Part shown: piece after piece, positions 1 to 33,815 of the stretch
How the letters are laid out: every line of letters begins with the position of its first letter
How positions within the stretch are numbered: the first letter of the stretch is position 1
IMG/VR virus record: IMGVR_UViG_3300007609_000056
Span: 1 to 33,815 of that record
Source: a virus
Length of the DNA: 33,815 nt
Reading direction: 5' to 3' (one strand)
Translations under genes and position numbers: made by a program
Notes under the pieces: generated by a model
Databases searched by the model: none
What the model was told of the DNA's origin: nothing
What the model saw: the letters and a program-made list of their open reading frames with translations, nothing else

Positions 1-13
1 CCGCTACGTGACC
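1..13. repeat. Left copy of 13-bp terminal repeat (putative cos overhang)
   Basis: Bases 1-13 (ccgctacgtgacc) are identical to the last 13 bases. In the joined circle the sequence lies between 6-bp inverted arms gcgccg (33800-33805) and cggcgc (23-28). The octamer ccgctacg recurs 12 bp downstream (13-20). With a gpA-type terminase next to it, a filled-in 5' cohesive end is the best explanation. Confidence 0.7.
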
Positions 14-122
14 CGCTACGCACGGCGCTGGGAGTACCTTGAACGGGGGGCACCCCCTGCGCATGGCCCTGAGCCCGCCTGTGCGGCCCTGTGCGCCGCG
101 TTCGCGCCTCGGTCGGGCATCC

Positions 123-662
123 CTAGCGCCTCGACCGCGTGTAGCGCTCAAGGCCCTTGGCGAGCCTCTCGGGGAACGTGCGCTGGATTAGCTCGACGGC
201 CCGCTGCTGGGTCGTGATGGCCTCGAACATCTTGAAGGGGATGGGGCCGTGTAGCTTGTCGATGGGAAGGCGCTTGCCCGTGCGCCGCTTGAACACATGG
301 CGGCCCAGGCTCTCCACGATGAATGCGCCCTCGTATATTTTCTTCTGACCCCAAGCCTTGGCCCGCACGCCCTTCTTGGTTTGCACGGGCTTGAAGTCCT
401 TGAGCGGAATGGCGCCATAGCGCGAGCGCACCTCGAACACGAGATCCTTCAGCTTGGCCCGAGCCGTGACGTAGAAGCCGCGGCGCTTGAGATCCTTCTG
501 CGTCACCCCGGCCTCCTTGGCCACTTCCTTGACCATCTGCCGTCCGACTCTCGCGCCCGTTTGATTTAGCGCCCACCATGTGGCCTTGGGCAGCTGTTTC
601 TTTTGGAGGTCTGTTAAGCTCTTTTGGAGTTTATCAATATCATGTTTAACGCTTAATTCCAT
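123..662 (-). CDS. Minor tail protein Z-like (gpZ family)
   Basis: This 179-residue protein resembles the prophage minor tail protein Z family. It has a basic N-terminal helix with the LPKATWWALNQTGARVG stretch, a middle beta-rich part and a C-terminal block with RLPIDKLHGPIPFKMFEA, followed by a basic helix. In lambda, gpZ acts at the head-proximal end of the tail, with U. Here the gene is separated from the other connector genes (25950-26698) and lies alone between the replication region and cos, pointing toward the left end. On the circular genome it directly precedes terS. The start ATG at 662 follows an AAGGGG-type ribosome binding site in an AT-rich leader. The family call rests on motif memory. 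Confidence 0.65.
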   Translation of the reverse strand: MELSVKHDIDKLQKSLTDLQKKQLPKATWWALNQTGARVGRQMVKEVAKEAGVTQKDLKRRGFYVTARAKLKDLVFEVRSRYGAIPLKDFKPVQTKKGVRAKAWGQKKIYEGAFIVESLGRHVFKRRTGKRLPIDKLHGPIPFKMFEAITTQQRAVELIQRTFPERLAKGLERYTRSRR

Positions 663-778
663 TATTATTCCCCTTATTATTATTGCGTGGTTTATTGATT
701 AAAACGGCGCTGGCTGAATATGTTCTTGGGCGCTCGGGCCTCACCCCAGCTGGCCACATCTCGAAGTGTTTGCGCTCA

Positions 779-807
779 TATATATAAACCAGCATATAAG
801 CCTCCAA
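779..807 (-). promoter_or_regulatory. Candidate promoter for the gpZ-like gene and the late operon
   Basis: On the minus strand TTGGAG (807-802) and TATATA (784-779) are separated by 17 bases. The -35 matches consensus at 3 of 6 positions and the -10 at 4 of 6, in an AT-rich context. It would start about 110 bases upstream of the gpZ-like ATG and, in the circular form, could feed through cos into the terminase genes. This is inferred from sequence only. Confidence 0.35.
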
Positions 808-899
808 TTAAAAACCCCGACGGGCGAAGCAACGGGCGAGGAGTGCCCGCCGGGGCGGAAACAGGTGCCCCGGTATCGACGGGGCCACTCGGCGACCAT

Positions 900-928
900 C
901 CCCAGCGGGGGAGAGGGGGACGCTGGGG
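900..928. repeat. GC-rich inverted repeat
   Basis: The arms ccccagcg (900-907) and cgctgggg (921-928) are perfect complements around a 13-base G-rich loop. G-runs in and after the element could also form a quadruplex. No U-run follows on either strand, so it is not a standard intrinsic terminator. Confidence 0.5.
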
Positions 929-976
929 GGTCTGCCTCTCGAGCATAGCACGGTTCCGTAATCGCGCACGTCGGTT

Positions 977-1085
977 GGTACCTTTGGTACCCCTCCTACG
1001 GAGGGGGGTACCGATGGGTACCAGGTACCGCCGTTTCGTCAGGTACCAAAAGTACCAAAAGGTACCAAAAGGTACTTTGGGTACC
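977..1085. repeat. GGTACC iteron-like array
   Basis: Eight perfect GGTACC palindromes start at 977, 986, 1007, 1017, 1024, 1042, 1061 and 1080, with one-mismatch copies at 1051 (AGTACC) and 1071 (GGTACT). The right half has the pattern GGTACCAAAA with a spacing close to 10 bp, so copies fall on one helix face. Flanks are usually AAA on the right or TTT on the left. The density over about 110 bp is far above chance. It suits binding of an initiator or regulator. Confidence 0.75.
986..1012. repeat. Hairpin inside the GGTACC array
   Basis: GGTACCCCTCC (986-996) and GGAGG...GGTACC (1000-1012) can pair around the loop TAC, with two extra G bases as a bulge. It could be a structural element of an origin or an RNA hairpin in the transcript running past the primase gene. 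Confidence 0.5.
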
Positions 1086-1092
1086 AAGGCCC

Positions 1093-3003
1093 TCATCCGC
1101 GGTTCAGGAGGAGCGCAGATGCCGTCTCCCCATGGGTAATAACGAAGCCATTTATTTCCTCTTTAATCATATCGGCCTCAATTAACTTATTTACCAGCTT
1201 ACCTTTAGCGGATGGCTTGACGGCTTGGCTCGCAGTGCTCTCTCCCTTTCCCTTATTTATAATAAACTGTTTTAAGGCGCTCTTGGTTATATATGGATCG
1301 CCGTTTAACAGCTCCTGTCCGGTCGAGCGCCAAGCGTCCTTCATGTCTTGGATGGCACTGGCCAGAGCCTTAGGCATCCGGTCTTTTTCGTCCTCTCCAT
1401 CGCACTCGGTAATAAAGGGAACGGCGCTGCTTATTTGTTCTCCTTCATCATCAAACCATCCGGGGATATTGACGCCCTTGAGCTCCACGCAAACGTGCGG
1501 CGCGAGCTCCGCGTCCTTGCTCTTGCGCTGGATGATCTTGATGGCCCCACCCTTGGCCTTCGGTGGAGCCACGCTGATCTCGATGTCGAGGGCACCGCGC
1601 CAGGCGGAGGAGCCCCGAGCTCGGTGCTGGGCCTCGTCGCTGTTGCCGGTGTGATGGACCAGCAGCACGGTGGCGTTGAAGTGGGTGATCAGGGCGTCGC
1701 AGGCGTCGATGAAGGTCTTGGTGTCCGCCGCGCTGTTCTCATCGCCTTCCATGTGCCGGTGCACCGTGTCCACGGCGATGATGTCGGGGATGAAGCCAAG
1801 GGCCTCGACGGCCTCGATGACCCGGCGCAGCCCGTCCGGTTTGTTCAGGTCAATGGCGTCGGTGGAGAGGTAGAAGTCGACGTCGGATATTTGGTGGTGG
1901 TGCTTCCAGGCCGCGATCCGGGCCCGGAGCCCAGCATGGCCCTCTCCGGCGAGATAGAGCACCGTGCCCTTTTTGACCTTGAGCCCGGCCCATTCAGGGC
2001 GCCCGGCGGCAATGTGCAGGAGCCAGTCGAGCGTGACGAAGGTCTTGCCTCCTCCGCTGGGCCCGTGAACCATCATCAGCGCCCGCTTCTGCACCCACAT
2101 TTTGACCCACCAGTTGATGGCGGCCGGCTGGGCACTGAAGTCGTCGGCCTTGACGATCCAGTCATTGGCGGGCGGGGCAAGGGCGTTGGTGCCGAGCAGC
2201 GCCTGGGCGGCCTCTGAGCCTAGGGCGGTGTTTGCAGCTGTGTCAGACTCTGGGGCGTATCGCGCCACGGATCGGGCAATACGCGCCACCTCGGAGGCCG
2301 GCAGGGGCGGATCGCAGCGCGTCTCGTTTGATACCTCGAGGGCCGCCAGAATCTCTCGCTCGCCCAGCCCGTGGCGACGCATTGCGCCGGCCACCGCGGT
2401 GAGCCCATCGTTTCGATTCCCCTTGATGAGCTCGGCGTCGGTGCTGATCTTCTTTTTAGACCTGTTGAGGTATTGGTCGAGCCAGGCTTGCGGGATGCGG
2501 AACGGCGCGACGCCTTCGAGGGGGTCGTCGCTGGCCTCCCATTCGTAGCGCTTGCCATTGATGGTCGAGGGATAGGCGACGAAATATTTGCCGTCAGAGA
2601 GGAGGTCTACCCCCTGCTCCAGCTTGCAGGACGTGATGGTGGGATCGTAGAGGGCCAAGTAGTGATAGCCGCCCCCGGCCGTCAGCTGCGTGGCGCCCTC
2701 TTCGTGGGGCCCGGCCAGCTTCTTCCATTCGTCCCAGCCATCGAGGCCGCCATTGCGCGGGTCGACATCGAAGACGACCAGGCCCGACTCCTTCCCCGCG
2801 GCGATGCCGACGTTATAGGCGGGATTCTGCCCCCACCACGCTCTAATGCGCTCCTCGTCCGTGGTCGCATCGTGCACGCCGTGGCCCGTGGCCGGCACCT
2901 TGCGGTTGGGCACGAGCGGCAGCACGGGCCAGCCCATCGCGGCATAGCGCAGGGCGGTCTTGAGGGTCAGTGGTTCAAGCTGTTGCACGTTTGATGACGT
3001 CAT
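1093..3003 (-). CDS. Bifunctional PrimPol-helicase replication protein
   Basis: The 636-residue protein joins an N-terminal primase-polymerase domain to a RepA/RecA-like helicase. The PrimPol part (about 15-175) shows the acidic motif FDVD with D79 and D81, GGYHY with H114, and a GVDLLSDGKY segment. The ATPase part has Walker A GPSGGGKT (314-321), a Walker B-like IIAVDT (408-413) and VHHTG (449-453). The C-terminus looks like a winged helix. It probably primes and unwinds DNA at the phage origin. The start ATG at 3003 overlaps the regulator gene by 29 bases, so the two are probably co-transcribed leftward, opposite to the recombination operon. Confidence 0.88.
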   Translation of the reverse strand: MTSSNVQQLEPLTLKTALRYAAMGWPVLPLVPNRKVPATGHGVHDATTDEERIRAWWGQNPAYNVGIAAGKESGLVVFDVDPRNGGLDGWDEWKKLAGPHEEGATQLTAGGGYHYLALYDPTITSCKLEQGVDLLSDGKYFVAYPSTINGKRYEWEASDDPLEGVAPFRIPQAWLDQYLNRSKKKISTDAELIKGNRNDGLTAVAGAMRRHGLGEREILAALEVSNETRCDPPLPASEVARIARSVARYAPESDTAANTALGSEAAQALLGTNALAPPANDWIVKADDFSAQPAAINWWVKMWVQKRALMMVHGPSGGGKTFVTLDWLLHIAAGRPEWAGLKVKKGTVLYLAGEGHAGLRARIAAWKHHHQISDVDFYLSTDAIDLNKPDGLRRVIEAVEALGFIPDIIAVDTVHRHMEGDENSAADTKTFIDACDALITHFNATVLLVHHTGNSDEAQHRARGSSAWRGALDIEISVAPPKAKGGAIKIIQRKSKDAELAPHVCVELKGVNIPGWFDDEGEQISSAVPFITECDGEDEKDRMPKALASAIQDMKDAWRSTGQELLNGDPYITKSALKQFIINKGKGESTASQAVKPSAKGKLVNKLIEADMIKEEINGFVITHGETASALLLNRG

Positions 3004-3166
3004 CGCGGTCCGCCTTTAGCTCCCCATTGGTGATCACCTCGAGCTCGAACTGCCGAGCCATAGGTGGCCGATCTCCCCAGCGGCCGATTGCGTGCGGCCA
3101 AACGTCGAGCGCCCTTGCGAGGGCCTTTTTGCCACCGAAGTGCTGGATGGCTTCAAGCGTGGTCAT
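2975..3166 (-). CDS. YdaS/Cro-like helix-turn-helix regulator
   Basis: This 63-residue protein resembles the YdaS/Cro family. After MTTLEAIQHFGGKKALARALDV comes a recognition-helix-like segment with AIGRWGD and then the family's PPMARQFELEVITNGELKAD tail. I chose the ATG at 3166, after the strong site AGGGAG six bases upstream; a longer frame extends across the promoter region and is unlikely. It sits beside a divergent promoter region and overlaps the primase gene, so it probably represses the plus operon, its own operon, or both. No second repressor is visible in the window. Confidence 0.75.
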   Translation of the reverse strand: MTTLEAIQHFGGKKALARALDVWPHAIGRWGDRPPMARQFELEVITNGELKADRDDVIKRATA

Positions 3167-3180
3167 ATTTTTCTCCCTGA

Positions 3181-3233
3181 GTGTTGCGGTGAGGGTTGAC
3201 ACAATACGGGAGAGGCGAGTACCTTTGCAACAC
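3181..3233. promoter_or_regulatory. Divergent, superimposed early promoters with inverted-repeat operator
   Basis: The plus promoter has TTGACA (3196-3201), an 18-base gap and TACCTT (3220-3225). The minus promoter has TTGCAA (3230-3225), an 18-base gap and TATTGT (3206-3201). The -35 of each touches the -10 of the other, so both cannot be occupied together. The pair is enclosed by GTGTTGC (3181-3187) and GCAACAC (3227-3233), a perfect 7-bp inverted repeat that could be the operator for the YdaS/Cro-like protein. Only the plus -35 is a strong match. Confidence 0.5.
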
Positions 3234-3278
3234 CCCAACCGGCACGGTGCCAACCGGGGACAATCAGAGGAGGCCACT

Positions 3279-3962
3279 ATGGCCATTTCAGTCAAACGCA
3301 CCGGCGACGTGTCTGCCGTTAATGTGCGTCTGCTCGTGTACGGAGCCGCTGGCGCGGGGAAGACTTCGCTGATCCCTACCTTGCCCGCTCCGCTGGTCCT
3401 CAGCGCCGAGGGCGGCCTGCTGTCGATCAAGGGGGCGGATGTGCCCTTTATCGAGATCAAGTCCATGGAGGACTTGAAAGAAGCCTACCAATGGCTCACG
3501 GAGTCGGAGGAGGCCGCGCAGTTTCAGTCGGTCGCCCTGGACTCGATCAGCGAGATCGCGGAAGTGGTTCTCACCGCGGAGAAGGCGACGGCGAAAGACC
3601 CGCGGCAAGCCTACGGCGCGCTGCAAGATCAAATGCAGATGATCATTCGCGCCTTCCGTGACCTACCCGGCAAGCAAGTCTACTTCTCCGCAAAGATGGA
3701 GAAGAGCCAGGACGAGATGGGGCGGATGCTTTACGCGCCCTCCATGCCCGGGAACAAGCTCGCCCAGATGCTGCCCTATTTCTTCGACGAGGTGCTCGCC
3801 CTCCGGGTCGAGCGCGACGCCGAAGGGGCGATCCAGCGGGCTCTCATGTGCGAGTCCGATGGGCTCTGGTCGGCGAAGGATCGCTCCGGCGCGCTTGCCG
3901 CTTGGGAGCCGGCGGACCTGGGCGCGGTAATCGGCAAGATCATGGGGGGTGATCATGAATAA
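3279..3962 (+). CDS. Sak4-like RecA-fold ATPase (recombination)
   Basis: The 227-residue protein is a single RecA/AAA-type ATPase domain. Walker A is GAAGAGKT (22-29) and the Walker B aspartate is D88 in VALDSI. A conserved PSMPGNKLAQ segment lies near 155-164. Size and neighbours fit Sak4-type phage recombinases, which act with an ssDNA-binding protein in strand annealing or exchange; the DUF669 gene two genes downstream supports this. The ATG at 3279 follows AGAGGAGG with a 5-base gap, the strongest site in the operon. A longer in-frame extension to 2970 crosses the promoter region and is rejected. Confidence 0.75.
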   Translation: MAISVKRTGDVSAVNVRLLVYGAAGAGKTSLIPTLPAPLVLSAEGGLLSIKGADVPFIEIKSMEDLKEAYQWLTESEEAAQFQSVALDSISEIAEVVLTAEKATAKDPRQAYGALQDQMQMIIRAFRDLPGKQVYFSAKMEKSQDEMGRMLYAPSMPGNKLAQMLPYFFDEVLALRVERDAEGAIQRALMCESDGLWSAKDRSGALAAWEPADLGAVIGKIMGGDHE

Positions 3963-4287
3963 ATGGGAGCTCCTTAACCGCGCCGGCAATGTCATCGAGG
4001 GCGACCGGGCCCGCGACTACGGTGACGCGCACGAAAACTTTGGGCGCATTGCCATCGGCTGGTCCGTGATTTCCGAGTCGGCCATGAATGACCACGGCGA
4101 GATCCGATCCGAGCACGTTGCGCTTATGATGGACTGGCTCAAGACCTGCCGGCTCCTCGGCGAGCTCGGCCATGAGGACAGCTGGATCGACAAGCTGGGG
4201 TATAGCGCCCTCGGCGGCGAGATCGCGGACAAAGGCAGGGCGTTTGCGCTGGCTGGTGCGTCGATGGCTGAGGAGGGGCAGCAATGA
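3955..4287 (+). CDS. DUF6378-like conserved phage protein
   Basis: The 110-residue helical protein has the pattern DRARDYGDAHENFGRIA near residue 17, then VALMMDWLKTCRLL and a DSWIDKLGY segment, which I recognise as a DUF6378-type phage family. Its function is unknown; the acidic and histidine residues recall all-alpha nucleotide hydrolases, but that is speculation. The ATG at 3955 overlaps the end of the ATPase gene by 8 bases and follows a GGGGGG run, while the GTG at 3949 is less likely. Confidence 0.6.
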   Translation: MNKWELLNRAGNVIEGDRARDYGDAHENFGRIAIGWSVISESAMNDHGEIRSEHVALMMDWLKTCRLLGELGHEDSWIDKLGYSALGGEIADKGRAFALAGASMAEEGQQ

Positions 4288-4679
4288 CCACCGCTAAACT
4301 CGCGGAGATGATCTCCGCATGGAACGAGGCCAAGCAGTCCGAGAAGGCGTGGCAGGACCGGCGCCGGATCATCGAGGACGAGATCGCCGAGCAGCTGATC
4401 CTGGGTGAGCTCGACTCGACGCAAACCATCACCGCGGGGCCCTGGAAAATGAAGGTCACGCAACGGCTCAACCGGCGCATCGACACTGATGCGCTGCAAG
4501 AGCTCGCGGCGGAGAACGGGCTGCAAGCCCACCTCGCTGACCTGTTCCGCTGGAAGCCGGAGCTCAATCTCCGCCAATGGAACGATGCCGATGAAAGCAT
4601 CCGAAAGGCCCTAGAAGGGGCAATCACCACCAAACCCGGGCGGCCTTCGTTCGCCCTCGACGCTAAACAGGAGCAGTAA
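4284..4679 (+). CDS. Conserved phage protein of unknown function
   Basis: The 131-residue protein starts at an ATGA overlap with the previous gene. It has a charged helical N-terminus (about 1-45), a short beta-like segment (TITAGPWKMKVTQRLNRRID) and a C-terminal part with LFRWKPELNLRQWN. No catalytic motif is visible. Its position between the Sak4-like and ssDNA-binding genes suggests an accessory role in recombination. I cannot assign a family with confidence. Confidence 0.6.
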   Translation: MTTAKLAEMISAWNEAKQSEKAWQDRRRIIEDEIAEQLILGELDSTQTITAGPWKMKVTQRLNRRIDTDALQELAAENGLQAHLADLFRWKPELNLRQWNDADESIRKALEGAITTKPGRPSFALDAKQEQ

Positions 4680-4681
4680 TC

Positions 4682-5161
4682 ATGGCGCAATTAGGACAGA
4701 CCTTTGACACGGCCTCGATGCCGGAAAGCACCGATTATTCGCCGATTCCCGCCGGCTGGTATCGCTGCCGGATCACCGAGGCGAGCCTCGAGACGACGAA
4801 GGCCGGCACCGGCCAGTACATCAAGTGCCGCTATGACGTGCTTGATGGGCCGCACGCTAATCGGGTGTTTTTTGGGAACATCAACATTCGCAACCCCAAC
4901 CCCAAGGCCGAGGAGATCGGCACGGAGCAGCTGGGCAAGCTCATGCGCGCCATCGGCCTGGCCCGGGTGTCCGATACGGACCAGCTGATCGGTGGCGTCA
5001 TGAGCGTGAAGGTGACGATTCGCCAGTCTGAGCAGTACGGTGACAGCAATGAGGTGAAGGACTGGAAGAGCGCAGGCGCTGGTGCAGGCGTTGGTGCTGC
5101 TGCGGTCGGCGGCGCCACTCCTCCCCCTCCGCCCTCCGGCGGCCTGCCCTGGAGCAAGTAA
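4682..5161 (+). CDS. DUF669 family ssDNA-binding-like protein
   Basis: The 159-residue protein resembles DUF669. It opens with PIPAGWYRCRITEASLETTKAGTGQ, typical of an OB-fold-like entry, then has LDGPHANRVFFGNINIRNPNP and a GKLMRAIG helix. The C-terminus is an Ala/Gly linker, a proline run and the tip GGLPWSK, the kind of flexible tail seen in ssDNA-binding proteins. Members near Sak-type genes are thought to bind ssDNA. GGAG lies 8 bases before the ATG, and the stop overlaps the next start as TAATG. Confidence 0.75.
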   Translation: MAQLGQTFDTASMPESTDYSPIPAGWYRCRITEASLETTKAGTGQYIKCRYDVLDGPHANRVFFGNINIRNPNPKAEEIGTEQLGKLMRAIGLARVSDTDQLIGGVMSVKVTIRQSEQYGDSNEVKDWKSAGAGAGVGAAAVGGATPPPPPSGGLPWSK

Positions 5162-5997
5162 TGGCCAAGCTGCCCGAGCCCATCAACACCCTGGCTGCGG
5201 CCATTGATCGGCATCACGAGGCAGTGAGCGAGCGCCCCCGATTTCACATGGGGGCGTCAGCTCTCGGCCATCACTGCGACCGCTGGCTCTGGCTCAATTT
5301 CCGGTGGGTGGTGGTGCAATCCTTTAACGGCCGGATGCGCCGCCTCTTCCGCCGTGGGCACATGGAGGAGGACGTGCTCATGGCCGACATGAGGGCGGTG
5401 GGCGTTGTGTTCAGTGAGGCGCAGGCGCACGTCGACTTTGGTGGCTTTGTCCGAGGCTCGGCCGATGCCGTAATCGAGCGGGGCGTGCCGGGTGCCGAGC
5501 GGAGCCGCCACGTTGCCGAGTTTAAGACCCACAATCGGGCCAGCTTCAAGGCCCTGGTGAAGGACGGAGTCAAGAAATCAAAGCCCCAGCACTGGGCCCA
5601 GATGCAAATTTATATGCTTGGCCTCGAGATCAAGCGGGCGCTTTATGTCGCCGTTTGCAAGGACGATGACACGCTCTACTCGGAGCGCGTGCGGCTCGAC
5701 GTGGAGGCGGCGGAGTCGCTCGTGGAAAAGGGGCATAGGCTGAGCCTCGATGATCGCCTGCCGCCCCCGATCTCGACAGACGCTACCCATTGGCGCTGCA
5801 AAATGTGCCCAGCCCATGGCTTCTGCCACGGCGGGGCGGCGGTCAATCGCTCCTGCCGATCCTGCAAATGGGCCCGGGCGAAGGACGACGCCACCTTCTA
5901 CTGCGAGCGCCACGGAGGCACGATCCCGCGCAGCTTCGAGCCGAAGGGGTGTGATGACTGGGAAGTGATTGAGGATTTGGAGGTGAAGCACCGATGA
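5161..5997 (+). CDS. Cas4/RecB-like PD-(D/E)XK nuclease with two cysteine clusters
   Basis: The 278-residue protein carries a PD-(D/E)XK nuclease core: H67 in RRGHMEE, D102 in GSADAVI, E120 and K122 in AEFKTH, and Q147 in AQMQIYM. C39 with C213, C216 and C222 matches the one-plus-three arrangement of Cas4/AddB iron-sulfur nucleases. A second set, C232, C235, C248 and C264, looks like a zinc ribbon. It probably resects DNA ends to give ssDNA for the Sak4-like and DUF669 proteins. No Cas genes are present, so this is recombination rather than CRISPR adaptation. Confidence 0.8.
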   Translation: MAKLPEPINTLAAAIDRHHEAVSERPRFHMGASALGHHCDRWLWLNFRWVVVQSFNGRMRRLFRRGHMEEDVLMADMRAVGVVFSEAQAHVDFGGFVRGSADAVIERGVPGAERSRHVAEFKTHNRASFKALVKDGVKKSKPQHWAQMQIYMLGLEIKRALYVAVCKDDDTLYSERVRLDVEAAESLVEKGHRLSLDDRLPPPISTDATHWRCKMCPAHGFCHGGAAVNRSCRSCKWARAKDDATFYCERHGGTIPRSFEPKGCDDWEVIEDLEVKHR

Positions 5998-6215
5998 GGG
6001 TGACGTTTGATGCGGAGCTGAAGCGTTATCTATCACGCGGAATGACCTTGCAGCATCGGCGCCTGGAACGGATTCGATGCCTAGCGAGCACCGGCGAGCC
6101 GTACCAGAACCAGTACGAAGAGCGCGTGAAGTGGCGCCAGGAGGTGCCTTACAACATCCGCATCGACGCGCCAGTCCTCCCCGCAACGTGGGACATTTTG
6201 CCGACTTACCTTTGA
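5994..6215 (+). CDS. Small protein of unknown function
   Basis: The 73-residue basic protein starts at an ATGA overlap with the nuclease gene, so it is translationally coupled. It is rich in Arg and aromatic residues (LQHRRLERIRCLA, WRQEVPYNIRID). No family is recognised. It is the last gene before the accessory cassette region. Confidence 0.55.
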   Translation: MRVTFDAELKRYLSRGMTLQHRRLERIRCLASTGEPYQNQYEERVKWRQEVPYNIRIDAPVLPATWDILPTYL

Positions 6216-6256
6216 TGGCGCAGAGAGTGCAACTTGTAAGGATTGCTTAAAGGTTC

Positions 6257-6275
6257 AAAGGGAGAGTGAGTGATG
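6257..6275 (+). repeat. Ribosome-binding-site repeat, copy 1
   Basis: aaagggagagtgagtgatg carries the GGGAG site and start codon of the 23-residue repeat gene. Near-identical copies lie at 6648-6673 and 6771-6796, where each also encodes the AKAKGE tail of the preceding gene. Confidence 0.65.
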
Positions 6276-6668
6276 AAAGAGCACACGGTTGAAGTCTATG
6301 AAGATGGCAGCAAGCGCTGGCACCTCGATGGCAAGTTGCATCGCGAAGACGGTCCTGCTTTTGAGCATGCAAACGGCAGAAAAGATTGGTACCTCCATGG
6401 CGAACGTCATCGTGAAGATGGCCCTGCCATTGAGTGGGCAGACGGCACCAAATTTTGGTACTTGAATGGCCAGCGCCACCGCGAAGATGGCCCTGCTGTT
6501 GATTGGTCAGACGGCAGTAAGTTTTGGTACTCCAAAGGACAACTACATCGCGAGGACGGGCCTGCTGTTGAGTGGTCAGACGGCACCAAAAAGTGGTGGC
6601 TACATAACAAGCGAGTCACAGAGGAAGAACACAAGCGCAGGATGAGCGCAAAAGCAAAGGGAGAGTGA
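6273..6668 (+). CDS. MORN-like 23-residue repeat protein
   Basis: The 131-residue protein consists of four tandem repeats of about 23 residues, each beginning HREDGPA followed by W or H, (A/S)DG, K and WY, with repeat starts at residues 23, 46, 69 and 92. A partial unit lies at the N-terminus. A charged helix ends in AKAKGE. Similar MORN-variant repeats occur in large phages and giant viruses and fold as beta-hairpin sheets; their role is unknown. Base composition is clearly more AT-rich than the flanking genes, which suggests recent acquisition. The ATG at 6273 follows GGGAGAG; the GTG three bases earlier is an alternative. Confidence 0.75.
   Translation: MKEHTVEVYEDGSKRWHLDGKLHREDGPAFEHANGRKDWYLHGERHREDGPAIEWADGTKFWYLNGQRHREDGPAVDWSDGSKFWYSKGQLHREDGPAVEWSDGTKKWWLHNKRVTEEEHKRRMSAKAKGE
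6339..6614 (+). repeat. Four 69-bp tandem coding repeats
   Basis: Units begin at 6339, 6408, 6477 and 6546, each opening with cat or cac plus cg(c/t)ga(a/g)ga. The 69-bp period is exact and the central units are very similar at DNA level, so copy number may vary by recombination. Confidence 0.75.
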
Positions 6669-6673
6669 GTAAT
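6648..6673 (+). repeat. Ribosome-binding-site repeat, copy 2
   Basis: This 26-base stretch differs from copy 3 (6771-6796) at only two positions. It encodes AKAKGE-stop and then supplies the GGGAG site for the small membrane protein gene at 6672. With copy 3 it brackets that gene as a direct repeat. Confidence 0.7.
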
Positions 6674-6791
6674 GGAAATTCTTAGTGCGCCGATCACGTT
6701 CGGCCATCTCATTACGTTTTGGCTCGGCAACACGTTGATGACGATATTTTTAATCGTCTTGGCGGCCATCGCAAAAGCGAAGGGAGAGTGA
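6672..6791 (+). CDS. Small single-span membrane protein
   Basis: The 39-residue ORF starts at ATG 6672, with GGGAG nine bases upstream. It has one likely membrane helix, LMTIFLIVLAAIA, and ends in AKAKGE, the same tail as the gene before it. It lies between two nearly identical 26-base repeats, which suggests a cassette. Function is unknown; no family is recognised. Confidence 0.5.
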   Translation: MEILSAPITFGHLITFWLGNTLMTIFLIVLAAIAKAKGE

Positions 6792-6796
6792 GTGAT
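6771..6796 (+). repeat. Ribosome-binding-site repeat, copy 3
   Basis: It encodes the AKAKGE tail of the small membrane protein and supplies a GGGAG site before the GTG at 6792. Copy 2 at 6648-6673 matches it at 24 of 26 positions. Confidence 0.7.
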
Positions 6797-6872
6797 TAAA
6801 CCCAGCGCGATTTTCAAAGCATCGCTGGAATTTCTTGGCATCAGGCAATCGAAAAACCAAATGGAGATCTAG
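6792..6872 (+). CDS. Possible 26-residue leader peptide
   Basis: A GTG at 6792 lies five bases after GGAG and opens a 26-codon frame ending at 6872, just before the helicase ATG. The peptide is basic with no known motif. It may be the remains of a cassette gene whose start region was copied, or a leader that couples translation to the helicase. Confidence 0.3.
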   Translation: MIKPSAIFKASLEFLGIRQSKNQMEI

Positions 6873-6878
6873 CAATCA

Positions 6879-8465
6879 ATGCTCCGTGACTATCAAAAAC
6901 GCGCCATTGATAGCCTTTATCAATGGTTCCGATCAAACCCGGCGGGCCACCCGATCCTTGAGCTCCCCACCGGGGCGGGGAAGAGCCACATTGTGGCTCA
7001 CCTGTGCCGCGACATCATGGCCGAGAATCCGGTGGCTCGGGTGCTCATGCTCACGCACCAGCGCGAGCTCATCGAGCAGAATGCGGGCAAGCTCCGCGAC
7101 GCCTGGCCGAACGCGCCCATGGGGATCTTCTCCGCCGGCCTGGGGCGCAAGGACATCGACGCCATTACCTTTGCCGGCATTCAGAGCATCTATCGGCACG
7201 CGGATCGGGTGGGGCACGTCCATCTCGTCATTATTGATGAGTGCCACGCCGTGTCGAATGCGAATACGGGCCGCTACCGCGAGTTGCTAAACGCCCTCAC
7301 CGAGATCAACCCGGCTCTCCGCGTGGTGGGCCTCACGGCGACGCCGTACCGGCTGGGCCAGGGCTACCTCACTGAAGGAAATGACGCCCTTTTTTCTGAC
7401 ATCATCTCGCCCGTCAGTGTCAGCGAGTTGATTGCGAAGGGCTACCTTTCACCCCTCCAGAGCAAGCTCCCCCCGGGCGGTCGAATCGACGTTAGCGGCG
7501 TGCGCAGGGTTGCCGGCGAGTACAATCAAAAAGACCTCGAGGCGGCGGTGCGCTTGTCCGAGCAGGAGGCGGTGAGCGCCATCATCGACTATGGCAAGGA
7601 TCGCCGCGCCTGGCTCATCTTCTGCACCGGGGTCGATCATTCCGAGGCGGTGGCCGAGGCCCTGAACGCTGAAGGCATCCCCGCGGCGTCGATCACGCAA
7701 AAGACGCCGAGAAAGGAACGGGACCAGCGCTTGGCCGACTTCAAGGCTGGCCGCCTCCGGGCCCTGACCAACGCCAACGTGCTCACCACCGGCTTCGACC
7801 ACCCCGGCATCGACCTCCTGGCCTTTCTGCGCCCCACGCTCTCCCCGGGCCTGTATATGCAAATGGCCGGGCGGGGTATGCGGATCTCGCCGGGGAAGGA
7901 AAACTGCCTGGTGCTCGACTTCGCCGGCAACATCCTCGCCCACGGGCCCGTGACCAACGTGCGGCCGCCGCGGTCCCCTTCGAGCAAGGCCGAGCCCGGG
8001 GATGTGCCGGTGAAAGCCTGCCCCGAGTGCCACGAGCTCGTGCAGATTAGCATCATGGTCTGCCCCGCCTGCGGGCACGCATGGGAGCAGAGAGAGCGGG
8101 AATGGGAGCTCGATGCCGCGGCGGACATTATGGGGGCGAACTCGAGGCGCACCATCGAAGTGGCTGATTGGGTTTGGCGCGAGCACGTTGCCCGAAAAAC
8201 CGGCAACCACATGGTCAAGGTGACCTATTACCCCGCCGCCCTCAGCGATTCGCCGGTGACGGAATATCTCGCCATCCTGAACCTGGGCCCCGGGGGCGAC
8301 AAAGCCAAGCGCCGCCTGCTCGACCTTTTCGAGCGATCCGGCGCGGAGCGCTGGAGCAATGCGCTGCCGGAGCTCTGCGAAGTCTTGAACAAGGCCCAGC
8401 CGCCAGCGTCGATTGCGGTGGAGAAGCAGGGGCGCTGGGATCGGGTCATTGGGACGGAGTGGTGA
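6879..8465 (+). CDS. SF2 DEAD/DEAH-type DNA helicase with zinc ribbon
   Basis: The 528-residue protein has the SF2 motifs in order: LRDYQKRAI at the N-terminus, Walker A PTGAGKS (30-36), DECH (120-123), TAT (153-155), the helicase C segment with LTTGFDHPGID (302-312) and motif VI QMAGRGMR (328-335). A zinc ribbon (C381, C384, C395, C398) follows, with a C-terminal domain of about 120 residues. It resembles phage UvsW/RecG-like or recombination helicases of about 500 residues. It probably remodels forks or recombination intermediates with the upstream nuclease and ATPase. The ribosome binding site is weak. Confidence 0.85.
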   Translation: MLRDYQKRAIDSLYQWFRSNPAGHPILELPTGAGKSHIVAHLCRDIMAENPVARVLMLTHQRELIEQNAGKLRDAWPNAPMGIFSAGLGRKDIDAITFAGIQSIYRHADRVGHVHLVIIDECHAVSNANTGRYRELLNALTEINPALRVVGLTATPYRLGQGYLTEGNDALFSDIISPVSVSELIAKGYLSPLQSKLPPGGRIDVSGVRRVAGEYNQKDLEAAVRLSEQEAVSAIIDYGKDRRAWLIFCTGVDHSEAVAEALNAEGIPAASITQKTPRKERDQRLADFKAGRLRALTNANVLTTGFDHPGIDLLAFLRPTLSPGLYMQMAGRGMRISPGKENCLVLDFAGNILAHGPVTNVRPPRSPSSKAEPGDVPVKACPECHELVQISIMVCPACGHAWEQREREWELDAAADIMGANSRRTIEVADWVWREHVARKTGNHMVKVTYYPAALSDSPVTEYLAILNLGPGGDKAKRRLLDLFERSGAERWSNALPELCEVLNKAQPPASIAVEKQGRWDRVIGTEW

Positions 8466-8839
8466 GGCTCCTGCGCGACGATAAGCGCTTCTTGGCGCGC
8501 CTGCTGGAGCCGCTGGCCCGTGAGGCCAAGGGCCGCGCCATGTGGGCCTATAGGGCCGCTTGGGAGGCGGGGGAGGCCGAGGAGGCGCTACCGCACCGAA
8601 AGGAAAACGCCGGCCGTAGGGCCGCCAATCTATGGGTCAGGGAGATGATGATGGAAACACCACCGGCGGTGCTACGCTACCGCGAATTGATCGACCAGGG
8701 CCCCCCGCGGCTCTGTCACACTTGCGACCACTTCGACAAAGAGGAAGGACACTGTGCCCACTTCAACGCGACGCCCCCGGCCGACTTCACGGCGACGGAA
8801 AACGCCTGCGACCAGTGGGTCGTCGAAATCCCGTTCTAG
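8462..8839 (+). CDS. Small cysteine-rich phage protein
   Basis: The 125-residue protein starts with GTG at 8462, overlapping the helicase stop by 4 bases, so it is coupled to the helicase. The N-terminal 60 residues are helical and charged. The C-terminal part holds four cysteines (CHTC, then GHC and ACDQW) in an arrangement like the zinc-ribbon tail of the nuclease at 5161-5997, suggesting a shared DNA- or partner-binding module. The longer in-frame extension upstream lies inside the helicase and is rejected. Confidence 0.55.
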   Translation: MRLLRDDKRFLARLLEPLAREAKGRAMWAYRAAWEAGEAEEALPHRKENAGRRAANLWVREMMMETPPAVLRYRELIDQGPPRLCHTCDHFDKEEGHCAHFNATPPADFTATENACDQWVVEIPF

Positions 8840-8840
8840 C

Positions 8841-9185
8841 GTGCCGAGTGAACACTGGGAGCAGCGCGAGCTCGTCAAATGGTTTCGCCAGACCTATCCC
8901 CACACCCGCATTTTCTCCGTGCCAAACGGTGCGGCCGTGAGCCCGGCCCAGGCGGCTCGGCTCAAGGTCGAGGGTTTGAGCGCCGGCGTGCCCGATCTCT
9001 GCGTGCCGGAATGGTCCCTATGGATCGAGATGAAGCGCCAGGAGGGCGGGCGGCTGAGCGCGAAGCAGAAAGACTGGATCGAGTATCTGGAGGAGGTGGG
9101 CCATACCGTGATCGTGGGAAAGGGGTGGGAGGATGCGCGGGCGCAGGTTCTAAGACTCCCTTTTTTAGAAAAAAACGGTCTATAG
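8841..9185 (+). CDS. VRR-NUC domain nuclease
   Basis: From the GTG at 8841 the protein has 114 residues and a full VRR-NUC fold: EHWEQRELVKWF at the start, the FSVPNGA segment, the GVPDL aspartate and the catalytic WIEMK (E-x-K), then KQKDWIEYL. VRR-NUC enzymes cut branched DNA, as in FAN1, and phage versions are found near replication helicases. A GTG at 8754 has a better ribosome binding site (GAGGAAGG) but adds a 29-residue Arg/Ser tail read from the overlapping gene, so the start is uncertain. Confidence 0.82.
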   Translation: MPSEHWEQRELVKWFRQTYPHTRIFSVPNGAAVSPAQAARLKVEGLSAGVPDLCVPEWSLWIEMKRQEGGRLSAKQKDWIEYLEEVGHTVIVGKGWEDARAQVLRLPFLEKNGL

Positions 9186-9248
9186 AATTGCTAGAGAAAG
9201 GCCCTCTTCAGGCGTAAGGTCAAAGCTCCAAAACAAGGAGGCAACACC

Positions 9249-9443
9249 ATGACCAAAACAATCTTCATCACCGCCATCGCCATCTTCGGCCTGGCCATCG
9301 CCACGGACCAGTCATACCACGACGCCCAGGCCGACCAGGACCACACGGAGGAGATGGTCTGCATGGGCTACTGGCCCCCGGAGGTTGCCGAGTTTGAGCT
9401 CGACTGCTCCGAGTACGGGGGTCGCCATGAGTTTCGGCGATGA
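9249..9443 (+). CDS. Small exported or membrane-anchored protein
   Basis: The 64-residue protein begins with a hydrophobic segment (IFITAIAIFGLAIA) like a signal peptide or anchor, followed by an acidic domain with two cysteines (MVCMGYW and LDCSEYG). AAGGAGG lies seven bases before the ATG, one of the strongest sites in the operon. Function is unknown. Confidence 0.6.
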   Translation: MTKTIFITAIAIFGLAIATDQSYHDAQADQDHTEEMVCMGYWPPEVAEFELDCSEYGGRHEFRR

Positions 9444-9679
9444 GCTCCTCCAAGCGCTCGCCCGTGGTCATCATCTCCAATTCGAGGAGCCGCTCCGGAG
9501 CGCGAGACAATCCGCGCCGGCCTACCTACGCTCGCGAAATCCAGCTCGGCCGGAAGGCGAGGCTGATGGATCGGTGGAGGGACACCTGCCCCTTCGGGAT
9601 GGAGCAGATAGGCCGGCGCATGGCTTGGCTCGCGGGATGGGAGGACGTGCACCGTGAGCTCGGGTGGACGCATGATTGA
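9440..9679 (+). CDS. Small basic protein of unknown function
   Basis: The 79-residue ORF starts at an ATGA overlap with the gene before it. The first 30 residues are Ser/Arg-rich and probably disordered; the rest contains RWRDTCPFGMEQIGRRMAWLAGWEDVH. No family is recognised. The overlap chain supports it as a real operon member. Confidence 0.5.
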   Translation: MSSSKRSPVVIISNSRSRSGARDNPRRPTYAREIQLGRKARLMDRWRDTCPFGMEQIGRRMAWLAGWEDVHRELGWTHD

Positions 9680-9833
9680 CGTTGATGCCCTTATCAATGC
9701 CATGACCGATGAGGAGCTCATCGACTTTATGGGGGCGGAATACTGGCTCGACTTGGTGCGCAGGCGCCTTGCCCGTGACGACTGGATGCCGGATGTGAGG
9801 AGGGAAATGCGTGAAAATCTCTTGGGCCTGTAA
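9672..9833 (+). CDS. Small acidic helical protein
   Basis: This 53-residue ORF starts with ATG at 9672, overlapping the previous gene by 8 bases. It reads MIDVDALINAMTDEELIDFMG and ends in NLLGL. It is helical with no known domain. The overlaps on both sides support it. Confidence 0.5.
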   Translation: MIDVDALINAMTDEELIDFMGAEYWLDLVRRRLARDDWMPDVRREMRENLLGL

Positions 9834-9993
9834 GTGGGTCGGCTGCGGCCGGCGCCAAAGCACCGAGGTTGAAGCCTATGGCCCCACCATCGCTCATTGC
9901 GACAAATGCAAAAAGGCATCGCGCCTGGTCGTATCTAAGCGCGCCGATGGCAAAGCCGTCGCAATCGACTCCCGGCCGACGCCGGAGGACTAG
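9811..9993 (+). CDS. Small zinc-ribbon protein
   Basis: The 60-residue ORF starts with GTG at 9811 after GGAGGGAA, overlapping the previous gene by 23 bases. Cysteines C7, C12, C30 and C33 fit a small zinc ribbon. It is the last gene of the plus operon and its TAG stop shares the palindrome CTAG with the convergent minus gene. Function is unknown. Confidence 0.55.
   Translation: MKISWACKWVGCGRRQSTEVEAYGPTIAHCDKCKKASRLVVSKRADGKAVAIDSRPTPED
9990..9993. other. Shared CTAG stop of two convergent operons
   Basis: The plus gene ends with TAG at 9991-9993 and the minus gene with TAG read from 9992-9990, so one palindromic CTAG terminates both. No space is left for a terminator between the operons. 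Confidence 0.75.
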
Positions 9994-10127
9994 CCCAGCC
10001 GATCCATGATGGCCAACGCCGTCCAGATAAACGGGGCGGCCAGGCCCAGGGCCGGCAGGAGGATCAGCGCAGCGATCAACGCGCACGCTACCACGGCCCA
10101 GCCTGCCAGTTTCTCACTCGTTCCCAT
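9990..10127 (-). CDS. Small membrane protein at the end of the late operon
   Basis: The 45-residue ORF starts with ATG at 10127, overlapping the upstream gene by 14 bases. It has a long hydrophobic stretch, AVVACALIAALILLPALGLA, and then a weaker one, consistent with one or two membrane spans. It could be an accessory lysis protein, but nothing specific shows this. Confidence 0.5.
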   Translation of the reverse strand: MGTSEKLAGWAVVACALIAALILLPALGLAAPFIWTALAIMDRLG

Positions 10128-10293
10128 CTTCCCTCCTCGGCACGGCCGCCAGCCTCGGTGAGTCATCAAGGATCAGGCGCAGGGCCTTGCGAGCTCGCGC
10201 CAGCAGCGCAGGGTCGTCGGTCACCACCGTGATCGTCACCGAGGCCCAATGGTCGTCGGTTTCGATGTCCTCCTCCCACTCGATGCGATTCAT
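10114..10293 (-). CDS. Small acidic protein of unknown function
   Basis: The 59-residue ORF starts at an ATGA overlap at 10293. It begins MNRIEWEEDIETDDHW, followed by a beta strand (SVTITVVT) and a helix (LLARARKALRLILDD). No family is recognised. It is supported by overlaps on both sides. Confidence 0.5.
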   Translation of the reverse strand: MNRIEWEEDIETDDHWASVTITVVTDDPALLARARKALRLILDDSPRLAAVPRREDGNE

Positions 10294-10529
10294 GCGTGCG
10301 CGGCCTTGTATGGCTCCCGAGGCCGGTAGGCCCGGCCCACGATGCTGTTGAGGGCTCGGTTGAGGTCAGCGTCCGTGCGAATGTCGAACACGTCCCCGAC
10401 ACCCTCTGCGATGATCCGGTGCGCATCAGGCCCGTGGCCCGGCATATGGAAGATCTGCGCACCCTGGCGCTCGGCCACGCGCTTGAGGCTGTCCTTGATG
10501 GTCGGGGCGTAGGTGTTATTCGTGATCAT
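10290..10529 (-). CDS. Small protein of unknown function
   Basis: The 79-residue protein starts with ATG at 10529, overlapping the phosphoesterase stop as ATGA; a longer 95-residue reading lies inside that gene. It begins MITNNTYAPTIKDSLKRVAE and ends with a segment rich in Arg and Pro. No domain is recognised. Confidence 0.5.
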   Translation of the reverse strand: MITNNTYAPTIKDSLKRVAERQGAQIFHMPGHGPDAHRIIAEGVGDVFDIRTDADLNRALNSIVGRAYRPREPYKAAHA

Positions 10530-11719
10530 GATTCTCCCTCTCCAATCATTTCCGGCGTGATGATGACCCGGCCGCACTCGCCGTGCCGCTTGTGGTAGGT
10601 GATGACCTGCGCCTCGCGGCCGGAGGAGTAGCCCGATCTGGAGGAGAAGGCGTCGGCGGCGGCGAGAGTCCGGTGCTGACAGATGGACATCAAATTTCCC
10701 TCCACCTCGTGCCGACTATGCAGGTGTCCCATATGACCATATGAGTGCCGCGTCCGCCCGAACACCTCCCGAAATTTGGCCACAAAAACGTCGTCGATCG
10801 CCGTGATCTTGCGCTTGTGGCCGTGGTGGAAAAAGAGGGACGTGTCGCCCCACTCGAAGCAATAGTAGGGGTCCGGGCTTTGATCCACCGTCACTCGCGG
10901 CTCGTCGTCATAGAGCGCCGCCAGCCATTCGCGCATCCAGATTGAGCTCACGGGGTTGTGGTTGCCCTCCGCCTCGATTAGATGCACCCAAGGATATTTG
11001 TCCAGCATCATCTGCATGATCTGGCGCCGCACCCGAATCCAGAGCCGGACGATGCGGCTGAAGCGCGTGTCAGCGTCGAGGAGGTGCTTGGAAGCCGGCG
11101 TGAGCGGCTCCATGCCGTCGAAGTGCAGATCATCGCCTAGGAAGCAAAGGATCGCTCCTGCGGCGCCTGGGGCCTGCTCAATGGCCCGCTCGAACCAGCC
11201 CACCAGAAGGCGCTCAGCGATTGCCGTGTCCCAATCGTCGCCCCGCGTCTCCTCGCCCCAGGCGAGCATCCCAAAGTGGAAGTCGGTGATGACGTGGAGA
11301 TTGACGAGCTCGGGATCGGTGGCAACGGGTTTTGATTTGTTCCGCTGCTCCCGGGGGATCTCCTCCTTGCACGCCTCGATGAAGTCGAGGGCGATCTGGC
11401 GCAGCGCCTCCTGATCCGTGGCGGTCTTGACCCATTGCAGCTTGGGCTGCCCGTCATCGCCGTAGAGCGTGCTGACGCCCTTGACGGCGAAAGGCGTAGT
11501 GGTGGGGTGCCTCATGTCCGCCTCGGGCGCGTAGCCCATCTTGGCGGCTCTGAGGCGCACACGCTCGACGGCTTGGCGTCCATTGTTTCGGTGCTCGCCC
11601 AGGGCCCGGGCCGCTGCCTGCATTGAGCCATGCTCTAGCACGGCGCTGAGCCACTTGCGCTCGGTGGAGCTCACGGCGTAGTTGAGCAGCTCGGTGTCGA
11701 CCTTCATGGGTGCGCCCAT
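10526..11719 (-). CDS. Metallophosphoesterase with N-terminal helix-turn-helix
   Basis: The 397-residue protein has an N-terminal helix-turn-helix of about 60 residues with GSMQAAARALGEHRNNGRQAV, then a calcineurin-like phosphoesterase. Its metal-site motifs are D146-F-H148, GDD (195-197), GNHN (252-255), HHGH (298-301) and GHLHSRH (331-337). Such phage enzymes are probably DNA nucleases or phosphodiesterases; the DNA-binding domain suggests a nucleic-acid target. The ATG at 11719 follows GAGG by nine bases and overlaps the o-spanin stop. Its place after the lysis genes is odd for a DNA enzyme. Confidence 0.8.
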   Translation of the reverse strand: MGAPMKVDTELLNYAVSSTERKWLSAVLEHGSMQAAARALGEHRNNGRQAVERVRLRAAKMGYAPEADMRHPTTTPFAVKGVSTLYGDDGQPKLQWVKTATDQEALRQIALDFIEACKEEIPREQRNKSKPVATDPELVNLHVITDFHFGMLAWGEETRGDDWDTAIAERLLVGWFERAIEQAPGAAGAILCFLGDDLHFDGMEPLTPASKHLLDADTRFSRIVRLWIRVRRQIMQMMLDKYPWVHLIEAEGNHNPVSSIWMREWLAALYDDEPRVTVDQSPDPYYCFEWGDTSLFFHHGHKRKITAIDDVFVAKFREVFGRTRHSYGHMGHLHSRHEVEGNLMSICQHRTLAAADAFSSRSGYSSGREAQVITYHKRHGECGRVIITPEMIGEGES

Positions 11720-11922
11720 CAGCAGCGCACCTCGATGCCACACATGGCCTCAAAGGCGGCGTTGTGGCCGATGATCTGCTTGATGGTGTCTTCGGTGTCG
11801 GCTCTGCTCGCGCAGATGGGCTCGAACACGGTGCAGGCTGGGTCAGTCCCTAAGGGAGCGCTCGCGCACCCCGTCAGGATCGTCACCGCCGCCAGCATTG
11901 CGACTCGCTTTGCGCCGCGCAT
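11719..11922 (-). CDS. o-spanin (Rz1-like lipoprotein)
   Basis: The 67-residue protein has a basic start, a hydrophobic signal and a lipobox LTGC with the cysteine at residue 19. The rest carries the pattern ACTVFEPICASRADTEDTIKQIIGHN found in Rz1-type spanins. It would be anchored in the outer membrane and pair with the i-spanin to fuse membranes at lysis. Its first 80 bases overlap the i-spanin gene in another frame, as in classical Rz/Rz1 pairs. AGGAGGGG precedes the ATG by five bases. Confidence 0.8.
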   Translation of the reverse strand: MRGAKRVAMLAAVTILTGCASAPLGTDPACTVFEPICASRADTEDTIKQIIGHNAAFEAMCGIEVRC

Positions 11923-12058
11923 CGATTCCCCTCCTCACGCTCTCGGCCATGGCCTTGAGGCTGGCGGATTGCCGCTCCTCTTGGCCGTGCTTCCGCCCTG
12001 TGCTGTAAGCCCAATAGACTCCGGCCAGGACGGAAACGACGAGGATCGCTTCAAGCAT
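11843..12058 (-). CDS. i-spanin-like protein (Rz-like)
   Basis: The 71-residue protein has an N-terminal membrane anchor, ILVVSVLAGVYWAYSTG, followed by a charged, Arg/Glu-rich periplasmic helix. This is the i-spanin layout, though shorter than lambda Rz. The gene overlaps the previous one at CGATGCTTGA and overlaps the o-spanin gene out of frame for 80 bases. The partner lipoprotein makes the assignment fairly firm. Confidence 0.65.
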   Translation of the reverse strand: MLEAILVVSVLAGVYWAYSTGRKHGQEERQSASLKAMAESVRRGIDARRKASRNAGGGDDPDGVRERSLRD

Positions 12059-12251
12059 CGGGTTGGTCGGCGTTCTTGTTCTTGCCCACGTTGCCGGCCA
12101 CGAAATTCAGTACGCTCAGCACCGTATTGACCACCTTGTCATCGGCCGTGCTCGGCGTCAGCGCGGTGATGGCCGTGGCGGCCGTGACTAGGGCGGTGAT
12201 GGCGTGGAGCCATGCGGGTGCTGCGTCGAGCAGTGCGAGTAGGTCAGTCAT
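12051..12251 (-). CDS. Small membrane protein, holin candidate
   Basis: The 66-residue protein has one or two hydrophobic segments (WLHAITALVTAATAITAL and VVNTVLSVLNFVAGNVG) and a hydrophilic C-terminus ending GKNKNADQPDA. It lies between the DUF5675 gene and the spanins and has a perfect AGGAGG six bases upstream. Small proteins of this type occur in phage lysis regions, but the holin role is inferred from position. Confidence 0.5.
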   Translation of the reverse strand: MTDLLALLDAAPAWLHAITALVTAATAITALTPSTADDKVVNTVLSVLNFVAGNVGKNKNADQPDA

Positions 12252-12272
12252 GATTGCCTCCTAGGGCTTAGC

Positions 12273-12713
12273 TTAGGGCCATTGGTAGGTGGGCCAGAGG
12301 ATAGAGAGCGCCCACTCGTCATATCTTGAAAGCACCGCCATGAGCTCATCGAACGCCTTGCGCGAGCTCACGATGCCGGGCTTGCTATTCACCACCATGA
12401 ACTCGGATCCGACGAGAATGCAGCCCTCGCTGTGCTCGATCCAGTTGCCGGGGTGAAAGAGAATGTGAGAGCGCTCCGGCACGTCGGCCACCTCCCACGC
12501 CTCCTGGTACTGCTCTTGCGTCAGGCGGGAGATCAGTGGAGAAGGCCGGCGCTTGAGCTCGTAGCGCCCGGCGGGGATACAGCTGATGTTCCTGGCGTTG
12601 CCTTCCCACGGCCGCTCGAGGGTCTTGCAGGACCATTCGCCAATCGTAAGCGTGCCGAAAACGCCCCAGGGCGAATTCCCCATGCGGCGGAGGAGGATGC
12701 TATTGGTTTCCAT
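12273..12713 (-). CDS. DUF5675 family protein, endolysin candidate
   Basis: The 146-residue protein fits DUF5675. It shows the pattern TLERPW, NISCIPAGRYELKRR, then HILFHPGNWIEHSEGCILVG, with a His and a Cys in an HxGN...S(E)GC arrangement. That recalls L,D-transpeptidase-like active sites (H and SxGC). In this lysis region, with no other muramidase or amidase visible, it is the best candidate for the wall-degrading enzyme. It overlaps the holin candidate by 14 bases. Confidence 0.65.
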   Translation of the reverse strand: METNSILLRRMGNSPWGVFGTLTIGEWSCKTLERPWEGNARNISCIPAGRYELKRRPSPLISRLTQEQYQEAWEVADVPERSHILFHPGNWIEHSEGCILVGSEFMVVNSKPGIVSSRKAFDELMAVLSRYDEWALSILWPTYQWP

Positions 12714-12891
12714 CGTCCAGCGCCTTCGTGCGCTTCAGGTAGAAGCGGAGCGCGGCGAGACCCGAGCAGATACCGATGACGGCGGCGATCAGCTGAAGCC
12801 ATTCAGTGATAAGGGGGATGTTCGCAGTTATCGCACTGAGAACGGAGGTGGCAGCGAGCGCGTCGGCTGCTTTGTGCGCTTGATCTTGCAT
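12700..12891 (-). CDS. Single-span holin-like protein
   Basis: From the ATG at 12891 (GGAG eight bases upstream) the protein has 63 residues, with a charged N-terminus, one strong membrane helix LITEWLQLIAAVIGICSGLAAL, and a basic C-terminus RFYLKRTK. A GTG at 12903 is a possible alternative start. Size, single span and place before the DUF5675 gene fit a holin. The second membrane protein at 12051-12251 is the other candidate. Confidence 0.6.
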   Translation of the reverse strand: MQDQAHKAADALAATSVLSAITANIPLITEWLQLIAAVIGICSGLAALRFYLKRTKALDDGNQ

Positions 12892-12923
12892 GGCTCGCTC
12901 CACGTCCGTGTTCTCCTATTGTA

Positions 12924-14987
12924 TCACCGCGCCCGCGATTTCTTGAATGGGTTCTCTGCAAATGCCATGTAGATGTAGCCAATGCTGCCATCGTTAATGT
13001 CAGAGCTACCGGTTCTTGGTTTAAACCCGTTTGACAAAATGTCTACATTTGCAGTGCTTGCTGCTTCTGCCGATGCGGAGTTAGCGTAAATCTGAATTGC
13101 ACTTTGATTATATGTAGACCTAGTAGTGTCAATCATTATCCATCCATTTCCTGAGTTTGAATAGTTTTTAACCAACACAAACGCAGGGCGGAAGCCGGTG
13201 TAGACAAAGGGACCGTCAGTGCTGCCGTTGCCGGTGTAGCTGCCGAACTTGCTGAAGCCGTCTACGCTGTGGAAGCAGTAGGCGATCATATCGCCAGTAT
13301 TATTGCCGTAGCCAGTAAGTGATACACCAAACGTAGTTGAAGAAGGGGTAGAGGCCCCCCAATAGTTAGCAAGCGATATAGCTGCATTTGTTTGGTTAAG
13401 CTCTAAAGCAAGGTCTTTCCCAAGTGATGAGTGATATACAGGCCAATTTGTTGGCGCAACCGTTCTTGACTTTACAATAACAATATCAGGCGCTGCGCCC
13501 AAGCCGTGCCCTACCGTTGACCCGCTAGCGCCTTGCGAATAGCTAACAATACTAAAACCAGCAGTCGTGTTAGCCCGCACCTGCGAGGTGATGGTGCCAT
13601 CGGTGTTGGTGACAGTGCTGCCGCCAGCGTTCCAGTTCCAAGCGACATGCCTTTGACCTGCTGCGTTTACACCAACGCTAGAGTTGACCGTAAAGCCGTT
13701 TGTGTCAAAGGACGCCAACACGTTGCCGTAGGAGTACTCGAGGTTCGTGTTGTCAGAATTAAGCTGCTTCTGCGCTCCCCGCACTGCGTCTTGCAACCAA
13801 TGACTGTACCCTGCATCGCGGTTCTTAATCCACACAAAGTCAGGCTGGAACTCAAGGCCGCCGATAGCCTGCGTGGTCCCGTTCCCCGTGTACAGGGCAG
13901 GGGCGAAGTGAGCCTTCCCGTCCGTGATCGTGGGGGCAGGGAGGTTGCTGCTGTTCAGGGCTACCTCTGCTCCTGTCGGGCCTGTATCAACCCAAGGAAG
14001 CTGACCGAAGTTATATGAACCAGCAGGCAGGACAGGATCAAACGGGCCGCTGACAGAAGTGTCATAGCTGACGCCCACGCCATCCTTCTCGTAATAATAC
14101 TCTCCCGTAGAAGGGCGCATCGTCACGGCAGCGTTGCCGGTCGTCACTAGATTGCCGTTTGAGAGCGTGCCGGTCGTCCGAGGATCAACGGGGTTTAGCG
14201 TGCAGTAATTCACGCTAGGCGTATCAGCCACCTGATCGTCCGTGGTGATCCCGCTCGGCGTCCAGTCGTTACCGTTACCGCTTACGTCAGTGCCAAGGGC
14301 AGCAGCCGTGCTGTTATCGGAGAAGTCTAGATGGAAACCGTTGGTGCCGTAGGTGCCCGTGTAGCTGATAGGTTGCCACACACCGTCAGCGTCCTGCTTG
14401 CCGAAGCGGCTGGGGTCGAGGGCTTGACCGTCGATGAAGTGAACATCGGAGAGGTAGCCGTCGAGGTAGTTAGTCAAGCTAGAGGCGTTAGCAACACCAA
14501 TCTGATGCGCTGACGCTCGATTAATTTCAATGTCTGCGTTTAGTGCTGGCGTCGTCGAGAAAGAACCGGCTTGCAAAATACCGTTTACATAAAGCTTGAA
14601 ACGATCCGCCCCCGCCGCTAGCGTTGTATCTAGCGTTGCTACAACGTGGTACCAAGCAGATGAATCACGATAAACAGCGGTTGAAGCCCATACGATACTT
14701 GATACCCCTCCATCTGGCGATGCGAATATCCTAAATACGTCGTTGTTGTCAAACCGGATAGCACCATAGCCCGCTGCAACTGACCCAGTGCCTTGACCAA
14801 ACAATGTTTGATAAGAGCCAAGATTCCCACGCTTAACCCAACCGCTCCAAGTCCAAGTCTTACGGTTTCCCGCAGAGGCAGGGGTGCGGCTCAGATAAGC
14901 GCTGTCGTCGTCGTTGAAGCGGAGGGAGTCATTGATCTTGAAAAGACCAGCTTGCGATGATCCTATCAGCATCGCTTTTGCAAACAT
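12924..14987 (-). CDS. LamG/concanavalin-like tail fibre or tip protein
   Basis: The 687-residue protein starts with ATG at 14987 after GGAG, with a GTG at 15014 as alternative. Residues about 22-190 form a LamG-like lectin fold (LSRTPASAGNRKTWTWSGWV through YLDGYLSDVHFIDGQ). The C-terminal half repeats a unit of the type PDFVWIKNRD...W...RG near residues 380, 500 and 600, a DUF7483-like pattern in aquatic phage fibres. It probably binds host surface sugars. The region 13000-14900 is visibly more AT-rich than the rest of the genome, consistent with acquisition or exchange of a receptor-binding gene. Confidence 0.8.
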   Translation of the reverse strand: MFAKAMLIGSSQAGLFKINDSLRFNDDDSAYLSRTPASAGNRKTWTWSGWVKRGNLGSYQTLFGQGTGSVAAGYGAIRFDNNDVFRIFASPDGGVSSIVWASTAVYRDSSAWYHVVATLDTTLAAGADRFKLYVNGILQAGSFSTTPALNADIEINRASAHQIGVANASSLTNYLDGYLSDVHFIDGQALDPSRFGKQDADGVWQPISYTGTYGTNGFHLDFSDNSTAAALGTDVSGNGNDWTPSGITTDDQVADTPSVNYCTLNPVDPRTTGTLSNGNLVTTGNAAVTMRPSTGEYYYEKDGVGVSYDTSVSGPFDPVLPAGSYNFGQLPWVDTGPTGAEVALNSSNLPAPTITDGKAHFAPALYTGNGTTQAIGGLEFQPDFVWIKNRDAGYSHWLQDAVRGAQKQLNSDNTNLEYSYGNVLASFDTNGFTVNSSVGVNAAGQRHVAWNWNAGGSTVTNTDGTITSQVRANTTAGFSIVSYSQGASGSTVGHGLGAAPDIVIVKSRTVAPTNWPVYHSSLGKDLALELNQTNAAISLANYWGASTPSSTTFGVSLTGYGNNTGDMIAYCFHSVDGFSKFGSYTGNGSTDGPFVYTGFRPAFVLVKNYSNSGNGWIMIDTTRSTYNQSAIQIYANSASAEAASTANVDILSNGFKPRTGSSDINDGSIGYIYMAFAENPFKKSRAR

Positions 14988-15439
14988 TAGGCGAGGTCTC
15001 CAATCAAATCCCACTCATCCGTTGCCACTTTCTTCAACGTCGCGGCGGCATACTGGGCGCTGATCTGTAGGGCTGAATCCTTGGAGTTTACCGTCACCCC
15101 ACTAGCCCCGGCGAACGTCACCGCTCCCGTCCCGGCTTGAATCACCACCACCTCAGCGCCAACGGGGAAGGCAACGCTCGCATTCGTGGGGACCGTGATC
15201 GTGGTTGCGCTGCTATTGGTCGTCCGAATGAATGCGCCGGTATCCGTCAGGGCTAGGGTTCGGGCCGTAGTCGATTCAGTGACGATGGGAAGGCCCTGCT
15301 TAGCCACTCCCGTTCCGTCAATGGTCGTATCACCCGTAACCGCAAAATCCGCATCAACGGTGATATTCGCCTCAAAGGTTCCACCATTCGTCTTGCTTAC
15401 TGCGTCCGCTACTGCGGGGCTTGTTCCTATGTAGCTCAT
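14987..15439 (-). CDS. Small virion protein, fibre accessory
   Basis: The 150-residue protein begins MSYIGTSPAVADAV, has a repeat-poor beta-rich middle (TTARTLALTDTGAFIRT, TTITVPTNASVAFPVGAEV) and ends KKVATDEWDLIGDLA. The pattern resembles proteins next to tail fibres in aquatic phages. Its position before the LamG fibre supports a structural role. AAGGGGG precedes the ATG. Confidence 0.6.
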   Translation of the reverse strand: MSYIGTSPAVADAVSKTNGGTFEANITVDADFAVTGDTTIDGTGVAKQGLPIVTESTTARTLALTDTGAFIRTTNSSATTITVPTNASVAFPVGAEVVVIQAGTGAVTFAGASGVTVNSKDSALQISAQYAAATLKKVATDEWDLIGDLA

Positions 15440-15450
15440 CTCAAACCCCC

Positions 15451-15795
15451 TTAGGTGATATCAAGGTGTGATAGCACAACGTCCGCGCTGGCCGCTGTGT
15501 CGGAAGTGACGATGATCGCATCCCCCGGTTCGAGGACGATCTTTTGATCTCCTCCGACTACCACTAGAGCTCCGCCAGCAGGGACGGGCGCGGCCTTCAC
15601 TAGATAGACCGCGTCCTCGCCCCCGGAAGTGCGTCCAGAGGCGTCGAGTTGAACGTCCACGCTGATCTGGGATGTGTGAATGTTCGCGATGCTCAGGCCA
15701 ATTACGGTGGCCTCTGTAGCCGCTGGGCAGGTATAGACCGTCGCTGGGGTCGTCCCAATGGCGGTATCAGTTTCGGATAAAAATGCGTTAGCCAT
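15451..15795 (-). CDS. Small beta-sandwich virion protein
   Basis: The 114-residue protein has alternating beta strands (TPATVYTCPAATEATVIGLSIAN, ISVDVQLD) and a central GGALVVVGGDQKIVLEPGDAI. This type is common beside fibre genes in aquatic phages and is probably a decoration or fibre accessory. GGGGTG precedes the ATG by four bases. Function is inferred from neighbours. Confidence 0.55.
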   Translation of the reverse strand: MANAFLSETDTAIGTTPATVYTCPAATEATVIGLSIANIHTSQISVDVQLDASGRTSGGEDAVYLVKAAPVPAGGALVVVGGDQKIVLEPGDAIIVTSDTAASADVVLSHLDIT

Positions 15796-15798
15796 GAT

Positions 15799-16752
15799 TC
15801 ACCCCAGAGCGATGGCGAAGGCAACGGCGGCATCTGCCCCGGCGTTCGCGTCCACATAAGCTTTGATGGATTGCTGAGTTGCCAGCGCCGTGGCGCTATT
15901 GGAGGACATATCGTCCTCGTCGAGAATGTTGGAAACCGCCGTGCCCCCGAAAGTCAGGCTTGCGCCAAGGCTTAGGGTCTTGTTCGTTTCCCACTGGTCG
16001 TCGGTGCCGTTATAGATAAACGTGGCATTCGCCCCATCAATGGTGATTCCGGCACCATTCGCCTCAGAAGCATTTAACGATCCTTCAGCCAGAACGATGT
16101 TCTTATCCTCAATGCTCACGGTCGTGCTGTTGATCGTCGTCGTGGTCCCATCGACCTGAAGGTTTCCGGCGATGACTACGGTGCCGGCAATGTCCGCATA
16201 AGGGGACGGGTCAATGGTGAAGGTTGACGGCCCCCGGAGATAGCCTGTCGTCGTGATGTTCCCAACGGAGATTACGGAGCCGTCCTCATATTTGCTATCT
16301 AAAGCGGCTTGTAATCCATCGACGTTGGAGATCACATGGTTATGCGAATCGTCCGCGACGGTGACAATGATCGAAGTGGTCCCCGATCCAGACACATCCC
16401 CGGAAAGGGTTATCGTCTGGTTAGCGGTCAGATAGCCCTCGACAGAGTGATCGCCCCATCCGTAAGCCGTGTCCCAGTTGGTTTTGTTATAGCCACTGAT
16501 CGGCGTCGTTCCGTCAAGAAACGTGCCGATCTCGCTCTCCGTGAAATAGCGAGTGTCGAGGGTGGTCGAGTAATTGGTGGTCGTCAGAGCCGTCGAGGCG
16601 TCCTGTTTCGCGTCGATCTGAGACTGAAGGCCCGAGTGAAGGTTGGAAACCGTGACGCTCTTGGTGACGCTGCCGTCATTGATGATGAGCACGTCCCCAG
16701 CGTCGGGCGCTGCTCCAATAGCGTCGAGCTCGCTAATCTTTACCGTCGGCAT
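15799..16752 (-). CDS. Tail fibre protein with collagen-free shaft repeats
   Basis: The 317-residue protein begins MPTVKISELDAIG, like many phage fibre or head-decoration proteins, then has TTTTINSTTVSIEDKNIVLA and GAGITIDGANATFIYNG, a shaft motif recurrent in aquatic phage fibres. Residues rich in Ser, Thr and Gly suggest a beta-helical shaft. It lies in the fibre cluster downstream of J. GGAG lies seven bases upstream. Confidence 0.7.
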   Translation of the reverse strand: MPTVKISELDAIGAAPDAGDVLIINDGSVTKSVTVSNLHSGLQSQIDAKQDASTALTTTNYSTTLDTRYFTESEIGTFLDGTTPISGYNKTNWDTAYGWGDHSVEGYLTANQTITLSGDVSGSGTTSIIVTVADDSHNHVISNVDGLQAALDSKYEDGSVISVGNITTTGYLRGPSTFTIDPSPYADIAGTVVIAGNLQVDGTTTTINSTTVSIEDKNIVLAEGSLNASEANGAGITIDGANATFIYNGTDDQWETNKTLSLGASLTFGGTAVSNILDEDDMSSNSATALATQQSIKAYVDANAGADAAVAFAIALG

Positions 16753-16755
16753 GGC

Positions 16756-16899
16756 TTACTCCTGCGCGATGAGCGTCCCATCTTCTGTTGTGATAAATAG
16801 GCCGCTCGTCTCGGTCCTAAACTGCACCAGCGCATCGGCCCACGCGCCCTTGAGCAGACTGTCCGCAATGGTTTCAATGTTGATGTTAATAAATATCAC
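16756..16899 (-). CDS. 47-residue protein of unknown function
   Basis: The frame starts with GTG at 16899, which overlaps the previous stop as GTGA, and has GAGGA seven bases upstream. It encodes a small amphipathic protein (MIFININ, ETIADSLLKGAWADALVQF, LFITTEDGTLIAQE). It ends just before the fibre gene at 16752. Its place in the overlapping chain supports it; no family is recognised. Confidence 0.5.
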   Translation of the reverse strand: MIFININIETIADSLLKGAWADALVQFRTETSGLFITTEDGTLIAQE

Positions 16900-17156
16900 G
16901 CCGCTGTCCTCGGGAAGTCAGCCATCGAGCCGGAGGAATTCGTCACCTCGGAGACCGCCGCAGCATCGCCGCGCTTGGCCAAAATGACCACTTCCTGCAC
17001 ATTGCTCTTGTCCGGCTCAATCGTCACTCGAAAGCCAGTATCAGGCACATCGATGCTCGCCGTCTTGCGCGTGACCGTAATTGTGGCCGACATAGCCCAG
17101 CCGGTCTGTAGGTTGGCTGAGAAGTCATTGCGCGTGGGGCAGGCCAAATCAATCAT
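16896..17156 (-). CDS. Small virion-associated protein
   Basis: From ATG 17156 the protein has 86 residues. It contains beta strands (MSATITVTRKTASIDV, FRVTIEPDKSNVQEVVILAKRG). The TTG 15 bases earlier is less likely because GAGG is positioned for the ATG, and the start overlaps the previous stop by 8 bases. It is probably a tail-associated protein, but no family is recognised. Confidence 0.5.
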   Translation of the reverse strand: MIDLACPTRNDFSANLQTGWAMSATITVTRKTASIDVPDTGFRVTIEPDKSNVQEVVILAKRGDAAAVSEVTNSSGSMADFPRTAA

Positions 17157-17466
17157 GCGAGATATCCTCAAGCACGATCACATCAAAGGTTTCGGTGGAG
17201 AACACCTCGCTATTCCCGTCCGTGAATTCAATGTCGCACTTGTGCGCGCCAGCTGACCAGCTATCAGTCTGCGCCGCTGTGGCCGTAACACTAAAGACGC
17301 CGGACAGAGGCGTCGTCTTGGTCACTGTCAGGTTGGCAATTAGCGTGTCATTCGCCCGAATCTGGGCTCGAATGCTGTAGTTGGTGATATCAACGGCGAC
17401 AAAGTTTTCCGTGAGCGTCACCACCCACTCGAATGAGTCGCCTTGCTTGTGAGTGACGCTAGCCAT
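17149..17466 (-). CDS. BppU/Ig-like small tail protein
   Basis: The 105-residue protein is a beta-sandwich with the pattern GDSFEWVVTL, NYSIRAQIR, LSGVFSVTATAAQTDSWSAGAHKCDIEFTDG. This looks like the N-terminal domain of baseplate or tail proteins such as BppU. A similar domain appears fused to the gpW-like protein at 30996-31589. AGGAGG lies seven bases before the ATG. A tail-tip or fibre-attachment role is inferred. Confidence 0.55.
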   Translation of the reverse strand: MASVTHKQGDSFEWVVTLTENFVAVDITNYSIRAQIRANDTLIANLTVTKTTPLSGVFSVTATAAQTDSWSAGAHKCDIEFTDGNSEVFSTETFDVIVLEDISHD

Positions 17467-17488
17467 CGAGGAGCCTCCTGTGCTTGGC

Positions 17489-17824
17489 TCAGTTTACCAC
17501 GGGCCAGTCCTGAATATGGGGCCAATCGGGATGTTCGGGGAGGTCGCGCAGAGCCTGCCTGTAGGCAGCCCAAGCATCCTTGGTGGCGAGAGGCACATCA
17601 GGCAGTTGTGTCCAGTCGGAGGCGGCGAGGAGTTGGTCGCGCTGCACTCTCGCCATAGCCTCGGCCTCGGCCTCCCGGGCATCGTCGTCCGCCACGAGCT
17701 CAGAGCCATTCCACTTCATTCGGAAGGGGTTCAAGCCATCAGGGACCGGGACGCACCCCTCGGGCTGCTCGTGGTAGGTGATTATGCTGACCACCTGCCC
17801 GTCCTCGATCTTCGCCCACATCAT
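17489..17824 (-). CDS. Tail fibre assembly chaperone-like protein
   Basis: The 111-residue protein has an N-terminal part with AKIEDGQVVSIITYHEQPEG and a C-terminal segment RDQLLAASDWTQLPDVPLAT followed by YRQALRDLPEHPDWPHIQDWP. That segment matches the Phage_tail_APC-type motif found in tail fibre assembly chaperones. It starts at an ATGA overlap with J. It probably helps fold or attach the fibres. Confidence 0.7.
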   Translation of the reverse strand: MMWAKIEDGQVVSIITYHEQPEGCVPVPDGLNPFRMKWNGSELVADDDAREAEAEAMARVQRDQLLAASDWTQLPDVPLATKDAWAAYRQALRDLPEHPDWPHIQDWPVVN

Positions 17825-20800
17825 CGCTTAAGCCTCACGATCTGCATATAGGTGCCGGGAGCCCTGAATGTCCTCGGGAACGTGTCAGTGACGTTAGTCG
17901 CAGCCTGTAGATAGAACTGCCAGTTGCTGTTGGTGAAACCAACGAAATACTGCATTGAGGACGAAAACAGGGCTTGCTGGATTTGCGCCCAGTTGGTCGT
18001 ATCGTAGGCAACATCCCCGATAAAATACTGCGTTGCCTGTAGAGAAGCACCCGCATAGATCAAGATGCGGATAGCGATATAGGGAGCTCCCGCCGCCTCT
18101 GGATGCGCCCTAATCCCCCAGCTGATCTCTGCAATATCGTTGCCGTTGTATTGCTGGCCGGTGATTGAGACAAGGGTGGTCCAGCTCGTGGAATAGTTGA
18201 TATCCGAAGGCATATCAGCGCGGAACGTATCGGTCGCCGAGCGCAAAGCCAGTTGATTTGTGTTCACCCCTCCGCTTTTGACAATCAGGTTCCCGCCCGA
18301 CGCCGTAAGGGTCACGTCATCAAGCTGGATGTTGCTGGCGCTTAGAGTGCCGGTGGTGATGTTATCTGCATTGAGATTGGTAACAGAGACCACCCCGGCA
18401 TTGAGGGTTCCGCTCGTAATATTGCTGGCGTTTAGATTAGAGACAGTAACGACCCCGGCATCGAGCGTCCCGGTGGTGATGTTACTGGCATTGAGATTGG
18501 TCACATTGACCAGAGAGGCGTCGAGCGTTCCCGCGCTGATGTAATCGGCCCGGATCTCAGAGATTTGGAGAAGCTGGATAGGTTCAGCGAGAAGCCCGCC
18601 GCGCTGGATAACGTCAGCGGAGCCGGTCTCAATGTACGCAAGGGCAAGCATTGAATCCGTGGGCGTAAAGGCAACGGCAACGGCGTTGTTGTCGTAGTGC
18701 CAAGTCGCCCCTTCTCGAAAAACAAAAGCGGTTCTGGTCGCTATGCCCTGAACAGTGAAGTTAAGGCCAGACGCGTCATAGACGACGTAACCTTTTTTGT
18801 TTACAAGCTGAGTCGCGAAAGACGACGACGAGAGCTGCGTTCTTGCAATGTTGTACTTCACATTGTCGAAGATGACGAACCCGTCAGTCCCCGGAACCGG
18901 CTCGCCTGCGTTGTTCACGCCTACGAATGATCCCTCACCAGAGTTCCCCGTAGCGTCGCTATTCTTGTTCAAAAGCAGGGCGATGGTTTTACCCTGTACC
19001 GCCCCCTCGGCGACGATAGGCGCGGTGACGGCCCCGTTGGCAAGCTGGCCCGTATCAATACCGTTGTTCTTGACGATGAGCGTCCCAGCGCCATCGGTGT
19101 CGAGTGTCACGCCGTCAATGGTGATGAAGTCGGCGCTAAGGCTCCCGGTAGTGATCTCATCCGCGTTCAGGTTAGTTACATTAACCACGCTCGCATCAAG
19201 CGTGCCAACGCTGATGTAGTCGGCTGTGATATCCGCCACGGCGACAATCTGCACGGGCTCGGCTAGTAGGCCCGCCTTGCTGATGAATTGCGTGGTGCTG
19301 TCCTTGTTCAGATAGGCCAGCGCCAGCATAGTGTCAGTGGGGTTGAAGGCCACCCCCGTGAAATTGTCGTTGTCGTAATACCACTGCCCGCCCTCTTTCC
19401 AGACAAAGGCGATGCGGGAATTGCCGAAGCCAGAAATAGCGAAGGGCGTTTGGGTGGAGATGTCGTAAACGATATAGCCCTGCCTGCCCTGCATACTGGT
19501 CACAAAGGTGTAATTGCCGAGATAGCTCCTATCGACGGTGTACTTAATGCCGTTCCAAATGAAGAAGCCATCTGTGCCAGTAACGGGGTCGCCAGCGTTG
19601 CTGACGCCCACAAAGGCGCCATTTCCGTTGAAGGTGCTCCCATCGCTGTCCTGATTCAGCAGAAGCGCGATGGTCTTGCCGGCGTTGTATTCATTCAGCA
19701 GGTCATCTTCAAGAACAGGGTTGCCGCCAAAGTCGACAATCGTCGAGACCCCAGCACCGCCGATCACTGCCGTGCTTGCCCCTGCTGTGGCGCTGATGGT
19801 GGAGGTATCTGAGTCGGGGTCGCGCACCGACTCCCGCCCGTCCACGTCCTCGGAGCGCACCCAATAGAAACGCTCCAGCCCCCGGAGGAGCTCGTGGCGG
19901 AAGCGCGTACCGCGCACTCGGCCCACCTCGACGGCGTTAGCCCAAGCGCTGTCCGGCGAAGCGTAGACCACCACCTCGTCATACATGGAAGGCATTGAGG
20001 GCGCCTCCCATTCAAGGAGCACCCCTTCCTCCTCGCCTGTAGCCGTCAGTCCGCTAGGCGATGGCACCGCCGGGTCATTAAAGACAATCGTGCCGGCTGC
20101 CGTGCGCGTGCTGTAATCGCCCAGCGCTGGGTCCGTGTAGGCGCTAGCGCTGTCCTCGCGCACCGTGAGGGAGAAGCCATTCTCGGGATCGAAACTCCAA
20201 GCATCGACCACGAAAACCTTGGCCGACCAGCTGAGCTCGGCGATGGTCACGGAGATGCGCTCGCCTACGCCGACCTTGAGGGCCTTCCAGTTGACGGGCA
20301 GGACCGCCGTGATCTGCTGATTGTTCAGCCGGAGGCTCTTGTAGGCCAGGCGCTGCGCCATGAACTCGTCATTCGTCATGGGCAGGGAGATGGAGGTAGT
20401 CAGCTCCTGGCCGCTGTCCCTGGTGGTCAGGTAGTCGCTATCCTGCACGCGCAGAAACTGCGTGGCCGCATAGTCCTTGCCCGGATCGATGAAGGTGCCG
20501 CGCACGGTGTTGAAGCGCTGAGCTCGCGGGCGCTCGGGCTGAATCTGCACGTCGCCCACGATGTCGTTTTCGGTGAACGTGTAGGTGGGCGCCTCATAGG
20601 CGCAGGCGCGGATCCGATACTTGCCGCCGGACCAGGTAAGCGTGCCGGCCATCGATGAGAGCAGGGCGCGGATGTTGTCCGCGTAGGCCGTGCCAGTATC
20701 AAGGGCGCCGTTGCAGGTAAAGCGCTTGGTGGAGCCGCCCGAGGGGACCGTGACGGTGGCGTCGCACTGGTCCGCGGCGGTCGCCACCATGGCCCAATCG

Positions 20801-21612
20801 ATGTCGCCATAGGTGATGCCCTCGGCCCCCATGCCGATATCCGCGTCGAAAAGGTAATCCGCCAGGCAAAGGGCAGGATTATCTGACCATTCCCACGTCG
20901 CAGGGTCAGCTAAACGGTGCGTTCCTGATCCGCCATTGGTGGAATCGAGGCGCGGGTCATAGACCTTTTTGCCCTTGACCACGGCGCGAATGTTCTGCGG
21001 CGCCCCATTGGCCCACACCCCTTCCCCGGTCTTGGTCCCGAGCTCGAAGGCGGAGACGACGTAGCAGATCCCACGGCCATCGTGGTCGGCGGTCCAGTCG
21101 GAGAAGGCTGTGGCCAGCTGCGTGACGTGGGTCTGACTGTCCGAGCCAAGGCGCCGATAGAAGTTGGTAACTTCATTACCCCCTATCGGCCCATAGGTGC
21201 CACTGGTGACCCCTCCGGTGCCGGCCCAGTCGATGATCGAGGAGGGGATCTTGTCGCCGTCGAGGTAGATAGCCTCGATGTCGGCGCACTCGTGGGAGGC
21301 GAGGGAAACGACCGTCCAAAGGGTATTGTTATCGTTGGTGCCGGCCGTGGGGACGGTGTTCGTGTAGACCACCGGGCCGGACACCCGAGCGCGCCCATAG
21401 ACGATCTTCGCCGGCTCGATGGCGCTGCGCACCATAACATCCCGGGGCGCGGCTGCGGCTGCTTTGCGGGCGTCGGCTTCCTGTTTTTTCTGATAGCTGG
21501 CGGCAATGGCGATGTCGGTGACGGCGGCCGCTGCCGTAATGGCAGCCGCTGCGCCAGTGCTTAGGCTCGCGCCCGCTGCCTTGATAACGATTGCCGCAAC
21601 CGCCTGAGCCAT
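17821..21612 (-). CDS. J-like tail tip attachment protein with duplicated module
   Basis: The 1263-residue protein is the host-recognition tip of the tail. The N-terminal half resembles lambda J, with IEPAKIVYGRARVSGPV near 70 and YRIRACAYEAPTYTF in the tail-hub region. A fibronectin type III-like domain spans about 515-600. The C-terminal half holds a duplicated module of about 229 residues beginning GKTIALLLN at 645 and at 874. Each module ends with LDAS(V/L)VNVTNLNA repeats that are expanded in the second copy. The last part (from about 1120) is a unique tip domain. Length is close to lambda J (1132). Confidence 0.82.
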   Translation of the reverse strand: MAQAVAAIVIKAAGASLSTGAAAAITAAAAVTDIAIAASYQKKQEADARKAAAAAPRDVMVRSAIEPAKIVYGRARVSGPVVYTNTVPTAGTNDNNTLWTVVSLASHECADIEAIYLDGDKIPSSIIDWAGTGGVTSGTYGPIGGNEVTNFYRRLGSDSQTHVTQLATAFSDWTADHDGRGICYVVSAFELGTKTGEGVWANGAPQNIRAVVKGKKVYDPRLDSTNGGSGTHRLADPATWEWSDNPALCLADYLFDADIGMGAEGITYGDIDWAMVATAADQCDATVTVPSGGSTKRFTCNGALDTGTAYADNIRALLSSMAGTLTWSGGKYRIRACAYEAPTYTFTENDIVGDVQIQPERPRAQRFNTVRGTFIDPGKDYAATQFLRVQDSDYLTTRDSGQELTTSISLPMTNDEFMAQRLAYKSLRLNNQQITAVLPVNWKALKVGVGERISVTIAELSWSAKVFVVDAWSFDPENGFSLTVREDSASAYTDPALGDYSTRTAAGTIVFNDPAVPSPSGLTATGEEEGVLLEWEAPSMPSMYDEVVVYASPDSAWANAVEVGRVRGTRFRHELLRGLERFYWVRSEDVDGRESVRDPDSDTSTISATAGASTAVIGGAGVSTIVDFGGNPVLEDDLLNEYNAGKTIALLLNQDSDGSTFNGNGAFVGVSNAGDPVTGTDGFFIWNGIKYTVDRSYLGNYTFVTSMQGRQGYIVYDISTQTPFAISGFGNSRIAFVWKEGGQWYYDNDNFTGVAFNPTDTMLALAYLNKDSTTQFISKAGLLAEPVQIVAVADITADYISVGTLDASVVNVTNLNADEITTGSLSADFITIDGVTLDTDGAGTLIVKNNGIDTGQLANGAVTAPIVAEGAVQGKTIALLLNKNSDATGNSGEGSFVGVNNAGEPVPGTDGFVIFDNVKYNIARTQLSSSSFATQLVNKKGYVVYDASGLNFTVQGIATRTAFVFREGATWHYDNNAVAVAFTPTDSMLALAYIETGSADVIQRGGLLAEPIQLLQISEIRADYISAGTLDASLVNVTNLNASNITTGTLDAGVVTVSNLNASNITSGTLNAGVVSVTNLNADNITTGTLSASNIQLDDVTLTASGGNLIVKSGGVNTNQLALRSATDTFRADMPSDINYSTSWTTLVSITGQQYNGNDIAEISWGIRAHPEAAGAPYIAIRILIYAGASLQATQYFIGDVAYDTTNWAQIQQALFSSSMQYFVGFTNSNWQFYLQAATNVTDTFPRTFRAPGTYMQIVRLKR
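18240..18993 (-). repeat. J-like protein module, second copy
   Basis: The module starts with GKTIALLLNKNSD at 18993 and matches the first copy (18994-19680) through WHYDNN, MLALAY, GGLLAEP and ADYISAGTLDAS. It contains two more 20-residue units than the first copy. Confidence 0.75.
18361..18540 (-). repeat. Three 60-bp tandem repeats in the J-like gene
   Basis: Units at 18361-18420, 18421-18480 and 18481-18540 each encode about 20 residues of the type NLNA(S/D)NIT(T/S)GTL(D/N)A. The first module carries one such unit at the corresponding place (around 19141-19200). Confidence 0.75.
18994..19680 (-). repeat. J-like protein module, first copy
   Basis: The module begins with GKTIALLLNQDSDG and spans 687 bases to the start of the second copy. 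It contains GVSNAGDPVTGTDGF, QWYYDND and a single NLNADEITTGSLS unit. Confidence 0.75.
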
Positions 21613-21998
21613 TAGATTCTCCAGCCTTCGAGAGCGTAGCGCAGAGGCGCCCGGTAGAGCCCCACCTTAATCGGGACCAGCGCGCCATCTCCTGCGCGCA
21701 CGCCTGCGAGCTCGCCTACACCCGGCAATTTTAGCAGGAGCACGTCGGCCGTGCTTGTCTCATTCACCGGGCAGGGGTCGCCAAGGATATACGTCAGGAG
21801 CCCCGCTAGGCCGCCGTGGCGGGCCATGAGGGCCTCGGCCTCGTCCTTGTTCGCGTAGTCCATGCCCGGCGCTGGATCGCGCCCCCTGTAGGCCGCAAAT
21901 ACGGCCCTGGCGAGCTGACAGCAGTCGAGGCGCCCCCATGCAAAGGGCTGGTCGCCAAAAGCGCGTGTGACGCTTCTGACGGCCTCCTCGCGGGTCAT
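21612..21998 (-). CDS. DUF6950/NlpC-P60-like tail protein (K position)
   Basis: The 128-residue protein has QPFAWGRLDCCQLARAVF, the entry of DUF6950/NlpC-P60-like folds, with a catalytic-type Cys26 or Cys27 after the D. It lies directly before J, in the position of lambda K, which supplies a peptidoglycan-cutting domain. No clear catalytic His pair is visible, so activity is uncertain. It overlaps the previous gene by 4 bases and J as TAATG. Confidence 0.65.
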   Translation of the reverse strand: MTREEAVRSVTRAFGDQPFAWGRLDCCQLARAVFAAYRGRDPAPGMDYANKDEAEALMARHGGLAGLLTYILGDPCPVNETSTADVLLLKLPGVGELAGVRAGDGALVPIKVGLYRAPLRYALEGWRI

Positions 21999-22645
21999 CG
22001 TGGCCCGATGTTTACCACGGGGGCGATGCCCGCTCTGCCACTGCCGCCTGTGGCGCGATAGCTCTGCGTGCGTCCACCCCAGCGGAACTTAGCGTCAAGC
22101 ATCTGCGGAAGGTACTCGAAGAACTTGTCGCCCGAGAATTCTGCCTGGTGGTCCGCGTCGTTTTGCAGGCGCCCATTCACTTTCTCGAAGGCCGCCAGCT
22201 GGCTTTCGCAAACCACCTTAATGACGCTCTCGGCCCCGATGGCCACTTGCAGATCATCGACCTTGCCGGCCCACATGGGGTGCGGGTCATCAATCAAGGC
22301 TCGATCCTCGTCGAGCAGGCCCACGAGGATATACACGTTGCGCAGCACGCTATCATCGGTCAGTACTTGGGCGGCGATGTCGGCGTCGATGCCGCTGAGC
22401 AGGAGCTCGACCTTGTAGGGCGAAACGTCTCGCCCTTCGTCAAGCTGGCTGATTCCCCCGAAGTCGCCCACCCCGTCCCAGGTCCGGCTCACGCCGCCCC
22501 AGTCATCGGCGATGATGGGACCGATGTCGTCGTGCAAATAGAGCGTGCCCGTGGGCGCGTCGAATTCAAGCTGAGTGAACACCACGGGCCGAATGACCGC
22601 GCCGTCGAGGGCTGTAGCATTGGCTGAGCTCAGGTCGCGGCTCAT
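21995..22645 (-). CDS. Tail tip hub protein (L position)
   Basis: The 216-residue protein has a hub-like pattern: VVFTQLEFDAPTGTLYLHDD, TWDGVGDFGGISQLDE, VELLLSGIDADIA and a C-terminal segment with SGDKFFEYLPQMLDAKFRWGG. Such proteins precede the K- and J-like genes in siphophages and occupy the place of lambda L. An iron-sulfur cysteine set like that of lambda L is absent. It starts at an ATGA overlap. Confidence 0.6.
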   Translation of the reverse strand: MSRDLSSANATALDGAVIRPVVFTQLEFDAPTGTLYLHDDIGPIIADDWGGVSRTWDGVGDFGGISQLDEGRDVSPYKVELLLSGIDADIAAQVLTDDSVLRNVYILVGLLDEDRALIDDPHPMWAGKVDDLQVAIGAESVIKVVCESQLAAFEKVNGRLQNDADHQAEFSGDKFFEYLPQMLDAKFRWGGRTQSYRATGGSGRAGIAPVVNIGPR

Positions 22646-23235
22646 GCGATCACGTCCTCAATGGCCTCAAGCGTGAAGGTGGAGAAAATGCCGGGCTGAT
22701 TACTCCAGCCGCTGGTGGGTGTGGCCAAGCGGAAGATGCCTTGCGGGCTGGTGATGGTGACCGCAGCATTGTCAGAAGGCGCCACTCTGAGCAAAGGCGC
22801 AAAGTTTACAGTCGATGTCCCGGCAACTATCGCGCAATCGGATGTTGCCATCTTGAGCTCGCCATTGACCGAGAATAGGTCGCCCTTGAGAAAAGAGAAA
22901 TTGCCCCCGGTCCAGCCGTCAATGACCAGCTGGTTGCCCGTGTATCCCGCCGGGATATTAACCGCCGGCGAGCCCACGCCATTGGCGCGGCGGGTGAAGG
23001 AGTGGTCCTGCAAATAGAAGTTTTCGGCGGAGTCTTGGAGCTCGCTCACAAAAGCCTGCATGATCGCTCGATCAGCGCCCGTGAGATTGTCGAAGGTGAG
23101 CGTCGCCCGCCAGCGGTTTCCGCCTCTCGCCGCGGTCTGAATCGCGCCCGAAAGCGGCGATACGAACTGCCGGCTGTTGCTGATGATCTCCCAGCTGCTG
23201 GCGGAGGGGACGATTGAGGGAAAGCCAAGCGGCAT
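22642..23235 (-). CDS. Distal tail-like protein (M position)
   Basis: The 197-residue beta-rich protein follows the tape measure, in the place of lambda M. It contains SGAIQTAARGGNRWRATLTF, a loop FYLQDHSFTRRANG and a C-terminal WSNQPGIFSTFTLEAIEDV. This layout is common in phage proteins that close the tail tube tip. The start overlaps the tape measure stop as TGATG. Confidence 0.6.
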   Translation of the reverse strand: MPLGFPSIVPSASSWEIISNSRQFVSPLSGAIQTAARGGNRWRATLTFDNLTGADRAIMQAFVSELQDSAENFYLQDHSFTRRANGVGSPAVNIPAGYTGNQLVIDGWTGGNFSFLKGDLFSVNGELKMATSDCAIVAGTSTVNFAPLLRVAPSDNAAVTITSPQGIFRLATPTSGWSNQPGIFSTFTLEAIEDVIA

Positions 23236-24923
23236 CAGAAGCGCCTCCGTGCAAGCATATCGGCGATCTCGGCCTTCTGCCGGCGGAGCTCGGCCGAGAA
23301 GATAGCGCGATCCTGGGCGCTAGCCCCGCCCGAGATGTTCACCACGGGCGCATAGTTAAGCCCGGCGCCGCCCATATTCTCGTTGGCGACGATGGTGCCG
23401 CTCCGGCCCGGTACCATGAGCTCCGGCCCGCGCTCGCCGACGAGGTAAGCTCGGCCCGCTGTCACGCTGCCGCCCTCTGCCCGGGCTCCGCCGAAGAAAC
23501 TGCCGATAGCGCCGAAGATGCTGCCCAGGCCCCCGGTCCCGCCGCTGCCAGGGAAAATGCTCTTGAAGGCGCTCATCAGCTGGCTCTTGAGCACCTCGGA
23601 GGCCATTTGCGTGAGGATGTTGGAGAAGGACCGGAGCATCCCGTCCTTGCCATCCGTTACGCCGCTGATGAGGGCGTCGGAGATGCTGGATTGCAGCTTG
23701 TCCGTCTCGGTCTTGATGGTCTCCACCGTCTCGGTGACGCCTTCAACGGATCCGATTTGTGCGCCCTTGAGCTCCTCGGCTGTGCGCCGCGAGGCCAGCG
23801 TGATCTCCTGAAGCGTCGCCATGACCCGCTCGGAAGGGAGCGGCCCCTCAAGGGCGTCGGTGATCTCCTGGCGGATCCGATCAGCCTGGCGCCCGAAGGC
23901 ATCGGCCAAGCCCTGAAGCGTCCCACTCACGCTCGTCTCGATCTCGTCCATGCCGAAGGCGCGAGCGAGCACGTTGTATTTCTCGATGAGAAAATCGACG
24001 GCCTTGGCCGCCTGGGCCATCCCGCCGAGCAGCGTATCCATGAAGATGGCAAAGGCCAGCTGCACATTCTTGATGACCAGGCTAAGCCCGAGAATCATGT
24101 CGCCGGCAAAGCCAAACGCCCTGCCCACCGCCTGCGCCACCCGCTGGCCGATGCTGCCGAAATCCTCGGAGTCGAGAGCAGCCTGGCGCAGCAGGTTGGC
24201 CGCGTATTCAACCGCCGGAGCAAAGGCGATGGCCAGCTGATTACCCACGCCCTGAAAGACTGCCCGAGCGCGGTCCATGGCATCATTCGCCGCCTCGACT
24301 TGCGCGGCGTCAACGCGGCTGATGGCTGTGCCCAGGGCAGATGCTTCGCCGGTCATCTCTCGAAGCGCGGCCGATCCACCACCCAGCGTGTTGACCAGCG
24401 CCACGCCCTCGGAGTCGAATAATTTCATGGCGAGGCGCACCCGGTCCGCCTGCGTTCCCACGCCGGCCATGGCATCGGCCACCACTTCCATCTGCTGATC
24501 AAGCGGCAGCTTGACCAGATCCTGGGCATTGATGCCGAGCTCCTCGAGCGCGCCCTTAGCCTCGCCTGTCCCGATGGCGGCTTCCGCCACCCGTCGGGTC
24601 ATGCGTTGCAGGGCCATGTTCATCGTCTCGGTTCTGACGCCGGTCAGGTTGGCCGCGTGCTGGAGTCCCGCCAGAGCCTCGGTAGTGGTCCCGATCTTGT
24701 CGGCGGTCTTGGTGAGGTTGTCGATGCTGGTCATCGACATCTTGGTGAAAGCGGCCAGGGCGCCAGCTGCGGCAGTTGCCGCGCCGGAGCCGAACTTGAG
24801 AAAGACCGGCGTCAGTCGGTTAATGCTCTTGCGGGTAGCCGCGGCCCCCGACTGGATACTCTTAAACGCCGCCGCGGTCTTGTCTTTCGCCAGGATTGTT
24901 AAGACGGTCTTTTGGTCAGCCAT
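23235..24923 (-). CDS. Tail tape measure protein
   Basis: The 562-residue protein is Ala-rich and mostly helical, with the typical tape-measure opening (TVLTILAKDKTAAAFKSIQ), hydrophobic segments near residues 45-60 and 255-290, and DNLTKTADKIGTTTEALAGLQ. The C-terminus has the GGARAEGGSVTAGRAYLVGERGPE motif common to tape measures. At about 0.15 nm per residue the tail would be about 85 nm, a short siphovirus tail. It starts inside the end of the T frame (ATGGCTGA). GGGA precedes the ATG. Confidence 0.85.
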   Translation of the reverse strand: MADQKTVLTILAKDKTAAAFKSIQSGAAATRKSINRLTPVFLKFGSGAATAAAGALAAFTKMSMTSIDNLTKTADKIGTTTEALAGLQHAANLTGVRTETMNMALQRMTRRVAEAAIGTGEAKGALEELGINAQDLVKLPLDQQMEVVADAMAGVGTQADRVRLAMKLFDSEGVALVNTLGGGSAALREMTGEASALGTAISRVDAAQVEAANDAMDRARAVFQGVGNQLAIAFAPAVEYAANLLRQAALDSEDFGSIGQRVAQAVGRAFGFAGDMILGLSLVIKNVQLAFAIFMDTLLGGMAQAAKAVDFLIEKYNVLARAFGMDEIETSVSGTLQGLADAFGRQADRIRQEITDALEGPLPSERVMATLQEITLASRRTAEELKGAQIGSVEGVTETVETIKTETDKLQSSISDALISGVTDGKDGMLRSFSNILTQMASEVLKSQLMSAFKSIFPGSGGTGGLGSIFGAIGSFFGGARAEGGSVTAGRAYLVGERGPELMVPGRSGTIVANENMGGAGLNYAPVVNISGGASAQDRAIFSAELRRQKAEIADMLARRRF

Positions 24924-25397
24924 TCTTTTCCCGCCTCATCTCAAACCAGGCCGCCCAGCCTAAAAACTCCCGGTAGTCCATCTCGCGAATCTCGGCGACC
25001 GTCTTGTGCAAATGCTCGGCCAGGGCGTACTGCATTTGCAGGTCGGGGTCGCCCCTCAGTTTCCCGAAACGTCCTCCGCGCTGGCGTCCTCGGCATTAAT
25101 CTCGCCCACGATACGCGCCAGCACGTCAGGATCGACGGAACGGAGGAGCTCGGTCTTTTCGATCTTCCGAAAGACCGGCTTGCCTTCGCCGTCGATCAGG
25201 CGGTGAACCAGGGTCATGACCATGGCCTCCGCGCTCTTGCCTGCGTTGGCCAGCTCCATGATCTCGCCGAGATTGTGGAGGCTGATGCCGGGCCGAATGT
25301 AAACCGTTGCGTCCCACTCGGGGATGCGGAGCTCACGCGGCTCGGCGCTCAGCTTGGCCTTATAGTGGCTCTTTGCCCTCTCCAGCAAAGTGCTCAT
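24916..25397 (-). CDS. Tail assembly chaperone GT fusion (-1 frameshift product)
   Basis: A -1 shift at the slippery heptamer just before the G stop joins the 113-residue G protein to 47 further residues, giving 160. The T part reads LRGDPDLQMQYALAEHLHKT and then REMDYREFLGWAAWFEMRREKNG, matching the gpT-like chaperone C-terminus. The T frame has no start codon of its own. G and GT together chaperone tape measure assembly in lambda-like tails. The T stop overlaps the tape measure start by eight bases. The product is inferred from sequence. Confidence 0.78.
25056..25397 (-). CDS. Tail assembly chaperone G
   Basis: The 113-residue protein is read without frameshift. It has the segment ELRIPEWDATVYIRPGISLHNLGEIMELANAG and ends EDVSGN. 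Position between the tail tube and the tape measure, size and the frameshift identify it as a G-like chaperone. It starts as TGATG overlapping the tube gene stop. Confidence 0.8.
   Translation of the reverse strand: MSTLLERAKSHYKAKLSAEPRELRIPEWDATVYIRPGISLHNLGEIMELANAGKSAEAMVMTLVHRLIDGEGKPVFRKIEKTELLRSVDPDVLARIVGEINAEDASAEDVSGN
25059..25065 (-). promoter_or_regulatory. -1 ribosomal frameshift slippery site G GGA AAC
   Basis: On the minus strand GGGAAAC lies immediately before the G stop codon TGA (25058-25056), in the frame G GGA AAC. Slipping by -1 gives GGG AAA, then CTG AGG in the open T frame. Lambda uses GGGAAAG at the same place. GGGGCGACCCC soon after could form a small hairpin. Confidence 0.85.
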
Positions 25398-25789
25398 CAG
25401 GCCACCGTGCTCTCACTGAGCGCGCCGGTGCCTTGCAGGCTCACCGATGCCTCGACCAGCCCGTCGAAGGCTGCCGTGCGGCTCACCTCGGTGACGATGG
25501 CCGTCCCCGTGTAGTAGGTGTCCGTGGAGCTGTCGCCCTCGGGGTATACCGCAAAGGTCACTTCCGCGCCGATGGTCAGAGCGCCCTGGCCATTGCTGTC
25601 GGTCTCGTCCCAGAAAACGTCCAGGCTGCCCGTGAACGTGGTGAGGCTCGACTTATAGGTTCGCGCCGTGTCGCCCATGGACGTGTCCTCGAGCGTGTCA
25701 GCGCTCTCGGCGACGGTCCAGCTGCGGACCTCGGCCACGGTGTTTGCGCCGACCTTGACGACGCCTTCGCTGCCCTTGTGAGTTGCCAT
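25397..25789 (-). CDS. Major tail tube protein
   Basis: The 130-residue protein has the tube-protein pattern of alternating strands: EVRSWTVAESADTLEDTSMGD, a loop ARTYKSSLTTFTGSLDVFWDETD, then GAEVTFAVYPEG and DGLVEASVSLQGTG. It lies between the U-like terminator gene and the G/GT chaperones, exactly where lambda has V. Rings of this protein stack to form the tail tube. GGAGG lies seven bases upstream. Confidence 0.82.
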   Translation of the reverse strand: MATHKGSEGVVKVGANTVAEVRSWTVAESADTLEDTSMGDTARTYKSSLTTFTGSLDVFWDETDSNGQGALTIGAEVTFAVYPEGDSSTDTYYTGTAIVTEVSRTAAFDGLVEASVSLQGTGALSESTVA

Positions 25790-25791
25790 GC

Positions 25792-25953
25792 TTAATCCTC
25801 CAATGCCACTGGGGCGTCATCGTCGGCCGGGGGCTCCGGCGTTTCAATGGGCTGCACCACCACGGTCCAGCCCTTTGACTGCATCAATTCTACCTTATCT
25901 GGGCGCACGCGGATAACCGTCTCGCGCCCGTCGCTCATTTCCACCAGGGTCAT
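25792..25953 (-). CDS. 53-residue protein between tail terminator and tube genes
   Basis: The ORF starts at the ATG at 25953, overlapping the tail terminator stop as ATGA; a longer frame has no better start. It reads MTLVEMSDGRETVIRVRPDKVELMQSKGWTVV and ends in an acidic Pro-rich tail. The segment VELMQSKGWT resembles small head-tail proteins of phages. Function is unknown, probably a minor structural or assembly protein. Confidence 0.6.
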   Translation of the reverse strand: MTLVEMSDGRETVIRVRPDKVELMQSKGWTVVVQPIETPEPPADDDAPVALED

Positions 25954-26393
25954 GCGCCCGCCTCCACGTCGTTCTCGATGGTCACATAGTCCACTTCGAC
26001 GGTCAGAGTGGCCCGCGCCACCGGCTGATCGCCGTCGCCGGAGAAATCGCTCTCGAAGGCGATGATCCGCGTGTCCTTGGCGTTGCCGCCCCGGGTGCGG
26101 TCGGTGTAAAGCGCCTCCTCGATCTCCACGCACGCGGCGTCGAGCAGGTCATCATAGGCCGTCACCGCCTTGGCGTACACGTCAACGCTCACGCTGAGCG
26201 TGCGCAGCTGCGTGCGCGGTGGGTTGATTGTGGCATATTCGGTGGCCTCGGAGCTCGTGTAAATGGCCAGGCCAGGCAAGCGATCCTCGGCGATGGGATA
26301 GACCCGGGTCTGGTAGACGTTAGCGCCCGTGGTCGCAAGCCCCGTCAGCGTGGTCTCGATGTTGTCGCGGATCAGCTTGCGAACGTGAGCCAT
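25950..26393 (-). CDS. Tail terminator protein, U-like
   Basis: The 147-residue protein has a terminator-like fold: an N-terminal helix HVRKLIRDNIETTLTGL, then VYPIAEDRLPGLAIYTSSEA, LSVSVDVYAKA and a C-terminal ATLTVEVDYVTIEND. Lambda U caps the tail and joins it to the head connector. It overlaps the FII-like gene stop as TGATG. Confidence 0.7.
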   Translation of the reverse strand: MAHVRKLIRDNIETTLTGLATTGANVYQTRVYPIAEDRLPGLAIYTSSEATEYATINPPRTQLRTLSVSVDVYAKAVTAYDDLLDAACVEIEEALYTDRTRGGNAKDTRIIAFESDFSGDGDQPVARATLTVEVDYVTIENDVEAGA

Positions 26394-26698
26394 CAGGGCG
26401 CCTCAAGCATGAGCTCGGTGATTCCCGTGCCGTCGGGCATCACGATGCGAATGACGTAGGTCACGCCCTCGACTGCGAGGGTGTCGCCTTCCGAGGCGTT
26501 CGGCACGTCAGCCGTGCGAGCAGTCACTCGGGGCTGGCGGACGGCGAAGGAAACGCCGCCCCCGGTGTCCACGGCCTCATAGGCATTGTCGAAGATGACC
26601 GTGATGCTGCTGGCGGACCCGCCGGAGGGCGTATAGGTCGCCGCCACGCCGAAGTCAGCGAGCATGATGAGGCGATCATCAGCGGTTTCCACGGCCAT
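26393..26698 (-). CDS. Head-tail attachment protein, FII-like
   Basis: The 101-residue beta-rich protein has the FII-like pattern LADFGVAATYTPSGGSASSITVIFDNAYE, then VTARTADVPNASEGDTLAVEGVTYVIRIVMPDGTGITELML. Lambda FII joins the filled head to the tail. It lies between the small gene at 26702 and the U-like gene. AGGA lies seven bases upstream. Confidence 0.75.
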   Translation of the reverse strand: MAVETADDRLIMLADFGVAATYTPSGGSASSITVIFDNAYEAVDTGGGVSFAVRQPRVTARTADVPNASEGDTLAVEGVTYVIRIVMPDGTGITELMLEAP

Positions 26699-26701
26699 GG
26701 T

Positions 26702-26917
26702 TTAGTCCTGGGCCTTGCGCGCCCGCGTGCGGCGGCGCGGCTTGGTATCTTCCGCCAGGCCAAGCGCTCGGTCAGCGAGCGGCTCCGGCTCGTCATGCGG
26801 CGCCACGCGCCCCATGGCCATCAATTCGTTAGCCTCGGCATCGTCGAGCTCAATCACGGCTCCCAGGCGACGCACTCGGCCAGCTGCTACGGTGTTGCGC
26901 AAAACCTTGTATTTCAT
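26702..26917 (-). CDS. Small capsid-adjacent protein (DUF7210/7302-like)
   Basis: The 71-residue protein begins MKYKVLRNTVAAGRVRRLGAVIELDDAEANELMAMGRV, a beta-hairpin and helix pattern found in small proteins after the capsid gene in many siphophages. The C-terminus is rich in Lys and Arg. AGGAGG lies four bases before the ATG. Its role is unknown; it may be an assembly or connector factor. Confidence 0.65.
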   Translation of the reverse strand: MKYKVLRNTVAAGRVRRLGAVIELDDAEANELMAMGRVAPHDEPEPLADRALGLAEDTKPRRRTRARKAQD

Positions 26918-26935
26918 CTCGCCTCCTAGGGATCA

Positions 26936-26953
26936 GGCCCCCCGAAGGGGGCC
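26936..26953 (-). other. Hairpin with UUCG loop after the capsid gene
   Basis: On the minus strand GGCCCCC and GGGGGCC enclose the loop TTCG, closing with a C-G pair, so the RNA is a very stable C(UUCG)G hairpin. It lies between the capsid stop and the next gene. No U-run follows, so mRNA processing or stabilisation of the capsid message is likelier than termination. Confidence 0.6.
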
Positions 26954-26972
26954 GTCACCTTAGTGCTTAGGC

Positions 26973-29249
26973 TTAGCTGCCGCCGTCGTTACCGAGGCAG
27001 AAGCTGACCGCGTGACGCACTGCCACGTCGCAGCTCTGAAGAGCCACCACGCGCACCGTGCCGCTGGTGCTGGCGGTGTAGGGATCGACCACGATGTCGA
27101 GGCCGCCGAACATACCGACCAGTAGATCGCTGAAGTTGCCGAAGTAGGCGTCCCCAGCAGCCACCTGGTTGGAGACAATGCCCCGATAGCCGTTGATGGT
27201 GCCGCCGGGTTCTACGACGAACCGACCTGATCCGCTGTCCACGGTGGTCGTCTTGAGTGCGCCATACATGGCCGCGCCCATGATGTACGCGAGGTTGCCC
27301 ATGAGAGCGTTGTCCTCGGCCACCTTGGTCTCCATCTCCACCACTTGGGCGAAGGTGGGAACGAGATCAGGAGCGGTTCCGAAATCAACGGTGTTGATGC
27401 CGGAGGTGTTCTTGATCCCGGTGGGCTGACCCGAGGAGCCAGAGCCGGAGAGCGCGCCGAGGTCAATCGCGAGAGCGATTGCAGAGGCGAGGTCGTCGCG
27501 GATGAGGGCTTCCACGTCGAGGCTCGACTGGATGAGCAGCTGACGCGTCACATCCGTGTGAGCACCGAGCGTGCGCGGCACCATGGACACGGAGCCCACG
27601 GTCATTTCCGACTCAGAGGAGGCCCCGCCTTCCGTAGCGATCCAGCCTGCGGCTGCTGCTGCGGTTTTCTTGGGGATCTTCACGTCGCCGGAAAGGCCAT
27701 TGAGCATCCGAGCGCCGGCTTGCATGACGGAGCTGGCATTGCGCAGCACGTCGATGAAGTCGCCACCACGGAAGTCGTCGGTGAACAGAGCAGCCTCGTC
27801 GGCGCTGTTCAGGTCGCGCTTCCAGTTGCGGAGCACTTCAGCCGGGAGCAGGATGCCCTGAGCAGCGCGACCGTACTGGTCGGACGCAGCGCGGGAGCAC
27901 TCAAACTCAAATGCAGCGGCCTCTTGAGCGCGGCGGTCGGTGGGGTTGGCCAGAGCGTGGATGGCGCGGATGATGCTGAAGCGCTTCACTTCTTGCTTCG
28001 TCATGCCCACGTCTTGAGCCTCGAGCGCACGCTCGGAGCCGATCACTTCGAGGAGCTCGCCACGGAACTCTTCGATGCTCTTGCCATCGGCGATTGCCTT
28101 GCGGGCCATCTCGCCTTGATTGTGCCGAGAACCGAGCTCGACGATTTGCGCAGCACTGCGCTGTGCGGCTTTGCGGGCTTCCGCCTCGACTGCCGCGATG
28201 TCCACTTGATCGGTCATTTTTTGACCCTCCTGGGGATTGTTGGACTCGACGGTGATTTGAGGGACGTGCCCGCTTCGACCAACGCCGACTGTCACGTCAG
28301 CGGGGATCGAGACGATGCTTGCCTCAACGGGGCGCCAGGATCGGGCCACATAAGTGTCCTTTTCCTTGCGCTCCAGCTTGTTGATCGCGTAGCCGATGGA
28401 GACATTTCCACGGATTCCGTCCACAACATCAGAAAAGACCTCGCTGGCCAGTGCGCCTTTTCCAAAACGCACCGTCGCACGGAGTCGCCGTGCCGAGCCA
28501 TCGAGCTCCACTGATTCAATGACGCCAATTTGCTGCTCGGGATCGTGGTCGAGCAGAAGCGGGGCGCGGCCGCTATTCAAGAAAGCCAGGTCAATCGCGT
28601 CGGAGGAGTGCTCAAGCACCTCCATGCCGAAGCTGCGGGCCACGGGCTCCTCAGAGGAGAGGGCCATGCGCACCCGGCGCTCGTCAGCGTTGACGGCCTG
28701 CGGATCGAGCTCCATGGCCCGATGCACCACCTCGGGAGCGGCTTTGCGCTCGGCGTCGTCTGCTTCAGCGTCGTCTGCTTCAGGCGCGGCAGGCTCGGCC
28801 TCGTCGGCCTCGTCGGCCGGCAGCTCTTCCGCCTTGATTTCTTCTTGGTCAGTCATGCCACGCTCCTCTTGGCGACTCTCCCCGTCATTATAGCCCCTTT
28901 CCGCATCATCAGCGTCATCCATGCGGTCGGAGATGTTATTGGCCCAAGTCCGGCCCGGATCGCCGCCCCACAAAGCCCACGCTATGCGCCCAGCCGAGGG
29001 GTAGCCCTCCTCGCCGGGGCTCCAACCCTGCCCCTGCTTGTCCACTTCATGGCGGGCGAAATAGGACACCATGCGCTTCACCGTGTCGAAGCTGAGCTCG
29101 CGCCGGTTGCTGATGTCACGAGCTCGGGCCACGCCGACCTCGGTGCCGCCGCGTCCGTACTCCTCGCGCCATGCGAGGCCGCGCTCGGCCTCCTCGACCA
29201 TGCCTTCGGTGGGGGTGGTGCTGATTTCCACGCCTTTATAGGTCGGCAT
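26973..29249 (-). CDS. Prohead protease / major capsid polyprotein with nested starts
   Basis: One 758-codon frame joins three parts. The first (about 1-131) has the TYKGVEI and KRMVSYFARHEVDKQGQGWSPG pattern found in phage head proteins. The second is an HK97-type prohead protease with H in LLLDHD and S in GNVSIGY. The third is an HK97-fold major capsid protein with FRGGDFIDVLRNASSVMQAGA. I start at 29249 because GGGAG lies six bases upstream, while the 29309 start has no such support. Two strong internal ribosome binding sites precede in-frame ATGs at 28856 and 28217, so the capsid may also be made separately as a 414-residue protein. It overlaps the portal gene by 14 bases. Confidence 0.85.
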   Translation of the reverse strand: MPTYKGVEISTTPTEGMVEEAERGLAWREEYGRGGTEVGVARARDISNRRELSFDTVKRMVSYFARHEVDKQGQGWSPGEEGYPSAGRIAWALWGGDPGRTWANNISDRMDDADDAERGYNDGESRQEERGMTDQEEIKAEELPADEADEAEPAAPEADDAEADDAERKAAPEVVHRAMELDPQAVNADERRVRMALSSEEPVARSFGMEVLEHSSDAIDLAFLNSGRAPLLLDHDPEQQIGVIESVELDGSARRLRATVRFGKGALASEVFSDVVDGIRGNVSIGYAINKLERKEKDTYVARSWRPVEASIVSIPADVTVGVGRSGHVPQITVESNNPQEGQKMTDQVDIAAVEAEARKAAQRSAAQIVELGSRHNQGEMARKAIADGKSIEEFRGELLEVIGSERALEAQDVGMTKQEVKRFSIIRAIHALANPTDRRAQEAAAFEFECSRAASDQYGRAAQGILLPAEVLRNWKRDLNSADEAALFTDDFRGGDFIDVLRNASSVMQAGARMLNGLSGDVKIPKKTAAAAAGWIATEGGASSESEMTVGSVSMVPRTLGAHTDVTRQLLIQSSLDVEALIRDDLASAIALAIDLGALSGSGSSGQPTGIKNTSGINTVDFGTAPDLVPTFAQVVEMETKVAEDNALMGNLAYIMGAAMYGALKTTTVDSGSGRFVVEPGGTINGYRGIVSNQVAAGDAYFGNFSDLLVGMFGGLDIVVDPYTASTSGTVRVVALQSCDVAVRHAVSFCLGNDGGS
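28215..28232 (-). promoter_or_regulatory. Internal ribosome binding site for the capsid part
   Basis: AGGAGG lies about eight bases before the in-frame ATG at 28217-28215 (MTDQVDIAAVEAEARK), exactly where the protease domain ends. Starting here would give a 414-residue capsid precursor, close to the usual HK97-type size with its scaffolding segment. Confidence 0.6.
28854..28868 (-). promoter_or_regulatory. Internal ribosome binding site for the protease part
   Basis: AGAGGAG lies six bases before the in-frame ATG at 28856-28854 (MTDQEEIKAEELPADE). It opens an acidic linker followed by the prohead protease domain. Starting here would give a 627-residue protease-capsid product without the N-terminal segment. 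Confidence 0.5.
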
Positions 29250-30993
29250 TGGAGGCTCCCGCTCCGCCCACAATCTTCTTCGCCTTATCTTCAGCAACGC
29301 CGAAACCAACGATTAAGATTTCAATGGCGGATTCTTGGCTGATCACGCCGGAACCATAAGCCGTCACCACCTCGATGATCGACGCCACCTGCGCTCCGTT
29401 CATCAGCTTGTCAGGCGATTGGATGCCTTGATCTTCAGCGGCAGGAGACGGAGCATCAGCTGGCGCTTGCTGCATAGGCTGAGCATCTTGAGGCATCGGG
29501 ATCGCTTGGCCTGTCTCCTCATCAATCATCGGCACCACCGGCATCTGCTGCGCCGCGTAGGGCTCCAGCGCGTACTTCACGCCGAACTGCGCCATGAGCT
29601 CGCGGTCTTTCGCAATCTGCGAGAGGAGCTCCTCAACGTCTCGGCCATAGTTTGAGGCCACGTCCTGAAGGGAGAGAATGCCCGCCTTCATTCCGGTGAT
29701 CGCCGCCGTCATTTCCTTCTGGGGGTCCACCCAATTCCACGCCCGGCCCCGGAACTCTGCCGCATCGGAGAAGCGCTCAAACTGCCGGACGGGGATGCCG
29801 AAGCTGTCCACCTCCATGGCCGCCTCAAGCCATGCGTCGAAGGCTGGCCGCACAAAGTGGTCGAGCATGAATTGCTGGAGCGTGCGGTAGTAGTCGCGCT
29901 CCTCAAGGGCACCCTGCCTGATGCTGCTGTAGCTCGTGGCCTCAAGGTCATTGGAGAGGGACGTGTAGGACACCCCCAGGCCCGAGGCGATGCCTTTGAG
30001 CACGCTGGTGTGGAAGGCATCGAACTCGGAGGAGGGATAGTCGGGGTCGAAGCTCTTGAAGTCGACGCCCTGCGGCAGCTGGTGAAAGGTTCCGGGCTGC
30101 GCATCCATGATCGGCACATTGCCATCCATATCATCAGCCACGAAGCCATCGCCGCTCGGGGACGTGAAAAAGCCCATTTTCGACGCGCCGACTCGGGCGT
30201 TGATGATCGCCGCCTCGCGCAGCGCGCCCAGCTGCTTCATGGAAGCCAGTGCTGCCGCCATCCAAGGCTCGCCGCGAGTCTGCCCGGCGCGCAGCTGGCG
30301 GAAAATGTGAATCACGCGGTCAGCCGGGATGCGCTTGTGCTTCGGGCTGCGCGTTTGCGTGGTGAAGTCATAGTCGCCGGGATGGCCGGTCAAGACGTGA
30401 TAGGCCACCGGCCGGCGGAAGCGGTCGAGCTCCACGCCCATGCGAATCTCATTGCCATTGGGCAGGCGCTCCGACTTCTCCTCGTCGATCTGGTCCGGCT
30501 CGATGAACTCAAGGGCGAAGGAATCGTGGAAAGAGGCGCCCCGGTGCTTGATGATGAACACCTCGCCGTCCCTTGCGAGGCCCTCCATCACCATCTTCTG
30601 CACGTCATTCCAGCTCATTTTGCCGTCGACGGTGCAGTTGCCGATCCGGCCCCAGCGCCGGAAGGCGGCCTCCACGGCGTTGTTTCCGCCCTGATCCAGC
30701 CGGCCAACGGTGTCGACCGCCTTCACCTGAAGGGTGAAGCCACGGTCCCCGATGACGTTGGTTTTCAGCAATTCCAAATAGCGCTTCGCGTACTCATTGT
30801 TTCGCGCCAGGTCCCGGGTCCGCGCCCGCATCCTTGAAATTACGGGGTACAGCTCCGAATCTGCACTGCGCTCGCTGCCGGGGAAGTCAGCAAAAAGCCG
30901 ACCAGTGCTGGCGGCCGCGTAGGATCGCTTGAAACGCCGCCCCTTGACGGGCTCGGGCTCCGGCTTCTTCTTGAACCAGTCAGCGATCCCCAT
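29236..30993 (-). CDS. Portal protein, lambda type
   Basis: The 585-residue protein is a lambda-type portal (Phage_portal_2 family). It begins MGIADWFKKKPEPEPVKGRRFKRSYAA and has RTRDLARNNEYAKRYLELLKTNVIGDRGF near 55-82, then VSYTSLSNDLEATSYSSIRQGALEERDYYR near 320-350. Twelve copies would form the vertex channel used for packaging and head-tail joining. It lies between the gpW-like gene and the capsid ORF. GAGG is eight bases upstream of the ATG at 30993. Confidence 0.9.
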   Translation of the reverse strand: MGIADWFKKKPEPEPVKGRRFKRSYAAASTGRLFADFPGSERSADSELYPVISRMRARTRDLARNNEYAKRYLELLKTNVIGDRGFTLQVKAVDTVGRLDQGGNNAVEAAFRRWGRIGNCTVDGKMSWNDVQKMVMEGLARDGEVFIIKHRGASFHDSFALEFIEPDQIDEEKSERLPNGNEIRMGVELDRFRRPVAYHVLTGHPGDYDFTTQTRSPKHKRIPADRVIHIFRQLRAGQTRGEPWMAAALASMKQLGALREAAIINARVGASKMGFFTSPSGDGFVADDMDGNVPIMDAQPGTFHQLPQGVDFKSFDPDYPSSEFDAFHTSVLKGIASGLGVSYTSLSNDLEATSYSSIRQGALEERDYYRTLQQFMLDHFVRPAFDAWLEAAMEVDSFGIPVRQFERFSDAAEFRGRAWNWVDPQKEMTAAITGMKAGILSLQDVASNYGRDVEELLSQIAKDRELMAQFGVKYALEPYAAQQMPVVPMIDEETGQAIPMPQDAQPMQQAPADAPSPAAEDQGIQSPDKLMNGAQVASIIEVVTAYGSGVISQESAIEILIVGFGVAEDKAKKIVGGAGASNADL

Positions 30994-30995
30994 GC

Positions 30996-31589
30996 TTAGA
31001 ACCTCACTTGAATCGTGGAGCCGTTCTTTTTCCCGCGCTTCACGAGCTCTTTGTTATTGTGCTGGACCACCTCGCGGCGGTAGTGGTCCCGGGCGTCGAG
31101 GAGCTCCTGAAAGCTCAGCTTGGTCAGGCTCCGGCCGGCGATGGAGTAGGAGGCCACGTCGCTATCGGCCTTGCCCGCCAACAGGCTCTCGATCTTGTCC
31201 ACCATGATCTCGGCATGGATGCGCGGGTCGGCCTGGTTGGAGTCCATGTCGGGGATGGCTTCAAAGTCCCCAATGTCGACCACGAGCCGGTTGCCGGAGC
31301 TCGTCTGCGTGATCTCAAGCTGCCAGTGATAAAGGCCGGGCAGAAATCCCGCGCTGGTGTCGCTGTCTACGGTGAAGAGGTAATAGTCATCCGTCGAGCC
31401 CGCCGCCTGGGGCAGCTTGATCTCGGTGCTGCCCCCGCCCGTGATGCGGGCGACATATTCGGCCGTGAAGCCCTCGCTCGTGGGATAGTCGTCCGCGATG
31501 TCGGAGCGCTTCCATTGGATGAAGTCGCCGACCACGACTTCGGTGGGCTCACCTTCGGGGGCGTTCGCTGCGTCGAAAAGATTGGCCAT
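30996..31589 (-). CDS. gpW-like head-tail joining protein with added beta-sandwich
   Basis: From ATG 31589 the protein has 197 residues. The C-terminal third (ADSDVASYSIAGRSLTKLSF, then ELLDARDHYRREVVQ) matches small head-joining proteins of the gpW/connector type that lie between TerL and portal. The N-terminal 110 residues form an extra beta-sandwich domain (VVVGDFIQWKRSD, then GLYHWQLEITQTSSGNRLVV) like the small tail protein at 17149-17466. The fusion is unusual compared with lambda gpW (68 residues). A GTG at 31595 is an alternative start. Confidence 0.65.
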   Translation of the reverse strand: MANLFDAANAPEGEPTEVVVGDFIQWKRSDIADDYPTSEGFTAEYVARITGGGSTEIKLPQAAGSTDDYYLFTVDSDTSAGFLPGLYHWQLEITQTSSGNRLVVDIGDFEAIPDMDSNQADPRIHAEIMVDKIESLLAGKADSDVASYSIAGRSLTKLSFQELLDARDHYRREVVQHNNKELVKRGKKNGSTIQVRF

Positions 31590-31591
31590 TG

Positions 31592-33442
31592 TCACCGCCA
31601 GCTGTTAACGAAGCCGCCCGCCCGGGCCGGCCGTGGCACAAAGGCTTGGCGCCTGGGCTCGGGCGCCGCCTCTTGCTTTGTCTCCACCGGGGCGGCGTCC
31701 AATCGGGCCGCCAAGGCGTTAACGTTCACGCCAATGATAGCATGAGCGGCCAATGCGTACACAAAGCAGTCGAGGGCCTCATTCCGGGGCCGGGTTTTGA
31801 CAAACTCGCGCCGCTGGAATCCCTTGTGATACCGCGTCACGATCTTCTCGGCGGTGAGCTGCTTGAAGTATTCATCGGTCAGGATGTCAGAAAAATGGAC
31901 ATAGGACGGGCCCGGTTCCGTCACCTTGAGCCGTCCGAACACCACATCCTTCACCGTGTGCACGCCAACCGGGAACAGCGGGCACTTGCCGACGTTGTTC
32001 TTGCTCGGCCGCCCCACCATGGCCTTGCCTTCGCCGCCCACCCCCTTGATGGCGAACACCCGCCGCCCGGCGTTGCGCTTGGCGTAGGCGTAAACCGCGT
32101 TGGTGTAGTGGCCGCCCGAGTCGATGCAAGATGCCCTCACCATCAGCTGCCGCCCACTCTCCGTCTCATGCTGCGCGAACAGCTTCGAGTCCAGCGCCGT
32201 CCAAAGCTGGGGCGTGCTCGGGTCGCCATAGAGCGTTTCGTGGCTCAGCACCCACGTCTCGTCATCTCGGCCATGGCCCAGCACCGTCACCTCGAGGCGG
32301 TTGTCCTGCACGTCGACGCCCGCCGTCAGCACGATCACCTCGTCGGGGATCGCCGGCAGCGGCTCGCGCCTTTCCGCCAGCGCCCAATCGTCAACCGTCT
32401 CCCCTTGGTCCTCCCACGTCTCGCCGAGGTAGGTGTTGGTCCACACCCGGAGCATTTCCGGGTTCTTTTTCACGCTCAGGAAGTCTCTCACCCCGTCGCT
32501 GAGGGGCGTCCAGGGTGAATACATTCCGTTTATCGCAAAACCAGCCACCCCAGTGAAGGGTTTCGAGGCCCTCCACTCGCCATTTCTGATCGCCCAGATG
32601 CGGTCAGCGTCGGTCCACAATGCGCCACATCCTTCGCAGGCGTAGCGCGCTGTTTCGGGGTCTTTGTCGATCCATTGCACGTTGCTCCACTTCAGCACCT
32701 GAAACTGCTCGCAGTGGCGGCAAGGCACATGATAGCGGCGCTGATCCGACGCCTCGAAGGCCTGCTCTATGCGGCTTGCGCCCTTGTTGGTAGGCGTGCT
32801 CACCATGATTACCTTGCGATTCCAGAAGGTGGCCGCCCGTTTCCGCGCCAGCTGGATGGGGTCGCCCTCGGTCCCGGCGCTCGATGGGTAGCGGTCCACC
32901 TCATCGCAGAGCACGAGCCGAATGGGACGGCTTGCCAGCCCCGCCGCACTGTTCGCCCCCACCATCGTCAGCGCACCACCGGGGAAGACCTTGTGCAGCG
33001 TGGTGTTGCCAGAATCCCGAGCCCTCGGGTCTTTGATCTTCCCGCGCAGGGCCGGGGTCGAGCGCACGAGGCCGGCGGCCACCCGGTCCTTTGAAAACGC
33101 CTGCGCCATCTCAAGGGTCGGCTGGAGCACGAGGATCGGGCAGGGATCGTGGGCAATGTGGAAGCCGAGAATGTTGAGGATCGCCTCGGTTTTGCCCAGC
33201 TGAGCTCCGGCCATGACCACCACCTCGGGGGTTGCCGGATCCGAGCAGGCGTCCATGATGCCGCGTTGGTACTCGGCCCTTGACGTATGCCAGCGCCCGG
33301 GTTCGCTACTGCTTTGCGAGTCTAGCCGTCTTTCTCGGTCTGCCCACTCGCTGACGCTTAGCCGGGGCGGCGGCTTCATCACCTTCAGCGCTGTCTTGGC
33401 TGCCGTCCACATTCGCGTCCGCTGGGCTGCTCTTTGGGTCAT
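31592..33442 (-). CDS. terL: Terminase large subunit, lambda gpA family
   Basis: The 616-residue protein belongs to the lambda gpA-like terminases. The ATPase has EWADRERRL near 32, Walker A-like GAQLGKT (79-85) and Walker B LVLCDEVD (176-183). A zinc-binding segment follows (CRHC, then CEGCG). The nuclease half has acidic residues in GVDVQDNRLEV, CIDSGGHYT and ALDCFVYALAAH. gpA-type enzymes cut cos to leave 5' overhangs of about 12 bases, consistent with the terminal repeat here. The ATG at 33442 follows GAGGAG by 10 bases and overlaps terS by 137 bases; shorter starts at 33412 or 33376 are possible. Confidence 0.9.
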   Translation of the reverse strand: MTQRAAQRTRMWTAAKTALKVMKPPPRLSVSEWADRERRLDSQSSSEPGRWHTSRAEYQRGIMDACSDPATPEVVVMAGAQLGKTEAILNILGFHIAHDPCPILVLQPTLEMAQAFSKDRVAAGLVRSTPALRGKIKDPRARDSGNTTLHKVFPGGALTMVGANSAAGLASRPIRLVLCDEVDRYPSSAGTEGDPIQLARKRAATFWNRKVIMVSTPTNKGASRIEQAFEASDQRRYHVPCRHCEQFQVLKWSNVQWIDKDPETARYACEGCGALWTDADRIWAIRNGEWRASKPFTGVAGFAINGMYSPWTPLSDGVRDFLSVKKNPEMLRVWTNTYLGETWEDQGETVDDWALAERREPLPAIPDEVIVLTAGVDVQDNRLEVTVLGHGRDDETWVLSHETLYGDPSTPQLWTALDSKLFAQHETESGRQLMVRASCIDSGGHYTNAVYAYAKRNAGRRVFAIKGVGGEGKAMVGRPSKNNVGKCPLFPVGVHTVKDVVFGRLKVTEPGPSYVHFSDILTDEYFKQLTAEKIVTRYHKGFQRREFVKTRPRNEALDCFVYALAAHAIIGVNVNALAARLDAAPVETKQEAAPEPRRQAFVPRPARAGGFVNSWR

Positions 33443-33734
33443 AGTTTTCAAGCTCCTCGAGTGCTTCCCGCACCAGATCCTCGATCACGGCCTGGCACTT
33501 CCCCGCCTCACCTTCGCTGGCGACCACCGGGGCCGCCTTCGTGGGCACGCTCATCATTTTTGCCTTCACGGCCATGAGCACGGTCTCCCACGCCTTGATC
33601 ACATCATCGACCACCACCAGCTCGCCCCGCACCTTCGCGAGCTCCAGCTCCGCGATCTCCGCCTCGGCGTTGACCTTGCGGGTGCGGGCTTCGTCGTAGG
33701 TGCTTCCGAGTTTGACTCCGCCTGTGCTTGCCAT
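33306..33734 (-). CDS. terS: Terminase small subunit, Nu1-like
   Basis: The 142-residue protein has the pattern TYDEARTRKVNAEAEIAELELAKVRGELV, followed by a helical part (VIKAWETVLMAVKAKMMSVPTKAAP) and a flexible acidic then basic tail (RQRVGRPRKTARLAKQ). This is the usual layout of Nu1-like small terminases that bind cosB and recruit TerL. The gene starts 81 bases from the right end. The ribosome binding site is weak (AGG). Confidence 0.8.
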   Translation of the reverse strand: MASTGGVKLGSTYDEARTRKVNAEAEIAELELAKVRGELVVVDDVIKAWETVLMAVKAKMMSVPTKAAPVVASEGEAGKCQAVIEDLVREALEELENYDPKSSPADANVDGSQDSAEGDEAAAPAKRQRVGRPRKTARLAKQ

Positions 33735-33735
33735 A

Positions 33736-33777
33736 GGTTTTGCCTATCAATTCGAATTCTTTAATTGGGTTTGCCTA
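33736..33777. repeat. cosB-like direct repeats upstream of terS
   Basis: GTTTTGCCTA (33737-33746) and GGTTTGCCTA (33768-33777) are direct repeats with nine of ten bases equal, spaced 31 bp, close to three helical turns. They lie between terS and the end repeat, where lambda-type terminases have binding sites. The intervening DNA is AT-rich with the palindrome aattcgaatt. Confidence 0.5.
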
Positions 33778-33802
33778 ATTCTATCCCTGCAAAAACTTCG
33801 CG

Positions 33803-33815
33803 CCGCTACGTGACC
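33803..33815. repeat. Right copy of 13-bp terminal repeat (putative cos overhang)
   Basis: The last 13 bases equal the first 13. A chance match of this length is very unlikely. The copy lies 69 bases from the terS start codon, as expected for cos. Confidence 0.7.

Follow-up and report, generated by a model that had tools for sequence, protein, structure and literature searches.

The stretch of DNA analyzed here (the window: 33,815 nucleotides, IMG/VR virus record IMGVR_UViG_3300007609_000056) encompasses a tailed-phage genome with a standard packaging and head gene cassette on the minus strand. The genes for the terminase (31592-33451), a head-tail joining-like protein and a lambda-type portal protein (29236-30993) are followed by a single open frame that encodes 758 amino acids (26973..29249, minus strand), and then by the genes for a connector, a head closure protein, a tail terminator, a tail tube protein, a chaperone and a tape measure protein, in this order. 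The frame is uninterrupted from the ATG at 29249, which overlaps the end of the portal gene (29236), to the stop codon ending at 26973. The closest named phage, Roseobacter phage CRP-811 of the CRP-822-type family (PMC12629253), shows 60.5% protein identity and an identical gene order. Downstream in the cassette, a slippery GGGAAAC sequence (25059-25065, minus strand) is located immediately 5' of the stop codon of the tail chaperone gene (25056-25397); the -1 frame is open to approximately position 24923 and would yield an extended chaperone similar to lambda G/GT, and CRP-811 contains a comparable unannotated gap 5' of the tape measure gene.

A protease-capsid fusion in one open frame

The 758-aa frame combines an N-terminal domain, a prohead protease, a delta (scaffold) domain and an HK97-fold capsid core. 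In an AlphaFold model built with 48 relatives, the N-terminal domain (residues 1-121; 28887..29249) is folded and mostly helical, with pLDDT values of 75 to 94 over most of its length. The label of head protein that an earlier reading made from the sequence alone had attached to this segment finds no support, given that no Pfam match was detected even at E<=5 and that the only match is phrog_2859, a family of unknown function. The same domain is present in unrelated proteins of Vibrio and other phages, PaBG and a Halorubrum virus as well as in the DSL-LC01 protein annotated as 'capsid maturation protease'. The protease domain (residues 185-315; 28305..28697) belongs to the Peptidase_S78 family, and the best matches to its fold, herpesvirus assemblins and T4 gp21, are weak (E ~0.01). 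The catalytic His235 (codon 28545-28547) and Ser284 (codon 28398-28400) are invariant in 108 of the 108 sequences and, accordingly, the fused protease is presumably active.

The delta domain (residues 345-483; 27801..28217; ~15.3 kDa) is helical: AlphaFold predicts helices across residues 351-459, consistent with this assignment, with pLDDT of ~66-87 for residues 350-400 that falls beyond this point. The model of the capsid core (residues 484-758; 26976..27800; ~28 kDa) is poor (pLDDT 30-50) and was left unused; the core was assigned by homology to the solved R4C capsid chain (PDB 8gta), with which residues 488-750 align at 1.6e-47. The delta domain thus lies upstream of the mature R4C chain, which aligns from residue 488, the layout of an HK97-type capsid precursor in which an N-terminal helical delta domain precedes the mature chain. 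The folded parts are separated by two segments that are predicted to be disordered, at residues 122-183 and 316-349; Met132 and Met345, the two internal methionines considered below, are located inside these low-confidence linkers.

Pfam detects both Peptidase_S78 and Phage_capsid (1.5e-41) above the cut-off, and phrog_617 matches residues 175-754 at 5.4e-145, so that the frame is an S78 protease-capsid fusion of this family, with both domains in one frame and full-length homology. The NF045541 model for a prohead protease/major capsid fusion scores 147.9 bits, over residues 186-442 only, well short of its cut-off of 525 bits. We collected 168 related loci (117 distinct proteins) from viral contigs, named phages and one contig of an archaeal MAG. 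Wherever the frame is complete, the protease and the capsid protein are encoded in one frame, in 168 of the 168 loci and down to ~31% identity of the capsid core, so that the fusion is old; the arrangement of HK97 gp4 and gp5, with the protease and the capsid protein encoded by separate genes, was seen neither in the window nor in these loci.

The start codon at the junction of protease and capsid

As proposed in the sequence-only reading, the frame contains three in-frame ATGs that are preceded by Shine-Dalgarno (SD) sequences. Start 1 (29249) follows GGGAG (29256..29260; -7.0 kcal/mol) at a distance of 6 nt, start 2 (28854..28856, Met132) follows AGAGGAG (28863..28869; -8.2 kcal/mol), also at 6 nt, and start 3 (28215..28217, Met345) follows AGGAGG (28226..28231; -10.8 kcal/mol) at 8 nt, all on the minus strand. 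The last start is, as claimed, the strongest of the three, and its SD is also the strongest among the starts tested in the structural cassette of the window; the 414-aa product would be near the length of an HK97-type capsid precursor. Both inner starts indeed read MTDQ, and ATGACNGAYCAA occurs at these two places only (0.02 expected). The MTDQ peptide is not conserved in the relatives, and we rejected it as a mark of duplication.

The Met345 column is invariant in the alignment, and there is little conservation in the surrounding linker. An ATG is found at this position in every full-length relative, down to ~30-40% identity, with the exception of VP882 and phiHAP-1, in which an ATG with its own SD (-9.4 and -5.9 kcal/mol, respectively) lies 8 codons upstream. 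The peptide patterns used in the first search for loci encode the start-3 SD themselves (NPQEGQKM), and therefore the search was repeated with capsid-core patterns only and the resulting loci were counted apart. With a strong SD defined by a calculated energy of <= -5 kcal/mol, the junction ATG is preceded by one in 64 of the 64 loci from the core-only patterns, in 50 of the 55 representatives below 90% identity and in 18 of the 23 below 75%, compared to 111 of the 884 other in-frame ATGs (12.6%).

To control for the encoded peptide, the codons were redrawn from the usage of each gene with the peptide fixed, and set-level means were compared in place of a per-sequence synonymous test, in which ties occurred. 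The observed mean SD energy at the junction is -7.44 kcal/mol vs -4.48 +/- 0.34 in this null, a value reached in 0 of 1000 draws, nor was the observed mean reached in 20,000 trials in which a random in-frame ATG was taken from each ORF. In 34 of 54 ORFs (3.2 expected), no other in-frame ATG has an SD as good as that of start 3, and GAG is preferred over GAA within the junction SD (odds ratio 5.4, p=5e-8), with the reservation that such p-values are optimistic because the sequences are related. The SD appears in varied codon phases (CAG-GAG-GGT, AGG-AGT, GGA-GTC and others) and so encodes different residues, and the pattern persists at the lowest identities, in R4C (-9.5 kcal/mol), RcCronus, ep3 and CRP-821. 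The junction SDs of FoX5, Mano and Alexa are weak (-3.5 to -4.3 kcal/mol), and the cyanophages S-CBS1, S-CBS3 and S-LBS1 possess the junction ATG without an SD. We consider S-CBS3 to be neutral evidence because its starts often lack an SD, that of the annotated capsid gene included (SD <= -5 kcal/mol at 17 of 46 annotated starts, compared to 38 of 49 in R4C).

Across the family, these comparisons indicate that the ATG and SD of start 3 are maintained by selection; the ATG at 28217 almost certainly serves as a start. Two other explanations of the signal have to be considered. An SD-like sequence could slow down ribosomes between domains and so aid folding without serving as a start, a role that would fit its location in a linker that separates folded domains. 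Pausing, however, would not require a start codon, and all relatives retain the ATG, typically at initiation spacing. The residue after the junction ATG is start-like (44 of 54 with S or T). Across the family, the mRNA is also less structured near start 3 (-7.9 vs -12.7 kcal/mol), although GC is lower there as well and the region is only moderately open in the window itself; we consider pausing very unlikely.

The second explanation, raised in the sequence-only reading, is that formerly separate genes lost their stop codons, in which case, if the fusion were recent, the SDs would be mere leftovers. Separate protease and capsid genes do exist in distant phages, namely Cellulophaga phage phi39:1, in which the capsid gene product (440 aa) is similar in length to the start-3 product, and Faecalibacterium phage FP_Epona (ClpP type), and the boundary of the N-terminal domain varies among the relatives. 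Nevertheless, the fusion is universal among the related loci, none of those examined is a close relative with separate genes, and the SD has persisted in a rapidly changing linker that varies by both substitutions and indels, where a leftover would have decayed. A recent fusion is thus unsupported and very unlikely.

The probable pre-protease start and the N-terminal domain

The sequence-only reading placed a start at each domain boundary. This is supported for the capsid boundary; the support for the middle start is weaker. An ATG with an SD of <= -5 kcal/mol is present in the pre-protease linker of 33 of the 35 relatives that contain the N-terminal domain (0.37 expected from windows of the same length). 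The Met132 column itself is used in this manner in 20 of these 35 relatives; in the other 15, the start is missing from this column or lacks a strong SD there. The N-terminal domain is absent in ~30 relatives, in several of which the protease-capsid gene starts at the position of start 2 or close to it, and in two loci (L164 and L074), the first residues (MATYK) are retained whereas the remainder of the domain is gone. Given the linker ATGs with SDs and the many loci without the domain, start 2 probably works, albeit as a plastic signal, and the N-terminal domain is an optional module. In the isolated phage CRP-823 (locus L005, ~3690), a one-base insertion relative to CRP-821 shifts the N-terminal domain to another frame, which may reflect a genuine separation of the two parts or an error in the sequence. 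A further in-frame ATG, Met179 (28713-28715), is located just before the protease fold and is preceded by a strong SD-like stretch (-10.3 kcal/mol) with no evident role.

A putative nested capsid gene and its known counterparts

A rival reading of the locus is that all ribosomes start at 29249, the 758-aa protein assembles as such, and the N-termini of the capsid protein are produced purely by proteolysis by the attached protease. In its favor, no stop codon interrupts the frame, the protease seems to be intact, and annotators usually call the long product alone (CRP-823, with two CDSs, is an exception). Moreover, the mature R4C capsid protein begins ~140 residues past start 3, so that proteolysis occurs in any case. 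However, this reading leaves the invariant ATG with its SD in a non-conserved linker unexplained. Furthermore, the R4C shell consists of 415 capsid copies (PMC10276861), and as many long copies would fill ~46-93% of a T=7 interior, a rough estimate with assumed inner radii of 24-19 nm. We therefore regard a polyprotein without internal initiation as unlikely.

It appears much more likely that the locus is a nested gene that yields an abundant capsid precursor from start 3 and a few protease-capsid carriers. We infer initiation, the product ratio, co-assembly and cleavage along the following lines. Ribosomes would initiate mainly at the ATG at 28217, which has the strongest SD, yielding the 414-aa precursor that consists of the delta domain and the capsid core, and the starts at 28856 and 29249 would give rise to fewer, longer products in which the same precursor is preceded by the S78 protease and, in the longest form, also by the N-terminal domain. 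Because the long and short forms share the delta-capsid part, they could co-assemble, and the procapsid would thereby incorporate a small proportion of protease, which would then excise both itself and the delta domain so that the mature subunit of 28 kDa remains. The proposal of the sequence-only reading that the long forms are protease carriers is supported by the invariance of the catalytic residues.

Single-gene fusions of a protease, scaffold and capsid also exist with a ClpP-type protease, in Pseudomonas phage MD8 (PMC8508860) and in the RcC Rhodobacter phages (PMC8601537). Like the S78-type fusions, those of the ClpP type (loci L173-L260) encode both proteins in one frame and contain, where the protease ends, an ATG preceded by an SD (-6.9 kcal/mol in the MD8-like group, -5.9 in mEp460, -6.6 in S1, -5.9 in RcMamaDuck and -5.7 in Shewanella phage 1.050), although the protease is of a different lineage. 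The similarity of this putative start to the S78-type one is suggestive only because, in the MD8-like group, conservation extends to the junction peptide, and further ATGs with SDs are found within the protease. In a fused gene of a Helicobacter prophage (BK070049), with a capsid core that is 28% identical, the junction ATG has an SD of -7.8 kcal/mol, the strongest in the ORF. It seems to us about as likely as not that fused protease-capsid genes as a class, in two or more lineages whose proteases (S78 and ClpP) are unrelated, retain an internal start for the capsid protein that sets the protease to capsid ratio, and that some of these genes, like that in the window, are nested in three tiers and yield three co-terminal products.

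Protease-capsid fusions, as the sequence-only reading stated, were already known; the internal starts are the new part. A nested start in a protease/scaffold gene is known as well: PMC4378225 states it for Mu and predicts it for PaMx73, and the lambda C/Nu3 overlap is cited in PMC8508860. The latter paper, on MD8, makes no mention of internal starts, and in the CRP-822-type roseophages (PMC12629253), which together with the other phrog_617 members are direct homologs (CRP-811), the fusion is annotated as one major capsid protein and internal starts are not described. In the open-access literature searched, we found no earlier report of a protease-capsid fusion with a nested start for the capsid protein.

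Fusions of this kind are annotated in many phages as one long capsid protein, and the assembly of 415 subunits each carrying a protease is puzzling. A conserved internal start would be a simple answer to the question of how the shell assembles without a protease on every subunit, and it predicts that the main start of many capsid proteins in the databases is wrong. In HK97, the protease (gp4) and the capsid protein (gp5) are products of two genes, and the delta domain is a scaffold that is removed by the protease; the domains and their order are identical here, but they are encoded in one frame, so that the protease would be tethered to some of the capsid precursors. In herpesviruses, the protease-scaffold protein UL26 and the nested scaffold UL26.5 have a common C-terminus. 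The putative start-3 product is likewise nested and co-terminal, and the protease domain shows the weak similarity to the herpesvirus proteases mentioned above, whereas UL26.5 has its own transcript and is a scaffold rather than a capsid protein. The closest parallel in arrangement is with lambda C/Nu3 and Mu, in which a protease gene contains an internal in-frame start and the short product with the common C-terminus is an abundant assembly component; the window shares with these the conserved internal start with an SD and the common C-terminus. In lambda and Mu, however, translation from the internal start yields a scaffold alone, with the capsid protein encoded by another gene, whereas here the nested product would be a capsid precursor that contains the capsid core together with its own scaffold domain, extending the nested-gene logic of C/Nu3 to the capsid protein itself.
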